Shown here: positions 1-64,000 of the stretch, in pieces | Position numbering within the stretch: the first letter of the stretch is position 1 | Layout: each line of letters starts with the position of its first letter | Assembly (NCBI GenBank): GCA_022841325.1 | Contig: JALHRS010000018.1 | Coordinates: forward strand, 1 to 64,000 | From: Lysobacterales bacterium | Lineage (GTDB): Bacteria; Pseudomonadota; Gammaproteobacteria; Xanthomonadales; SZUA-5 | DNA length: 64,000 nt | Reading direction: 5' to 3' | Made by a program: the position numbers and the translations under genes | The notes under the pieces: generated by a model | Database searches by the model: none | What the model was told of the DNA's origin: nothing | The model's input: the letters and a program-made list of their open reading frames with translations, nothing else

Positions 1-3000
1 GGCTATTACCTCTTCGATGGCCTGATTCCGGGCGTGTCCTATTTCGTGCAGTTCATTCGCCCCGCCGTGGCCAGCGCCTTCACCGGCCCGAATCTGGGCG
101 GCGATGACAGTGTGGATTCGGATGCGGCGCCGAGCAATGGCGTGACCGCGCTGGTCACGCTGGCGCCGAGCGAAGTCAACCTGACGGTCGATGCCGGCCT
201 GATCGTGCCGGGCGGCCTGCTGTCGCTGGGCGATCAGGTCTGGAACGAGTCCGACAACGACGGATTGTTCGAGCCCGAGAACGGCGAGCTGGGCGTCGAT
301 GGCGTGCGCCTGGATCTGTATCGCGACGTCAACAACGATGGCGCCCCGACCCTGGACGAGTATCTGGCGACCACGACCACCGCCACGGCCAGCGGCTTTG
401 CCGGCCGCTACGGCTTCGGCGGTCTGGCCGCTGGCAACTACCTTGTGGTCATCGCACCGCAGAATTTCGGCGGTGGCGGCCAGCTGTTCACGCGGATCAC
501 GGCCACCGGGAACGATCCGGCACCGGATCCGGATGACGATTTCAACGGCGACGACAACGGCACCGATATCGGAGCGCTGATCGGTGCCCGCCCGGTAACC
601 TTGAGCATTGGCGGCGAACCGACCAGCGAGGACGGCGACAACAACACCAATCTGACGGTGGACTTCGGTTTCATCCCGGCTGGCGCTGCGGCGGTGCCGG
701 AATTCGACTACGGCGATGCGCCCGATGTGGTGGCTGGAACTGCAGTGGGTGACTACAACACCACGGTGCTCGACACCGGCGCTTCGCACCGGATCGGCGT
801 GCCCGGCGCCCCGCGCCTGGGCGCCTGTGTGGACGGCGATGATGGCTTCAACCAGGGCTTGGGCGCCGATCGCGATGATGCTGCCGGGTTTGGTTCGGTG
901 ATCGGAACTTGCGCCAGCGCCGGCGATGACGAGGACGGCGTCAGCTTCACCGGGCCTTTGGTTCCCGGCGCCGCGACCAGCTTCTCGGTCAGCGCCGGCA
1001 ACGCGGCCTGCGTGCTCAATGCCTGGGTCGACTGGAATCGCAACGGCGTCTTCGGCGATGCGGCCGGCGAGCAGATCGCCACCAATCTCAACGTGCCGGT
1101 CGGGCCGGCTACAGTGTTGTCCCCGGTGGTGCCCGTGACCGCATCACCCGGACGCAGCTACGCGCGCTTCCGCTGTTCCAGCCTCGGCGGTGACGGCCCC
1201 ACCGGTTCGGCCGCCGATGGCGAGGTCGAGGACTATGTGATCGGCATCCAGGGCCGTGATTACGCCGATGCGCCGGCCAGCTATGGCACCACTGGCGCCG
1301 GCGCCGCCCATCACGCCATCGATCCGCTGGATGCGGTGTACCTGGGTGCCTGCGTCGATTTCGAAACCGATGGACAGCCCAATGCGGCGGCCACCGGTGA
1401 CGATCTGGCTGCGGGCAGTGATCGGGTCGGCCTGTGCTTCGATGACGAGGATGGCGTCAGCTTCCCCGCTCCGATTGCCGCCTGCGCGAACGCTGCCGTG
1501 AACGTCAGCGCCAGCGCCGGCGCGCGCCTCGACGCCTTCATGGATTTCAATGCCGATGGTGATTTCGGCGATCCGGGCGAACAGATCTTCGCCAATCAAG
1601 CGCTGCTGGCCGGCACCAATGCGCTGAGTTTTGCGGTGCCCTGCAATGCCGCCGCGGCGATCACCTACAGCCGTTTCCGACTGACCCGCGCCGGAACCCC
1701 GGGCCTGCTTGGGCCCACCGGGAATGCCGGTAGTGGCGAGGTCGAGGACTATCGGGTGACCGTGCTCGGCAATGATCTCGGCGATGCCCCCGCGCCCTTC
1801 GCCACGCTGGTGGCAGGCAACGGCGCCCGTCATGCCATCGACCCGGGCAGTACGCTGCGCCTGGGAGCCTGCGTCGACACCGAGGCCGACGGCCAGCCCA
1901 ATGCCGGCGCCACCGGCGATGACCTGAGCACGGGCAGCGCCACGGTGGGCAGCTGTGCCGTCGCCGGCGATGACGAGGATGGAGTGAGCTTCCAGCCCAT
2001 CGTCGCCTGCCGCAACACCACGATGAGTGTCAGCGCTGGCGCCGCCGGGCGGCTCGATGCCTGGGCCGATCTCAATCGCGATGGCGACTGGGATGATGCC
2101 GGCGAACGCATCGCCAGCAATCTGGCCGTGGTGGCCGGCGCCAATCCGCTTAACGTGGCGGTGCCCTGCAATGCCAGTCGCGGTCTGGCCAATTTCCGCT
2201 TCCGTCTGTCCAGCGCCGGTGTGGCCAGCTACACCGGTGCCGCCGCCGATGGCGAGGTCGAGGACTACCAGGTCGAGATTCTGGCCTTCGATCTGGGCGA
2301 CCTGCCCGATGGCGCGGCCGGGATTGGCGCCAGCAACTACCGCACGCTTTTGCGCGGTGCTGGCGACAATGGCCCGCAACACCGCATCGTCAGCGGCCTG
2401 TTCCTCGGCGCTGGTGTCGATAACGAAGCCGACGGCCAGCCGGGTGCAGCCGCCGATGGCGACGATATCGCGGGCGCCACGCCGGATGATGAGGACGGCA
2501 TCACGCTCGCCGATCTCAACTTCACGACCGGTCTGCCGGCCACGGTGCGCGCGCTGGTCACCAACACCACCGGCAATGCCGGGCGTCTGTGCGGTTTCGC
2601 CGATCTCAATGCCGACGGCGATTTCCTGGATGCCAACGAAAGCGCTTTTGTCGATGTGGGCGGTGCCGTCAACGCGGCGACCGTGACCCTGAGCTTCGGC
2701 ACCCTGGCGGTGAATCCGGCGGTCTACAACCTGCTGCCGCCGAACGCGCCGCGATACTTCCGTTTCCGGCTCGCCGACAACCAGAGCCCGTGCACGCCTG
2801 ACAATGATGCCGTCGCCCCCAATGGCGAAGTGGAGGACTACCTCGGCAGTCTGTTCGCCCCCACCGATTTCGGCGATCTGCCCGATAGCGGCGCCGGCAT
2901 CGGTGCGGCCAACTATGAGACGCTGCTGGCCAATGGCGGGCCGTATCACCCGATTCGTGCGGGTCTGCAACTGGGCGCCTGTGTCGATGCCGAGAACAAC

Positions 3001-6000
3001 GGTCAGCCGGGTCCCGCCGCGAGCGGCGACGATCTCGGCACCGGTGGCAGCGTTCAGGGCAGTTGCACCAACGCCGGCGATGACGAAGATGGCCTGGACG
3101 GCGCAGCGCTGGCACAGTTGTCCCATCTGATTGCCGGAGGCAACAACCTGATCCGGGTGCTGGCCACCAACACCACCGGTGTGGCGGCGCGACTGTGCGG
3201 TTTCGTCGATTTCAACGGCGATGGCGACTTCGCCGATGCCGGCGAAACCCAGTCGGCCGCCGTGAACAACGGCAGCAACAATGCCGCGATCAGCCTGGTG
3301 TTCGCGCCGGCCCTGGTCGCCCAGTCGGGCACACGCTATGCCCGTTTCCGCCTCAGTACCGATGTTGCCGGTCCGTGCAATCCCGATGGCCCCGCCAGTG
3401 ACGGCGAGGTGGAGGACTACACCGTCGGCATCCGCCTGGCCGATTTTGGCGATCTGCCGGATACCGCGATCGGCACCGGCGCCGGAAACTACGTGACCCT
3501 GCGCGGCGACGGCCGCGTGGCGCACGATCTCACCGCCACGGCGACGACGCTGTTCCTGGGCGCGGGCGTCGATGCCGAAGGGGATGGCCAGCCGACGACG
3601 ACTGCCGATGGCGATGATCTGAACGGAGCAGCGGATGATGAGGACGGCCTCAACCCGGCCGATCTGATCCAGCTCCAGAACTTGCCGGCGATCTTCCGCT
3701 TCACCGCCACCAATCAGACCGGGTCACCGGCCAATCTGTGTGGCTATGTCGACTGGAATTCAGACGGCGATTTCGACGACGCCGGCGAAACCGCCAGCGC
3801 CACACTGGCCAGCGGCGCCAGCGGCGCCGGGCTGAGTCTGAATTTCGGCACGGTTCCGGCCTTCAGCAAGGGTGATCGCTACGCCCGGTTCCGCTACAGC
3901 AACAGCGCCTGCGCGGCGATGCCCGCCAGCGGTGATGTGCCGGGCAGCTTCCCGAATGGCGAAGTCGAGGACTATGTGCTGCGCGATCGGGCCTCTGATC
4001 TCGGCGATCTGCCGGATACCGGCGCTGGCACCGGCGCTGGCAACTATCAGACCGGTCTGGCCGATGGTGGCCCCATCCACGGCATGGTCGCCGGTTTGCG
4101 TCTGGGTGCCTGCGTCGACAGCGAGGGCGACGGGCAAGCAAATACGGCGGCCAACGGCGACGATCTGGCCGCCGGCAACAGCACACTCGGCAGCTGCGCA
4201 CTGGCCAATGACGATGAAGACGGCATCACGCTCGGTGATCTGGACTTCATCTCGACGCTACCGGCCCGTATCGGCGCCCTTGTCACCAACACCACCGGCA
4301 ATGCAGCGACGCTGTGCGGCTTTGTCGACTGGAATGGCGACGGCGATTTTGCCGACACCGTCGATGGCGTCTCCGAAGCCGCGCAAGTCGCGGTGCCTGA
4401 TGGCAGCAGCAATCTTGCGGTCACCGTGGACTTCGGCAACGCGCCGGTGGCTCCGGTGGGCAGCAGCTACGCCCGCTTCCGCCTCAGCACCGATGCCGGC
4501 TGCAGCCCGATTGGTGTGGCCCTCGATGGCGAAGTCGAGGACTATCCGGTGACCATCACCCGGCGCGACTTCGGCGATCTGCCCGATGCCGGAGTGGGCA
4601 CCGGAAGCGGCAACTACCAGACACTGCTGGCCGACAACGGCGCTGCGCATGACATCGTCGACGGTTTGTTCCTCGGTGCCCTGGTGGATCCCGAAGGCGA
4701 CGGCCAGCCCACTGCCGCCGCCGATGGTGACGACAACGCCGGCAGCCCCGACGACGAGGACGGCGTCAACCAGGTCGATCTGGCCACCTTCCACCTCGGT
4801 AGCCCCGCGCATCTGCGGGTCACCGCCACCAACACCACCGGCGCGGCCGCGCAGGTCTGCGGCTTTGTCGACTGGAACCAGGACGGTGATTTTGCCGATA
4901 CCCGAGAGAGCACCAGCGTGGCTGTTCCGGCCGGCGTCAGTGGCGGCACCTTCACGCTGAGCTTCGGCGCGGTGCCCTCCTTCGGCCCGCTGGGACAGAC
5001 CTATGCGCGGGTGCGGCTGCAGAACGCCAGCACGCCCTGCACACCGATCGGGCTGGTCGATGCCGGCGAGGTCGAGGACTACACCGCCACCGTGCTGCCG
5101 GGCGAGATGAGCCTGGGCAATCTGGTCTGGCAGGACCGCGACAACAGCGGCACGGTCAGCAGCGGCGAGATCCCCTTCCCCGGCATTGCGGTGCAGCTGT
5201 TCCGAGACGCCGACGACGATGGCACGCCGGATGGTCCGGCCATCGCCACCGACACCACCGATGCTGCCGGCGTGTACCGGTTCGACGAACTGGTACCGGA
5301 CACCTATCTGGTCTGCATCAACGCGCCGGCCGACTGGATCAGCAGCACCGGCATCGGGCGTCCCTATGCCGCAGCCGGTCCGACGGAGCCAGCGCTGGAC
5401 CCGGACAATGATGTCAACAACAACGATGACGGCACGGCAGGCACTCCGGCTACGCGCATCTGCAGCCGCGGTGTGACCCTGGTGTTCCAGAACGAGCCCA
5501 CCAACGATGGCGATGGCGACAACAACTCCAATCTGACGGTGGATTTCGGCCTGCTGTACAACTTCGATCTGGCCCTGCGCAAGACGCTGTCGCCCGGACA
5601 GAACCCGATCGTGGCGGCCAACCAGTTGGTCGATTTCACCATCGAGGTGTTCAACCAGGGCACGGTGGTGGCCCGCAACGTGGTGGTCACCGACAGCATT
5701 CCGCCGGGCATGATCCTGGAGGACAGCAACTGGACAGCCGGCCCTGGCAATACCGCCACGCGCACGCTGGCCGGCCCGCTGGCGCCGGGGACCAGCATCC
5801 AGACCACGATCGCCTTGCGCGTGACCAACATGGCCTTGCCCGGCGAGTTGCGCAATGTGGCCGAGATCAGCGCCGCCGAGGACAGCCAGGGACAGCCGGT
5901 ACCGCTGATCCTGGATCGCGATTCCGATCCGGATGGCAATCCTGACAACGATGTCGAGATCGACGACGAGATCGGCAATGCCGGCGGCGATGAAGACGAT

Positions 6001-6117
6001 GCCGATCCGGCCATCGTCATTCTGCCGGTAACGCCGATCCCGGCGCTGAATCCGCTGGGTCTGCTGTTGCTGCTGCTGATGTTTGCCGGCCTGGGTCTGC
6101 GACGGCTGCAGCATTGA
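1..6117 (+). CDS. 5'-truncated giant surface/secreted protein: SdrD_B-like domains, 8 GEVED-type repeats, DUF11-like domain, IPTL-CTERM-like C-terminal sorting tail
   Basis: Frame 1 is open from base 1 (GYYLFDGLIPGVSYFVQF...), so the gene starts upstream; eight GEVEDY motifs; D.N.DGDF..... Ca-type loops; C-term ..PIPALNPLGLLLLLLMFAGLGLRRLQH. Confidence 0.9.
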   Translation, partial: GYYLFDGLIPGVSYFVQFIRPAVASAFTGPNLGGDDSVDSDAAPSNGVTALVTLAPSEVNLTVDAGLIVPGGLLSLGDQVWNESDNDGLFEPENGELGVDGVRLDLYRDVNNDGAPTLDEYLATTTTATASGFAGRYGFGGLAAGNYLVVIAPQNFGGGGQLFTRITATGNDPAPDPDDDFNGDDNGTDIGALIGARPVTLSIGGEPTSEDGDNNTNLTVDFGFIPAGAAAVPEFDYGDAPDVVAGTAVGDYNTTVLDTGASHRIGVPGAPRLGACVDGDDGFNQGLGADRDDAAGFGSVIGTCASAGDDEDGVSFTGPLVPGAATSFSVSAGNAACVLNAWVDWNRNGVFGDAAGEQIATNLNVPVGPATVLSPVVPVTASPGRSYARFRCSSLGGDGPTGSAADGEVEDYVIGIQGRDYADAPASYGTTGAGAAHHAIDPLDAVYLGACVDFETDGQPNAAATGDDLAAGSDRVGLCFDDEDGVSFPAPIAACANAAVNVSASAGARLDAFMDFNADGDFGDPGEQIFANQALLAGTNALSFAVPCNAAAAITYSRFRLTRAGTPGLLGPTGNAGSGEVEDYRVTVLGNDLGDAPAPFATLVAGNGARHAIDPGSTLRLGACVDTEADGQPNAGATGDDLSTGSATVGSCAVAGDDEDGVSFQPIVACRNTTMSVSAGAAGRLDAWADLNRDGDWDDAGERIASNLAVVAGANPLNVAVPCNASRGLANFRFRLSSAGVASYTGAAADGEVEDYQVEILAFDLGDLPDGAAGIGASNYRTLLRGAGDNGPQHRIVSGLFLGAGVDNEADGQPGAAADGDDIAGATPDDEDGITLADLNFTTGLPATVRALVTNTTGNAGRLCGFADLNADGDFLDANESAFVDVGGAVNAATVTLSFGTLAVNPAVYNLLPPNAPRYFRFRLADNQSPCTPDNDAVAPNGEVEDYLGSLFAPTDFGDLPDSGAGIGAANYETLLANGGPYHPIRAGLQLGACVDAENNGQPGPAASGDDLGTGGSVQGSCTNAGDDEDGLDGAALAQLSHLIAGGNNLIRVLATNTTGVAARLCGFVDFNGDGDFADAGETQSAAVNNGSNNAAISLVFAPALVAQSGTRYARFRLSTDVAGPCNPDGPASDGEVEDYTVGIRLADFGDLPDTAIGTGAGNYVTLRGDGRVAHDLTATATTLFLGAGVDAEGDGQPTTTADGDDLNGAADDEDGLNPADLIQLQNLPAIFRFTATNQTGSPANLCGYVDWNSDGDFDDAGETASATLASGASGAGLSLNFGTVPAFSKGDRYARFRYSNSACAAMPASGDVPGSFPNGEVEDYVLRDRASDLGDLPDTGAGTGAGNYQTGLADGGPIHGMVAGLRLGACVDSEGDGQANTAANGDDLAAGNSTLGSCALANDDEDGITLGDLDFISTLPARIGALVTNTTGNAATLCGFVDWNGDGDFADTVDGVSEAAQVAVPDGSSNLAVTVDFGNAPVAPVGSSYARFRLSTDAGCSPIGVALDGEVEDYPVTITRRDFGDLPDAGVGTGSGNYQTLLADNGAAHDIVDGLFLGALVDPEGDGQPTAAADGDDNAGSPDDEDGVNQVDLATFHLGSPAHLRVTATNTTGAAAQVCGFVDWNQDGDFADTRESTSVAVPAGVSGGTFTLSFGAVPSFGPLGQTYARVRLQNASTPCTPIGLVDAGEVEDYTATVLPGEMSLGNLVWQDRDNSGTVSSGEIPFPGIAVQLFRDADDDGTPDGPAIATDTTDAAGVYRFDELVPDTYLVCINAPADWISSTGIGRPYAAAGPTEPALDPDNDVNNNDDGTAGTPATRICSRGVTLVFQNEPTNDGDGDNNSNLTVDFGLLYNFDLALRKTLSPGQNPIVAANQLVDFTIEVFNQGTVVARNVVVTDSIPPGMILEDSNWTAGPGNTATRTLAGPLAPGTSIQTTIALRVTNMALPGELRNVAEISAAEDSQGQPVPLILDRDSDPDGNPDNDVEIDDEIGNAGGDEDDADPAIVILPVTPIPALNPLGLLLLLLMFAGLGLRRLQH

Positions 6118-6201
6118 TGGGATCCGGGGGTTTCGGGTCGCGGTTGTGGAGGGCGCCGCGCTGCGGCGCCGCTTTGCGCCGAGTGGAGATCGAGAGCCGT
6201 C

Positions 6202-6282
6202 GTAGGTCATGTTGTCCGCGTCAGCGGACTACGTGACATCGGTTTGCGTCACGTAGCTCGCTACGCGAGCAACGTGACCTAC
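6202..6282. repeat. Paired inverted REP-like element (family E: GTAGGTCACGTTG...CTACGTGAC)
   Basis: GTAGGTCAtGTTGtccgcgtcagcggaCTACGTGAC followed by an inverted copy GTCACGTAGctcgctacgcgagCAACGTGACCTAC. Confidence 0.85.
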
Positions 6283-6299
6283 GACAGCAAATCAACGAC

Positions 6300-6397
6300 T
6301 TGCGACATGGGTTCATGGAAAGCGTAGCGAAGCCATCCAGACGTACGCTTTCAAGAGCGCTGGATTGCTTCGTCACTGCGTTCCTCGCAATGACGCC
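6300..6397. repeat. Family B intergenic repeat (tggattgcttcgtc..tgcg.tcctcgcaatgacg; spurious translation RHCEERSDEAIQ)
   Basis: Same sequence recurs near 30228-30400, 48535-48700, 53797-53900, 57005-57080. Confidence 0.8.
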
Positions 6398-6510
6398 GAT
6401 TGCAGCAGACCATCCTGGCCGTGCCCCGTGCCCCAACCCTGTCCGCCATCGCCCTCGCCAAGCCCGCCATCGATGCTCTAGGCTGGACGCCCATCTGCGC
6501 GGAGTCCGTC

Positions 6511-6939
6511 ATGGCTCTCTGGTCACAGGCGCCCACGCCTGAACAGCTGAATTCCTATTCCCGCGACACGCTGAGCGAATGGATCGGCATGGAAATCACC
6601 GAGGTCGGCGAGGATTTCATCCGCGGCCGCATGCCGGTCGACAAACGCACCCGTCAGCCCTACGGATTGCTGCACGGCGGTGCCTCGGTGGCGCTGGCGG
6701 AAACGCTGGGCAGCATCGCCGCTTATTGTGTGGTGGCCGGCACCGGCGCCAAGGTGGTCGGGATCGAGATCAATGCCAATCACCTGCGCGCGGCGCACGA
6801 GGGCTGGGTGATCGGCACTGCACGCCCGCTGCATGTGGGCCGCAGCACCCAGGTCTGGGAAATCCGTATCGAAAACGAGGCCGGTGCGCTGGTGTGCATC
6901 TCGCGGCTGACCATGGCCGTGGTCGCCAAGGTCCCGTGA
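6511..6939 (+). CDS. PaaI/MenI-like hotdog-fold thioesterase
   Basis: ORF track 6400-6939, start reassigned to ATG 6511; GLLHGGASVALAETLGS...VGIEINANHLR hotdog motif. Confidence 0.9.
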   Translation: MALWSQAPTPEQLNSYSRDTLSEWIGMEITEVGEDFIRGRMPVDKRTRQPYGLLHGGASVALAETLGSIAAYCVVAGTGAKVVGIEINANHLRAAHEGWVIGTARPLHVGRSTQVWEIRIENEAGALVCISRLTMAVVAKVP

Positions 6940-7961
6940 ACACCCATCCCTTTGATGCACTGCGCCCGGAAACCGTGCTCGATGTGGTCGAACGCCTGGG
7001 CGTGGCCTGCGATGGCCGCCTGTTCGCGCTCAACAGTTTCGAGAACCGGGTCTATCTGGTCGGGCGCGAGGACGCCGAACCGCTGGTGGCCAAGTTCTAC
7101 CGCCCCGGCCGCCTCAGCGACGATCAGGTGCTGGAGGAGCACGCCTTCCTGGACGAACTGGCCGCAGCCGATCTGCCGGTGGCGGCACCGCTGCGCGATG
7201 GCAGCGGTCGCAGCCTGATCGAGGTCGACATCGCCGCCCGCGACGCCAGTGAGGACGCCGCCGGCCACGAGGCGGCCAGATATCGGGTCGCGCTGTTTCC
7301 GAAGCTGCGCGGCCGGGCCCCGGAGCTCGAGGCCGAAGAGCACCTGGAATGGCTGGGGCGACTGATTGCGCGCCTGCACCAGGTCGGCGCCATCGGCCAG
7401 TTCGTGCATCGGCCGCCCTTGTCGATCGAGTCTCTGGGTGAGGTCGGATTGCGCGCCACGCTGGCAGGACCGCTGCTGCCCGATGGCCTGAAAGCGCGCT
7501 TCGAGACCTCGGTCGGCGCGCTGCTGCAAAGGGTCCGCGCCGGATTTGCCAGCGCCGGCAACTACCGCTCGCTGCGCCTGCATGGCGATCTGCATCCGGG
7601 CAATTTGCTGTGGAATGACGACGGTCCGGTGTTTGTCGACTTCGATGACAGCGGCGCCGGCCCCGCGATCCAGGATCTGTGGATGCTGCTGCCCGGCGAT
7701 GGCGAGGGTAAACGGCGCGGCCTGGCGGCGCTGGTGGAGGGCTACGAGACCTTCCGCAGTTTCGATTGGCGCGAGGCCCGGCTGATCGATCCGCTGCGGG
7801 CGCTGCGGATGATTCACTACGGCGGCTGGCTGTCGGCGCGTTATGACGATCCGGCCTTTCCGCGCGCCTTTCCCTTCGCCGCCCAGGCCCGTTTCTGGGA
7901 GGAACATATGCTGACGCTGGAGCAGCAGGCCGAGCGCATCAGCCTGGAGGCCGGGCAATGA
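6936..7961 (+). CDS. srkA: Serine/threonine protein kinase, SrkA/RdoA/YihE family
   Basis: GTG start 6936 overlaps the preceding stop; LHGDLHPGNLLW...VFVDFDDSGAGPAIQDLWMLLPG catalytic loop. Confidence 0.9.
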   Translation: MNTHPFDALRPETVLDVVERLGVACDGRLFALNSFENRVYLVGREDAEPLVAKFYRPGRLSDDQVLEEHAFLDELAAADLPVAAPLRDGSGRSLIEVDIAARDASEDAAGHEAARYRVALFPKLRGRAPELEAEEHLEWLGRLIARLHQVGAIGQFVHRPPLSIESLGEVGLRATLAGPLLPDGLKARFETSVGALLQRVRAGFASAGNYRSLRLHGDLHPGNLLWNDDGPVFVDFDDSGAGPAIQDLWMLLPGDGEGKRRGLAALVEGYETFRSFDWREARLIDPLRALRMIHYGGWLSARYDDPAFPRAFPFAAQARFWEEHMLTLEQQAERISLEAGQ

Positions 7962-8653
7962 ATGCACCAGTCCGCCGAAGCGTAGCTGAGGTTGCCCACG
8001 AAACCAGCTACGCGACTGGTCGCGCCCGATGTCACGTAGGCCGCTTTGGGGCCAACCTGACCTACATTCTCGCGTTGTTGCTGATGCTCTGCTCTGCCAA
8101 TGCCGGGGCCCAGCAGTGCCTGGTGGATGCCAGCCGCGAGCAGATCGGCGTGACCCTGAGTTATGACCCGGCCTACCGGCGCCTGGATTATCCCGGCGGC
8201 GATGTGCCGATCGACCGCGGCGTCTGCACCGATGTGCTGGTCCGCGCCTATCGTGCGCACGGGGTGGATCTGCAGCAGAAGGTCCACGAGGACATGCGTG
8301 CGCACTTTGACGCCTATCCGAAAAACTGGGGCCTGAGCCGCCCCGACCGCAACATCGACCACCGCCGGGTACCCAATCTGGCCCGGTTCTTCAGTCGCCA
8401 TGGCCAGCAGCTGGCGCTGGCGGAGGACAGCTACGAGCCCGGCGATCTGCTGACCTGGCGCCTGCCCTCGGGGGTGCCACACATCGGCATCGTGTCCGAC
8501 CGCAAGGCGGCCGACGGCACGCCGCTGATCGTGCACAACATCGGCGCCGGCACCCGCGAGGAGAACATGCTGCACGACTACACCCTGACCGGGCATTACC
8601 GTTATCGCCCGACGGAACTGGACGCAAGTTGCGTCGCCGTCACCGAAAACTGA
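7958..8653 (+). CDS. DUF1287 domain-containing exported protein
   Basis: GVCTDVLVRAYRAHGVDLQQKVHEDM...HRRVPNL..; ATGA overlap with srkA; N-terminus lies in a REP-like repeat. Confidence 0.8.
   Translation: MNAPVRRSVAEVAHETSYATGRARCHVGRFGANLTYILALLLMLCSANAGAQQCLVDASREQIGVTLSYDPAYRRLDYPGGDVPIDRGVCTDVLVRAYRAHGVDLQQKVHEDMRAHFDAYPKNWGLSRPDRNIDHRRVPNLARFFSRHGQQLALAEDSYEPGDLLTWRLPSGVPHIGIVSDRKAADGTPLIVHNIGAGTREENMLHDYTLTGHYRYRPTELDASCVAVTEN
7982..8065. repeat. REP-like pair (family E) located inside the N-terminal coding region of the DUF1287 gene
   Basis: gtcacgtaggccgctttggggccaacctgacctac matches intergenic copies at 21742 and 45096; degenerate inverted partner at 7982-8016. Confidence 0.7.
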
Positions 8654-8729
8654 CTCCATCTTTCGAGTTTCTTCACATCAGCGCCGCTGTTAGCATTTGT
8701 GACATATCTGCAAATGCAAGGGACAGGCT

Positions 8730-10721
8730 GTGCTCGACGACGTGGAAATCGACAGCGACGACAGTGCCGAGAGCGACGAGGGCGGGAGTTGGTTCAGTCG
8801 CGCCAAGCGTGGGGGACGATCGCTGGGCGCTGGCGCCATCTTCCTGGCCTCACTGGCGCTGCTGTTCTGGAACGAGGGCAACAGCAAGCGTCATAACGAC
8901 GCCCTGCATGAGGCCGCCGACCAGGTCAGTGAAGTCACCGGCGCGGCCATTGATCCTGCACTGGACGGCAAACCCGTTCATCTGAGCGCCCGGGTCAGCA
9001 GTCAGGAGGGCGTGGCCGACCCCTTCTTCGGCATCAAGACGCCCGGCGTTGCGCTGTATCGCGAAGTCATGATGTTCCAGTGGATCGAATACGAAGAAAC
9101 CACCGGCCGCGGGCGCAAGAAGAAGACGACCTACTACTACGACATGGACTGGGATACCGAGTATCACGATTCCAGCCAGTTCGAGGAGCCGCAGGGACAC
9201 GAGAACCCCCGTCCCGATCTGGTCAGCGAACACTTCTTCGCGCCCGACGCCCGTTTCGGCCCCTATCGCTTCGACAGCGAAGACGTCGCCGAACAGGCCT
9301 ACACCGACAATCCGAACCTGCCCGGCAGCCTCGGCAAATGGCCGGCACCGGTCGAACAACTGCCGGCGCTGCCCGGATCGCTGGCCGGCAAGCGCTGGTA
9401 TCGCCTGGACGACGCCACCTATTACCGCGGCGACCAGAACTCCGAGGAAGCCTCCATTGGCGACCTCCACGTCAGCTTCTACGCACTGACCAACGACTTC
9501 CCGCTGAGTCTGCTGGCCGCGCAGCAGGGCGACCGGGTCGTGCCCTATCAGGCCAGCAATGGCGATTCGATCCTGCTCGCGGGCGCCGGCACCCAGGACG
9601 CTGCGGCCATGGTCAAGGCCGAGGAGCGCGCATCAGCCGGGCGCACCAGTCTGTTCCGCACCGTCGGCCTGATCGGCTCGATGATCGGTGCCGCCGGCAT
9701 GGCCAGCTGGCTGGGTGGCATCCTGACCATGATCCCGATCGTCGGCCGCCTGGTCAGCCTGTCGCTGATGATTGCCGGCGCGCTGTTCGGGCTGGTGGCC
9801 GGACTGACCACCATCGTCGTCGGCTGGCTGTCGGCGCGGCCGTGGGTGGCCGCCTTGATCCTGATCGCCATCGGCAGCGCCGTGACCTGGGCCATTCGCA
9901 AGCGCCGCGAGACGCTGGGCAAGCAGCAACGCGCCTCACGCGCGGCGGAACTGGGCGCACGAGCCCGGGACAAAGCGGCGCAGGCCCTGGGCACCGGTCC
10001 GGCGCTGGCGGCCGCGGGCCTCGCTGGTGCGATGCCACCGCCACCGCCTCCGCCTCCGCCCCCTGCCCGGCCGATGGCCCGTGCGAGCGGGAACACGCCG
10101 CGTCCGCAGCAGCCGGCGCCGATGCCACCGCCACCCCCAGCGGCGGGGGAAGAGAGCAAGGAACTGCCGCCGCTGGAATGGACGCCCGGTCTGCTGACAA
10201 CCCAGCCGCCGGCCGTGCGCCCGCGCGCCGAAGCGCCATCGGCAGCGCCGGCCACAAGCCCCGAGCCGGTCGCACGGGCACAGGCCGTGACCAAACCAGT
10301 GCCGGTGGTGCCGGCACCGCCACGGCAACCGCTGTTCGATACGGTGGAGGCACGCCAACCCACGCCGCCGCTATTCGATACCGTGGAGGCACGCCAGCCA
10401 CCGCCGCCGCTGTTCGACAGCGTGCCGCCACGCCCGGCTGCTACGGCCCCGATGTTCGGGACCGTGCCCACCCGGGAAGCGCCACCCTTGTTCGACACCG
10501 TGGAAATGCGCGCGCCAGCGCCGGTCGTGGAAGCGCCGAAGCCAGTGCGGATCGCGCTCGGCAGCAAGGGCGATTATCAGCTCAACAAGATCGTGCGCAA
10601 GCAGGCCGATGGCGGCGAGCAGGTGATCTGCTATGAGCTGATGAAGGCGGGCAAGCCGATCAAGCGCGGCACCCAGGCCGAGGTCAAGGAGACCCTGCGG
10701 CAGGCGCTCGGCGGCGGCTGA
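8730..10721 (+). CDS. TMEM43-family membrane protein with Pro-rich C-terminal extension and repeated PLFDTVEAR motif
   Basis: LFWNEGNSKRHNDALHEAADQV...; multiple TMs; GTG start; polyproline stretch; repeats PPLFDTVEARQP. Confidence 0.8.
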   Translation: MLDDVEIDSDDSAESDEGGSWFSRAKRGGRSLGAGAIFLASLALLFWNEGNSKRHNDALHEAADQVSEVTGAAIDPALDGKPVHLSARVSSQEGVADPFFGIKTPGVALYREVMMFQWIEYEETTGRGRKKKTTYYYDMDWDTEYHDSSQFEEPQGHENPRPDLVSEHFFAPDARFGPYRFDSEDVAEQAYTDNPNLPGSLGKWPAPVEQLPALPGSLAGKRWYRLDDATYYRGDQNSEEASIGDLHVSFYALTNDFPLSLLAAQQGDRVVPYQASNGDSILLAGAGTQDAAAMVKAEERASAGRTSLFRTVGLIGSMIGAAGMASWLGGILTMIPIVGRLVSLSLMIAGALFGLVAGLTTIVVGWLSARPWVAALILIAIGSAVTWAIRKRRETLGKQQRASRAAELGARARDKAAQALGTGPALAAAGLAGAMPPPPPPPPPPARPMARASGNTPRPQQPAPMPPPPPAAGEESKELPPLEWTPGLLTTQPPAVRPRAEAPSAAPATSPEPVARAQAVTKPVPVVPAPPRQPLFDTVEARQPTPPLFDTVEARQPPPPLFDSVPPRPAATAPMFGTVPTREAPPLFDTVEMRAPAPVVEAPKPVRIALGSKGDYQLNKIVRKQADGGEQVICYELMKAGKPIKRGTQAEVKETLRQALGGG

Positions 10722-10835
10722 CGCCAAGCGCGAGGAATGGTGGGATCCCCGGCTGAGCCGCAGGCGCACCCGGGGGCTTTGCGCAGACCGCCCCAGGTGC
10801 GCCTGCGGCTTACCTGGGCTACCGGCTGCCAGGAC

Positions 10836-12101
10836 TCAGTAGCGTCCGGACAAGTCTGGACCTGCAACAGCCGGGCCTGATGTTGCCTGGTGAGGTCGAA
10901 GGCGCAGCGCACCCAGCGCAGCGAGCAGCAAGGTGCCCGTTGCCACCAGCGTGCTCGCCGTCAGACCGGCGGCCGGGATCAGGGCCAGCGCCGCTGCGGC
11001 CAGCACGGTCGCGAGTATCGGCGCGCCCTGCGCCCGGCCCTCGGTCCAGCGCCCCAGCGCCCACAGGCTGAGCAACACCCAGATCGCATAGGCCGTACCG
11101 TAGCTCGGCGGCAGGCCGGGCAACGGTGGTCCGCCATCCAGTGCCAGCGCATGGGCACCGGCGGCAATGAGCAGCGCGAACAGCAGGGCGGCGTAGACGG
11201 CCGCGGCCGAGGTCAGTGGCGGATCGTACTTGCGCGCCGCGGTCAGATCGAAGGGCGGATGCGGCTCGGCAGCCGCCAGATCCGCAGGCTGCCATCCGGG
11301 CGCTTTGAGCCAGACCCGCAGCTTGTCGATCCAGCGCCGCGTGCGCCAGGAATCCCGAGCCAGGGCTGCATAGACTTCGAGGTTGGCCCACAGCGGATCA
11401 TGGCTGCGCAGCGGCTTGCGGGTGCCGTAAACCACTGGATCGTCGTCGCGTTCCTCCTCGAAAGTGCCGAACAGCCGATCCCACAGGATCAGGATTCCGC
11501 CGTAGTTCTTGTCCAGATAGCGCTCGTTGACGCCATGGTGCACCCGATGGTTGGAGGGCGATGCGAACACCCGGTCGAACCAGCCCAGACGCCGGATCTG
11601 CTCGGTGTGTATCCAGTACTGGTAGAGCAGATCGATCAGCGCCACCACCGCAAACACCAGCGGCGGAAAGCCGAGAACGGCCATCGGCAGATAGAAGACC
11701 CAGCCCACCAGGAAGGTGCTGCTGCTCTGGCGCAGTGCGGTGCCGAGGTTGAAGTCCTCGCTCTGGTGATGGACCACGTGCGCGGCCCAGAACAAGGCCA
11801 CCTCATGGCCCAGGCGGTGATGCCAGTAATAGAGAAAATCGTAGAGCAGCAGCCCCAGCACCCACACCCACCAGGCCGTCGCCGGCAGTTCCAGCAACGC
11901 CAGCGACTCGAAGGCCAGCACGTAGATGCCGAAATAGAGCACCCGGGTGTAAAGGCCAGTCACTTGCGAGATGGCACCGAGGCCGACACTGCTGATGGTG
12001 TCGCCGAGGCGATAGACGCGCTGACCGCGGGCATGAGCCACAGCCCATTCCAGCGCCATCAGCGCAAAGAACACCGGTATGGCGTAGACGATCGGATTCA
12101 T
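10836..12101 (-). CDS. Sterol desaturase / fatty acid hydroxylase family membrane protein
   Basis: His boxes HHRLGHE, HVVHHQS, NHRVHHG; start ATG at 12101. Confidence 0.92.
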   Translation of the reverse strand: MNPIVYAIPVFFALMALEWAVAHARGQRVYRLGDTISSVGLGAISQVTGLYTRVLYFGIYVLAFESLALLELPATAWWVWVLGLLLYDFLYYWHHRLGHEVALFWAAHVVHHQSEDFNLGTALRQSSSTFLVGWVFYLPMAVLGFPPLVFAVVALIDLLYQYWIHTEQIRRLGWFDRVFASPSNHRVHHGVNERYLDKNYGGILILWDRLFGTFEEERDDDPVVYGTRKPLRSHDPLWANLEVYAALARDSWRTRRWIDKLRVWLKAPGWQPADLAAAEPHPPFDLTAARKYDPPLTSAAAVYAALLFALLIAAGAHALALDGGPPLPGLPPSYGTAYAIWVLLSLWALGRWTEGRAQGAPILATVLAAAALALIPAAGLTASTLVATGTLLLAALGALRLRPHQATSGPAVAGPDLSGRY

Positions 12102-12207
12102 GCGCGGCAGGTTTTCACGGACTCGTTTTCGATGCAACGCCTGATGGGAACTTCCTTCACCTCGCACGAACGAAACAGTCTGCAACACTCCTGACAGGAC
12201 ATTCGAA

Positions 12208-13173
12208 ATGCGTAAGCAGCTGTTGTTGATTCTGATCCTGTGCCTGCTTCCGGCACTGGCTACGTTTGCGGCTCCGCTCAAACCCAATTCCGGTCTGTGG
12301 TGGGAAGAACCCGTCACCGGCCGCTTCTATTCGGTTGAGATCGCCCCCAGCGGCAAGACCTTCGTCGTCGTTTCCGAATTCGACGAACAGGGCCAGCCGG
12401 TGTGGCGCAGCATGCGTGGCCAGCTGCAGCTGAGCTCCGAAGCCGAGCAACTGGCCGGTGCGCCGCTGGCCAGCTTCAGCGCGCCGCTGATGGATCTGGA
12501 CGGCGCCTGCCCGACTTGCCCGGTCAGCGCTCCCAATGTGCAGCCGAGCCCGCTCGGCGTAGCCCGTATCGTGTTCCTGAGTCATGCCGAAGCCGAATTC
12601 CAGCAGGGCGCCATCCGCCGTCCGCTGCGCTATTTCAGCCCGGCCGACCAGCCCGAGGATTTTCCGGCCGCGCGACTGGCGGGCGCCTACACCTTTGCCG
12701 CTGGCAGCGGCAGCGCGGCGATCGCCCGCGCCGCGGTACTCGAGATTTCGTCGGATGCGGGCTGCGCACGCTTCGACGGCGCCAGGCCGGCGACGGATGC
12801 CATTCTCTTTCGGGGCAACTGCCCGGTTGGCATCTGCGACAGCGCCGCTGGGGGAATTCAGCTCAGCCAGCTGCTGCTGGCGGTGGGTCCCGGAGAGCAC
12901 CCGGAGATTCGCGCCTATCAGCGCAAACTGGCACCCGAGGCCCGGCTGAACCCGACTTGCGGTTCCCTGTTCCCACAGCCCTTCGTATGTACCTGCCCGA
13001 GCACCCACACACTGACCCGGGATCCGGAAACCGGCGCCCAGATCTGCCTCCGGAATGACGCTCCCCTGCTCTGCACCGAGAGCCATCGGATCACCGAGCA
13101 GGCCGGCGTGATTCGCGGGCTGCCGCTGCGTGACGACCAGATCGCCTTCACGCTGTTCCCGACCGAAGATTGA
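12208..13173 (+). CDS. Exported protein with W-module (paralog 1 of tandem pair)
   Basis: Signal peptide MRKQLLLILILCLLPALATFA; LKPNSGLWWEEPVTGRFYSVEIAPSGKTFVVVSEFDEQGQPVW; Cys-rich. Confidence 0.85.
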   Translation: MRKQLLLILILCLLPALATFAAPLKPNSGLWWEEPVTGRFYSVEIAPSGKTFVVVSEFDEQGQPVWRSMRGQLQLSSEAEQLAGAPLASFSAPLMDLDGACPTCPVSAPNVQPSPLGVARIVFLSHAEAEFQQGAIRRPLRYFSPADQPEDFPAARLAGAYTFAAGSGSAAIARAAVLEISSDAGCARFDGARPATDAILFRGNCPVGICDSAAGGIQLSQLLLAVGPGEHPEIRAYQRKLAPEARLNPTCGSLFPQPFVCTCPSTHTLTRDPETGAQICLRNDAPLLCTESHRITEQAGVIRGLPLRDDQIAFTLFPTED

Positions 13174-13243
13174 CAGCGCCTGGCTCGGGTCGAGCGACCA
13201 AGTCGTCGCACGCTCGGGCAGCCAACCCCCATTGAGGTGAGAC

Positions 13244-14212
13244 ATGAACAAGCGCGTATTCCTGATGCTGTGCCTGCTGCTGATGCAAGGGACCGCGTCA
13301 GCTGCTTCGCTGAAACCCAATTCCGGTCTGTGGTGGGAAGAACCCGTCACCGGCCGTTTCTATTCGGTCGAGATCGCCCCCAGCGGCAAGACTTTCGTCG
13401 TGATTTCCGAGTTTGATGAGCAGGGCAAGCCGGTCTGGCGCAGCATGCGCGGCGAGCTTGAATTGAGCTCGGAACAGGAGCAGCGTGCCGGCGCGCCGCT
13501 GGCCCGGCTCACGGCGGCGCTGACGGACATCGATGGCGCCTGCCCCAGCTGTCTGCCGAGCGCGCCGAATGTACGGCCCAGCACGCTCGGTACCGCCACC
13601 ATCGTCTTTACTTCGGGTGCCGAGGCTGAATACCAACAGGGCGCCATCCGTCGGCCGCTGCGCTATTTCACGCCGGCGGATCAGCCGCAGGACTTCCCGA
13701 GCGCGCGCCTGGCGGGCGCCTACGCCCTCGCTATCGGAAAGGGAACAGCCGCCTCGGCCCGCCCGGCAGTGCTGGAGCCGGCGCGCGATCCGGTCTGCGC
13801 CAGCTATCAGGGCGCGAGGCCGCCCGAAGCGGCTGTCCGGCTGCGCGGCAATTGCCCGGCCGGTATCTGCGATAGCGCCAATGGTGGATTGCAGCTCAGT
13901 CAGCTGGAACTGGCCGTCGGTCCGGGCGAGCACCCCGAGATCATTGCCTACCAGCGCACGCTCGCGCCGGAAGCCTATCGGGTTCCTTCCTGCTATTACT
14001 CCTATTTCGGAGCGGGTGGGCTTATCTGCGGCTGCCCGAACGACTACACGCTGACTCCAGCCCAGGTGGTCGGCGGATCGACCTGCATCCGCGACGACGG
14101 TCCCTTCATCTGCACCGAGAGCCATCGGATCACCGAGCAGGCCGGCGTGATTCGCGGGCTGCCGCTGCGTGACGACCAGATGGCCTTCACGCTGTTCCCG
14201 ACCGGGCAGTAG
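13244..14212 (+). CDS. Exported protein with W-module (paralog 2 of tandem pair)
   Basis: Signal peptide MNKRVFLMLCLLLMQGTASA; strongly similar to 12208-13173. Confidence 0.85.
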   Translation: MNKRVFLMLCLLLMQGTASAASLKPNSGLWWEEPVTGRFYSVEIAPSGKTFVVISEFDEQGKPVWRSMRGELELSSEQEQRAGAPLARLTAALTDIDGACPSCLPSAPNVRPSTLGTATIVFTSGAEAEYQQGAIRRPLRYFTPADQPQDFPSARLAGAYALAIGKGTAASARPAVLEPARDPVCASYQGARPPEAAVRLRGNCPAGICDSANGGLQLSQLELAVGPGEHPEIIAYQRTLAPEAYRVPSCYYSYFGAGGLICGCPNDYTLTPAQVVGGSTCIRDDGPFICTESHRITEQAGVIRGLPLRDDQMAFTLFPTGQ

Positions 14213-14320
14213 CAGCGTTGCCACAGCCCTGACCGAAATCACCCCTCGGTCAGGGCCGAGCAAGCAGTCGCCGTGGCTACAGGTGTAGATTGACCGCACC
14301 GATCTGCAGGGGTGCACAGC

Positions 14321-14863
14321 ATGAAACCGATACTCAACGTGGCCGATGCGGCGGAGATGGAGCTGTCCAGCGGCAGCCGATTCGAAACCCGGATGCGCCG
14401 TCTGGCGCAGCCGCTGGGGGCAAAACGCATCGGCAGCAATGTGACCACGGTGCCGCCGGGCAAGGCCGCGTTCCCGCTGCATCATCATTTCGCCAACGAG
14501 GAGCACTTCTTCGTGCTCGCCGGCACCGGCGTGCTGCGCCATGGTGACGAGTGGTTCGACGTGAAGCCGCAGGATTACATCTATTGCGCGCCGGGCGATG
14601 CGCAGTTCGCGCACCAGCTGATCAATACCGGCGATGTGGATCTGGTCTACCTGGCGATCTCGACGATGCGGCTGCCGGAAGTGGTCGGCTACCCCGACAG
14701 CGACAAGACCGGCGTCGCGGTTGCGCCCTTTGGCGAATTGCCGGCACGCTTCCTGCTCGAGAACAAGTTGCGCGACACCCAGGGCTACTGGGATGGCGAG
14801 GACGGTGCGGCGATCGAGCGCATTCTGGGTGCTGAGCCACCCGCCCCGGGTTCAGCCGAGTAG
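14321..14863 (+). CDS. Cupin domain-containing protein
   Basis: PPGKAAFPLHHHFANEEHFFVLAGTGVLRHGDEWFDVKPQDYIYCAPGDAQFAHQ. Confidence 0.9.
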   Translation: MKPILNVADAAEMELSSGSRFETRMRRLAQPLGAKRIGSNVTTVPPGKAAFPLHHHFANEEHFFVLAGTGVLRHGDEWFDVKPQDYIYCAPGDAQFAHQLINTGDVDLVYLAISTMRLPEVVGYPDSDKTGVAVAPFGELPARFLLENKLRDTQGYWDGEDGAAIERILGAEPPAPGSAE

Positions 14864-14946
14864 CTGGACGAAAGCCTGGGCGAAACTGTGGGTATCGCCC
14901 GACCAGCGCACCGAGACGTAGTTGCCGTCGGGAATGCACACAATCT
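14852..14946 (-). pseudogene. C-terminal remnant of a DJ-1/PfpI-like protein
   Basis: Minus-strand VCIPDGNYVSVRWSGDTHSFAQAFVQLLG* with in-frame stop immediately upstream. Confidence 0.4.
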
Positions 14947-15072
14947 ACGCCCGGGCCCGATCTGGCGCACAGCCCGACGTCCCCGCGCGGGGCGATATTG
15001 CGTGTTCTTCAGCATTCACAGCGCCTTGCGGCGCTAAACTGACGCTCACGGGCGTGCATCCAGAGAAGGCTC

Positions 15073-17166
15073 ATGGCACAGCGCAGCAAAGTCGGTCACT
15101 ACGACATCGTCGGCGAACTCGGTCGCGGCGGCATGGGCGTGGTCTACAAGGGCTTCGAGGCCTCGCTCGGGCGCCACGTGGCGATCAAGACCCTGTCCGA
15201 GGCACTGGCCAACGACCCCAGCGTGGTCGAACGCTTCTTCCGCGAAGCGCGCAGCATGGCCCAGCTCAACGATCCGCATATCGTGCAGATCTATTTCGTC
15301 GGCGAAGATCAGGGCCAGCCCTTCTTCGCGATGGAATTCGTCGCCGGCGAATCGCTGAGCCAGCGGCTCAAGCGCGAACATATCCTGGCTCCTTTTGAAG
15401 CGGCGCGCCTGCTGTTGCAGGTGGCGCAGGGGCTGTCGACCGCGCACGACCGTGGCGTGATCCATCGCGACATCAAGCCCGCCAATCTGCTGATCACCGA
15501 GCGCGGCGTGGTCAAGGTGGCCGATTTCGGCATCGCCCTGGCCAGCCAGGACTTCAACAAGAAGTTGACCGGCACCGGCCAGTTCGTCGGCACGCCGGGC
15601 TATCTGTCGCCGGAGGTTTGCCTCGGCAAGCCGGTGGACCAGCGTTCCGACATCTTTGCGCTGGGCATCGTGTTCTTCGAGATGCTGACCGGGCAGACCC
15701 CCTTCCAGGACGAATCGCCGCTGGGAATGATGCTGGAAGTGGTCCAGGCCGACATACCGGATGTGCGTCGCATCAACGACGCCATCGATCCCAGCCTGTC
15801 GGAAATTCTCAAGCGCATGGTCGCCAAGGAACCCGCCGATCGCTACGCCGACTGCCATGAGCTGATCGCCGATCTGGTCGCCGCGGGCGTCAACGCCGCA
15901 ACCCCGGTGACGCCGAGCCGACCGCAGATCAGCGCCCTGGGCGGCACTGCCTTGAACGTGCCGACCCCGCCGCCGCAGATGCGCAGTCCGACACCGGCGC
16001 CGGTCGCTGCACCTGCCTACCAGACCGTGCCCTCGGCCGAGGGTGCGCTGCCGCCGGCTGCGGCGGCGAAGCCCGGGCCGCCGGCTGCGCGGCCGTCCAT
16101 ACTGCCCTGGGCCGCCGCCGTGACCATTCTGCTCGCCGGCGGCGCCGGTGCCGCCTGGTACCTGGGCGGATCCTCGCTGTGGACCAGGACCGACAGCGCG
16201 GCGACGCTCGCCGCGCCTGCGGCAGGCACCAGCGAGCCCGCCACGAGCACAGCTCCAGCAGCGACTGCGGCGGCGACAGCGCCGAGCGCCAACACGGATG
16301 TCGCCGTGGCGCAGGGTACATCTGACCCGGCGCCGACGGCTGTTGCGAACGCACAGGAACCTGCAGCGTCCGCCGCTGCCAGCAGCGCGACTGCGGCCGC
16401 AGCGTCCACCGCTCCGACGCAAGGCGCTGATCTTCCCGCGCAGAGCAGCGCCGTTGCCGCTGACGCAGTTCCCGTCAACCCCACCAGCAACACCGAGCCC
16501 GAGCCGTCTCTGGTCGCCGAACAGGCACCGGCGACAGCGGCGCCGGCGCCCCGAGCCAGTGCACCGGCGACCGATGCCAGCCCGCAATCGGCCGCGATCG
16601 GCGCGCGCCTGGCGGAAATGCGCGAAAACCGTCGCGATCGCCGCGAGGCCATCGCCAACAACGCACCGCGCCAGATCGCCAAGGCCACACCGGCCCCGCC
16701 TGCTGCGCCACCGGCCTATCGCGGACCGCCACGGGTGATCGTGCTCGGTTTCGGTGACCCGGCCGTGGCCGGCACTGCCGAACTGGCCATCGAGGAGGAA
16801 CTCGCTGGCATGGGTCTGGACCTGGTCGATGAGGATCTGATCGGCGGACTGTCCGGCATCGAAGACGGAGCGCCGGACATGGCGCGGCTGCTGGCGGCTG
16901 CAGCCCGTGACGCCGAATTCGTGGTTGCGGTGCGCGTGGTGGCGCTGGGCCAGAGCGAACTGACTTACTACGGGCAGTCGACCACCCAGTACAGCGCCCG
17001 GCTGGAGGTGGCCAGCTACGATGTGCGCAACCGCCGCAAGCTGGGCTCCGGCTGGAATGCGCCGGTCAGCTTCACCCACCTGAATGCCGACTTCAACACC
17101 CGCCAGGCGATGTCGCCGCTGCTGCAGCGCATCGCCCAGGGCCTGGGCGCACGCGGCCGCGGCTGA
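15073..17166 (+). CDS. PknB-like serine/threonine protein kinase with TM segment and Ala/Thr/Pro-rich linker
   Basis: GRGGMGVVYKGFEASLGRHVAIK; VIHRDIKPANLLI; DFGIA; TM ILPWAAAVTILLAGGAGAAWYLGG. Confidence 0.95.
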   Translation: MAQRSKVGHYDIVGELGRGGMGVVYKGFEASLGRHVAIKTLSEALANDPSVVERFFREARSMAQLNDPHIVQIYFVGEDQGQPFFAMEFVAGESLSQRLKREHILAPFEAARLLLQVAQGLSTAHDRGVIHRDIKPANLLITERGVVKVADFGIALASQDFNKKLTGTGQFVGTPGYLSPEVCLGKPVDQRSDIFALGIVFFEMLTGQTPFQDESPLGMMLEVVQADIPDVRRINDAIDPSLSEILKRMVAKEPADRYADCHELIADLVAAGVNAATPVTPSRPQISALGGTALNVPTPPPQMRSPTPAPVAAPAYQTVPSAEGALPPAAAAKPGPPAARPSILPWAAAVTILLAGGAGAAWYLGGSSLWTRTDSAATLAAPAAGTSEPATSTAPAATAAATAPSANTDVAVAQGTSDPAPTAVANAQEPAASAAASSATAAAASTAPTQGADLPAQSSAVAADAVPVNPTSNTEPEPSLVAEQAPATAAPAPRASAPATDASPQSAAIGARLAEMRENRRDRREAIANNAPRQIAKATPAPPAAPPAYRGPPRVIVLGFGDPAVAGTAELAIEEELAGMGLDLVDEDLIGGLSGIEDGAPDMARLLAAAARDAEFVVAVRVVALGQSELTYYGQSTTQYSARLEVASYDVRNRRKLGSGWNAPVSFTHLNADFNTRQAMSPLLQRIAQGLGARGRG

Positions 17167-17251
17167 GTCGCGGGGTGGTTTGAGCTCTCACCCAATGGCT
17201 TGATTCAAGGGCTACGGTGTGGCCTGGTCCGCGCGGCGAGGCTGCGTGCCT

Positions 17252-17320
17252 GTAGGTCCAGACTTGTCTGGACGCTGTCTCATCACCAAGCGAAGAGCGT
17301 CCAGACAAGTCTGGACCTAC
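17252..17320. repeat. Perfect 25-bp inverted pair of family D palindromes
   Basis: GTAGGTCCAGACTTGTCTGGACGCT (17252-17276) and its exact reverse complement (17296-17320), 19-nt loop. Confidence 0.95.
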
Positions 17321-17660
17321 AACAGCGGCATCCGCGCGGGTTCCCCCACAGGCCGTAGCGCGGCTCCGGCGCGCGTGGGCTCGGGTGAGCACAAGCGGGA
17401 ATTCGCGCCGGCGGCCGCGGCTTTGTAAACCGCAAGGCGCCGGGCGCCTCGCGTGTGTCGATCCCGGCTCGATCAAGCCTGTCGACGCGAAGGACCCGGC
17501 CTGCGCTGGTAGTCAGCATAGCGGCGCCGCAGCGCGGCGCCCTCCACAGCAGCCGCAAGAACCAACCGGGGTTCGGTTCATGTAGCGGAACGCTTCGACC
17601 CCCAAAGCCACACTCCTCCATTAGACTGCCCCCCCTCTAGGTTTTTCGGGTGCCCGGTCG

Positions 17661-19538
17661 ATGACGGATTGGACGATTGCCGACGCGCAGCGCAGCTACA
17701 GCGTGGCGCACTGGTCGGAAGGCTATGTCGATGTGGCCGCCGACGGTCGGGTGGTGGTGCGCCCGCATGGCGCCGAGGGTCAGGCCGTGGCCTTGCCGGA
17801 CATCATCGCGACGGCTACCCGTCAGGGCCTGCGCATCCCCTTGCTGGTGCGTTTCCCGGAGATTCTGGGCGACCGTCTGCAGCGCCTGCAGGGCGCCTTT
17901 GCCCGGGCCATGAGCGAGCGCGACTACGGCGGTGGCTACACCGCGGTGTTCCCGATCAAGGTCAACCAGCAGCGCGCCGTGGTCCGCGCCCTGGTCGATG
18001 CCGGCAATGAGGGCTTCGGCCTGGAAGCGGGCAGCAAGCCCGAGCTGATGACGGTGCTGGCGATGAGTCGCGGCGGCACCGTGATCTGCAACGGTTACAA
18101 GGATCGCGAGTACATCCGCCTGGCCCTGATTGGTCGCAAGCTCGGTCTGGATGTCTACATCGTCATCGAAAAGGCCAACGAGCTGCAGCTGGTGATCGAG
18201 GAGGCCGCACGCCTGGGCGTCGAGCCGCTGCTGGGCGTGCGCATGCGACTGGTGTCCATCGGTGCCGGCAAGTGGCAGAACACCGGCGGCGACAAGGCCA
18301 AGTTCGGGCTGATGCCACGGCAGGTGCTGGAACTGTCGGCCGCACTGAACAAGGCCGGCCTGGGCAGTGCGCTGAAACTGCTGCATTTCCACATGGGCTC
18401 GCAGATTTCCAATGTGCGCGACATTGCCCAGGGCATGCGCGAGGCGGTGCGCTACTTCGTCGAGCTGTCCAAGCTCGGCCATGGCATCACCCACGTCGAT
18501 GTCGGTGGCGGCCTCGGCGTCGACTATGAAGGCACCCGCTCGCGCAGCTTCTGTTCGATGAACTATGGCGTCGATCAATACGCCCAGAGCATCGTCGATC
18601 CGCTGGCCGAAGCCTGCGCCGAACACGGTTTGCCGCATCCGCGCGTGGTCACCGAATCCGGCCGTGCCCTGACCGCCCACCACGCCGTGATGATCACCGA
18701 CGTCACCGCCGTCGAGCGCATGCCCGAGGGTGATCCCAGCGCCGGTGATGACAGCCATTCGCATGCCTTGCGCCATCTGCGCGAGCTGTACGCCGATCTC
18801 GACCGGCGGCCCTTGCTGGAGCTGTATCACGAGGCTCAGCACTATCAGCAGGAAGGCCAGACGCTGTTTGCGATGGGGGCCATCGACCTGGCCGAGCGCG
18901 CGGCGCTGGATGATGTCTATTACGCCATCGTCCATGCGGTGCTGGCGCGCATGCGCAGCGACAGTCGTGGCCAGCAGCAGGCCATTGCCGAGCTCACCGA
19001 AAAGCTGGCCGACAAGTTCTTCATCAACCTCTCGGTGTTCCAGTCCATGCCCGATATCTGGGCGCTGGAGCAGGTGTTCCCGATCATGCCGATGGAGGGT
19101 CTGGATCAGCGTCCGGAGCGCCGCGCCGTGCTCGAGGACCTGACCTGCGATTCCGATGGACGCATCGACCACTATGTCGACGACGAGAGTCTGCAATCGA
19201 CCTTGCGGGTGCATGCGCCGGAGCCGGGCAAGCCCTATCACCTGGGCGTGTTCATGGTCGGCGCCTACCAGGAGACCCTCGGCGATATCCACAATCTGTT
19301 CGGCGATACCGACAGCGTCAGCGTGCGCCTGACCGAAACCGGCTTCGTGCTCGAGGACGAGCGCCAGGGCGACACCACCGATCAGCTGCTCAAGTACGTG
19401 GGCTACGACATCGACCGTCTGCGCATGGCCTACCGCGCCAAGATCAGCGCCGCCAGACTCGACCCTGCCGACGCCAAGCGCGTGGCCGAAGCGCTGGAAG
19501 CCGGGCTGTCGGGCTATACCTATCTGCATGATGAGTGA
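17661..19538 (+). CDS. speA: Biosynthetic arginine decarboxylase
   Basis: WTIADAQRSYSVAHWSEGYVDV; YTAVFPIKVNQQR; HFHMGSQISN; VDVGGGLGVDYEG. Confidence 0.96.
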   Translation: MTDWTIADAQRSYSVAHWSEGYVDVAADGRVVVRPHGAEGQAVALPDIIATATRQGLRIPLLVRFPEILGDRLQRLQGAFARAMSERDYGGGYTAVFPIKVNQQRAVVRALVDAGNEGFGLEAGSKPELMTVLAMSRGGTVICNGYKDREYIRLALIGRKLGLDVYIVIEKANELQLVIEEAARLGVEPLLGVRMRLVSIGAGKWQNTGGDKAKFGLMPRQVLELSAALNKAGLGSALKLLHFHMGSQISNVRDIAQGMREAVRYFVELSKLGHGITHVDVGGGLGVDYEGTRSRSFCSMNYGVDQYAQSIVDPLAEACAEHGLPHPRVVTESGRALTAHHAVMITDVTAVERMPEGDPSAGDDSHSHALRHLRELYADLDRRPLLELYHEAQHYQQEGQTLFAMGAIDLAERAALDDVYYAIVHAVLARMRSDSRGQQQAIAELTEKLADKFFINLSVFQSMPDIWALEQVFPIMPMEGLDQRPERRAVLEDLTCDSDGRIDHYVDDESLQSTLRVHAPEPGKPYHLGVFMVGAYQETLGDIHNLFGDTDSVSVRLTETGFVLEDERQGDTTDQLLKYVGYDIDRLRMAYRAKISAARLDPADAKRVAEALEAGLSGYTYLHDE

Positions 19539-19604
19539 GGCGGGCTGTCGTGGGTCCGGACTTGTCCGGACGCTTTTGCGTTGTTTTCCCGTGACGCACG
19601 AGAA

Positions 19605-19755
19605 GCAGTCTCACGCCGAGACGCGGAGAGCGCGGAGAAGAGCCATGAATGCTGGTTGTCGTCGTCAAACAAACACGTCGGCAAAAGGCTGGACTCGCAA
19701 GAGTTGCGCTTTTGCCCTCTCCGCGTCCTCCGCGTCTACGCGTGAGTCGCTTCTG
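19605..19755. repeat. Inverted family C repeats (acgcggagagcgcggag / ctctccgcgtcctccgcgt)
   Basis: Direct reading; same purine-rich motif at 30095, 34675, 34906, 40475, 48455, 56838 and inverted at 35215, 41480. Confidence 0.7.
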
Positions 19756-19801
19756 CCTTAGCTTTCCCGTGCCCCGACCACCCACCCTCCGGTAACCCGC
19801 C

Positions 19802-20698
19802 ATGACTGAAAGCCCGAGACCCACCCTGCGTTGCTCCTTCGTCGGCCTGGGCGCCATGGGCGAGCCGATGGCCCGCCATCTGGCTGCGCGAGGCATGCTC
19901 ACTGCCGTCTGGAATCGGACCTCGGCGAAGGCTCAGGCGCTGGCGGCAGAGCTCGATGTGGCCGCGCCTGAAGCGCTGTCCGATGTGGCCTTGCTCAGCG
20001 ATCTGGTCTTCGTCTGCGTGTCTGCCGATGCCGATGTGCGTGCCGTCATCGCCGCGCTGCGGCCGGGCCTGCGTCGCGGCAGCATCGTCGTCGATACCTC
20101 GACCGTGAGCCGCCAGACCGCCATCGATCTGGCCGCCGATCTGGCGCAGATCGGCGTCGATTTTCTGGATGCGCCCTTGACCGGTGGCGTCGAGGGTGCG
20201 CGCAATGGTCGCTTGAGCGTCATGGTCGGTGGCGACGAAGCGGTATTGGATCGGGCCAAGGCGGCTTTCGACGCCTTCTCGCTGCGGGTGACGCGGATGG
20301 GCCCGGTCGGCGCCGGCCAGGCCACCAAGGCGGTCAATCAGGTCATGATCGGCGGCATTGCCGAGGGCGTGTGCGAGGCACTGGCCTTCGGCGAAGCGCT
20401 GGGGCTGCCGCGCGAGCCCCTGCTGGCGGTACTCACCGCCGGCGCCGCCAACAGCTGGTTTCTGGAGAAACGCGGTCTGAGCATGCTCGAAGGACGTTTC
20501 GACAGCGGCTTCAAGCTGGCGCTGCTGCACAAGGATCTGGGCATCGTCCAGAGCATGGCCGCAGCGCTGGGCGCGCGCCTGAAGAGCGTCGATGCCGCCC
20601 ATGCCGATTACACCACGCTGCTGGCCGAAGGCCGTGGCGATGACGAGATTTCCTCGCTGATCCGGATCAAGCGGCGCCTGTTTGACGTTCAGGGGTAG
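19802..20698 (+). CDS. NAD(P)-dependent beta-hydroxyacid dehydrogenase (3-hydroxyisobutyrate dehydrogenase-like)
   Basis: FVGLGAMGEPMARHLAARG; DAPLTGGVEGARNGRLSVMVGG; GAGQATKAVNQ. Confidence 0.94.
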   Translation: MTESPRPTLRCSFVGLGAMGEPMARHLAARGMLTAVWNRTSAKAQALAAELDVAAPEALSDVALLSDLVFVCVSADADVRAVIAALRPGLRRGSIVVDTSTVSRQTAIDLAADLAQIGVDFLDAPLTGGVEGARNGRLSVMVGGDEAVLDRAKAAFDAFSLRVTRMGPVGAGQATKAVNQVMIGGIAEGVCEALAFGEALGLPREPLLAVLTAGAANSWFLEKRGLSMLEGRFDSGFKLALLHKDLGIVQSMAAALGARLKSVDAAHADYTTLLAEGRGDDEISSLIRIKRRLFDVQG

Positions 20699-20769
20699 CG
20701 CGGCTCCGGCGCGCGGCGGATCGACAGGAGCGCCACGATCGTTCGCGCCGGCGTCCGCGGCATCGCTTT

Positions 20770-20842
20770 GAGGAGGGCCGCGCGCCGCGCGGCCGCTTCT
20801 CGTTTGAGCCGAAAGCGGCGCCGCAGGCGCGGCGCCCTCCAT
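20770..20842. repeat. Family A composite palindromic repeat (GAGGAGGGCCGCGCG..GCGCGGCCGCT...AAAGCGGCGCCGCAG.CGCGGCGCCCTCCA)
   Basis: Two GC palindromes about 20-30 nt apart; recurs at least 7 times in window. Confidence 0.85.
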
Positions 20843-20905
20843 TGCGCTATTGCGCGGCAGCGGTGACCCACGACTCAACCCAAGCCCAGATCACCTCACG
20901 CACTC

Positions 20906-21619
20906 ATGCTCAAACGTCCGCTGTTCTGGTTGTCCTTGCCGCTGCTCTTGCCGCAGGGCCTGTGGGTCAAGCGCACCGCGCAGCGCTTGCCGCCGGCCGC
21001 CGGGCCGAGCGCGGGCGTGGTCGGCGACGGCAGTTTGCGGCGGCTGCTGCTGATCGGCGACTCGATCATTGCCGGCGTCGGTGTCGAACAACTGAGCGAG
21101 GCACTGCCCGGGCAACTGGCCCGGGCGCTGGCCAGGAAGCACGCTTGTCAGGTCCATTGGCAGGCGCTCGGAAGCAACGGCGCGACCTGTGCCGACCTGC
21201 TGACTCTGCTGCCGCAATGGCAGTCGCTGACGCCGGCCGACTGGGTGTTCGTGTCCGTCGGCGTCAACGATGTCACCCAGCTGACCAGCGCACGCCGCTG
21301 GCGCGCAGGTCTGCAGATGCTGCTGGGGGCGCTGGCCGAGCATTCGCCGCAAGCGCAGATCATGCTGGCCGGGGTGCCGCCGATGGGACGTTTCCCCGGT
21401 CTGCCGATGCCGCTGCGACAGGCGTTCGGCTGGCGCGCGGCGCGCCTTGACCAGGTCGGCCAGGCGCTGGCCTCAAGCCTGCAGGGCATCGTCCACCTGC
21501 CGACACCGGTACCCGAAGATCCGACCGCCTTCGCCAGCGATGGCTATCACCCCAATGCCGGCGCCTGCCGCGTGTGGGCCGAGGCGGTGGCGGCGAGCGT
21601 GGCTGCCCATCACCGGTAG
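20906..21619 (+). CDS. SGNH/GDSL hydrolase family protein
   Basis: LLLIGDSIIAGVGVEQ (block I), GSNGATCADLL, VGVNDVTQL, DGYHPNAGACRVWAE. Confidence 0.9.
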   Translation: MLKRPLFWLSLPLLLPQGLWVKRTAQRLPPAAGPSAGVVGDGSLRRLLLIGDSIIAGVGVEQLSEALPGQLARALARKHACQVHWQALGSNGATCADLLTLLPQWQSLTPADWVFVSVGVNDVTQLTSARRWRAGLQMLLGALAEHSPQAQIMLAGVPPMGRFPGLPMPLRQAFGWRAARLDQVGQALASSLQGIVHLPTPVPEDPTAFASDGYHPNAGACRVWAEAVAASVAAHHR

Positions 21620-21774
21620 GTCACGTTGGCTGCGCAGCAGGCTACGTGACAAGATGAAGCGCCAGTCCCGCATTTCGCCGAATTCGCGAAACACCTTCGG
21701 TGCGCGCCGCCCAGGGTCAGTGGCGATACCCGCGTGGACCTGTCACGTAGCCCCTGCGGGGCAACGTGACCTAC
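21616..21774. repeat. Inverted pair of family E REP-like elements between convergent genes
   Basis: gtaggtcacgttggctgcgcagcaggctacgtgac (21616-21650) and gtcacgtagcccctgcggggcaacgtgacctac (21742-21774). Confidence 0.85.
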
Positions 21775-21787
21775 CTCGGGTGCACGA

Positions 21788-22954
21788 TCAGCCCACCCTT
21801 GCCCCGCGCCACCATTCGCCGAGGACCACGGCAACGGCCTGGGCCACGTTGAGGCTGTCGACGCGGCCGCTGCCGGGGATGGCATAGCGGGCGTCGGCCA
21901 GTTCCAGGGCGTGCGGACTCAGGCCAGCGCCCTCGGCGCCGAACAGCAGGATGCTGCGCGCCGGCAAGGCCTCGCGATAGAGGCTGCGCTCGCCCTGGCT
22001 GGCGGTCGCGACCAGTTCGAATCCAGCCGCCCGCAGTGCGCCAAGTTCGGGAAAACGCACCACCGGCACGCGCTCGGCAGCGCCCTCGGCCACGCGGTAG
22101 ACCGCGCCGGCCAGGGTCAGCGCCGAATCGGCGGGAATCAGCACGGCACGGGCGCCGAAATGGACGGCGCTGCGCAGGATGGCACCGAAATTGTGCGGGT
22201 TGCCGACCCCGGCCAGCGCCACCAGACAGGCCGGGCCGCTCTGGCGACCGAGCGCGTCGAGCAGCTCGCTCAGACTGGGCTGTTCCAGGCGCAACACGTC
22301 CATGGCCACGCCTTCGTGATGCTGCGAAGCGGTCAGGCGCTCCAGATCGGCCTCTTCGACCTCATTGAAACCGATGCGCGCGGCCGCCAGCCGTGCCAGC
22401 AGCGGCGCCAGTTCGCGGCCGCGCTGGCGGGTGCAATAGAGCTTGCGGATGCCCTCGAAGCGATCCTCGGCCAGCGCCAGACAGGCGGCGCGCCCGTAGA
22501 TGCGGACCTCGCGCTTGCGCTGGGCATCACGATCATCGACCGGGGCCACCACCTCGGGCCCCGGATTCGCCCACGGCCTGGCGGCCGTGGCCGGACGCTC
22601 GCCACGTTCCGGCCGGGCTCGGGCGGTGTCACTCTCACTGCGCGGTCCGCGGCCATAGGGGCTGTGGCCCTCGCTACGGGGACCGCGTCCGTAGGGACCG
22701 CTGCCTTCGGCCCTGGAGTCGCGTGATCCGGGGGCCGGGCGCGGCCCACGGCTGTCACCCGGTTTGCCGCGCGTGCTGTCGGAACGCGAGGTCGTCGGGC
22801 CCGGGCGCGCGCCGCGCTCTTCGCGCTTCCACGGCGAGGGCTTTTCTGGCGGTACCTGGGCCTGGGCGTCAGGGTGGCGATAGACGCTCTGCTCGCGCGG
22901 CCCGGATTCGCGTCGGGGCGGCTTGCCGCTGCGCTTCGGGGGTGGTTTGGTCAT
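21788..22954 (-). CDS. SpoU/TrmH-family RNA 2'-O-methyltransferase with long basic low-complexity N-terminus
   Basis: VALAGVGNPHNFGAILRSAVHFGARAVL; ILLFGAEGAGLSPHALELAD; IPGSGRVDSLNVAQAVAVVLGEW. Confidence 0.93.
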   Translation of the reverse strand: MTKPPPKRSGKPPRRESGPREQSVYRHPDAQAQVPPEKPSPWKREERGARPGPTTSRSDSTRGKPGDSRGPRPAPGSRDSRAEGSGPYGRGPRSEGHSPYGRGPRSESDTARARPERGERPATAARPWANPGPEVVAPVDDRDAQRKREVRIYGRAACLALAEDRFEGIRKLYCTRQRGRELAPLLARLAAARIGFNEVEEADLERLTASQHHEGVAMDVLRLEQPSLSELLDALGRQSGPACLVALAGVGNPHNFGAILRSAVHFGARAVLIPADSALTLAGAVYRVAEGAAERVPVVRFPELGALRAAGFELVATASQGERSLYREALPARSILLFGAEGAGLSPHALELADARYAIPGSGRVDSLNVAQAVAVVLGEWWRGARVG

Positions 22955-23002
22955 GGTCTGCTACCGGCAAGGAATGCCATAGGATGACAGAGTGGTGCGC
23001 TG

Positions 23003-26000
23003 TCAGCCGCCCAGACGTGGTCCGCGCTGTCGATTCCAGGCTTCCGCAGCCTGACGCAGCGCCGGACCCAGATGAATCCGGTGGCGCGGCGACAGCAGAT
23101 CCAGCGGCGTCTGCCGGGCCTGATCGCTGATGCGTGGGTCGGCGCCCAGTTCCAGCAGGGTACCGCCGCACTGGATCAACCCGTGCCGGCAGACCCAGTG
23201 CAGGGCGCAGCGGCCGTCGAGGTCAACAGCGTTGGCGTTGGCGCCGCCTTGCAGCAGGGCCTGGACGATCGGTTGCAGGCGCGCCTCGTCGCGGACCTCG
23301 GGTTCCGGTCTGCCGCTGCCGAGCAGCCCCAGCAGCGGCGTGCGCCCCTGCTCGTCGGGGCGATCGGGATTGGCGCCGCCTTCGATCAGTCGCGTCACCA
23401 CGGCCTTGATCAGGGGCAACGGCCGGCTGGCATCGGCGAGCAGCCCGAGCGTGGCCCGCAGCGGCGACTGCGCCCCGGCGCGGCCGTCGGGATCGGCACC
23501 ACGCTGCAGCAGATAATCGACCAGCGGCATGCGCAGGCATGCGGCGGCCAGCGCCAGCGGCGTCATCCGCCCCAGCAGCACGCTCTCGCGATGCACGCCG
23601 TGCGCCAGCAGCCATTCGACCACGCGGTCGCGTCCGGCCAGGATCGCCGCCGCCAGCGGCGTCACGCCGTTGGCCGAGCTGGCATTGAGGTCGGCACCGC
23701 GATCCAGCAGTGCCTGACAGAGTTCCAGCTGGCCGGTGCCGGCGGCATGCAGCAGGGCGCTGGCGCCACCGGCGTCGCGGCCATCCACATCCAGCCCCAG
23801 AACCAGCAGGCGATCGAGCGTGGCCAGATCGCCACGGCGACCGGCTTCGGCCACGGCGCGCCCATCCAGTACCGTGCCTGGGTGCGCCCCAGCCGGCCAG
23901 TCGAGCAGCACCGCCAGTTCGTTCTGGCCGGTCGCCCGCGCCAGGCCGGAAGCGGTGCTGCCATCACTGCTGCGCCGCGCCGGATCGGCACCGGCGCGAA
24001 TCAGCATGGGTGCCAGCTCGCGGGCGTCCTCGCGCTTGGCCCAGACCAGCTGGGTCAGCACGGTTTCGCCATGGGCGCCGCAGGCATTGGCGTCGGCGCC
24101 GGCAGCGAGCATCTGTTGCAGCAGGCCGATCGGCAGCGAGCCCACCGCCAGCAGCAGCGCCGGCATGCCCTGCGGATCGCGACCATTGCAGTCGGCGAAC
24201 TCGATGGCGCGGGCGAAGATTTCCCCGGCCGCCGGGTCCGCCGCCTGCTCGCGTCCGATCCGGCACAGCCCGGGCAGGATCACGGCTGCCGCAGCGGCCG
24301 AGCGTTCGGCGCGGTCCAACAGCGCCGCCAGGGCGTACCAGGGCACCGGCTGCGCCGCACACAGTCGCTCCCACAGCGACCATTCCGAGGCATCGCGGGT
24401 GTAGGCCTCGTAGCCTTGATCCAGCGCGGCTTCGGCGAAACGCCGATCCTGATGCGGCGCGGCCGCCACCAGTGCCTCGCAGAGATCGCTGGCCTTGATG
24501 CCGGGGACCTGCAGCAGTTCCTGGTACAAGGGAAAACGGCCCTGCATGGCAGCCCGGATCAGCAGCGGTCCGGGCAGATCGGCCTCGATATGCGGGGTTT
24601 CCTCCTCGCTGTCGCCGTCTTCGAGCACATGCGAACTCGGGATCGGAAAATCCGGATCGAGCTTGCGCACCAGGGGCCAGCGGCCGGCAGCGGCGGCCAG
24701 ATCGGCGGCGGTGGCGCCGTCGTCGTCGGGCAACTCCGGCGCGCAGCCCAGCGCCAGCAGCAACTCGATGGTTTCGGCGTTGGCGTTGCCCGCCACCGCG
24801 GCCAGATGCAGGGCATGCCGGCCGCGGGCGGCGCTGACGCTGACGTCCGGGCGATGGAACACGAGGCGGCGCAGCACCCGATTGGCGCCGGCACGAGCGG
24901 CTTCGAGCAGGGCGCTGTGACCGGCGCTGTCGCGATCGTCGACCGCCGCGCCGGCGGCCAGCAGGGTCTCGGCGATCTCGGCGTTGTCGGCCAGTGCGGC
25001 CACCATCAGCGCCGTTCGGCCATTGCCGGCGGCGGCACCGACCCTGGCCCTGGCCTTGAGCAGCAACTTGATGCCGCGCGGATCGTCGCCGTCGACGGCC
25101 GCGGCAAACAGCAGTGCCGGAGTACCCAGGGGCAGATCGCTCTTGGCACCATGCTTGATCAGGAACTCGACCACCGGCCAGTTTCCGGCCTCGCAAGCCA
25201 GCGCCAGCGGGGTCATCTCCTCGCGATTGAGGACATTCACCTCGGCGCCGGCATCGAGCAAGCTCTGGGCGATGCCGGCGTCGCGGGTCAGCGCGGCAAA
25301 GTGCAGCGGCGTGTTGCCGGCATCGTCCGCCCGGTTCGGATCGGCGCCGTTGGCCAGCAGGGTCATCACCGCCTCGATGCGCCCGGCGTAGCTGTCGCGA
25401 GTGGCGGCATGCAGCGCGGTCATGCCACCGCACATGGCGTCGACCTCGGCCCCGGCCGCAATCAGCGCCCGCAGCGCGCCGCGATCGACGGCAGTGGCGG
25501 CGGCGATCAGCGGCGTGCGCTGATCAGCCGATTCGGCGCCAGGTCTGGCCTCGACATTGGCGCCGGCGGCCAATGCCTGAGCGACGCCCTTGGCGTCACC
25601 GCGTCGGGCTGCCTCCAGCAGATCCTGATCTGGCCCTGGCGGCAGCTCGATCGACAGCGCCAGCGGTTCATCGGCGTCATTCATCGGCGCATGACCGCTG
25701 CCATCGAGCAGAAACGATGGCAGGTCGGCCCGGGCACGCGGCAGCTTGCTGGCGTGCTCGGTGCGCCGCAGGATGACCTCGACGGCGATCAGCAGCAGCG
25801 CCAGCAGCAGCAGCGCCAGCAACCAGCGCGGCAGATCGGCGGGCCACCAGTGGATCGCCAGCGGCGCGGCGGCCACCACCAGACCAGCACAGCTGACGGC
25901 CAGACCGTGGCTGAAGTAGGCGTCGGCTGGCTCGGACAGCTCGCGACCGCGCTCCAGCAGACGTCGCCACAGGCTGCTGTCGCGCTCGACCGCGGGCAGC

Positions 26001-26389
26001 TCGCCGACAAACAGCAGGCCGAACCAGGGCCAGGTGTGCCACTGGGCCAGGGTCAGGCCCACCAGCAGAGCACTGAATCCGAGCAGTGAATAGAGGTGGT
26101 CCGGCAGATGCAGCGAGCGCGACAGGCTGCCCAGCAACAGTTCACAGATCAGGCCTGCCGCCAGAATGAACATCACTGCCAACAGCCCTCGGGCACGGCC
26201 CTCGGGGCCGGTCCAGCGGGCCGCCTGACGCGGGTGGCGCTGTACCCGCGCCAGACACAGCAAGGGCAGAGCCAGCCAGTAGAGCCAGTCCGCTGGTGCC
26301 GGCAGCGTCAGTGTCGCCAGCACACAGGCCAGCGCGGCGAGCACGGCCAGGCTGCCGGCGATGGCGCGCTGTGAGGGTGTGGTTAGCAT
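23003..26389 (-). CDS. Large membrane-anchored ankyrin-repeat protein
   Basis: N-terminal TM helices then many ANK units (RTPLIAAATAVDRGALRALIAAGAEVDAMCGGMTALHAATRDSYAG...). Confidence 0.92.
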   Translation of the reverse strand: MLTTPSQRAIAGSLAVLAALACVLATLTLPAPADWLYWLALPLLCLARVQRHPRQAARWTGPEGRARGLLAVMFILAAGLICELLLGSLSRSLHLPDHLYSLLGFSALLVGLTLAQWHTWPWFGLLFVGELPAVERDSSLWRRLLERGRELSEPADAYFSHGLAVSCAGLVVAAAPLAIHWWPADLPRWLLALLLLALLLIAVEVILRRTEHASKLPRARADLPSFLLDGSGHAPMNDADEPLALSIELPPGPDQDLLEAARRGDAKGVAQALAAGANVEARPGAESADQRTPLIAAATAVDRGALRALIAAGAEVDAMCGGMTALHAATRDSYAGRIEAVMTLLANGADPNRADDAGNTPLHFAALTRDAGIAQSLLDAGAEVNVLNREEMTPLALACEAGNWPVVEFLIKHGAKSDLPLGTPALLFAAAVDGDDPRGIKLLLKARARVGAAAGNGRTALMVAALADNAEIAETLLAAGAAVDDRDSAGHSALLEAARAGANRVLRRLVFHRPDVSVSAARGRHALHLAAVAGNANAETIELLLALGCAPELPDDDGATAADLAAAAGRWPLVRKLDPDFPIPSSHVLEDGDSEEETPHIEADLPGPLLIRAAMQGRFPLYQELLQVPGIKASDLCEALVAAAPHQDRRFAEAALDQGYEAYTRDASEWSLWERLCAAQPVPWYALAALLDRAERSAAAAAVILPGLCRIGREQAADPAAGEIFARAIEFADCNGRDPQGMPALLLAVGSLPIGLLQQMLAAGADANACGAHGETVLTQLVWAKREDARELAPMLIRAGADPARRSSDGSTASGLARATGQNELAVLLDWPAGAHPGTVLDGRAVAEAGRRGDLATLDRLLVLGLDVDGRDAGGASALLHAAGTGQLELCQALLDRGADLNASSANGVTPLAAAILAGRDRVVEWLLAHGVHRESVLLGRMTPLALAAACLRMPLVDYLLQRGADPDGRAGAQSPLRATLGLLADASRPLPLIKAVVTRLIEGGANPDRPDEQGRTPLLGLLGSGRPEPEVRDEARLQPIVQALLQGGANANAVDLDGRCALHWVCRHGLIQCGGTLLELGADPRISDQARQTPLDLLSPRHRIHLGPALRQAAEAWNRQRGPRLGG

Positions 26390-26530
26390 CGCCGCAGTAT
26401 AGGTGCGCCGACGCACGGATGAAGCCTGTCCGCGGCGCTAGTGTGTTCTGCCAGGTACCGGGGCATTCTTGGTGTCCGGAACCAATCGGCGGTACCCTTG
26501 CTGGATAGTTTTTCTGCCCTGGAGCCCCAC

Positions 26531-29500
26531 ATGCGCAAGCCCTTTGTCACTCTCATGCTGCTGCTGGCGGTGGGCGGCGTCAGCGCCGCCTCGCCGCCCT
26601 CGGCCGCGCTGCCGGCGCCACCTCCAGGGCACGGTCTGGACTATGCCGCGCTGGATCAGGCCAAGCTCGCCAACGAGGACGCCGCCGCCGAGAGTGCTGG
26701 ACAGCCGCTGCGCTACGCGGTCGCCCATCGGGTCAAGGATGTCAGCATCAGCGCCAAGACCAGCGCGGGCGGCTACTGGACCAGTCTGGCCGACGGTCGC
26801 TTGCTGTGGCAGTTGCCGATCCGGGCCGAGGGTGCCAGCAATATCGACCTCGGCTTCTCCCGCTGGTTCCTGCCCCAGGGTGCCGAAATCTGGTTCAGCG
26901 ACGCCAAGCGCTCGGTGGTCCATGGGCCCTACACCGACACCCACAATCCGCGCAGCGGCGGCCTCAGCCTGCCGATGGTACCTGGCACCGAAGCCCTGCT
27001 GGAACTGGTGATTCCCGCCAACAAGCGCCATCTGGTCGATCTCGAACTGGCCTATGTCAGTCATGGCTACCGCAATCTCGACGGTATCGGCGCCAACAAG
27101 TCCGGCAGCTGCAACGTCGATACCATCTGCCCGCAGGGCGACGCCTGGCGCGATCAGATCCGCTCGGTGGGCCGCTACACCTTCAACAGCGGCGGCAGCA
27201 GCCTGCTCTGCACCGGTCAGCTGGTGAACCGCAGCAACGGTGATCGCGATCCGCTGTTCCTGACCGCCAATCACTGCCTGTCCAGCGGCACCGCCGCAGC
27301 AACCGTCGTGGTCTACTGGAAGTACGAGAGTCCGAGCTGTCGCACCGTCGGCAGCGGCGCCAATGGTACCTCGCTGCCGCTGTCGACTGCGGCCGCGAAC
27401 CAGAGCGGCGCCACCCTGCTGGCCACCCATTCCCCGTCCGACATGACCCTGCTGCGTTTGAGCACGGCGCCACCGGCGGCGGCAGACGCCTACTGGTCGG
27501 GCTGGGACCGACGGGATCTGGCACCGGCCTCGGCGGTCGCCATCCATCACCCGCAGGGTCACGAGAAGCGCATCAGTTTCGAGAACGATCCGCTCAGCAT
27601 CAGCGACTACGAGCCGACGCCGCGCGGCGATGCCACCACCCATCTGAAGGTCCTTGACTGGGATGTCGGCACCACCGAAGGCGGATCCTCCGGCAGCGCC
27701 ATCTGGAATGCCGACAAGCGCATCGTCGGCACGCTGCACGGCGGCTTTGCCGCCTGCGGCAACAACGATGCCGACTACTATGGTCGTCTGTTCAAGTCCT
27801 GGGCGGGCGGCGGCAGCGCCGCCACCCGACTGTCGGATCATCTGGATCCGGCCGCCGCGGCTCCGCAGACCCTGGACGGAACCGGTCTGTGCAATGCGCC
27901 GGTGGTCAACCTGACCAGCAATGCCGACCCGGTCATTGCCGGCAGCGATGTGCTCTACACCGCGACCGCCACTGGCGGCAGCGGCGGTTACAGCTACACC
28001 TGGGACATCGACGGTGACGGCGTCAGCGACAAGACCACCACCGGCAACACGCTCAGCGCCCGCTACAACCGCGAGACCCAGTTCAATGCCAGCGTGCTGG
28101 TGCGTGACAGCGCCGGCTGCGAGACCACCCGGCAGATCGCCATCAGCGTCATCGGCCATCGGGTCCGCCCCGAGGCCCCGCTCGGCCCGCCGGTGGAGGT
28201 CTGCGGCGACGGCGACAGCACCATCGAGCCCGGTGAACGCTGGCGTCTGGACACCACGCTGCTCAATGCCGGCGAGCGCGCCACCGCAGCCGAGGCCTAC
28301 AGTGTCTTCACCAAGAGCAGTGCCGACAGCATCGGCGCCGCGCCACGTGACAGCTTCGGTTATGCCGTCACCGACAGCAGCCAGGGCGGACAGTGTGCCT
28401 ATCAGTACATCGACATCACCAGCCAGGTAGCGCCGCTGGCGCTGACCCCGGCAGGCACGGTTTCAGCCAATGACGACGGCCGCACCGGCGTGCTCGACCT
28501 GTCCCCGGTCAACGGCAGTTTCGACTTCTACGGCAGCACCATCACCAAGCTGGTGATGAGCACCAATGGCTATATCGGCACCACCGCGGCGACCACCGGT
28601 GGCGATTTCAACAACCTCTGCGGCCCGATACCCACCACCGACAACAACGGCAAGCGCCTGCAGGTGCTGCACGACGACCTGGTGGCCGGCAGCTTGCGCT
28701 GGGCGTCATTCGCTCAGTGTCCGCGCCCGTCCGAGGTCGGTACGCCCAATCAACGCTGCCTGGTGTTCCAGTGGAACAATGTCGGGCTCTATGCGGGTTC
28801 CGGGGCCACCCCTGATGGCGATTTCGACTTCCAGGCCGTGGTTTATCCGCAGACCTGGCAGATCGTCTACCAGTACCGCAATTCCATCCCCGGCAATGGC
28901 GACGGCGCCACCGTCGGCATCCTCGACCCGGATACCAGCGGCCGTCAGCTGACTTCCAGCTGCAACCAGCCCCAGGTCACCCCGCTGCGGGCGGTGTGTT
29001 TCTATCACCCGCAGAATCTGCCGCCGCCGACAGCTGATCTGGCCAAGCTCCGTCTGGAGAATGCGCTGGTCAACGTCGGCAACCTGCAGCCGGGCGGCAC
29101 CAGGGCGGTGTCGGCCTTCTTTGCGCTGGATCCGACTGCCGCCTGCGGCAGCCGCTATCGCATTGGCCTCGCCGGCACGGCGGATGCGAATTCGGGCAAT
29201 TTCCTCACCAGTACCCGTGAGTTCCTGATCGGATCGGCCGGCAATTGCAACATCAGCACCAGCTGCGCGCTGAGCCTGCCGCCTGCCGTCAATCTGCGCC
29301 CCGGCGTGTTCTTCAATCCGGTCCGCGCCGGCAATGGCCTGGTCTCGCACGTGGTGCCGGTCAGCGGCGAGTTGCCGGTGTTCTTTGCGGCCTGGTACAC
29401 CGGCGGCCGTGACCGCCAGTCCACCTGGTACATCGTCCAGGGCCGGGTCCAGGACAACCAGGTGGTGGCACCGATCCTGCGGGTGACCCGCGACATGGCT

Positions 29501-30046
29501 GCAACCACCTTCACGGTCCGTCGCGAGGCCGTCGGCACGGCCACGATCCAGTTCATTTCCTCCGAAAAGATGCTGTTCAGCTATTTCCTGAGTGCCACCC
29601 CCGAGGGTGGTACCGAGGTGCTGACGCACGGCTTCCAGGGTCTGGCGAGCAGCACGCCCAACCGCACCGGCACCTGGTTCTATTCGCAGGAAGACGGCTG
29701 GGGCCAGACCTACGACAGCTATGTCAGCGCCAGTGTGGCCCGCGAGTTCATCACCTCGTACCTGTACGACAACAACGGTCAGCCACGTTGGGTACTGACC
29801 GATGCAGCGGCTGACGCCACTGGCAATCTGGCGACCAGGGCTTTCAAGGTGCATTGCCCGAGTTGCGGCTGGATTGACTTCTTCGACTCCGAGACCGCCG
29901 CCGGCACCATGCGTCGCAGCTTCGTGGCTCCGAATTCCGGCACGCTCAGCACCAATTTCCTGTTCACCCCGCCGGTACCCGGAAGCTGGGTCCGCACCGA
30001 CATCCCGATCTCGCTGCTGACCCCGGTGCAGCCGGAGCAGCCGTGA
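26531..30046 (+). CDS. Secreted trypsin-like/lysyl endopeptidase-type serine protease with PKD domain and C-terminal W-modules
   Basis: FLTANHC (His), DMTLLRL (Asp), TTEGGSSGSAIW (Ser); TWDIDGDGVSDKTTTG PKD; start reassigned to ATG 26531. Confidence 0.88.
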   Translation: MRKPFVTLMLLLAVGGVSAASPPSAALPAPPPGHGLDYAALDQAKLANEDAAAESAGQPLRYAVAHRVKDVSISAKTSAGGYWTSLADGRLLWQLPIRAEGASNIDLGFSRWFLPQGAEIWFSDAKRSVVHGPYTDTHNPRSGGLSLPMVPGTEALLELVIPANKRHLVDLELAYVSHGYRNLDGIGANKSGSCNVDTICPQGDAWRDQIRSVGRYTFNSGGSSLLCTGQLVNRSNGDRDPLFLTANHCLSSGTAAATVVVYWKYESPSCRTVGSGANGTSLPLSTAAANQSGATLLATHSPSDMTLLRLSTAPPAAADAYWSGWDRRDLAPASAVAIHHPQGHEKRISFENDPLSISDYEPTPRGDATTHLKVLDWDVGTTEGGSSGSAIWNADKRIVGTLHGGFAACGNNDADYYGRLFKSWAGGGSAATRLSDHLDPAAAAPQTLDGTGLCNAPVVNLTSNADPVIAGSDVLYTATATGGSGGYSYTWDIDGDGVSDKTTTGNTLSARYNRETQFNASVLVRDSAGCETTRQIAISVIGHRVRPEAPLGPPVEVCGDGDSTIEPGERWRLDTTLLNAGERATAAEAYSVFTKSSADSIGAAPRDSFGYAVTDSSQGGQCAYQYIDITSQVAPLALTPAGTVSANDDGRTGVLDLSPVNGSFDFYGSTITKLVMSTNGYIGTTAATTGGDFNNLCGPIPTTDNNGKRLQVLHDDLVAGSLRWASFAQCPRPSEVGTPNQRCLVFQWNNVGLYAGSGATPDGDFDFQAVVYPQTWQIVYQYRNSIPGNGDGATVGILDPDTSGRQLTSSCNQPQVTPLRAVCFYHPQNLPPPTADLAKLRLENALVNVGNLQPGGTRAVSAFFALDPTAACGSRYRIGLAGTADANSGNFLTSTREFLIGSAGNCNISTSCALSLPPAVNLRPGVFFNPVRAGNGLVSHVVPVSGELPVFFAAWYTGGRDRQSTWYIVQGRVQDNQVVAPILRVTRDMAATTFTVRREAVGTATIQFISSEKMLFSYFLSATPEGGTEVLTHGFQGLASSTPNRTGTWFYSQEDGWGQTYDSYVSASVAREFITSYLYDNNGQPRWVLTDAAADATGNLATRAFKVHCPSCGWIDFFDSETAAGTMRRSFVAPNSGTLSTNFLFTPPVPGSWVRTDIPISLLTPVQPEQP

Positions 30047-30227
30047 TCCGGCCTGGCGACGATCCTGTCCTGGGGCAGGTCGTGGCCAGCAGCCGGACGC
30101 AGAGAACGCAAAGGAAGAGCAGAGAGAACGCGAAGAAGAGCGATCAGATCTTCGAGGTACTCTGAGACGACCACCATCGCGGGCCGCCGAATCTGGTCGG
30201 CCCGATTCGGAAGGCAGACCCCGTGTA

Positions 30228-30400
30228 GGCGTCATTGCGAGCCACCTGTTTCGGCCCGACACGCGCACGGGCCATGAACCCCCGGCGTCATTGCGACCCC
30301 GGACTTGATCCGGGGGAAGCAATCCAGACGCACAACCGCAGAAGCACTGGATTGCTTCGTCCCGCCACGCTGCGCTCCTCGCAATGACGCATCAACAACT
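30228..30400. repeat. Family B repeat cluster
   Basis: cgtcattgcgaccccggacttgatccgggggaagcaatccag ... ctggattgcttcgtcccgccacgctgcgctcctcgcaatgacgc. Confidence 0.8.
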
Positions 30401-30488
30401 GACAAGACAGTTCATGGAAAGCGCTCGCAAGGCTTGTTCCGCGAAGCCGCAGAGGCCAGACTGTAGTTGACGCCTAGGGGGGAAACGG

Positions 30489-30971
30489 ATGGCCATTGAA
30501 GAACTGATCCTGGTGCGACACGCCGATGCCGAGCGTGATGCGCCGAGCAGGAAGGATATCGATCGCGCCTTGTCGACGCTGGGCGTCAGTCAGTCCGAAG
30601 CGGCTGCCGACTGGCTGATCGAACATCAGGAAAATCCGGTCAAGGTGCTGTGTTCGCCGGCCACGCGCGCCAGGCAGACGCTAGCGGCGTTTCGCGCCAG
30701 GGTGCCTGATCTGACGGTGGTCGACGAACCAGGCATCTACGAGGCCACGCCGGGCGAGCTGATCAGCATCATCGACCGCCATCGCCCGATCTCCTCGTTG
30801 ATGGTCGTCGGCCACAACCCCGGGCTGGAGACACTGATGACCCTGCTGGCCGACGGTCGCAGCACCGATGGTCGCGGCATGCCGACGGCATCGATCGTGC
30901 GACTGCGCCTGCCGGCAGGCAAGGCGCTGGAACCCGGATGCGCCGAGCTGATCGATTTCTGGTGGCCCTGA
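30489..30971 (+). CDS. SixA-like histidine phosphatase
   Basis: ILVRHADAERDAPSRKDIDRALSTLG; VVGHNPGLETLM. Confidence 0.92.
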   Translation: MAIEELILVRHADAERDAPSRKDIDRALSTLGVSQSEAAADWLIEHQENPVKVLCSPATRARQTLAAFRARVPDLTVVDEPGIYEATPGELISIIDRHRPISSLMVVGHNPGLETLMTLLADGRSTDGRGMPTASIVRLRLPAGKALEPGCAELIDFWWP

Positions 30972-30996
30972 GTTACTGACTGACAGGCGCAGGCCG

Positions 30997-31701
30997 GTGC
31001 TGCGACTGCCGGATCTGGCGCTGAGGCTACCGAGCTTGTCGCGTATGCCTGAAATTGGCGCCTTGATTGGCCGCTGTGCCGCGGTGAGTATCGCCGGGCT
31101 GTGCCTGCAGGCACCGCTGCAATCCGCGGAGCCCGCACAGACCGGGCTCGAAGCGGCAGAGCCGCAGCGCTTCCTGCTCGACCCGGAAAATACCCATGTC
31201 GGATTCGACATCGTCGCCATGTGGATCCTGCGACGGCGCGGCGAATTCACAGACGTCGAGGGCTCCATGACTGTTGCCCCTGATCGTGGCAGCGCAGTGA
31301 TCGAGGTGCGTATCCGGGTGGCCAGCGTGGACATGCCGAACCGCGATCACACCGAATTGCTGCTGTCGCCGGAGTTCTTCGACGCCACGCAGCACCCCTG
31401 GATCGAATTCCGCTCGGATCGCTTCGTCCCAGGCCAGGGCCGCTGGCTGGACCTGCCCGGCACCCTGCAGGTGCGCGGGATCAGCCAGCGGGTCAGGTTC
31501 TCGGCTCAGACCAGTCGCTGTACGCTGGAGCCCGGGCAACGCTGTGAGGTCGAGGTCGATGGCAGTTTGTCGAGATCGCAGTTCGGCATGACCGAGTATC
31601 GCCGCACGCTCGCAGACGAGGTTCATCTGCGCATCTTTGCCACCATGCGATCGGACCCGGTGCAGCTCGTGCCGGCGGTGCCCAACCCAGCCGACGACTA
31701 G
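30997..31701 (+). CDS. YceI-family protein
   Basis: ENTHVGFDIVAMWILRRRGEFTDVEGSMTV...HTELLLSPEFFDATQHPWIEFRS. Confidence 0.9.
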   Translation: MLRLPDLALRLPSLSRMPEIGALIGRCAAVSIAGLCLQAPLQSAEPAQTGLEAAEPQRFLLDPENTHVGFDIVAMWILRRRGEFTDVEGSMTVAPDRGSAVIEVRIRVASVDMPNRDHTELLLSPEFFDATQHPWIEFRSDRFVPGQGRWLDLPGTLQVRGISQRVRFSAQTSRCTLEPGQRCEVEVDGSLSRSQFGMTEYRRTLADEVHLRIFATMRSDPVQLVPAVPNPADD

Positions 31702-32465
31702 CCAAAATCACCCGAGGCTGCCATCAGGTCCATGCCGCACTGCAGTTCCCGTACCCAGTCGATGAAGCGGCGCACCGCGGCCTTGCCGCCGATCGGTCGG
31801 CCGTGCTGGGGCACGATCATGTCGATGTCCATGTCTGCCACCCGGTCGGCCCAGACGCGGCAGGCGCGATTGCCGGCCATGTAACGCCGATGGAAGCCCA
31901 GCATGCGCGGGATGTGGGCGTCGAAATCGGCCTCCTGCACCGGATCGAAGCGTTCCACCATCGAGGCGCCAAGATCACCGCTGAAAAGGATCCGGGAGAC
32001 CGGATCGTAGAACTGGAAATTGCCCACCGAGTGCAGGAAGTGCGCCGGCAACGCCTGTATCTCACAATCCCCCAGCGCGATGGCGCCACCGCGGTCGGGC
32101 AACAGCAGATAACGCCCGGGACCGCCGACGCCAAGCTCATGCGGCACGCTGTGCGGCACGAAGCGACCCCACAGACGCGAGCAGACGATGGTGGCGTTGG
32201 TGTACATCAGCCAGCGATCGGCCGACCCGATCACGTCAGGATCCTGATGCGAGGCCAGTATCCAGCTCAGCTCCTTCAATGGCACATAGCGGCCCACGGC
32301 CATCGACACCGGCGTGAACAGCAGCGCACCACCGGGGTCGATCAGGGCGGAATGCTGCCCGTGCAGGATCAGGAACTGATTGGCCTGCACACCGTCTTCT
32401 CCGTGCACCAGGTCGTTGAAGGCAATGCACCGATGCTGCCCGGAATGAAAGAGTTCAGTCGCCAT
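31698..32465 (-). CDS. MBL-fold (ODP/flavodiiron-like) metallo-hydrolase
   Basis: QFLILHGQHSALIDPGGALLF; ASHQDPDVIGS; HFLHSVGNFQFYDPVSRILFSGDLGAS. Confidence 0.88.
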   Translation of the reverse strand: MATELFHSGQHRCIAFNDLVHGEDGVQANQFLILHGQHSALIDPGGALLFTPVSMAVGRYVPLKELSWILASHQDPDVIGSADRWLMYTNATIVCSRLWGRFVPHSVPHELGVGGPGRYLLLPDRGGAIALGDCEIQALPAHFLHSVGNFQFYDPVSRILFSGDLGASMVERFDPVQEADFDAHIPRMLGFHRRYMAGNRACRVWADRVADMDIDMIVPQHGRPIGGKAAVRRFIDWVRELQCGMDLMAASGDFG

Positions 32466-32761
32466 GGACCCGCCATCGTCGCCGTCAACGTGATGCACGC
32501 TAGTTCTGCAAGCACACTGGCAGCTTGATTCCGGTCAATCGCTGGGCCCCGGTTGCAGGCCTGCGGGCGGGTGTGCCCGCTGAACAGCATCATTCCCGCC
32601 GCCGCGACCGGAAATGAGCCTGGCCGCGCACAGTTGCCGTAGCGGCCGCTCGACCAGCCTCGCGGCCAGCTTTCCACGGCGCCAAGCAGGGCTTTCCACC
32701 GACCCCGCTGTTGTTCTACGATAGTCGTCGTACTTGGATGTCCGGAATGAGGAATGCCCAG

Positions 32762-34582
32762 ATGAAGCAGATCCTGCTGGCTGTCGCATGGTCAGTGCTG
32801 ACGCTCGATTCGGCCGTCGCCTGCGAGCTGCACGAACAACAGGGCAAGGTGCTGGCTGCTACGGCTGCCTCAGCTGCCAAGGAGGGCGCCAGCTATTGGG
32901 TGGGCCCAGGCGTCAGCGGCGCCTGGTTTGATCCTGCCCGCAACGGCGAGGGCGTGATCCTGCAGGTGCTGCCGAGTGGCCGGGCCCTGGCGATCTGGTT
33001 CACCTATCCGCCGGCAGGTGAGAGCGGCGACCAGGCCTGGATGATCGCCCAGGACGGCAAGATCGACGGCGACCGCATCCGCTTCACCCAGGTTTATCGG
33101 CCGATCGGTGGGCGCTTCGGCGCGGCCTTCGATCCGGCGTCGGTGAACCTGCAGAACTGGGGCACACTGGAGTTGGTCTTCGATCATTGCAATGCGCACA
33201 CGCTGAGCTGGAGCGGGCCGCCGGAATTCGGCAGCGGCTCGCGGGCGATGACCCGGCTGTCGACGCTGGACGAGGTCGATTGTGCGGGTGGACGCAGGCT
33301 CACGGCCCAGGGCGCACGCGCCGCCACCGGTCTGCGCTCCCGCAGTGGCACCTGGTATGTGCCGGAGCGCTCGGGTGAGGGCTGGGTGGTCGAGGAACTG
33401 CCCGACGGCCGCAGCATCGTCTACTGGTTCACCTTCACCCCCGACGGTCAGCAGGCCTGGACCATCGGCAGCGGCGTGCGCGACGGCAATCGCCTGCAGA
33501 TCGCCGACAACCGCATCACCCGGGGCACCCGATTTGGCGCCGGCTTCAATGCGGCCCAGGTGGAACTGCTGCCCTGGGGCACGCTGGACATCGATTTCGC
33601 GCAGTGCGGGCAGGCGACGTTGAGCTATGCCGCCAGCCTGCCCGGCTACGGCAACGCCACGCGCGCGCCGGTGCGCCTCAGCCGTATCGCCGGGGCGCCG
33701 TGCCTGGATGCGATGCCGGCAGCGGTCTCAGGTTTGAGCTGGGTCGAGCGCGCCGCCACACCGGCCAGTGCGCAATCGGAACTGGCGGTCACCACCCTGG
33801 ATGGCGCCCTCTACGCACTCGGTGGCTTCGGTGCGCCGCGGGCCTTTCGCCGCTACGACCGCAACAGCAACAGCTGGAGCAGCCTGCCGGATCTGCCAGC
33901 CGGCCGCGATCATCTCGCCAGTTTTGCCATCGACGGCGGCATCTACATGGTCGGCGGCAGTCCCAACGGCAGCGGTGATCAGAGCGTGGCCGGCTTTCGC
34001 TTCGATCTGGCGTCCGGGCAATGGGCATCGCGCCCAGAACTGGAATGGATGTATGCCAACCATGCGGCGCTGGCCCATGGCCACGCCTATATCGGCAGCA
34101 GCGACGGCAGCCTGCAGCAGTTTGACCCGGCGCATCGGCGCGCACGCCGTCAGTTCAACCCGAACCCCGAAGAGCGCGATCACGCCCAGGTCGTGAGTTT
34201 TCTCGACGAGATCTGGGTGATCAGCGGGCGCACCCCGGAGCGGGCCACGGTGGCCATCTACGATCCGGTCTCCGAGCAGTGGCGCAGCGGACCACGCATC
34301 GCCCGCGGCCGCGGCGGCTTCGCCGCAGCCGTGGTCGGCCAGCGCATCGTCATTGCCGGCGGCGAAGTGCTGACCGGGGGCTTTTTCGTGGAACCCAGCA
34401 GCGAGATCTACAACGCCGGCGCCCTGAGCTGGCAGCCCGGCCCGGATCTGCCAGTGCCGGTGCACGGCGTGGCCGGCGGCGCCATCGACGGCCGCTTCAT
34501 TGTGGTCAGCGGCTCCACTGCCCCCGGCCTGACCACCGGTGCCACCGGCCGCGTGTTCGAGTTGGCGTTGCCGGATTCCTGA
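32762..34582 (+). CDS. Exported protein: two W-modules plus Kelch beta-propeller
   Basis: Signal peptide MKQILLAVAWSVLTLDSAVA; GAWFDPARNGEGVIL, GTWYVPERSGEGWVV; Kelch (LYALGGFGAPRAFRRYDRNSNSWSSLPDLPAGRD). Confidence 0.85.
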   Translation: MKQILLAVAWSVLTLDSAVACELHEQQGKVLAATAASAAKEGASYWVGPGVSGAWFDPARNGEGVILQVLPSGRALAIWFTYPPAGESGDQAWMIAQDGKIDGDRIRFTQVYRPIGGRFGAAFDPASVNLQNWGTLELVFDHCNAHTLSWSGPPEFGSGSRAMTRLSTLDEVDCAGGRRLTAQGARAATGLRSRSGTWYVPERSGEGWVVEELPDGRSIVYWFTFTPDGQQAWTIGSGVRDGNRLQIADNRITRGTRFGAGFNAAQVELLPWGTLDIDFAQCGQATLSYAASLPGYGNATRAPVRLSRIAGAPCLDAMPAAVSGLSWVERAATPASAQSELAVTTLDGALYALGGFGAPRAFRRYDRNSNSWSSLPDLPAGRDHLASFAIDGGIYMVGGSPNGSGDQSVAGFRFDLASGQWASRPELEWMYANHAALAHGHAYIGSSDGSLQQFDPAHRRARRQFNPNPEERDHAQVVSFLDEIWVISGRTPERATVAIYDPVSEQWRSGPRIARGRGGFAAAVVGQRIVIAGGEVLTGGFFVEPSSEIYNAGALSWQPGPDLPVPVHGVAGGAIDGRFIVVSGSTAPGLTTGATGRVFELALPDS

Positions 34583-34612
34583 GCGCACCTTCACGCTAGA
34601 AGCGATCTTGTA

Positions 34613-35040
34613 TCGCGACGATCGCCCGCCCGGTTATCGCCAAAGTCGAAAACCCAGGCGATCGGCTGTCAGAAGCGGAACGCGGAGAACGCAGAGAGGC
34701 GCGGAGAACGCAGAGGAAGCCTTGATGGAGGGCGCCGCGCCGCGGCGCCGCTTTGTCGGGCGTGGAGATCAAGAGCGGCCGGGCAGGCGCGCGTCCCTCC
34801 TCAAAGCCACTCCGTGCTCGGTAGGAGCGAGCTTGCGCCGCGACCGATGCCCGTCCGGTTCTCGCCAGGACCGAAAACCCAGGCGATCTGCGTGGAGAAA
34901 GCGGAACGCGGAGAACGCAGAGAGGCGCGGAGAACGCAGAGGAAGCCTTGATGGAGGGCGCCGCGCAGCGGCGCCGCTTCGCTTCGCCCGGAGATCAAGA
35001 GCGGCCGCGCAGGCGCGCGGCCCTCCTCGAAGCCGCTCTG
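34613..35040. repeat. Tandem duplication (~2 x 200 bp) of a family C plus family A composite repeat
   Basis: gaaaacccaggcgatc...gcggaacgcggagaacgcagagaggcgcggagaacgcagaggaagccttgatggagggcgccgcg occurs twice (34648ff and 34879ff). Confidence 0.85.
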
Positions 35041-35389
35041 ATCCAGCAAGGTCGTTCATGGCCCGTGAGCAGTTTCGGGTCGAAACAGGTGGCTGGCAAT
35101 GACGCCGGAGGTTCACGGCCCGCAGCCAACACCGGCGCCAGCCAGACAGCTTGCAATGACTGCACCTCCTTGCACAGCAGCCAGCGAGACTTGAAGCAGG
35201 CCAATTCAAGCCGGCTCCTGCTTTCCTTCGCGTTCTCTCTGCTTTTCCTCTGCGTCCTCTGCGTCCTGCTTCTGGCAACCCACCGCCTCAATGCACGGTT
35301 TTCGCCGCAGCCTGCGGACCGCGGACTGCGGGCTGCGGACCGCGGACCGCCAGTCGCGAAGGGAGGTCGCTACTGCCCGGCGTGAGCTA

Positions 35390-36205
35390 TCAGAACGGCC
35401 ACAGGCGTGACCAGAAGCTGCGCTTGTCGGGATCGCCGACGCCGGTCAGCGAGGTATGGCTGGGTGCATTCAGTTCCAGCACGCGGCGGGTATCGGCAGC
35501 CAGTTCCGGTTGGCCGAGGGCCTCGTAGCCGTCGATCATCAGCGCCAGCGCGTCCGGCACCTGTTCGGCGCCCTGATAGTTCTCGATGATGTACTTGGCG
35601 CGATTGACCGCTCCGATATAGGCGGCACGGCGATAGTAGTAACGGGCCACCGTCAGCTCGTAGCTGGCCAGATCATTGCGCAGGAACACCATGCGCTGGC
35701 GGGCGTCGGCGGCGTAGCGGCTTTCCGGATAGCGCCGCAGCATCTCGCCGAAATCGTTGAAGGCCAGCCGCGCCGATTCGGTATCGCGATTGCCGGCCTG
35801 CGAGGGAATCAGGCGATCGATGTAGCTGCGGTTGCGGTCGAAATTGACCAGCCCGCGCAGGTAATAGGCGTAATCGATCTTCGGGTGCGCAGGGTAGGTC
35901 TTGATGAAGCGGTTGATGGTGCTGACGGCATCATCGTACTGGGCGCGCTTGTACTGGGCGAAAGCCAGATCCAGCTGCGCCTGTTCGGCGTAGTCGCCGA
36001 AGGGAAAGCGTGCGCTCAGGCGCTTGTAGTAGCGGATGGCGCGCTCGAAGTTGCCGTTGTCGAGCGAGGCCTTGGCCTCGGTGTAGAGCTGATCCACCGG
36101 CAAGGTCTCGGTTTCTCCCTTTTCCGCACCCTTGGAACAGGCGCCGAGCAGGCTCAGAATCAGGACGATCGACAGCGCACGGATTGCGGCGGACAGATTG
36201 GGCAC
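35390..36205 (-). CDS. bamD: Outer membrane assembly lipoprotein BamD
   Basis: Lipobox LLGACSKG; LYTEAKASLDNGNFERAIRYYKRLSARFPFGDYAEQAQLDLAFAQYK; divergent from rluD. Confidence 0.95.
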   Translation of the reverse strand: MPNLSAAIRALSIVLILSLLGACSKGAEKGETETLPVDQLYTEAKASLDNGNFERAIRYYKRLSARFPFGDYAEQAQLDLAFAQYKRAQYDDAVSTINRFIKTYPAHPKIDYAYYLRGLVNFDRNRSYIDRLIPSQAGNRDTESARLAFNDFGEMLRRYPESRYAADARQRMVFLRNDLASYELTVARYYYRRAAYIGAVNRAKYIIENYQGAEQVPDALALMIDGYEALGQPELAADTRRVLELNAPSHTSLTGVGDPDKRSFWSRLWPF

Positions 36206-36328
36206 GATGGAGAGATCCCGGCAAACAAGGGTGGCGATGATAGCCTACGCAGCCAAGTGTACTGCTCAAGCCGGGATGACCCCGGTTCAGGCGAGCTTGA
36301 TCTGCTCCTCCGGATGCCCGCATTTCTC

Positions 36329-37291
36329 ATGTCCCACACCGAAATTCACGAATCCAGCATTCCGCTCCATTGCGGCGGCATGCGCTGTGACGCCGCCCTG
36401 GCGCAGGCTTTTCCGCAATTTTCCCGCTCCAGGCTCAGCGCCTGGCTGAAGGATGGCCAGATTCTGGTCGAAGGCCGCACCGCCAAGCCGCGCGAACCGG
36501 TGCGTGGCGGCGAGAGCGTGCGCCTGACCGCCGAGGTGGAAACGGCCATCAGCGACAGCGCCGAGGACATCGCGCTGGAGATCCTGGCCGAAGACCCGGA
36601 CTTCTTCGTCATCAACAAGCCGGCCGGTCTGGTGGTGCATCCCGGCGCCGGCAATCGCACCGGCACGCTGGTCAACGCCCTGCTGCACCATGATCCCGCG
36701 CTGTCGGCGCTGCCGCGCGCGGGCGTGGTTCACCGGCTGGACAAGGACACCAGTGGCGTCATGGTGGTGGCACGCACGCTGGAAACCCACCACACCCTGG
36801 TCAAGGCCCTGGCCCTGCGTCAGGTCAAGCGCGAGTACCTGGCCCTGGTCAATGGCTGCGTCATTGCCGGCGGCACCGTCGACGAGCCGATCGGACGCCA
36901 TCCCACTGATCGCCTGCGCCAGGCCGTGATCCACACCGGCAAGCCGGCGATCAGTCATTACCGCGTTGCCGAACGCTTCCGAGCCCATACCCTGCTCAGG
37001 GTGTCGCTGGAAACCGGACGCACCCATCAGATCCGCGTGCATCTGTCGCATCTGCGCTGGCCGATCGTCGGTGATCCGCTCTATGGCGGCTCGCTGCGGA
37101 TCCCGGCCGGTGCCTCCGAGGAAGTCAAGGTCGCGCTGCGCGGATTCCGAAGGCAGGCGCTGCATGCCGAGACCCTGGCCTTCCAGCATCCGCGCCGGCC
37201 CGACGAGGAAGTGCGCACCAGCGCACCGGTGCCCGAGGATTACCGGATGCTGCTGAACATCATCCGCAGCGAACCCGTACCCGAACGCTGA
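36329..37291 (+). CDS. rluD: 23S rRNA pseudouridine synthase RluD
   Basis: GVVHRLDKDTSGVMVVARTLETHHTLVKAL; S4 domain; TGRTHQIRVHLSHLRWPIVGDPLYG. Confidence 0.95.
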   Translation: MSHTEIHESSIPLHCGGMRCDAALAQAFPQFSRSRLSAWLKDGQILVEGRTAKPREPVRGGESVRLTAEVETAISDSAEDIALEILAEDPDFFVINKPAGLVVHPGAGNRTGTLVNALLHHDPALSALPRAGVVHRLDKDTSGVMVVARTLETHHTLVKALALRQVKREYLALVNGCVIAGGTVDEPIGRHPTDRLRQAVIHTGKPAISHYRVAERFRAHTLLRVSLETGRTHQIRVHLSHLRWPIVGDPLYGGSLRIPAGASEEVKVALRGFRRQALHAETLAFQHPRRPDEEVRTSAPVPEDYRMLLNIIRSEPVPER

Positions 37292-38121
37292 TGGTCGCCG
37301 CCTACACCCTCGCTGTTCCCGGCTGGATCGAGGCCAGCGGCCTGCCGGCGGGTGTACGCGGCGGCTGCGCCACGCGTCTGTTCGAGGGCGTGTCGGCGGC
37401 GCCCTTTGGACCGGCCAACTATGGCGATCGCACTGGCGATGATCTCGATGCGGTGACCCGCAACCGGGCTCTGCTGCGCCAGCGCCTGGATCTGCCCGCC
37501 GAGCCGGTCTGGCTGCGTCAGGTGCATGGGCGTGCCGTCCAGGTCGTCGATGCGGCTGAGTCAACGTTCCGCAGCGGCGAGCCGCCCGAGGCCGATGCCT
37601 GCATCATCCGTGGTCAGGGCGCGGTCGCCGTGGTCCAGACCGCCGACTGCCTGCCGATTCTGCTGGCGGCGCGCGATCAGCCGCTGGTGGCCGCCATCCA
37701 CGCCGGCTGGCGCGGTCTGGCCGGTGGCGTGATCGAAAGCACGCTGGCGCAACTGCAGCACGATCCGGGACAGTTGCACGCCTGGCTGGGGCCGGCCATC
37801 GGCCAGCAGGCCTTCGAGGTCGGACCGGAAGTGCGTCGCGCCTTTGTCGATCAGCATTTTCATGCCATCGAGTGCTTCTCCCGCGGTCACGGCGACCGCT
37901 GGCACGCCGACCTCTACGCGCTGGCCCGGCTGCGCCTGCAGGCAGCGGGCATCGAGTCCATCCGCGGTGGCAACTGGTGCACGCACGACGACGCCCGAAG
38001 CTTCCATTCCTTCCGCCGCGACGGCGCCGCCAGCGGGCGCATGGCCACTCTGATCTGGCGCACGGAGTCCGTCGCAGCCGGAGCGGCGCCGGGCAAGCCC
38101 GGCCACAGCAGCTGTCCTTGA
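37291..38121 (+). CDS. pgeF: Peptidoglycan editing factor PgeF / YfiH-type multicopper polyphenol oxidase
   Basis: WLRQVHGRAVQVVDAAE; QTADCLPILLAAR; AAIHAGWRGLAGGVIE. Confidence 0.94.
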   Translation: MVAAYTLAVPGWIEASGLPAGVRGGCATRLFEGVSAAPFGPANYGDRTGDDLDAVTRNRALLRQRLDLPAEPVWLRQVHGRAVQVVDAAESTFRSGEPPEADACIIRGQGAVAVVQTADCLPILLAARDQPLVAAIHAGWRGLAGGVIESTLAQLQHDPGQLHAWLGPAIGQQAFEVGPEVRRAFVDQHFHAIECFSRGHGDRWHADLYALARLRLQAAGIESIRGGNWCTHDDARSFHSFRRDGAASGRMATLIWRTESVAAGAAPGKPGHSSCP

Positions 38122-38213
38122 TCTGCGCGTCCCGTTCTGCATCGACTTCGGCAGGCTTTTGAGGCTGCCGTTACAGGGTCGGGCAGTCTGCGGATGCTCG
38201 CGCCCTGAAGGCG

Positions 38214-38789
38214 CTAAGCAGAACCAGCTCCGCTGCGGCTGCTGCGCCGGCGTGGCTTGGGGACCAGCGATTTGGCCAGGCGCCAGGCGTCGGCGCCGTC
38301 TTCGTAATAGCCGCTGTGGGCGCCGAAGCGGCGGTAGCCGCGGCTCTCGTACAGGGCCAGAGCGGTGGTGTTGTCCTGGCGCACTTCCAGGCGGATCTCG
38401 CCGAGGCCGTTGGCCCGGGCAATGCGCTCCAGTCGCTGCAGCAGCAAGGCGCCCAAACCCTGACCGCGAGCGGCAGACGATACGGCGATCGAATAGACGC
38501 GGCAGCTGCGGATGCCACGTCGGCGCAGCAACAGCGCGTAACCGAGCAGTTGCTGCTGACTCACGGCCACGATCAGATCGCTGCTTTGAGCCTGCACGTG
38601 ATGCAGGAACTGGCGCCGACGCATGCGATCACCGCTGAACACGGCTTGCTCCAGGGCATCCAGGGCCTCCACATCGCCGACGCCGGCACGTCGCAGACGC
38701 AGTCCCGGCGCGCGCTTGGGGCTGCGTTTGGCAGTGCCCGCCGGGCGTCGCGCAGATGCTCCCCGGCGGCTGAACAGATGTGTGTTCAC
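38214..38789 (-). CDS. GNAT family N-acetyltransferase
   Basis: RVYSIAVSSAARGQGLGALLLQRLERIARANG...NTTALALYESRGYRRFG. Confidence 0.88.
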   Translation of the reverse strand: MNTHLFSRRGASARRPAGTAKRSPKRAPGLRLRRAGVGDVEALDALEQAVFSGDRMRRRQFLHHVQAQSSDLIVAVSQQQLLGYALLLRRRGIRSCRVYSIAVSSAARGQGLGALLLQRLERIARANGLGEIRLEVRQDNTTALALYESRGYRRFGAHSGYYEDGADAWRLAKSLVPKPRRRSSRSGAGSA

Positions 38790-38941
38790 TCGCTGTTTCC
38801 GTCCATGAATCCTGTGCCAGACTATGCGCCGCGCGCCGGGCAGACTGCCAGCGGGCGCCACCGCGACGGCCGGTTGCCGTCACCCCACGCCCCCCGTATG
38901 GCCGCGCTGCGGTCAGTATGGGTGCGCAGGTTCAGGACCAC

Positions 38942-40423
38942 ATGAGTCGCCTGGTCATCGTTGTCGAGAAAGCCTCCGACTGGGGTAGCTATCACCCCTC
39001 GGACAATGTGGTTACCGCGATGGACTACTTGAAGGAGCCGATCCGGCCCGACGAGGAGCGCACGCAGGTGATCAATCTCTGCCGCAGCTACAAGTATCTG
39101 GGCGCGGGCTACTATGTCTCGCTGCTGGCCGAGGCCCGCGGGCACAAGGTGATTCCTTCGGTGCGCGCGATCAATGATCTGCGCCGGCGCTCGCTCTACG
39201 GTCTGGACATCGAAGACCTCAACGCCAAGCTCTCGCGCTCGCTGGCGCAGGATCGCGACACCACCGATTTCGGCATTCTGGTGTACTTCGGCGAAACCGC
39301 TTCGGAGCCGCTCAAGGATCTGGCCCGACAGGTGTTCGAGGCCTTCCCCTGTCCGATCCTGCGGATCGAATTCGAGCGCGACAGCGTCTGGCAGATCAAT
39401 GCGGTCAAGCCAGCCGGCATGCACACACTCAGCGATGCCCAGGAAGACGCCTTCGCGGCAGCCCTGAACCGCTTCAGCACCAAGCTCTGGCGCAGCAAGC
39501 GCACGCCGAAGAAGTATCGCTACGACATCGCCATGCTGCAGGATCCAGCCGAGCAGTTTCCGCCGTCCAACAAGAAGGCCCTGAAGGCCTTCATCGCCGC
39601 CGGCAAGGAGCTCGGCATCGAGGTCGATCCGATCGAGCGCGACGATTACGCCCGGCTGGCCGAGTACGACGCCCTGTTCATCCGCGAGACCACCGCGCTC
39701 GATCACCACACCTACCGCTTTGCCAACAAGGCCGAGAAGGAAGACATGGTGGTGATCGACGATCCGACCTCGATCCTGCGCTGCACCAACAAGATCTTCC
39801 TGTCGGATCTGTTGAAGAGCCGCAAGCTGCCCACGCCGCGCACCGAGATCCTGTTCCGCGACGAGGCCAAGCGCATTGCCGAACTCGGTGATCTGCTCGG
39901 CTTTCCGATCGTGCTCAAGGTGCCGGACGGCTCCTTCTCGCGTGGTGTGGTCAAGGCCAGCGATCCGGAATCCCTGAAGCGCGCCTCGGATGAACTGTTC
40001 CAGCAGTCGGCACTGGTGCTGGCGCAGGAATACATGCCCACCGATTTCGATTGGCGTATCGGCGTGCTCAATCGCGAGGCCATCTACGCCTGTCAGTACT
40101 TCATGTCGCGGGGGCATTGGCAGATCTACAACCATGCGGCCAAGGGTGACGCCCGCACCGGCAGCTTCAAGACCCTGCCGATACGCGAAGTGCCCAGCGA
40201 AGTGGTGAAGCTGGCGCTGCGCGCCACCCAGGCGATCGGCGACGGTCTCTACGGTGTCGACCTCAAGCAGGTCGGCGACCGCGTCGTCATCATCGAGGTC
40301 AACGACAATCCCAACATCGACTGGGGCGTCGAAGACGCTTATCTCGGCCAGGACCTGTATCGCCGGGTCATGGGCGAGTTCCTGCGCCGGCTGGAGCGCA
40401 AGCGTCTGGGTGTGGCGGACTAG
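38942..40423 (+). CDS. RimK-like ATP-grasp ligase with RLAN-type N-terminal domain
   Basis: VIVVEKASDWGSYHPSDNVVTAMDYL..; FPIVLKVPDGSFSRGVVKA; GVDLKQVGDRVVIIEVNDNPNID. Confidence 0.93.
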   Translation: MSRLVIVVEKASDWGSYHPSDNVVTAMDYLKEPIRPDEERTQVINLCRSYKYLGAGYYVSLLAEARGHKVIPSVRAINDLRRRSLYGLDIEDLNAKLSRSLAQDRDTTDFGILVYFGETASEPLKDLARQVFEAFPCPILRIEFERDSVWQINAVKPAGMHTLSDAQEDAFAAALNRFSTKLWRSKRTPKKYRYDIAMLQDPAEQFPPSNKKALKAFIAAGKELGIEVDPIERDDYARLAEYDALFIRETTALDHHTYRFANKAEKEDMVVIDDPTSILRCTNKIFLSDLLKSRKLPTPRTEILFRDEAKRIAELGDLLGFPIVLKVPDGSFSRGVVKASDPESLKRASDELFQQSALVLAQEYMPTDFDWRIGVLNREAIYACQYFMSRGHWQIYNHAAKGDARTGSFKTLPIREVPSEVVKLALRATQAIGDGLYGVDLKQVGDRVVIIEVNDNPNIDWGVEDAYLGQDLYRRVMGEFLRRLERKRLGVAD

Positions 40424-40620
40424 TTGTCGGTTGCTGGTTGCTGGTTGTCGGTTGCTGGTTGTCGGTTGCCGGTAAGAGCGGGCTCACGCGGAGGCGCGGA
40501 GGCTGCGGAGAACAGCGTGTGCGGTCTGTGCTGGATCTGGACTGGTTCGAACCCTTCCGAGCCCTGGCTCATGCTGTTCCCAACAACCGAGAACCGACAA
40601 CCAACAACCAACAACCAGCC
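40423..40620. repeat. Inverted arrays of short tandem repeat (ggttgtcggttgctggtt / aaccgacaaccaacaacca), family F
   Basis: 40423-40472 and 40575-40620 on opposite strands; further copy 45312-45352. Confidence 0.8.
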
Positions 40621-40627
40621 CTTCGCT

Positions 40628-41128
40628 TCACCCCGCCAGCGCCTGATGCCATTGCCGGGTCTTCTCCGCCAGCGCCATGCCGGCGTGGGCCGGACTGGTC
40701 GAGGGCAGACGGATCAGCTGCAGCGGCGGCGCAGCGGGCAAGCGGTGGCGGCGATAGAGGTCGGCGGCGGCGGCGCCGTTGAAACAGATCCGGGTGATGC
40801 TCGGCTGTACCTGCAGGAGTTCGGCGATGGCATTGGGCTGCGCGCTCTGTCGATCAATCGCCGAATCCAGACTACCCGGACGCTGGCAGTGCACCAGCAC
40901 GTCCCAGACCGCAATTCCTGCCTGCAGCAAGGCCTCGACCCGTTGTCGATAAGGCAGCTCGGCTGCGATGCCGCACCACCTGCACAGGATGGGCCAGAAG
41001 GCATTGCGCGGATGCGCGTAGTACTGCTGCGCCTGCAGCGATGCCACGCCGGGCATGCTGCCCAGGATCAGCAGCCGCGGCCGTTCGCCGAGCAGCGGCG
41101 GGAAGCTGGATATGCGGGGCTCGGGCAT
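40628..41128 (-). CDS. DNA-deoxyinosine (hypoxanthine-DNA) glycosylase, UDG superfamily
   Basis: RLLILGSMPGVASLQAQQYYAHPRNAFWPIL...AVWDVLVHCQRPGSLDSAI; start ATG 41128. Confidence 0.9.
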   Translation of the reverse strand: MPEPRISSFPPLLGERPRLLILGSMPGVASLQAQQYYAHPRNAFWPILCRWCGIAAELPYRQRVEALLQAGIAVWDVLVHCQRPGSLDSAIDRQSAQPNAIAELLQVQPSITRICFNGAAAADLYRRHRLPAAPPLQLIRLPSTSPAHAGMALAEKTRQWHQALAG

Positions 41129-41244
41129 CAGGGTCAGTATTCGGTGTTGATCACGGCAGCGCATGTTCGCAGGATCCGAAGTCGTCCGGGAAGCGGCGTT
41201 CGGGCGATTCGCCTTGGGTCGCAGTCCGGTGATGCGTCCGAGCG

Positions 41245-41328
41245 GCTTTGAGGAGGGCCGCGCGCCTGCGCGGCCGCTCTTGAGCTCCAGGCAAGGCAAA
41301 GCGGCGCCGCAGCGCGGCGCCCTCCACA
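41245..41328. repeat. Family A composite palindromic repeat
   Basis: gaggagggccgcgcgcctgcgcggccgctcttgagctccaggcaaggcaaagcggcgccgcagcgcggcgccctcca. Confidence 0.85.
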
Positions 41329-41653
41329 GCAGTGACGAACCAGGCCGGGTCCGCGGGCCATTCCAGCGCTGGGCGCGACTATCGCGTCGCCGGTCGCGCC
41401 GCAAGGGCGCTCCTACGGTCAAGATCTCACGGCCCGTCGGCAGTGACTGATCCAGCCCAGTCTCCCGAGAATTCACCGCTCTTCTCCGCGTTCTCTCTGC
41501 TTTTCCTTTGCGTACTCTGCGTCCTGCTTCTGACGACGATCTGCCTCAGGGCCGGATCGTCGCGTCGCCGATCGCTGTGTTGCACAGCACTACACTTTTC
41601 CCACACCGCCACCAATGCGAAACTCGGGATATCCGAACACACAAGGTGATGGC

Positions 41654-44600
41654 ATGTCCGGTCGTTGTTTGTTGCCTCTGCTGGCCCTGCTGCTGGGCGC
41701 CTGCGCGAGTACGCCCAGGCTCGACTACAGCCCGGCGCCGGCGCCGATCAAGGACCCTGACGCGGTGCCCATCGGTGAGTTCATGGCCACGGTCTACAGC
41801 TACCCCACCGGGCGCTTCGATCCGCGCTGGCTGGAAGCAGCGCGCGCCAGCGATGCCAAGGTGGCTGCCGATCTGCCCCTGGGCCAGTTCTCGCACCTGA
41901 AGGCCGGCACTTCGCTGAATCCGGATGCATTCACGCCCCTGGGGCCGCAGCCCATCCAGAACGGTCTGGACAACAACTCGGGCCGGGTCAACGACATCGT
42001 GGTCTCGGCGCAACCGCTGATCGCGGGCAATCCCGATTCCTACCGCGTCTTCATTGCCAGCGATGGTGGCGGAGTCTGGCGCAGCGACAACTGCTGCAGT
42101 GCGGCGACCACCTTTGCGCCGGTCACCGACTCACCCGAAATCCAGTCGATCGCCATCGGCGATCTGGAGATCGACCCCAACAACCCGGACGTGATCTACG
42201 CTGGCACCGGCGATCTGCGCTTCGGCTCCTGGTCCTTTGGTTCTGCCGGCGTCCTCAAGAGCAGCGACGGTGGCAACAGCTGGCGGGTGCTGGGGCGCGA
42301 ACAGTTCGTGCCCAATTACCCGCCCAGTCTGTCGGCCTTTCCGCAGTATCAGGCGGTGGGCAAGGTGGTGGTGGATCCGAACCAGTCCAGCCGGGTGATC
42401 GTCGGCACCAAGACTGGCCTGTATCTTTCCTATGACGCCGGCGAATCCTGGACCGGGCCCTGCCTGACCAATCCCTATGGCCCGAACAGCGTCAATCCAC
42501 ACCGGCAGGACATCACGGGTCTGCTGGCACTGAACTTCGGCGGCAACACCACGTTGATTGCCGCGGTGGGCACCCGCGGCACGGCCACGCCGGTGCAGCC
42601 GGATCTGAACATGAATGGCGCCAACGGCATCTACCGGGCGCCGATGCCGGCGGCTGGTTGTCCGGTGGGTTGGGAACTGATCTCGCGCGCCGACAACGGC
42701 TGGCCGGCCGGGCTCGGCAATGGCGTCGGCCTGGGCGCCATCGGCCGTATCGAACTGGCGGCTGCACCGGGCAGTCCGAATGTGCTCTACGCCGAGGCCA
42801 TAGCCGCGCAGGGATTCGCCATCGTCGGTCTGTGGCGCAGCATCGACGCCGGCAGCAGCTGGCAAGCGCGCGCGGTACCGGCCAATTTCCAGGGCTGCCC
42901 GCCGGGAACCCAGAACTGGTACAACGCCGGCATCAGCGTGTCTCCGACCAACGTCGACGATGTGGTGCTGAGCGCCTGGTGGACCTACCGATCCATCGAT
43001 GGCGCCAGCAGTTTCATCAATCTGCTGTGCAACAACAACGAAGCGGTGGTGCACATCGATCAGCACGCCCGTGCCTTTGTCGGTGGCGACCCCGCGCGTT
43101 TGCTGATCGGCAATGATGGCGGCGTCTACTACAGCGCCAATGCCACACTGCCGACGCCGAATTTCATCCATCTCAACAACAGCCTCAACACCATCGAGTT
43201 CTATTCCGGCGACCTGATCGCCAACTTCGACAGCGCCAATCCGCGCGTGGTCATCGGCGGCGCCCAGGACAACGGCACCTCGGCGCTGGTCCAGTTCGGC
43301 GGCCAGGCCGGGCCCGGCGTCTGGCAGCACGCCTATGGTGGCGATGGCATCACCACCCGGATCGAGCCAGTGCTTGGCCAGCGCGTCTACATGTCCAGCC
43401 AGCGCGGCAATATCGTCGCCAGCACCAATGGGGCCAATGCCCCGGAACAGAACGCCAACGGACCGTGGTCGCCGGGCGAAGAGGGTGGCGACCGCAAGAG
43501 CTTTCTGATGCCCTTCGATCTGTACAAGTATGGCGACGTCAATGTCGTCGACAGCGGCTGCGACACCTTTCAGGGCTGCAACCATCTGATCGCCGGCACC
43601 TATCGGGTCTGGGAAAGCACCAACGGCGCCAGCGGCGCCACCGCCAGCGCGCGCTGGGTGCCGATCAGTCCGGATCTGACCAAGAACAACCTCATTGTCG
43701 GCAGCGACAACCGCTCGGTGATCCAGTCCATCCGGTTCTCGGTGCCCACGCGGCGCGTGGCCATGGTCGGCACGCTGGATGGCAATGTCTGGTTCGGATT
43801 CGGCCTGGGCACCGGCTTTGCCAGCTGGCGCAACGTCACCGGCGGCAACACCGTGCTGCCCAACCGGCCGATCCTCGGTGTGGCCACCGATCCGCAGACG
43901 CCCACCATCGGCTACGCCGCCGTGGCCGGCTTTGGCGCCAATACCCCGGCCACGCCCGGACATGTCTACCAGGTGCGCTGCAACGCCGATTGCAGCAGCT
44001 TCAGCTGGCGCGATGTCAGCGGCAATCTGCCGGATGTGCCGGTCAACACGGTGATGGTGAATCCGTGGATTCCGACCCAGGTCTTCGCCGGCAGCGACTG
44101 GGGCCTGTACTACACCGATAACGTGGAAGCGCCGCAGCCGATCTGGCGCCTGTTCCGCGGGCTGCCGCGGGTGATGATCTGGGACATGGCCATCGACCGT
44201 GGCTTCACCACGCTGGCGGTGTTCACGCGCTCACGCGGCGCCTGGGTATGGCCGCTGCCGCGGGCGCTGGGACAGCCCAACCTCACCGGCTTGTGGACCG
44301 CCGCCGGTGAAGACGGCTGGGGCCTGAGCATGGCCCACCAGGGCACGGTGCTGGCGCCGGCCTGGTACACCTACGATGGCAATGGTAGACCGGCCTGGAT
44401 GCTGATCTCCGGGGCCGCCCTGCAGAGTGATGGCAGCTATACCGGCGAGGTCTACCGCTTTACCGGCACACCCTTTGCGCAGATCAGCGGCGTACCCGCC
44501 AATGATCCGGGCACACTGGTGGGCACGGCCAGGTTCACACCGCAATCTGACGACCGCCTGCGTTTCGACTACACCGTCGACGGGGTCAGCCAGAGCAAGA

Positions 44601-45046
44601 CCGTCGGTCGGGTGGCGCCGGGAGCCATCCCCGCCTGTCAGTTTGTTCAAGGCAGCCGCGCCAGCGCCGGCAATCGCACCGATCTGTGGTGGAACGCCAG
44701 CGAATCGGGCTGGGGCATGCACCTGACCGAGGCCGGCAACCTGATCTTCGTGGCCTGGTACACCTACGCCGCCGACCGCCAGCCGATGTGGCTGACCGCG
44801 GTGCTGCAGAAACAGGCCGACGGCAGTTTTGCCGGCGCCCTCAATCGCCCCAACGCCGGAACGCCCTTCCTGCAGATCAACGGCAGCGCCGCCACCAGCT
44901 TCCCGGTGCCCGAGGTCGGCAGCGCCACGCTGCGCTTCGTCGACGGTGAGCACGCCACGTTCAGTTACACCGTGGACGGTGTCAGCCAGCAGAAGAGCAT
45001 CGAACGCCTGCTCTATGCCGGGCCGACGCAAAGTGTGTGTCAGTAG
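41654..45046 (+). CDS. Lipoprotein with sortilin/BNR-like beta-propeller and two C-terminal W-modules
   Basis: Lipobox LLGACAST; VFIASDGGGVWRSDNC, LLIGNDGGVYYS; LTGLWTAAGEDGWGLSM.. and DLWWNASESGWGMHL.. Confidence 0.87.
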   Translation: MSGRCLLPLLALLLGACASTPRLDYSPAPAPIKDPDAVPIGEFMATVYSYPTGRFDPRWLEAARASDAKVAADLPLGQFSHLKAGTSLNPDAFTPLGPQPIQNGLDNNSGRVNDIVVSAQPLIAGNPDSYRVFIASDGGGVWRSDNCCSAATTFAPVTDSPEIQSIAIGDLEIDPNNPDVIYAGTGDLRFGSWSFGSAGVLKSSDGGNSWRVLGREQFVPNYPPSLSAFPQYQAVGKVVVDPNQSSRVIVGTKTGLYLSYDAGESWTGPCLTNPYGPNSVNPHRQDITGLLALNFGGNTTLIAAVGTRGTATPVQPDLNMNGANGIYRAPMPAAGCPVGWELISRADNGWPAGLGNGVGLGAIGRIELAAAPGSPNVLYAEAIAAQGFAIVGLWRSIDAGSSWQARAVPANFQGCPPGTQNWYNAGISVSPTNVDDVVLSAWWTYRSIDGASSFINLLCNNNEAVVHIDQHARAFVGGDPARLLIGNDGGVYYSANATLPTPNFIHLNNSLNTIEFYSGDLIANFDSANPRVVIGGAQDNGTSALVQFGGQAGPGVWQHAYGGDGITTRIEPVLGQRVYMSSQRGNIVASTNGANAPEQNANGPWSPGEEGGDRKSFLMPFDLYKYGDVNVVDSGCDTFQGCNHLIAGTYRVWESTNGASGATASARWVPISPDLTKNNLIVGSDNRSVIQSIRFSVPTRRVAMVGTLDGNVWFGFGLGTGFASWRNVTGGNTVLPNRPILGVATDPQTPTIGYAAVAGFGANTPATPGHVYQVRCNADCSSFSWRDVSGNLPDVPVNTVMVNPWIPTQVFAGSDWGLYYTDNVEAPQPIWRLFRGLPRVMIWDMAIDRGFTTLAVFTRSRGAWVWPLPRALGQPNLTGLWTAAGEDGWGLSMAHQGTVLAPAWYTYDGNGRPAWMLISGAALQSDGSYTGEVYRFTGTPFAQISGVPANDPGTLVGTARFTPQSDDRLRFDYTVDGVSQSKTVGRVAPGAIPACQFVQGSRASAGNRTDLWWNASESGWGMHLTEAGNLIFVAWYTYAADRQPMWLTAVLQKQADGSFAGALNRPNAGTPFLQINGSAATSFPVPEVGSATLRFVDGEHATFSYTVDGVSQQKSIERLLYAGPTQSVCQ

Positions 45047-45049
45047 GCA

Positions 45050-45352
45050 GCTGTGGGAGCGGCTTCAGCCGCGACGGCTGTTGTCGGGGATGACTGTCAC
45101 GTAGCCCGCTGCGCGGCCAACGTGACCTACGACCGTGGGAGCTTCAGCCGCGACGGCTGTGGCTGTGGCTCTTGCTGGTGTAGGTCCAGACTTGTCTGGA
45201 CGCTTCTCCATCCCCGCCAGAAGCCTTCGCGACTTGAGCCACTCCCACAGCAGCGACTGGCTACAAGCGAGCGCGGCTGAAGCCGCTCCCACAGGAAGCC
45301 ACCCACCACCCACCACCCACCGACAACCGACAACCAGCAACCAACAACTAGC
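45050..45352. repeat. Mosaic intergenic repeat island (gtgggagcggcttcagccgcgac; family E; family D; family F)
   Basis: Adjacent recognisable copies: 45053, 45096-45130, 45178-45208, 45270-45295, 45312-45352. Confidence 0.8.
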
Positions 45353-46553
45353 CCTCCCCCCTGCTGCACTCCATCTTCGCCAGGGTCATGATGTGGACCT
45401 CATCCGGGCCGTCGGCGATGCGCAGGGAACGGGCGCCGGCGTAGGCGTGGCTGAGGAAGCTGTCCTCGCACAGACCGGCGCCGCCGTGGATCTGAATGGC
45501 CCGGTCGATGACCTGACAGGCCATGCGCGGCACCACGATCTTGATCATGGACACCCGGTCGCGGGCGCCGCGGGTGCCCTGCTTGTCCAGAGCCTGCGCG
45601 GTGGACAGCGTCAGCAGCCTGGCCTGCTCGATCTCGCAGCGACTGAGCGCGATGGCCTCCTGGGCCATGCCGTGGCGGGCGATGGGCTGGCCGAAGACGA
45701 TGCGCGACTTGGCCCGTGCGACCATGGCTTCGATGGCGCGTTCGGCCAGGCCGATCAGGCGCATGCAATGGTGCACGCGGCCGGGACCGAGGCGGCTCTG
45801 GGCAATCTCGAAGCCCTTGCCCTCGCCGTAGATCAGATTGCCCAGCGGCACCCGCGCGTCCTCGAAGGCGACTTCGGCGTGACCATTGGGGGCATCGTCG
45901 AAGCCGAACAGCTGCAGCGGTCGCAGGATGCGCACGCCGGGGGCATCGCGCGGCACGATCACCATCGACTGGCGCGCATGCGGCTTGGCCTCCGGGTCGG
46001 TCTGGCCCATGACGATGAAGAACTTGCAGCGCGGGTCCATGGCGCCGGAGGTCCACCACTTGCGTCCGCTGATGCGGTAGTGATCGCCGTCGCGCAGGAT
46101 GCGGCAGCGGATATTGGTGGCGTCCGAGGAGGCGACATCGGGCTCGGTCATGGCGTAGCCCGAGCGGATGTCGCCGGCCAGCAGCGGTTCCAGCCATTGC
46201 CGCTTCTGGAATTCGTTGCCGTACAGATGCAGCACTTCCATGTTGCCGGTATCGGGCGCCGAGCAGTTGAAGACCTCCGGGGCGATCAGCGAACGGCCCA
46301 TGATCTCGGCCATGGGCGCGTAATCGAGATTGCTCAGGCCGGCGCCGTTGCGGCTGTCGGGCAGGAACAGATTCCACAGTCCGGCGGACCTGGCCTTGCG
46401 CTTCATCTCCTCCATGACCGGCGGGATTTCCCAGCGCTGTCCGGGCTGGGCGATGGCGGCCAGATAGTCGCGCTCGCCCGGCTCCACCACCTCATGCATG
46501 AAGCCCAGCAGACGTTCGCGTATTTCCCTGGCGCGGGCGGACAATTCGTACAT
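45348..46553 (-). CDS. Acyl-CoA dehydrogenase family protein
   Basis: YAMTEPDVASSDATNIRCRILRDGDHYRISGRKWWTSGA; HGGAGLCEDSFLSHAYAGARSLRIADGPDEVH. Confidence 0.95.
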   Translation of the reverse strand: MYELSARAREIRERLLGFMHEVVEPGERDYLAAIAQPGQRWEIPPVMEEMKRKARSAGLWNLFLPDSRNGAGLSNLDYAPMAEIMGRSLIAPEVFNCSAPDTGNMEVLHLYGNEFQKRQWLEPLLAGDIRSGYAMTEPDVASSDATNIRCRILRDGDHYRISGRKWWTSGAMDPRCKFFIVMGQTDPEAKPHARQSMVIVPRDAPGVRILRPLQLFGFDDAPNGHAEVAFEDARVPLGNLIYGEGKGFEIAQSRLGPGRVHHCMRLIGLAERAIEAMVARAKSRIVFGQPIARHGMAQEAIALSRCEIEQARLLTLSTAQALDKQGTRGARDRVSMIKIVVPRMACQVIDRAIQIHGGAGLCEDSFLSHAYAGARSLRIADGPDEVHIMTLAKMECSRGEG

Positions 46554-46722
46554 GCGAGCCTCCTCGATCAACGTCTGGAGGTGAGCCTAAGCGTTTGCGC
46601 CCCGTGCTTGCGAGGATCAGGCCACCGGATTCTTGCAGCGTTCAGCCAATCACTACGTCCGCGCGGCATCGCTGCACGACACAAGCGGCTATTCTTGGTC
46701 GGCAATCGCAGGGGAGCGACAC

Positions 46723-48378
46723 ATGGCGCAGACAACGGCGCGCGAACGACTGGAGCGGTTTGCGCTGGAATTGCGCAGCGGCGATATCGATCGAGCGCTG
46801 GACCTGATCGACGCGCTGATCGAGGAATATCCGGAGCAGGCGCCGCTGCACTGGCATCGCGCACGCACGCTGCGCGCGCTCGGACGCCCGGCCGAAACCC
46901 TGCTCGAAATCGAACGGGTGCTGGCGCTGAAGCCCGATTACGCCCAGGCCTGGCTGCTGCGCGCCGAACTGGCGCTGGAGGGGGAAGGCAGCAGCGATCC
47001 GCAAGCCGATGTGCGCAGGGCCATCGAGCTCGATCCGAAGCTGGCGCGGGCACATCTGGTGCTGGCACGACTGCTGGATGGCAGCGAGCAGCGCCAAGCC
47101 GCGGCGGCGGCGCTGGATCGCGCGCTGGAGCTCGATCCGCGCCTGTCCGAGGCCTATGTCGAACGCGCTCGCATGCATCGGCTGGGCGCCATGCTCGGTT
47201 TTGGCGACGAGGTGCCGGATGGACCCGATGTGATCCGGACAGTCTCCGGGCAGCGCTGGTCGCGTCAGGGCCTGGAGCAGACCCGGGTCGATCTGGAACA
47301 GGCGCTGGCGCTGAAGAACCACCCGCAGGTGCGACTGCAACTGGCCAGTGTGCTGCATTACCTCGGTGCCTACGACGCCGCCCTGGCCGCCTTTGACGCG
47401 GTGCTGGCGGTGACTCCCTCCGATGATCCGGAACGCGCGACCATCGTCGACATGCGCGCCTGCTCGCTGGACGGCGGTCGCGGCGAACGCGAACAGATGG
47501 CAAGACTGCTGGAGCAGGGCCTGCTCGAGATCAGCGCCCGGGAAAAGGCGACGCTGGGCCACGACATGGCGGCGTCGATGATTCGCAGCGCCGCCGCCGG
47601 CGTGCGTGGCGGTCTGAGCCTGGATCAGTCGATGACCCAGTTTGTCTCGGAAGACCCGGTCGATGTGCTCGCCATCGACGTGGCCTACAAGATCCACGCC
47701 CTGGCCCACGAGGCCGAGCCCTGTTACGTCACCACCTCCATCGAGCGCTATCCGCGATTCATGCGCGAGCACGCCGAACGGGTGACCCGGATCCTGGGCG
47801 CCCAGGGCTTCAGGGTGATTGGCGACTACGAACCCGAACATCTGGCCGAGCAGCTTGCTGGCCCGACACTGGTGCGCATCTACGCCGCCGCCGATGGCGT
47901 CACCTGCGCCGCCAGCTACAGCATCGAGCCCAAATGGCCGGGTTGGCTGGCCTGGGCCTGGCTCAAACTCCGCGGCCAGTGGCAGCGCCCGGCGGTGGTC
48001 GAACTGGAAACGGCCTTCGACGATGGCGGCTTCCTGATCACCAACAATGCCGGCAGCGGCAGCCCATTCGGCTATCGCGGCAAGGTTGACCTCAGCGCGC
48101 TGGCGGCCGAGCTCACACCGGCCATGCTGCATTCGCGCCATCGCGAACGGATCGAGCGCTATCGCCGGGAGCACCCCCATGCCACCGCGCTGCGGCTGGA
48201 CAGCGAAGACAAGATCATGGCCATGCAGCAGCGCATCACCGAGGCCAAATGCCAGTTTCGGCAGTCCATCGGCCTGGTCGAGGAAAACGAGCTGCGCCTG
48301 CTGCTCGGCGCCCACTACGAGCGGCTGGCCCCACGGGTGCGCGAGAAGCTCAGGCAGATGGCCGCAGCGGCGGGCTGA
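46723..48378 (+). CDS. Tetratricopeptide-repeat protein with uncharacterised C-terminal half
   Basis: TPR units (EEYPEQAPLHWHRARTLRALGRPAETLLEIERVLALKPDYAQAW...); start ATG 46723. Confidence 0.87.
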   Translation: MAQTTARERLERFALELRSGDIDRALDLIDALIEEYPEQAPLHWHRARTLRALGRPAETLLEIERVLALKPDYAQAWLLRAELALEGEGSSDPQADVRRAIELDPKLARAHLVLARLLDGSEQRQAAAAALDRALELDPRLSEAYVERARMHRLGAMLGFGDEVPDGPDVIRTVSGQRWSRQGLEQTRVDLEQALALKNHPQVRLQLASVLHYLGAYDAALAAFDAVLAVTPSDDPERATIVDMRACSLDGGRGEREQMARLLEQGLLEISAREKATLGHDMAASMIRSAAAGVRGGLSLDQSMTQFVSEDPVDVLAIDVAYKIHALAHEAEPCYVTTSIERYPRFMREHAERVTRILGAQGFRVIGDYEPEHLAEQLAGPTLVRIYAAADGVTCAASYSIEPKWPGWLAWAWLKLRGQWQRPAVVELETAFDDGGFLITNNAGSGSPFGYRGKVDLSALAAELTPAMLHSRHRERIERYRREHPHATALRLDSEDKIMAMQQRITEAKCQFRQSIGLVEENELRLLLGAHYERLAPRVREKLRQMAAAAG

Positions 48379-48454
48379 GCTGGCAGCCTGGAGCGCCCTC
48401 GCAGCGCGACCGGCGACGTGACGATCCTGTCCTGAGGCAGGTCGCGGCCAGAAG

Positions 48455-48825
48455 CCGGACGCAGAGAACGCAGAGGAAAAGCAGAGAGAACGCGAAGAAG
48501 CGCGTCTGGATCTTCGAGATGTCGAAAAAAGATCGTCATTGCGAGCCATCTGTGTCGGCCCGACGCTGCCGACGGGCCATGAACCCGCCGTCGTCATTGC
48601 GACCCCGGACTTGATCCGGGGGAAGCAATCCAGGGACGCGCGGCGATACCCTGGATTGCTTCGTCGCTGCGCTCCTCGCAATGACGCATCAACAGCTGAC
48701 GATATGGGTTCATGCAGAGCCACACCGGGCTACGCGCCTTGGAGGGCGCCGCGCCGCGGCGCCGCTTTGGCAAACACGAGCTCAAGAGCGGCCGCGCAGG
48801 CGCGCGGCCCTCCTCAGAGCCGCCG
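48455..48825. repeat. Composite intergenic island: family C, family B, family A
   Basis: acgcagagaacgcagaggaaaagcagagagaacgcg; cattgcgaccccggacttgatccggggg; ggagggcgccgcgccgcggcgccgctttgg...gagcggccgcgcaggcgcgcggccctcctc. Confidence 0.85.
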
Positions 48826-48853
48826 CGCCCAGCCGTAGCGCGGCTTCGGCGCG

Positions 48854-49552
48854 CTATTCCACCAGGCCCAGCGCTTCCAGTGTCAGCGCGCCGACCTCGC
48901 CGTCGGCCACCAACCCGTAGGCAGCCTGGAACAGGCTGACGGCATGCTCGGTCTGCGGGCCGTAGATACCGTCGATCGGGCCCACCGGGAATTGCCGATC
49001 GGTCAGCGCCTGCTGCACGCGCTTGACCGTGGGGCCGCGCGTCAGCGGCCGGGTGACCGTGATCACCGGCTCCGGCGGGCGATAGGCCGGGGTCAGCTCG
49101 GTGCGGAAATACTCGATACCCGGCACCAGCACGCCGCAATCCCAGCGCCGGCCGGCGGCGGTATGGCGAATGACGCCACGGGTACTGCTGTGGGCCTCGA
49201 TGGTGCCGCCGGTGCCGTCCGAGAACGCGATATGCCCGATCTTCCCGGCCTGCGGCGCGCGCAGCAGCACGGCGCCAGGAATGGTCATGGCTTCGGCCAC
49301 GGCGATGGTGGCGTGGTCGCGCTGCGCCTGAGCGGACCAATAGCCGGTATAGGCGTCGGCCAGCATCGGATCCTCGGGCTTGACGCCATAGAGCAGGCCA
49401 CTGGCGCGGTAAACGCACCAGGACACGAACTCGGCACAATCCCAGGGGCCCTTCCAGGTCGGGTCCAGCATCGGCGCGCGGGCGCCGAGGCGGTAAGGTT
49501 CACCCAGATGGGCGGCGGCAATATCCAGGATCTGTTCTGCGGATTGATTCAT
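48854..49552 (-). CDS. NlpC/P60-like hydrolase with C-terminal peptidoglycan-binding domain
   Basis: WDCAEFVSWCVYRASG (Cys), GKIGHIAFSDG (His); VKRVQQALTDRQFPVGPIDGIYGPQTEHAVSLFQAAYGLVADGEVG. Confidence 0.85.
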   Translation of the reverse strand: MNQSAEQILDIAAAHLGEPYRLGARAPMLDPTWKGPWDCAEFVSWCVYRASGLLYGVKPEDPMLADAYTGYWSAQAQRDHATIAVAEAMTIPGAVLLRAPQAGKIGHIAFSDGTGGTIEAHSSTRGVIRHTAAGRRWDCGVLVPGIEYFRTELTPAYRPPEPVITVTRPLTRGPTVKRVQQALTDRQFPVGPIDGIYGPQTEHAVSLFQAAYGLVADGEVGALTLEALGLVE

Positions 49553-49719
49553 GACTAACTCCGTGAAAATCTCTTCCATGGAGTAGCTATCGCGTAACTT
49601 GTCTCAGCATCGATCACCGAATCAGGTAAACGAGTGTCACGGCGATGCTGACGTGCACATTCACCCGGATTTGCGGTACCTCTGTCCAGCGCCGGGATTG
49701 CGCCTGCCCGGCACGCCGA

Positions 49720-51888
49720 TCATCCGGCCAGCAGCGAGATATCCGCGGTCTTCAGGAACAGCGTGCTCAATCGCTCCAGCAGGGCCAGTCGATTGTTGCG
49801 CACGACGGCCTCGTCGGCCATCACCATCACCCCGTCGAAGAAGCCATCGACCGGCGCCTGCAGATCGGCCAGTCGGCTCAGGCCTTCGACATACTCGCCG
49901 GCCTCGAAGCGTGCGCCGGTGTCGCTCTCGGCAGAGCGGATCGCGCTGTACAGCGCCCGCTCGGCATCATGATGCAGCCGGCTCTCGTCGACCCCGCCCA
50001 GCGCCGCGATGTCGATACCGCTCTCGCCGGCCTTGCGCAGGATGTTGCGGATGCGCTTGTTGGCGGCGGCCAGGCTCTGGCAGGCCGGCAGCTGCTTGAA
50101 GGCCAGCACCGCTTTCAGGCGCTGATCGAAATCGACCAGATCATGCGGTCTCCGCGCGGCCACGGCTTCGAACACATCGGCGGTGATGCCGGCCTCGCTG
50201 TAATAGGCGCGGGTGCGCTCCAGGATGAACTCGTACAGTTCGTTGACCGCCGGTGCCGTCAGCTGATCGGCCAGCTTGCCGAGCAGGGTGTCGTCGTCGA
50301 AGACATTGTTGGCGACCTTGGCCAGATAGTCCTTGAGACTCTGCGCCGGAATGCCGAGTACCGCCCTCTCCAGAATCTGCGGCAGATCCAGGCGGATATG
50401 GCCTTCGATCAGCGTGCGCGCCAGTCCCAGTGCGGCGCGGCGCAGCGCGAAAGGATCCTTGTTGCCGGTGGGCTTGAGGCCAACGGCGAAGATGCCGGCC
50501 AGGGTATCCAGCCGCTCGGCAATCGCCAGCACCCGGCCCAGCGGGCTGGCGGCGATAGGCACGCCGGACTGGCGTGGCGCGTAGATCTCATCGAGCGCCA
50601 CCGCCACGGCCTCGGGCTGACCCTGGGCCAGCGCGTAGTGGCGGCCCATCAGACCCTGCAGTTCGGGAAACTCGCCCACCATGCGCGTCTGCAGATCGGC
50701 CTTGGACAGCCGCGCCGCCGCCTCGGCCAGACCCGGATCCACGCCCACGGCCGGAGCCACGGCGCGAGCCAGGGCGATCACCCGCTCGGTCTTGTCGTAC
50801 AGGCTGCCCAGCTTCTGCTGGTAGGTGACCGTCTTCAGCGCTTCAACGTGCTCGGCCAGCGGCTGCTTCAGATCCTGATCGAAGAAGAAGGCCGCATCGG
50901 CCAGGCGCGGGCGCACCACCCGCTCGTAACCCTTGCGGATTTCATTCGGATCGCGACTCTCGATATTGGCGACCCCGACAAAACTGGGCATCAGCTTGCC
51001 GGCACCATCGAGCACCGGGAAGAAGCGCTGGTGGGTTTCGATGGTGGTCACGATCACCGCCTCGGGCAGGCGCATGTACTCGGCCGGGATCGAGCAGGCG
51101 ATGGCGCAGGGCCATTCGGTCAGATTGCTCACCTCGTCGATCAGATCTTTGGGCAGGCGCGCTTGCCCGCCCAGAGTCTGCGCCGCGGCGCTCACCTGCG
51201 CGCGCACGCGTTCGCGCCGGGCCTGCGGATCGACCTGCACATGGGCGGCGGCGAGCGTGGCCGCGTAGTCGGCCGGGCGGGCAATCGACACCTCGTCGGC
51301 ATGGTGAAAGCGATGCCCGCGGGTGCGCCGGCCACTGCTGACGCCATAGACCTGCGTATTCAGCACCATCTCGCCGAGCAGCACGATCAGCCCGTGCACC
51401 GGCCGCAGAAAGGCGAATTCGTTGCTGCCCCAGCGCATCGGCTTGCCCAGCGGCAGGGCCTCGATGGCCTCGGTCACCATGGCCGGCAACACGTCGGCGC
51501 TGAGCGCGCCAGGCCTGGTGCTGCGATGGACAAACCAGGCACCCTTGTCGGTTTCCAGCTTTTCCAAGGCCTCGACCGGCACCCCGCAGGAGGCGGCAAA
51601 GCCGATCAGCGCCTTGCTCGGCGTGCCATCGGCCGCAGTCGCGGCTGCCAGCGCCGGACCGCGACGTTCGGAGGTCTGCTCGGGCTGGGCCAGGGCGACA
51701 GCCGGAATCAGCACGGCTATCCGCCGCGGCGTCCACAGCGCCTGCGCCTGATCCGCCGGATGCTCGATGCCAGCCTTGGCGAGGCGCTCGCTCAAGCCAG
51801 TGCGCAGGCCCTGGGCCAGATCAGCAACAGCCTTGGCCGGAAGCTCTTCGCAGAGCAGTTCAACGAGCAGATCAGCAGTGGTGGTCAT
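49720..51888 (-). CDS. glyS: Glycine--tRNA ligase beta subunit
   Basis: TADLLVELLCEELPAKAV; RRTRGHRFHH; ALDEIYAPRQSGVPIAASPLGRVLAIAERLDTLAGIFAVGLKPTGNKDPFALRRAALG. Confidence 0.96.
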   Translation of the reverse strand: MTTTADLLVELLCEELPAKAVADLAQGLRTGLSERLAKAGIEHPADQAQALWTPRRIAVLIPAVALAQPEQTSERRGPALAAATAADGTPSKALIGFAASCGVPVEALEKLETDKGAWFVHRSTRPGALSADVLPAMVTEAIEALPLGKPMRWGSNEFAFLRPVHGLIVLLGEMVLNTQVYGVSSGRRTRGHRFHHADEVSIARPADYAATLAAAHVQVDPQARRERVRAQVSAAAQTLGGQARLPKDLIDEVSNLTEWPCAIACSIPAEYMRLPEAVIVTTIETHQRFFPVLDGAGKLMPSFVGVANIESRDPNEIRKGYERVVRPRLADAAFFFDQDLKQPLAEHVEALKTVTYQQKLGSLYDKTERVIALARAVAPAVGVDPGLAEAAARLSKADLQTRMVGEFPELQGLMGRHYALAQGQPEAVAVALDEIYAPRQSGVPIAASPLGRVLAIAERLDTLAGIFAVGLKPTGNKDPFALRRAALGLARTLIEGHIRLDLPQILERAVLGIPAQSLKDYLAKVANNVFDDDTLLGKLADQLTAPAVNELYEFILERTRAYYSEAGITADVFEAVAARRPHDLVDFDQRLKAVLAFKQLPACQSLAAANKRIRNILRKAGESGIDIAALGGVDESRLHHDAERALYSAIRSAESDTGARFEAGEYVEGLSRLADLQAPVDGFFDGVMVMADEAVVRNNRLALLERLSTLFLKTADISLLAG

Positions 51889-52322
51889 CAGAGTTCCGAA
51901 ACAGCAGAAAGAAAAGGGTTGCGGGCGCGTACTCCGAAGTACTCCTGCCCGTGGTTCAGATCTTCGGTGAGAATCTCGGCGCAGCGACCGCGCTCGGCGG
52001 CGGCAACGATCAATCCGTCCCAGAGCGAGATCTGGTAGCGCTCGCGCGCGTCCAGCGCGCGCAGCGTCAAGGCTTCATCCATCGGAATCAGCGGGCTGCG
52101 CAGGTATACCCCCAAGGCTTCGCGGACTTCATCCAGCGCGTATCCAAAGCGGGGCTTCAGCAAGGTCGCGGCAAATTCATTCAACACCTGTACCGACAGC
52201 ACCAGGCGCTCCTGCTCGAGCAGACCCGCGATGGCATCAAAGGCCAGCGCCTGCTTGTGCGGCAGCTGCCAGTCGTTGGCATAGACCAGCACATTAGTAT
52301 CGACGAAGCACGTTGCGGTCAT
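51888..52322 (-). CDS. PIN-domain toxin (VapC-like)
   Basis: FVDTNVLVYANDWQLPHK; VLNEFAATLL; ISLWDGLIVAAAERGRCAEILTEDLNHGQ. Confidence 0.9.
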   Translation of the reverse strand: MTATCFVDTNVLVYANDWQLPHKQALAFDAIAGLLEQERLVLSVQVLNEFAATLLKPRFGYALDEVREALGVYLRSPLIPMDEALTLRALDARERYQISLWDGLIVAAAERGRCAEILTEDLNHGQEYFGVRARNPFLSAVSEL

Positions 52323-52545
52323 AGAGTTCCTCGCGATTGAACTTCACGCCGCCGGCATCGCGCGCCAGTTTCCGGGTCACGCGGCGGAATTCCTCAGCCC
52401 GCTGTTTGGCGACGGATTCATCGGAGGCCACCAGCTGCTCCAGGAACCCGCGCAACAGCTGGGTCACCGTGGTGTCGCGATCAACGGCGACCTTGCGTGC
52501 CTTGCGCAGCAGTTCATCGTCTACCGAAAAGGTCACATTCGTCAT
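52294..52545 (-). CDS. Ribbon-helix-helix type antitoxin
   Basis: TNVTFSVDDELLRKARKVAVDRDTTVTQLLRGFLEQLV; 29-nt overlap with PIN gene. Confidence 0.88.
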   Translation of the reverse strand: MTNVTFSVDDELLRKARKVAVDRDTTVTQLLRGFLEQLVASDESVAKQRAEEFRRVTRKLARDAGGVKFNREELYDRNVLRRY

Positions 52546-52557
52546 TTCATGGCCCTC

Positions 52558-52600
52558 AATAAGGCTTAACCATAATAAGGGTTCGATCTCCGGCCATCAA
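52558..52600 (-). promoter_or_regulatory. Predicted sigma70-type promoter and candidate operator for antitoxin-toxin-glyS
   Basis: Minus strand TTGATG (52600-52595) - 17 nt - TATTAT (52577-52572); direct repeats CCTTATT at 52580-52574 and 52564-52558. Confidence 0.6.
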
Positions 52601-52709
52601 CATCTGGCGCCTTGGCCTGCTCTGCCCGTGCACGCGCCGACAGGTCTGGACGCTGGTGTCTCAACCCAAACACCAGCCTGCGGACCCGCAGGCGCGCGGC
52701 ACCAAGGCC

Positions 52710-53606
52710 TCAGGCCGCCTGCTTCACGCCCGGAAAACCCAGCTTCTCGCGCTGGGCGTAATAAGCCTCGGCCACCGCCTTGGCGATGGTGCGCACACGC
52801 AGGATGTAGCGCTGGCGCTCGGTCACGCTGATGGCGCGACGGGCGTCGAGCAGATTGAAGCTGTGGCTGGCCTTGCAGACCTGATCGTAGGCCGGCAGCG
52901 GCAGACCGCGTTCGACCAGCGCCCTGGCCTCGGCTTCGTGGGCATCGAAGGCGTGGAACAACTCGGCCACATTGGCAGCTTCGAAGTTGTAGGCGCTCTG
53001 TTCGATCTCGTTCTGCAGGAACACATCGCCATAGCTGACCACGCCCTGCGGACCCGTCGTCCAGACCAGATCGTAGACGTTCTCGACGTTCTGCAGATAC
53101 ATCGCCAGGCGTTCCAGACCGTAGGTGATCTCACCCGAGACCGGCTTGCACTCGATGCCGCCGGCCTGCTGGAAATAGGTGAACTGGGTGACTTCCATGC
53201 CGTTCAACCAGACTTCCCAACCCAGACCCCAGGCGCCCAGCGTCGGCGACTCCCAGTTGTCCTCGACCAGGCGCAGATCGTGCACCAGCGGATCGATACC
53301 CAGCGCCACCAGCGAACCGAAATAGAGTTCCAGGATGTTCTTCGGCGAGGGCTTCAGAATCACCTGATACTGGTAGTAATGCTGCAGGCGGTTGGGGTTC
53401 TCGCCGTAACGACCGTCGGTCGGACGGCGCGAGGGCTGGACATAGGCCGCGTTCCAGGGCTCCGGCCCCAGGCTGCGCAGAAAGGTCGCCGGATGAAAGG
53501 TGCCGGCGCCGACTTCGGTGTCCAGCGGCTGGATCAGCACGCAGCCCTGATTGGCCCAATAGGCGTTCAGTCGGGTGATGATGTCCTGAAAGGTCGGGGC
53601 AGACAT
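52710..53606 (-). CDS. glyQ: Glycine--tRNA ligase alpha subunit
   Basis: [79 protein letters not shown]. Confidence 0.97.
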
Positions 53607-53718
53607 ACGCAGGCGTCAGCGGGAGAAAGGAGGCCGGCGAGTATACGGGAGCTGGGGCGGGGCACGGGGAATGGGGCAGGGGAAACGGGGCACGGGGCAC
53701 GGGATAGGCTGCGGGCGC

Positions 53719-54012
53719 TGTAGGTCCAGACTGGTCTGGACGCTCCTGCTCAGGCGCCCCTGAAACGCCCGGAGCAGTCCGGACCTACCAGAGCCCGGCG
53801 TCATTGCGACCCCGGACTTGATCCGGGGGAAGCAATCCAGGGGCGTGCGGCGATACCCTGGATTGCTTCGTCGCGGCGCTCCTCGCAATGACGCATCAAG
53901 AACTTGCGACATGTGTTGAGAGCGGAGCGGCTCAGAGGAGGGCCGCGCGCCGGCGCGGCCGCTCTTGATCTCCAGACCCGGCAAGGCGGCGCCGCAGCGC
54001 GGCGCCCTCCAC
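53719..54012. repeat. Composite intergenic island: family D, family B, family A
   Basis: tgtaggtccagactggtctggacgc; cattgcgaccccggacttgatccggggg..ctcctcgcaatgacgc; gaggagggccgcgcgccggcgcggccgct...gcggcgccctcca. Confidence 0.85.
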
Positions 54013-54039
54013 AACGCGTGTACCGGCGATCGGTATTCC

Positions 54040-54768
54040 TCAGGGCGTCAGTTCGCGGGCAGAGCCCGCTTCCACAGGAAGCGGGGTGCTCGGTCGTCGA
54101 GCCGCTTTCTGCCCGCCGTAGCGCCGATCCAGATAGACCGCGGCTACGCCAGCTACCAGCAAGGGCGCAAACCACGGCAGCAACATCAGCGAGGGAATGC
54201 CGAAGCTGGCCAGAAATCCGTTCATGCCGATGCCGAGAAAGGCGATATGGGTCGCCACGCCGTTGCCGAGCATGGCGCCATAGTGCTCTCGCAACCACCA
54301 TTTGCCATCACCGGCCGGCTTGCGGGCTGATCGCAGCATGCCGAAGCCCACCAGTACGCCGACCCACGAAAACCCGCTCAACAGGCCGCTGCCCAGCCGC
54401 AGGCCGATGGCAAACACGACCAGACCCGAGATCAGATTCAGCCAGCCGACTTGCCGGTAACGGCCATTGAAGAAGCTTGCGCGATCGCGTTTGAGCTGAA
54501 TCGCGCGCCACGACAACCACATGGAAGAGGCGGTGATGACCACCAGATAGGCCAGGAAGGTGCCGATGCCGAAGCGCCCCCGGGCCATGAACACCAGGGC
54601 CATCGGCAGGGCGGTGGCGACAATGCCGATCATGGCCAGCAGGTAGTACTTGCCGACGCGTTTGTGCAGCGGGCTGCCCTTGCGGGCGATGGCGGCGATC
54701 CAGAAGGTCAGCAGGGCGATGCTGCCGGCAGCGATGTGCGCAATCACCAGATATCGGTACATCTCCAT
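54040..54768 (-). CDS. Multi-pass membrane protein (DUF2306-like)
   Basis: MEMYRYLVIAHIAAGSIALLTFWIAAIARKGSPLHKRVGKYYLLAMIGIVATALPMAL; several TMs. Confidence 0.72.
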   Translation of the reverse strand: MEMYRYLVIAHIAAGSIALLTFWIAAIARKGSPLHKRVGKYYLLAMIGIVATALPMALVFMARGRFGIGTFLAYLVVITASSMWLSWRAIQLKRDRASFFNGRYRQVGWLNLISGLVVFAIGLRLGSGLLSGFSWVGVLVGFGMLRSARKPAGDGKWWLREHYGAMLGNGVATHIAFLGIGMNGFLASFGIPSLMLLPWFAPLLVAGVAAVYLDRRYGGQKAARRPSTPLPVEAGSARELTP

Positions 54769-54927
54769 GTTGGTTGGCTCCTGCTCAGCGCGGTTGGGTG
54801 ACGAGTCCAGCATCCGCGTCGGCGGCAAGCACCGGCAGGTGCCCGCCGTCACCTGTCAGGGGTGAGGAAAGTCACCACTTGCTGCAGCGAGCGTCGGCAC
54901 CGGGGCGCGCCGGGCTAGACTGGCAGC

Positions 54928-56085
54928 ATGCGTACCGAAGATCCGATCCAGTCCGATTCGCCCTGGCATGGCTCCTGGCTGTCGCCGCTGAATCTGGCTG
55001 CCTACATCACCTGGCTGGCGGTGATGCTGCAATCCATCCGCTGGAACCGCCTGACCGACGGCGATCCGGGGCAATGGGCGGGCCTGGGCGCCTTGACCGG
55101 CGTGCTGGTCGTTTATGTGCTCGGCAGCCTGCTGGCCCAGGCACGACAGCAACGCCGTGAGCGGATTCTGGTGCTGATGCAGGCGGCCCTCGTGCTGCTG
55201 GCCAGCTGGTACCTGCGCAATGGTGGTCCAGCGATCCTGTTGATCATCGTTGCCGGACAGGTGGTCGCGCTGTGGCCGCGCGCGCAGGCCATCCTGATCA
55301 TGTTGCTGTGCAATCTGCTGCTGCTGGCGATCTGGATCCAGGGCATCTCCTGGACGAGCGCCCTGCTGTCGCTGCTGCCGATGATGGGTTTTCAGACCTT
55401 TGCGGCGCTTACCGTGCACTACGCCATGAATGCCGAAACAGCACGCGAGCAGCTGGCGCAGACCCACGCCCAGCTGCTGGTGACCCAGCAGTTGCTGGAG
55501 GACAGCGCCCGCAGCGGCGAACGCCTGCGACTGTCGCGCGAACTGCACGATGTCGCCGGCCACAAGCTCACCGCCTTGAAACTCAATCTGCGACTGCTGC
55601 AGCGCGATCCGGCGCTCGCCGACCGGGAAGAGGTCAAGGTCTCGGCGACCCTGGCCGATGAGTTGCTGGCCGATATCCGCGCCGTCGTCAGCGAGCTGCG
55701 CAAGCACGACGGCATCGATCTGCCCGCGGCGATCACCACCCTGACCCAGCAGATTCCCGGCACCCGCTTTCAACTGGACATCGATCCAGCGCTGCGCGTG
55801 GCCGATCTCGACAGCGCCGAAATCCTGCTGCGCTGCGCCCAGGAAGGCATCACCAATGCGCTGCGGCATGGCCGTGCCAATGAAATCCAGGTGCGTTGCC
55901 GGCGCGTCGGGGAGCGCATCGAACTGGCGGTACGCAATGACGGCGCCACGCTCAAGACCATCCACTTCGGCAACGGTCTGCGCGGCATGCGCGAGCGTCT
56001 GGCCGGGGCCGGCGGCGAACTCTCGCTGACCGCGCTCAGCGGCGGTGGTGCATTGCTGACCGCGGCGCTGCCTGCCCATGGCTGA
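54928..56085 (+). CDS. Sensor histidine kinase (HisKA_3/NarL-LiaS type)
   Basis: LRLSRELHDVAGHKLTALKLNLRLL; AQEGITNALRHGRANEI; TIHFGNGLRGMRERL. Confidence 0.93.
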   Translation: MRTEDPIQSDSPWHGSWLSPLNLAAYITWLAVMLQSIRWNRLTDGDPGQWAGLGALTGVLVVYVLGSLLAQARQQRRERILVLMQAALVLLASWYLRNGGPAILLIIVAGQVVALWPRAQAILIMLLCNLLLLAIWIQGISWTSALLSLLPMMGFQTFAALTVHYAMNAETAREQLAQTHAQLLVTQQLLEDSARSGERLRLSRELHDVAGHKLTALKLNLRLLQRDPALADREEVKVSATLADELLADIRAVVSELRKHDGIDLPAAITTLTQQIPGTRFQLDIDPALRVADLDSAEILLRCAQEGITNALRHGRANEIQVRCRRVGERIELAVRNDGATLKTIHFGNGLRGMRERLAGAGGELSLTALSGGGALLTAALPAHG

Positions 56086-56731
56086 GTCGCTGCCGGCGAG
56101 CAACATCCGCATCGCCCTGGTCGACGATCAGGCCCTGGTGCTGAAAGGGCTGTCGGCGCTGCTGAATGGCCTGGCCGGCATCGAGATCGCACTCGAAGCC
56201 AGCGATGGCGAGCAGCTGCTGAGCGCGCTGCCGCAGCGGCCGGTGGACGTCATCGTCAGCGATATCCGCATGCCCGGCGTCGGTGGCATCGAGTTGATCG
56301 ACCGCTTGCGCGAGGCCGGAAACGCCACGCCGGTGATCCTGCTGACGACCTTCGACGACAGCGAGTTGATGCTGGCCGCCGTGGAAGCCGGGGCTCAGGG
56401 TTTCCTGCTGAAGGATGCTTCGCCCGAGGATCTGGCCGAAGCCATCGTCAAGGTCGCCAGCGGCGACACCCTGCTGCAGCCGGTGAGCCTCGGCCCGGTG
56501 CGGGCGCTGCGTCGTCCCGAAGCGCACATCGGCCCCAGGCTGCATCTGACCGAGCGTGAGGCCAGCATTCTCAGGCTGGTGGCCGGCGGCTATTCCAACA
56601 AGGAAATCGGCCGCTCGCTGCATCTGTCCGAGGGCACCGTCAAGAACTACGTGTCCGACATTCTGGTGAAACTGGACTGCCGCGACCGCACCCACGCCGT
56701 GCTCAAGGCCATCACCCAGAGGCTGTTGTAG
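56078..56731 (+). CDS. LuxR/NarL-family response regulator
   Basis: RIALVDDQALVLKGLSALL; VIVSDIRMPGVGGIEL; LTEREASILRLVAGGYSNKEIGRSLHLSEGTVKNYVS; overlaps kinase. Confidence 0.95.
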   Translation: MAESLPASNIRIALVDDQALVLKGLSALLNGLAGIEIALEASDGEQLLSALPQRPVDVIVSDIRMPGVGGIELIDRLREAGNATPVILLTTFDDSELMLAAVEAGAQGFLLKDASPEDLAEAIVKVASGDTLLQPVSLGPVRALRRPEAHIGPRLHLTEREASILRLVAGGYSNKEIGRSLHLSEGTVKNYVSDILVKLDCRDRTHAVLKAITQRLL

Positions 56732-56837
56732 GGTGGAAGCGCCGCAGGCGATTCCACCATTCCTCCCCGCAGCCTGCCTGACACACCTTTGCCTACCATC
56801 GCGAAAACCGCTCAGTGGGGCCAATCCGGGCCAGAAG

Positions 56838-57080
56838 CAGGACGCAGAGATCGCAAAGGAAAGGCACAGAGAACGCAGAGTGGCGCCAAAGCAGGTCCAG
56901 CGCGGTTTTGAGGAGGGAGGCGCGCCTGCGCGGCCGCTCTGGATGGCACGGCAAAGCGGCGCCGCAGCGCGGCGCCCTCCACGGCAGCCTCGGCCTACGT
57001 CCGTCTGGCAATCCAGGGTCCTGCGACGACGGTCTGGATTGCTTCGTCGCTGCGCTCCTCGCAATGACGCTTCAACAACT
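56838..57080. repeat. Composite intergenic island: family C, family A (56909-56982), family B
   Basis: cgcagagatcgcaaaggaaaggcacagagaacgcagag; gaggagggaggcgcgcctgcgcggccgctct...gcggcgccctcca; ggattgcttcgtcgctgcgctcctcgcaatgacgc. Confidence 0.85.
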
Positions 57081-57162
57081 TACGACATGGTTTCACGGAG
57101 AGGAGCCAACGCAGGCCGAGGAGCCGCTGCGCGGCGCCCTCGGCCTGCGTCCGTCTAGCGAA

Positions 57163-57915
57163 TCAACCCTCGTCGGCCGGCTCCAGCGCCAGCGCTGGCA
57201 GCAATTCGTCCAGTAGCGCGCTGGCGCCAATGCGGAACCGTGCCGGGACCACGCGCTCGCGGCCGTAGATCTCGGCAGCAATGGCCAGATAGCGGCTGGC
57301 ATCGGCCAGGGTGCGCACGCCACCGGAGATCTTCAAACCGACCGAACGCGGCGCCGCGCGGATGGCTTCGCCCAGACAGCGTGCGGCCACCAGACTGGCG
57401 GCAGCGCCGGCCTTGCCGGTCGAAGTCTTCAGAAAATCGGCGCCGCCAGCGATGGCGCAATCGGCGGCTGCGCGCAGCTGTTCGGGGTCTTCAAAAGCCG
57501 AGCTTTCCAGAATCACCTTGAGCTCGGCCTTGCTGCAGCGCGCTTTCACGCGCGCCACGAGCGCCTGCGCCGCCGCGCGCTCGCCGGCCTGAAAGGCCCG
57601 CCACGGAAACACCAGATCGATCTCGTCGGCACCTGCCGCCAGCGCCCGCCGGGTTTCGTTGTCGGCGCGATCGGCATCGGCCGAGCCGTCCGGGAAATTG
57701 ACCACCGTCGCCACCCGCACCTGCGGGATGCCTTCGCGCATCAGGCTCATGCGCGTGGCCAGGATCAGTTCGGGATAGACACAGATCGCCGCCGGCGTGC
57801 CATAGGGCGTGTGCGCACGCTTGGCCAGCGCAGCTGCGGTGGCTGGGGTGTCGTCTTCGCCGAGCGAAGTCAGGTCCAGACAGGCCAGCGCAATTCGGGC
57901 ATCGGTCAAGCTCAT
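57163..57915 (-). CDS. deoC: Deoxyribose-phosphate aldolase
   Basis: LDLTSLGEDDTPATAAALAKRA; AICVYPELI; VATVVNFPDGSAD; DFLKTSTGKAGAAAS; VGLKISGGVRTLADA. Confidence 0.94.
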   Translation of the reverse strand: MSLTDARIALACLDLTSLGEDDTPATAAALAKRAHTPYGTPAAICVYPELILATRMSLMREGIPQVRVATVVNFPDGSADADRADNETRRALAAGADEIDLVFPWRAFQAGERAAAQALVARVKARCSKAELKVILESSAFEDPEQLRAAADCAIAGGADFLKTSTGKAGAAASLVAARCLGEAIRAAPRSVGLKISGGVRTLADASRYLAIAAEIYGRERVVPARFRIGASALLDELLPALALEPADEG

Positions 57916-58079
57916 GGGCGCCTCGGATCGGGTACATGCACCCAAGCATAGGCGCTTGTCGGCCTGAGCTTCGTGCGTTCGCCGGGTTGTGCCGCGCAGA
58001 GGGCGGGATCAAACCGCCGCAATGGCATCGCCTCGGGGATGCCGCTGCGGCTCCTGGCGAGCCGCAGCCGGGGTCGGCC

Positions 58080-58397
58080 TCAGGGCTTCTTCAGCGCCCA
58101 GCCCGAGCACCAGCCCTTCGGGTGGACGGAGAAACCGGGGAAGATCGCGCAAGCACCCGTATCGGCAGTGAAGAACTGGCAATTGGCGCAATCGCTGCCG
58201 GCCTTGAACATCGGGTTCTTCACCGTGCTTGCGTCTTCGACATAGTTCAGAGCCTTGGCCTGGGCATTGCTGAGCGGCAGTGGCGGCAGGGCGGCCTGGG
58301 CCGGTCGCGTGACCATGGTGGCGAGCAGCGGCAGGGCACTGGCGGCAGCAGCAGTCTGCATCAGAAAGCGGCGGCGGGTGGCATCGTGTTCACTCAT
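58080..58397 (-). CDS. High-potential iron-sulfur protein (HiPIP) with Tat signal
   Basis: RRRFLMQTAAAASALPLLATMV; NYVEDASTVKNPMFKAGSDCANCQFFTADTGACAIFPGFSVHPKGWCSGWALKKP. Confidence 0.95.
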   Translation of the reverse strand: MSEHDATRRRFLMQTAAAASALPLLATMVTRPAQAALPPLPLSNAQAKALNYVEDASTVKNPMFKAGSDCANCQFFTADTGACAIFPGFSVHPKGWCSGWALKKP

Positions 58398-58473
58398 GGC
58401 TGGAGCTCCTGGTAGTTGGCATCAGACTAGGCGTCGTCCGGCCCCGAGGAGAATGACCCGGGTCAAGCGCAAC

Positions 58474-60426
58474 TCATCTGGCCGCCGCGTGGAAAGCGTC
58501 GGTAAAGCACGCCTCGGCGCTGAGTCCGTGGGTCAGAAAGTCGGGAACCGCGTGTTCCACCATCTGCACCGAGCCGCAGACGTACACGTCTACACCCCTG
58601 AGGTCAGGGAAATCGGTCAGCACGGCTTCATGCACCAGCCCGGTGCGGCCGCGCCATTCGAGCGCCGATTCGGGCTCCGACAGCACGGCCACCACGCTGA
58701 AGTTGGAATGCTGCTGTTGCCACGTCTCGGCCAGCTCCAGCAAATAGCAGTCGCTCGGCTCCCTGACGCCCCAATACAGCACCATGCGCCGAGCGATGCC
58801 GCGATGAAAAGCGTCTTCGAGGATGCTCTTGATCGGCGCGAATCCGGTGGCACCGGCGATCAACAGCAGGGGACGGCTGGCGCTGGCCGCAATCGCGGGC
58901 GTCTCGCCTTGATCGTCCCCGGGTGAGCGCAGGCGCGGATGAGTGAAGACCGTACCGCAGGGCCCCTCGAAACGCACTTCATCGCCGACCTGCATCCCTT
59001 CGAACACGTGGGTGGTGTAGCGGCCGCCCGGAATCCGGCGGACATGCAGCTCGATCAGGACATTGTCATGGGGCGCGTTGGCAAAGGAAAAGGCCCTGCG
59101 GGCACCGTCTTCGAGGATGATGTTGAGGTACTGGCCAGCGCCGAACTCCAGGCTCTGCCCGGTGGGCAGGGCCAGCCACACGCGCATCACCGCCGGGCCC
59201 AGTTTCTCCATGCGCTGCACCCGCGCGGTGTACTCAGGCATGGCGCTGCTACCGTCGGAATCCAGGCTCGGCACAGGCACCTCGATCTCCACGTCTTCCA
59301 GCGGCATGGCGCAGCACATCAGGGCCTGGCCCTCGGCGCGTTGCTCGGCGCTCAGCACCGCCGGCTGGAACGGGCCCTGGTCGACCCGACCGTTGAGCAC
59401 GGTACACAGGCACAGACCGCAGCCGCCGTTGCGGCATTCGTAGGGCAGGCTCAGCCCGGCGCGCAGGCCCGCTTCCAGCACCGTCTCCCCGGGCCGCAGC
59501 ATGACCTCGCAAGCGCCCGGATGCATCTGCATGCGCAGTTGCCCCACCGCAGAGGGTCGACGCGCCGCCAGCCACGGCAGGGCAGCCAGCAGCCCGGTGA
59601 GGGCCGTCACCAGCGCCCATACCGCGGATGCCGGCCAGGCATCGAGCAGCGGATAGATCGGCAGAATCAGCCAGTCCAGTGCCACCGACTGTACCTCGCT
59701 GGCCAGATCCGCGGCGCCGCCCTGGCTGAGCACCGGCTGCAGCAGGGCCAGCACCAGCAACATCGCCGACACGCCGAGCGCGATGGGCCGCGGCGGCTGC
59801 GTCTGCGCCTTGGGTACGCGCTGCACATGCACCCACATCAACAGCAGCACCAGCAGGGGCACGCCGATGTGGATGAAGGACAGCAGCGAGAACAATCGGT
59901 CGTTGACGCTTTCCGGGTACATGAAGTTGCGGATCAGGGCGCCGCCAAAAGTCGGCAGCCAGTCCAACCATTCAAAGCTGGCCACGGTGACGTATTGAGC
60001 CAGTCGATCCCACGGCAGCATGTAGCCGTTGATGCCCGAGACATAGACCAGCCAGATCAGGGCAATGCCGGTGAGCCAGGAGAAACTGCGGAAACCGCGC
60101 AGCCGGTCGAAAGCGAAATAGCGCAGCGCGTGCAGCAGCATCAGCAGCACCATGGCATCGGAGGCATGGCGATGCATGCTGCGCAGCAGGCCGCCGGCGT
60201 ACCACTGGCGGTGCGTCAGCGCTTCCACCGACTGGTAGGCGCCAACCACGCTGGTATCGAAGAACGCATACAGGTAAAGGCCGCTACCGGCGACGATCCA
60301 GAACAGGAAGAAGCAGATCGAACCCAGGTGATAGAAGGGATTCAGGCGATCGCCGAAGGCACGATTGAACAGCGCTTCGGCCTGCATGAATCCGCCGCGC
60401 AGCAGCGACTGCAGCAGCGCGATCAT
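58474..60426 (-). CDS. Cytochrome b (N-terminal type) fused to [2Fe-2S] ferredoxin and FNR-like NAD(P)H:flavin oxidoreductase
   Basis: Two H-x13-H pairs (HRHASDAMVLLMLLH; HIGVPLLVLLLMWVH); CRNGGCGLC..C ferredoxin; RAFSFAN, LLLIAGATGFAPIKSILED. Confidence 0.9.
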   Translation of the reverse strand: MIALLQSLLRGGFMQAEALFNRAFGDRLNPFYHLGSICFFLFWIVAGSGLYLYAFFDTSVVGAYQSVEALTHRQWYAGGLLRSMHRHASDAMVLLMLLHALRYFAFDRLRGFRSFSWLTGIALIWLVYVSGINGYMLPWDRLAQYVTVASFEWLDWLPTFGGALIRNFMYPESVNDRLFSLLSFIHIGVPLLVLLLMWVHVQRVPKAQTQPPRPIALGVSAMLLVLALLQPVLSQGGAADLASEVQSVALDWLILPIYPLLDAWPASAVWALVTALTGLLAALPWLAARRPSAVGQLRMQMHPGACEVMLRPGETVLEAGLRAGLSLPYECRNGGCGLCLCTVLNGRVDQGPFQPAVLSAEQRAEGQALMCCAMPLEDVEIEVPVPSLDSDGSSAMPEYTARVQRMEKLGPAVMRVWLALPTGQSLEFGAGQYLNIILEDGARRAFSFANAPHDNVLIELHVRRIPGGRYTTHVFEGMQVGDEVRFEGPCGTVFTHPRLRSPGDDQGETPAIAASASRPLLLIAGATGFAPIKSILEDAFHRGIARRMVLYWGVREPSDCYLLELAETWQQQHSNFSVVAVLSEPESALEWRGRTGLVHEAVLTDFPDLRGVDVYVCGSVQMVEHAVPDFLTHGLSAEACFTDAFHAAAR

Positions 60427-62012
60427 GCGGCCTCGGCGCCTGCAGGCTGCGGCTGCCGCATTGCACGCCACACCACCAGCACAAAGAGCAGACCGCCGAT
60501 GATGGCAATCAGGCCGCCCAGGCCCATCAGGCCCATGCCGGCGATCTCGGCCTTGGTGCGCAGCACCTGTTCGGCGCCGGCGACCTTGCGCTGCACGCCA
60601 TAGCCACCGGACCAGACCAGACCGACGATATGCATCAACTGACCGGCGCCGTAGAGCAGCGGTTGCCAGCGCGCCAGTCGCCCAGCCGGCGCCCGGTAAC
60701 CCAGCCGCGGCAGCAGCAGGTAGACCAGACCCATCAAGGCCAGGGTCACACCAACGATGCAGCCATGGTAATGGGCCGGGATCTTGACGTTGCTACCGCT
60801 GATGAACACGCCGATCAGGCCGCCTGCGGCAAACAGGGCCATCGAGGCCATCAGCGCCGCGTGCAATGGCCGCTGCACGGCGTCCATGACACCCTCCCGG
60901 CGGGCCAGACCGACCAGCACCGCCAGCCCGATCGGCACGATGGAGACACCACCGCCCAGACGCATGACCCAGGTGTGCAGATTGCGATGCTCCACCGAAG
61001 CCACATCGTGCGCCAGATAGGCATAGGGCGTCACGAAGACGCTCACCAGCGCCAGGGCCAGCAACAGCAGGGCCACCCGCGGGCTCAGGGGGATGCGTGC
61101 ACCGACGGCGCTGGCCAGCCACAGCCAGCCCACCAGCATCAACAGCGTCCACGAGAACTGCAGCGCATGGCCGCCGCCCCAGAACAGGATCTCGTAATAG
61201 GCCTTGCCATCCAGGCCAGCGGGCGTCAGCCACAGCGAGGCAGCGAAAGCCAGCACCGCCACGGCGGTTGAAATGGCGGCGGCGTTGAGGCCAAAGCGCA
61301 GCACGCCGCTGCCGTCGAAGTCCAGACCGAGCTGCGGCGCGGCCGCCAGACTGCGCAGCACCAGCAGACCTGCACCCAGCGCAAACACCGCCAGTCCAGA
61401 CAGAAACACCGGCCCGTCCAGTACCGGAATGTAGTTGGCCATGATCGGTGCGCCGGTATCGACAAAGGGTGCCAGCGCCATCAGCAGGCTACCGGCGGCC
61501 GCCAGCGCCAACGCGCTCCAGGCCCAGCGCAGGCCCAGCGGTCGACTGATCAGGCTCCACAACATGCCACCCAGCGCCACGAACCAGACCAGTACCGAGA
61601 GATCGACATGGACCACCAGCGCGACGCGGAAGAAGTCAGCCACCGGGAACCAGCGATTCACACCGGGTGTGCGCGACACCACCAGCAGCAGCGAGTAGAT
61701 GCCGGAGCCGATCAGCGCCGCCATCCCCAGCCACAACCAGGCACGCGCCAGCGCCTGGCGGGCGTCGCTGGCGATGCTCAACCGGTAGGGGCCGGGCTCG
61801 CAGGTGTGGACTGCAGACGAGGGCGCCAGGGCGCGAGGGCGCGAGGGCAAGTGAATGGCAGGCTGCCGGACCAGATTGGCGGCCAAGGTCTCAGCGTCGG
61901 CTCGGCCACCGCCAAGATCGCCACGATGACCCACCAGAAGCCCCGCCTGCGCAAGGCTGCTGTTCACCTGCCCTCGCGCCCTCGCGCCTTCGTGCTTTCG
62001 TACTGTGCTCAT
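60423..62012 (-). CDS. Heme-copper oxidase subunit I-like protein (cbb3/NOR-like divergent group); start uncertain
   Basis: VVHVDLSVLVWF, FWGGGHALQFSWTLLML, PAHYHGCIVGVTLALMGLVYLLLP, ~12 TMs; first ~70 codons from ATG 62012 look repeat-derived. Confidence 0.8.
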   Translation of the reverse strand: MSTVRKHEGARARGQVNSSLAQAGLLVGHRGDLGGGRADAETLAANLVRQPAIHLPSRPRALAPSSAVHTCEPGPYRLSIASDARQALARAWLWLGMAALIGSGIYSLLLVVSRTPGVNRWFPVADFFRVALVVHVDLSVLVWFVALGGMLWSLISRPLGLRWAWSALALAAAGSLLMALAPFVDTGAPIMANYIPVLDGPVFLSGLAVFALGAGLLVLRSLAAAPQLGLDFDGSGVLRFGLNAAAISTAVAVLAFAASLWLTPAGLDGKAYYEILFWGGGHALQFSWTLLMLVGWLWLASAVGARIPLSPRVALLLLALALVSVFVTPYAYLAHDVASVEHRNLHTWVMRLGGGVSIVPIGLAVLVGLARREGVMDAVQRPLHAALMASMALFAAGGLIGVFISGSNVKIPAHYHGCIVGVTLALMGLVYLLLPRLGYRAPAGRLARWQPLLYGAGQLMHIVGLVWSGGYGVQRKVAGAEQVLRTKAEIAGMGLMGLGGLIAIIGGLLFVLVVWRAMRQPQPAGAEAA

Positions 62013-62515
62013 CTCAGCGTGATCCGTTTGTCGGCGGAGTCGAAATCGATGACCAGGATCTCGGCCGGCACCAGTTCGATCTCGCGCTCCAGGGTGTAGT
62101 CAAACCCGTCCGTTCGGGCGTTGTCCTTCAGGCGTACCGCGATCCGATGGACCCCGGCGTCGACCTCGATGCGCCGGTAGATGGCGGCCGGGCCATCGCT
62201 GGACAGCCCCGATGCGGAGGCGATCTGGCGGTGCGCCAGTACCCCGTCCACATCCACCTCCACGGTCAGTGGCGAGCGCTCGCGCGGACAGCGACTCGGC
62301 GCGCGCATGTTCGGTGGCAGCCTGGCCAGTTCCTCGGGGGTCTGTTGCACGCATTCGCCCAGCAGCTGGGCCTGGTGAACCAGACTCAGCTTGATCACCG
62401 CCTGATCTGGCGCCAGGTGCTGGTACACCGGCCATCTTGAGAACACCCCGATGACGCCGGCCAGCGCGGCATACAGCAGGATCTGTCCGATCCAGAGCTT
62501 GAGTTTCTCGGTCAT
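62009..62515 (-). CDS. Small membrane-anchored hypothetical protein in respiratory cluster
   Basis: MTEKLKLWIGQILLYAALAGVIGVFSRWPVYQHLAPDQAVIKLSLVHQ; stop overlaps ATG 62012 (ATGA). Confidence 0.75.
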   Translation of the reverse strand: MTEKLKLWIGQILLYAALAGVIGVFSRWPVYQHLAPDQAVIKLSLVHQAQLLGECVQQTPEELARLPPNMRAPSRCPRERSPLTVEVDVDGVLAHRQIASASGLSSDGPAAIYRRIEVDAGVHRIAVRLKDNARTDGFDYTLEREIELVPAEILVIDFDSADKRITLR

Positions 62516-62666
62516 GTCGCGCCCATCTGCCACTCCAGCCAGGGTTGCTCAGCTTGTACAGCAGGGGATCGCGGCAGTTTGCAGACCTTCCGGTGGTCGC
62601 TGCCAAACCCGCAAGCCACTGACAGTGATCAGACCTGAACCGGCCCGGCGCCGTCATTGACGTGGG

Positions 62667-64000
62667 TCAGGCGGGCAGGTCACCGGCGTGTTGCCGGCCT
62701 TGCGGCGGCAACCGAAGCCGCCGCAACAACTGCAGGGCGGCTGCGCTCACCCGGGCTTCCTCGCCCGCTCCGGCCTGCAGCATCTGCCAGCGCGTCTTCG
62801 GCACGTTCGCGCGCAGATGCGGCTCGCGCTGTCCGTTCAGCCGCTGCGCGGTCAGCGCTTCGCCCCATCGGAAGGCGCAGCCGCCGGATGGGCAGCCAAC
62901 GATCAGTACGCCCGCAGCCCCGGCACGCAGCGCGTACTCGACGAAGGCCGGCGGCATCTGGCCGATGCACAACAAGCTGAGCGCAATCAGGCCGGGCGCG
63001 GTGACGCGGCCAAGATCGGCGCCATGCTCACAGCCGTAGACGACGATGGCCGGTTCGGTGTGGTCGGCCAGCGCCGTCTCCAGTTGCCGGCGCAGGGCGG
63101 CGATGGTCTGCTGCGGCATGTCGATGCCGCTGACCAGCAGCTCGGTGGAACGAAACGGCGTGGCCGACGGACAGGACCCGGCGCAAATGCCGCAACTGGC
63201 ACAGCGATCTGCAGCAACCACGGCGATCTGTCGCCCCGCTTTGCCGTTGGGGTGGGGCTCCAGCGTGATCGCGGCATAGGGACAGTCCGCGACACAACGC
63301 TGACAGCCGTTGCAGTTGTCGGCGTCGACCACCGCCACCGGCGGTGGCGCCTGCGACCGTAGCGGCAACAGCAGCAGCAACAGCAGCATCGCGCCCATCA
63401 CTGCCCAGGTCAGCGCCGGCCCCCAGGCCTCAGCCAGGGGCAGCCAGTGCAGCAGCCACCAGTCCAGCGGCAGGGCTGCAGGCACCGAGCCCAGATCGGC
63501 AGGCGGCAGGCTCAGGATCGGCCGTGCCAGGGCCAGGACTCCGAGGCAAGACAGCAGCGCCAGGGCCAGCGCCCGCGGCGGCCACAACTGCGGTCGGGTG
63601 ATCCGCTGCAGATGAAACCACAGGGCAAACAGCATCAGCAGCGGCACGCCCAGATGCACGAAGATCAGCAGGCTGAACAGGCGGTCGTTGACCGCTTCCG
63701 GGGTCAGGAAATTGCGCGACAGGGAGGTCGGGAACAGCGGCAGTGCGTCCAGCAGTTCGGCGCTGGCGATGGCCGAGTATTGCCCGAGTTGATCCCAGGC
63801 CAGCCAGAAACCACCAACGCCGCTGAGATAGACCAGCGGCAGCAGCACCAGACCGGTCAGCCAGCTCAGGCGGCGAAAGCGCGTGTACCGCCCGAGCACC
63901 GCCTCGCGCAGCAGATGCAGCCACACCGACAGCAGAAACAGATCGGCGGCGTAACGATGCAGGCTGCGCAACCAGCTACCCGGTGGCTGTGCCGACAAGC
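62667..64000 (-). CDS. Cytochrome b fused to two [4Fe-4S] clusters and MvhD/FlpD-like domain; 5' end truncated by window
   Basis: H-x13-H pairs (HRYAADLFLLSVWLH; HLGVPLLMLFALWFH); CNGCQRCVADCP, CASCGICAGSCP; VYGCEHGADLG..GCPSGGCAFRWGEALTAQR. Confidence 0.88.
   Translation of the reverse strand, partial: LSAQPPGSWLRSLHRYAADLFLLSVWLHLLREAVLGRYTRFRRLSWLTGLVLLPLVYLSGVGGFWLAWDQLGQYSAIASAELLDALPLFPTSLSRNFLTPEAVNDRLFSLLIFVHLGVPLLMLFALWFHLQRITRPQLWPPRALALALLSCLGVLALARPILSLPPADLGSVPAALPLDWWLLHWLPLAEAWGPALTWAVMGAMLLLLLLLPLRSQAPPPVAVVDADNCNGCQRCVADCPYAAITLEPHPNGKAGRQIAVVAADRCASCGICAGSCPSATPFRSTELLVSGIDMPQQTIAALRRQLETALADHTEPAIVVYGCEHGADLGRVTAPGLIALSLLCIGQMPPAFVEYALRAGAAGVLIVGCPSGGCAFRWGEALTAQRLNGQREPHLRANVPKTRWQMLQAGAGEEARVSAAALQLLRRLRLPPQGRQHAGDLPA

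Follow-up and report, generated by a model that had tools for sequence, protein, structure and literature searches.

What kind of respiratory enzyme would draw on two cytochrome b proteins fused to different redox modules, a heme-copper subunit and a HiPIP? This question is raised by a set of colinear minus-strand genes at the end of a 64,000 nt stretch of DNA from a Lysobacterales bacterium (the whole stretch analysed is hereafter called the window). The original prediction saw in these genes a candidate undescribed complex, and all of them are present, with the domains that it had assigned. The relevant features are listed below.

62667 to 64000, minus strand: CB1, 503 aa, a cytochrome b part (b6-like, four transmembrane helices, two H-x13-H pairs) followed by two [4Fe-4S] clusters and an FlpD/MvhD domain (PF00033, PF12838, PF02662)
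62009 to 62533, minus strand: small membrane-anchored protein (AlphaFold2 model, conservation)
61817 to 62001, no strand: inverted repeat with 48-nt arms, 81% complementary, between the small gene and HCOb (sequence)
60423 to 61850, minus strand: HCOb, a protein with a heme-copper fold (PF00115, COX1)
58474 to 60426, minus strand: CB2, a cytochrome b part followed by a BenC/FNR-like module with plant-type [2Fe-2S], FAD and NAD(P) domains (PF00033, PF00111, PF00970, PF00175)
58080 to 58397, minus strand: HiPIP with a Tat-like leader (PF01355)

The operon is split by the window edge. The CB1 gene starts at approximately window coordinate 64178, and the catalytic half of the operon lies upstream of it, where the prediction had proposed that further partners be sought. 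Gene order on the contig is small helix protein, CuA subunit II, eNOR-type catalytic heme-copper subunit I, heme O synthase, SCO and CB1, followed by the small anchored protein, HCOb, CB2 and HiPIP; every gene ahead of CB1 is located past position 64000. The small helix protein at the operon start resembles subunit IIa of ba3 oxidases, and CtaA (heme A synthase) is encoded divergently upstream of the operon. At the other end, deoC had been counted with the cluster and proves not to be a conserved neighbour. Two ATGA overlaps had been read as signs of tight coupling. That between the CB2 ATG at 60426 and the HCOb stop (60426/60423) stands, whereas the one at 62012/62009 is probably fortuitous. 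A start for HCOb at 62012 is doubtful because the reading frame would run through the inverted repeat and because the spacer from the small-gene stop to the conserved HCOb domain is unusually long (266 bp, versus approximately 95-125 bp in most homologues). Judging from these features, the start of HCOb is very likely to lie near 61850 or later.

The identity of the catalytic subunit can be judged from its active-site residues. Its histidine ligands are conserved (TM2 H, TM6 H, TM7 HH and TM10 HxH), and TM6 carries the sequence GHSSQQINV. Gln occupies position H+4 in 73 of 75 loci (as GHSSQQ, GHPSQQ or GHSAQQ), in place of the cross-linked active-site Tyr that marks B-type O2 reductases and that these enzymes display in the same alignment. 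Gln at this position is the diagnostic mark of eNOR, a family of NO reductases whose taxa include Thermus and other Chloroflexi (PMC8756737), and the nearest named relatives of the catalytic subunit are plasmid genes of Thermus and Thermomicrobium. As in eNOR, a CuA subunit II is encoded directly upstream, and the motif C-x3-C-x3-H-x2-M is present in 71/71 subunits II. By inspection, the catalytic subunit also lacks a Tyr at the TM7 position of the C family. The marks of cNOR and qNOR (the Glu of HxWVE in TM6, and GHH[FY][FY]WIG in TM7) are present in NorB controls and absent from both heme-copper subunits of the operon. The label sNOR was also considered. The sNOR operon of ammonia oxidisers (norSY-senC-orf1) likewise combines a B-type subunit I, a CuA subunit II and SCO/SenC (PMC4940428, PMC3772326), but no cytochrome b fusions are listed for it, and at the diagnostic position sNOR has Asn (PMC8756737 table A4), whereas the residue test gave Gln here.

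As judged by residue marks, the catalytic core therefore fits eNOR. What sets the present genes apart is their linkage with CtaB and SCO, with one or two cytochrome b fusions, with the anchored protein of beta-sandwich fold and with a paralogue that lacks CuB; the relatives in Thermus and Thermomicrobium lack cytochrome b genes. The claim of an undescribed complex thus gives way for the core, which fits a described family, and survives for the input modules and HCOb, which appear to be undescribed. In the literature searched, which excluded the main eNOR paper, we found no description of cytochrome b fusions with eNOR.

The hosts of these clusters share the context of eNOR as well, being nirS or nirK denitrifiers. 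NirS is present in 42/50 cluster genomes versus 33/185 genomes of a class sample, and all 8 remaining cluster genomes have a NirK match (5 of them over the cut-off). Among the 33 NirS genomes of the class sample, eNOR occurs in 9/10 that lack the cNOR/qNOR motif and in 1/23 that have it (Fisher p = 2.5e-6, with genomes that are phylogenetically non-independent). The motif, whose matches were confirmed as NorB and contain HLWVEGVWE in most cases, is found in 18/18 NirS genomes without HCOb versus 3/44 cluster genomes. The genome under study conforms to this pattern, with NirS present and cNOR and qNOR absent. Exceptions negative for both NirS and NirK are G120, with eNOR or HCOb, and G083 and G116, with HCOb only. 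In NirS genomes, then, eNOR stands in for cNOR/qNOR.

These distributions also bear on whether the enzyme could instead be a terminal O2 reductase of the B type, with NAD(P)H-linked cytochrome b partners for low O2. Relatives are automatically annotated as 'cbb3-type' or 'b(o/a)3-type' subunit I, the closest solved structures are ba3/B-type oxidases, B-family enzymes can reduce O2 and NO alike, and the related sNOR has been argued to act as a high-affinity oxidase (PMC6967387). We nevertheless consider an O2 reductase quite unlikely, given the replacement of the active-site Tyr by Gln, the strong association with NirS or NirK, the mutual exclusion with cNOR/qNOR, and the A-type and cbb3-type oxidases that the same genome already encodes.

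HCOb had been proposed as the terminal reductase. The protein retains its heme-ligating His residues, and its AlphaFold2 model (pLDDT 92.1) retrieves the heme-copper oxidase fold in a PDB search. However, the CuB His pair of TM7 is lost, with T-P/Y-A in that region; a His-His string occurs anywhere in the TM7 region in only 14/82 homologues, and position H+4 is Phe in 76/82. By profile score HCOb is closest to eNOR. Because the CuB ligands are gone, HCOb is probably a CuB-less paralogue of eNOR subunit I and, on this ligand evidence, is not the terminal reductase. Clusters without HCOb exist (L045, L047 and L129), and a complete CuA/heme-CuB reductase is encoded in the same operon. HCOb would thus represent a heme-copper fold that was retained after its copper site was lost. 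A gNOR identity, suggested by an 'AHD' sequence in TM7, was rejected: this Asp lacks conservation and, in the alignment, falls outside the CuB pair, and the gNOR marks (an active-site Asp and a metal-binding site) are at odds with the Phe at H+4 and the absent His pair. A plasmid search with HCOb gave no matches. HCOb also occurs in genomes that have the cNOR motif and lack eNOR (G066, G067 and G154), which argues for a wider role of this protein.

The gene set is conserved in dozens of beta- and gammaproteobacteria, and both cytochrome b fusions are present in 59 of 71 scorable loci, the 80 named loci having been picked by HCOb similarity. Cultured hosts are represented, for instance by loci of Comamonas granuli, Simplicispira and Castellaniella. 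The original prediction had named a lack of such co-conservation as grounds for its own refutation; its proposal of a conserved respiratory set, in which two cytochrome b fusions carry different cytoplasmic redox modules, is supported. Each fusion has, as predicted, four heme ligands in two H-x13-H pairs (H85/H99 and H186/H200 in CB1, H207/H221 and H308/H322 in CB2; ORF numbering). All four are invariant among 76 CB1 homologues, as are three of the four among 71 CB2 homologues, with H207 kept in 70. The eight cubane Cys and four FlpD Cys, as well as the four [2Fe-2S] Cys, are also conserved across the homologues of CB1 and CB2, and this retention of cofactor ligands is far beyond chance.

Both fusions share with bc1/b6 cytochrome b the N-terminal four-helix half with its four heme His (PF00033 only), but differ from bc1/b6f in that neither the C-terminal Qo half (PF00032) nor a Rieske protein gave a match among the cluster proteins scanned. 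The tail of CB1 matches positions 564-764 of HdrA2 in its order of two [4Fe-4S] clusters and FlpD domain, yet unlike HdrA2 and MvhD modules it is fused to a diheme cytochrome b; no genes for the FlpD partners HdrA/B/C were seen among the cluster genes. The tail of CB2 has the domain order and cofactor motifs of BenC/MmoC-type reductases ([2Fe-2S]-FAD-NAD(P)H), which serve an oxygenase, whereas the CB2 module sits on a membrane cytochrome b.

Must both inputs operate together? The original prediction raised confurcation as a possibility, evaluated here as a model in which a single complex would combine NAD(P)H and Hdr-type electrons, both required, with HCOb as terminal reductase. The linkage of both fusions in most clusters, and FlpD and FNR modules, which are typical of flavin-based systems, are consistent with this view. 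However, six clusters have CB1 without a recognised CB2, and six others have CB2 and no CB1; for five of these six, CB1 is missing from the whole genome. Moreover, G156 has, in place of CB2, a cytochrome b-flavodoxin-FAD-NAD protein (diflavin reductase), likewise an NAD(P)H module. These twelve single-fusion clusters and the swap favour parallel inputs over obligate confurcation, which we regard as most improbable, given also the missing CuB ligands of HCOb and the clusters that lack it.

CB1, CB2 and HCOb might instead be assembly or repair factors that reduce copper or heme, or they might counter NO stress as separate enzymes of the same regulon. The assembly factors CtaB, SCO and CtaA share the locus, and in other genomes HCOb is found by itself, close to cox, rpoH and nir genes. 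Such a role is nonetheless very improbable, since CB1 is found in 12/12 eNOR genomes of the class sample and the complete heme and Fe-S ligand sets are conserved, as for steady electron transfer.

Taken together, we favour with moderate confidence an operon for an eNOR-type nitric oxide reductase with parallel cytochrome b inputs, of which these genes form the downstream half. We infer NO as the substrate of this enzyme, together with the direction of electron flow, the topology and a physical complex. The heme/CuB site of eNOR subunit I would convert NO from NirS to N2O, and CuA would deliver the electrons to this subunit on the periplasmic side. As diheme cytochrome b wires, CB1 and CB2 would have their C-terminal modules in the cytoplasm. 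The donor to CB2 would be NAD(P)H, by way of FAD and [2Fe-2S]; CB1 would be fed by a ferredoxin- or Hdr-type donor, with FlpD and the two [4Fe-4S] clusters forming the path. The b hemes would move these electrons across the membrane to CuA, either directly, via HCOb, or via a periplasmic carrier such as HiPIP. HCOb would now be an electron-transfer or structural subunit, and either of the two parallel inputs could suffice. Electrons from NAD(P)H could also go to a different acceptor, for example quinone.

The four heme His carry no information on electron direction. Quinol bifurcation could run the system in reverse, sending one electron to CuA, eNOR and NO and the other up the b hemes to NAD(P)+ or ferredoxin. 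This would be useful to chemolithotrophic denitrifiers, and the names of some hosts point to lithotrophy (Ramlibacter lithotrophicus, L112). Moreover, electrons can move in both directions through cytochrome b-type diheme proteins, NO is strongly oxidising, other systems use FlpD and FNR modules reversibly, and O2-independent ubiquinone genes (UbiD, SCP2/UbiT and two U32/UbiUV) lie approximately 4-9 kb upstream of the eNOR genes. We consider the reverse direction unlikely, however, because the cluster proteins show no Qo half or Rieske protein, most named hosts are heterotrophic Comamonadaceae, and the diflavin reductase swap resembles modules that run from NADPH outwards. More tentatively, and with some doubt, proteobacterial eNOR may form a supercomplex. 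It would either act as an NAD(P)H:NO oxidoreductase independent of quinol and bc1, with cytoplasmic electrons passing directly along the CB1/CB2 wires and HCOb to periplasmic CuA, or bifurcate quinol electrons so that NO consumption drives the reduction of NAD(P)+.

Quinol or cytochrome c is generally taken to be the electron donor of NO reductases, and NO reduction is often held to save no energy. If the preferred reading of parallel inputs is true, a widespread NO reductase with its own NAD(P)H- and Fe-S-linked cytochrome b modules would represent a third electron route, and charge separation could be added to NO reduction. Furthermore, eNOR, whose genes of this type currently carry the annotation 'cbb3-type cytochrome c oxidase', accounts for many nirS genomes that seemingly lack nor, which bears on the question of who makes N2O.

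Two smaller proteins complete the set. HiPIP, which has a PF01355 domain with four Cys (E = 5e-18), is a possible periplasmic electron donor. It is rarely linked to the cluster, lying beside it in 1/80 other named loci (L050 only), and so loses the place as a core component that it had been given. The small anchored protein is predicted to consist of one transmembrane helix and a periplasmic beta-sandwich (AlphaFold2, pLDDT 95.9). A cupredoxin-like role was considered; a structure search found no clear PDB relative of the predicted fold, and the protein contains no redox cofactor motif. It has two invariant Cys (C61 and C82), is conserved in 68 loci, accompanies CB1 or CB2, and is present in 71/71 of the loci with eNOR and HCOb that were scored.

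The original prediction had read six minus-strand genes of the window as a candidate undescribed respiratory complex, and the genes that it named are present: CB1 (cytochrome b fused to two [4Fe-4S] clusters and FlpD), a small membrane-anchored protein, the COX1-family heme-copper-like protein HCOb, CB2 (cytochrome b fused to [2Fe-2S], FAD and NAD(P) modules), a HiPIP and then deoC. The contig (C18) is 82 kb long, and its positions 1-64000, covered by the window, cut CB1, whose start lies at about 64178. Extension past 64000 revealed the first half of the operon on the same strand. Upstream of CB1 in this locus (L003, C18:57001-77000), same-strand genes encode SCO, heme O synthase, a 567-aa heme-copper subunit I, a CuA subunit II and a short single-helix protein, and the heme A synthase gene ctaA is divergent from the operon.

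Judged by its active-site residues, the catalytic subunit I is of the eNOR type, a B-family-derived heme-copper NO reductase. All heme and CuB ligands are kept (TM2 His, TM6 His, TM7 His-His and TM10 HxH), and the position of the cross-linked Tyr is occupied by Gln (GHSSQQINV in the Lysobacterales genome, G000; GH[SP][SA]QQ in 73 of 75 loci), as compared with, for example, GHPLVYFW in the aligned B-type O2 reductases. The diagnostic residue at this site is Gln in eNOR, Asn in sNOR, Asp in gNOR and Glu in cNOR/qNOR (PMC8756737), and eNOR is among the biochemically characterised NO reductases (PMC11388526). A CuA motif is found in 71 of 71 subunits II, and Thermus plasmid relatives of the subunit I genes lie in a nitrite reductase neighbourhood. 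The eNOR family itself is known, including from beta- and gammaproteobacteria (PMC8756737, PMC10734462). Our search, which lay outside the key eNOR paper, found no published description of its dedicated cytochrome b-FlpD, cytochrome b-FNR/diflavin or CuB-less subunits; that paper aside, they are apparently undescribed.

The genomic distribution of the cluster links it with nitric oxide metabolism. Of 50 genomes that carry the cluster, 42 have NirS, and the remaining eight all have a NirK match (five over the curated cut-off); the background for NirS in a class sample of 185 genomes is 33, at a stricter threshold than that used for the cluster genomes. Within this sample, 13 of 16 genomes with HCOb (p = 7e-9) and 10 of 12 with eNOR (p = 5e-7) are NirS-positive, the genomes not being independent. 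Screening DNA for the TM7 motif of cNOR/qNOR (GHH[FY][FY]WIG) returned a match in 18 of 18 NirS genomes lacking HCOb versus 3 of 44 cluster genomes, and none in G000; ten motif loci that were checked are all NorB. Of the 33 NirS genomes, ten lack the motif, and nine of these have eNOR (the one that does not, G099, is 73% complete); of the 23 that carry the motif, one has eNOR (p = 2.5e-6; genomes not independent). Therefore, the operon occupies the place of the usual NO reductase in these NirS genomes.

The original prediction had cast HCOb as the terminal reductase, a role that is unlikely because the CuB His pair is gone, some clusters lack the protein (L045, L047 and the Defluviimonas plasmid locus L129) and it is also found on its own in the vicinity of nir, cox or rpoH genes. 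Across 82 homologues, the heme His residues of TM2 and TM10 and the TM6 His show no or almost no variation, the TM7 His-His pair is unconserved (T-P/Y-A in that region) and the H+4 position is Phe. HCOb is predicted with high confidence (pLDDT 92) to adopt the heme-copper oxidase fold, and its nearest relatives by profile score are eNOR subunits (111-118 bits versus 17-54 for B-type O2 reductases). These features mark HCOb as a probable CuB-less paralogue, whose role would be in electron transfer or structural. Three genomes (G066, G067 and G154) carry HCOb and the cNOR/qNOR motif and no eNOR, and HCOb may therefore play a separate part in NO metabolism. Stand-alone HCOb genes lie beside a sigma factor that is rpoH-like by inspection (L033, L035), beside a CtaB-like gene (L041) or inside nir/nap-like regions (L036, L040). 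In a NirS-positive genome (G061), an open frame of 907 aa (L046, G061:C2:1049110-1050258) contains a distant HCOb-like domain and is a possible further heme-copper fusion.

An HCOb profile scan of named genomes returned more than 571 related loci, the best 80 of which are all from Pseudomonadota, mostly betaproteobacteria, with many Comamonadaceae. Co-occurrence of the two fusions was scored in 71 loci, drawn from the named loci and the class genomes, that have eNOR, HCOb and sufficient flanking sequence: both are present in 59, CB1 alone in six and CB2 alone in six, and five CB2-only genomes have no CB1 anywhere. CB1 accompanies eNOR in 12 of 12 eNOR genomes of the even class sample. Across 76 CB1 and 71 CB2 sequences, the ligands of the hemes, the cubanes, the FlpD domain and the [2Fe-2S] cluster are all conserved. 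In the same cluster of genome G156, a diflavin reductase takes the place of the [2Fe-2S]-FNR module: the second cytochrome b (L030:2988-5534) continues into flavodoxin, FAD_binding_1 and NAD_binding_1 domains, making it an unusual membrane-bound NAD(P)H module.

We infer an electron route, its direction and a physical complex as follows. The b6 fold and two further helices would place the C-terminal modules of both fusions on the cytoplasmic side. NAD(P)H would be the donor to CB2, as indicated by its FNR or diflavin module, and the FlpD domain and two cubanes of CB1 suggest that its donor is of the ferredoxin or Hdr type. The four-His bundle of each cytochrome b could then hold two hemes that act as a transmembrane wire towards the periplasmic CuA. 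Because either fusion may be missing, the two inputs look parallel. Among the cluster proteins, neither the Qo half of cytochrome b nor a Rieske protein was detected; this speaks against a classical Q-cycle but would still fit a quinone reaction at the b hemes. The small anchored protein, modelled as one helix plus a beta-sandwich and carrying two invariant Cys, may be a scaffold.

Further upstream of the operon lie genes for a second SCO and a DUF420 protein, together with the following group:

L003:14612-19127 (C18:71612-76127, beyond the window): genes for UbiD, a UbiT-like SCP2 protein and two UbiU/UbiV-like U32 proteins

The ubiTUV genes represent the O2-independent ubiquinone pathway (PMC11707229), which here adjoins an NO reductase operon; a few further loci likewise have UbiD- and U32-like genes nearby. 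Operon spacers contain two inverted repeats with arms of 47-48 nt (window 61817-62001 and L003:7211-7372); the first, which separates the small gene from HCOb, probably creates a false ORF extension. Divergent from the cluster end is a pair of genes (window 54928-56731) for a HisKA_3 histidine kinase and a LuxR-type response regulator. HiPIP is linked to the cluster only in G000 and L050, and G000 has a second HiPIP gene (C69:14400-14594). Partial second copies of eNOR subunit I (84% identical) and HCOb (59%) lie on contigs C241 and C320 of G000; they may come from a second organism (assembly contamination is 6%). The plasmid-borne set of L129 (NZ_CP156080.1) is minimal, comprising a helix protein, CuA subunit, eNOR, cyoE, SCO, CB1, the small anchored protein and a hemerythrin, with molybdoenzyme genes nearby.
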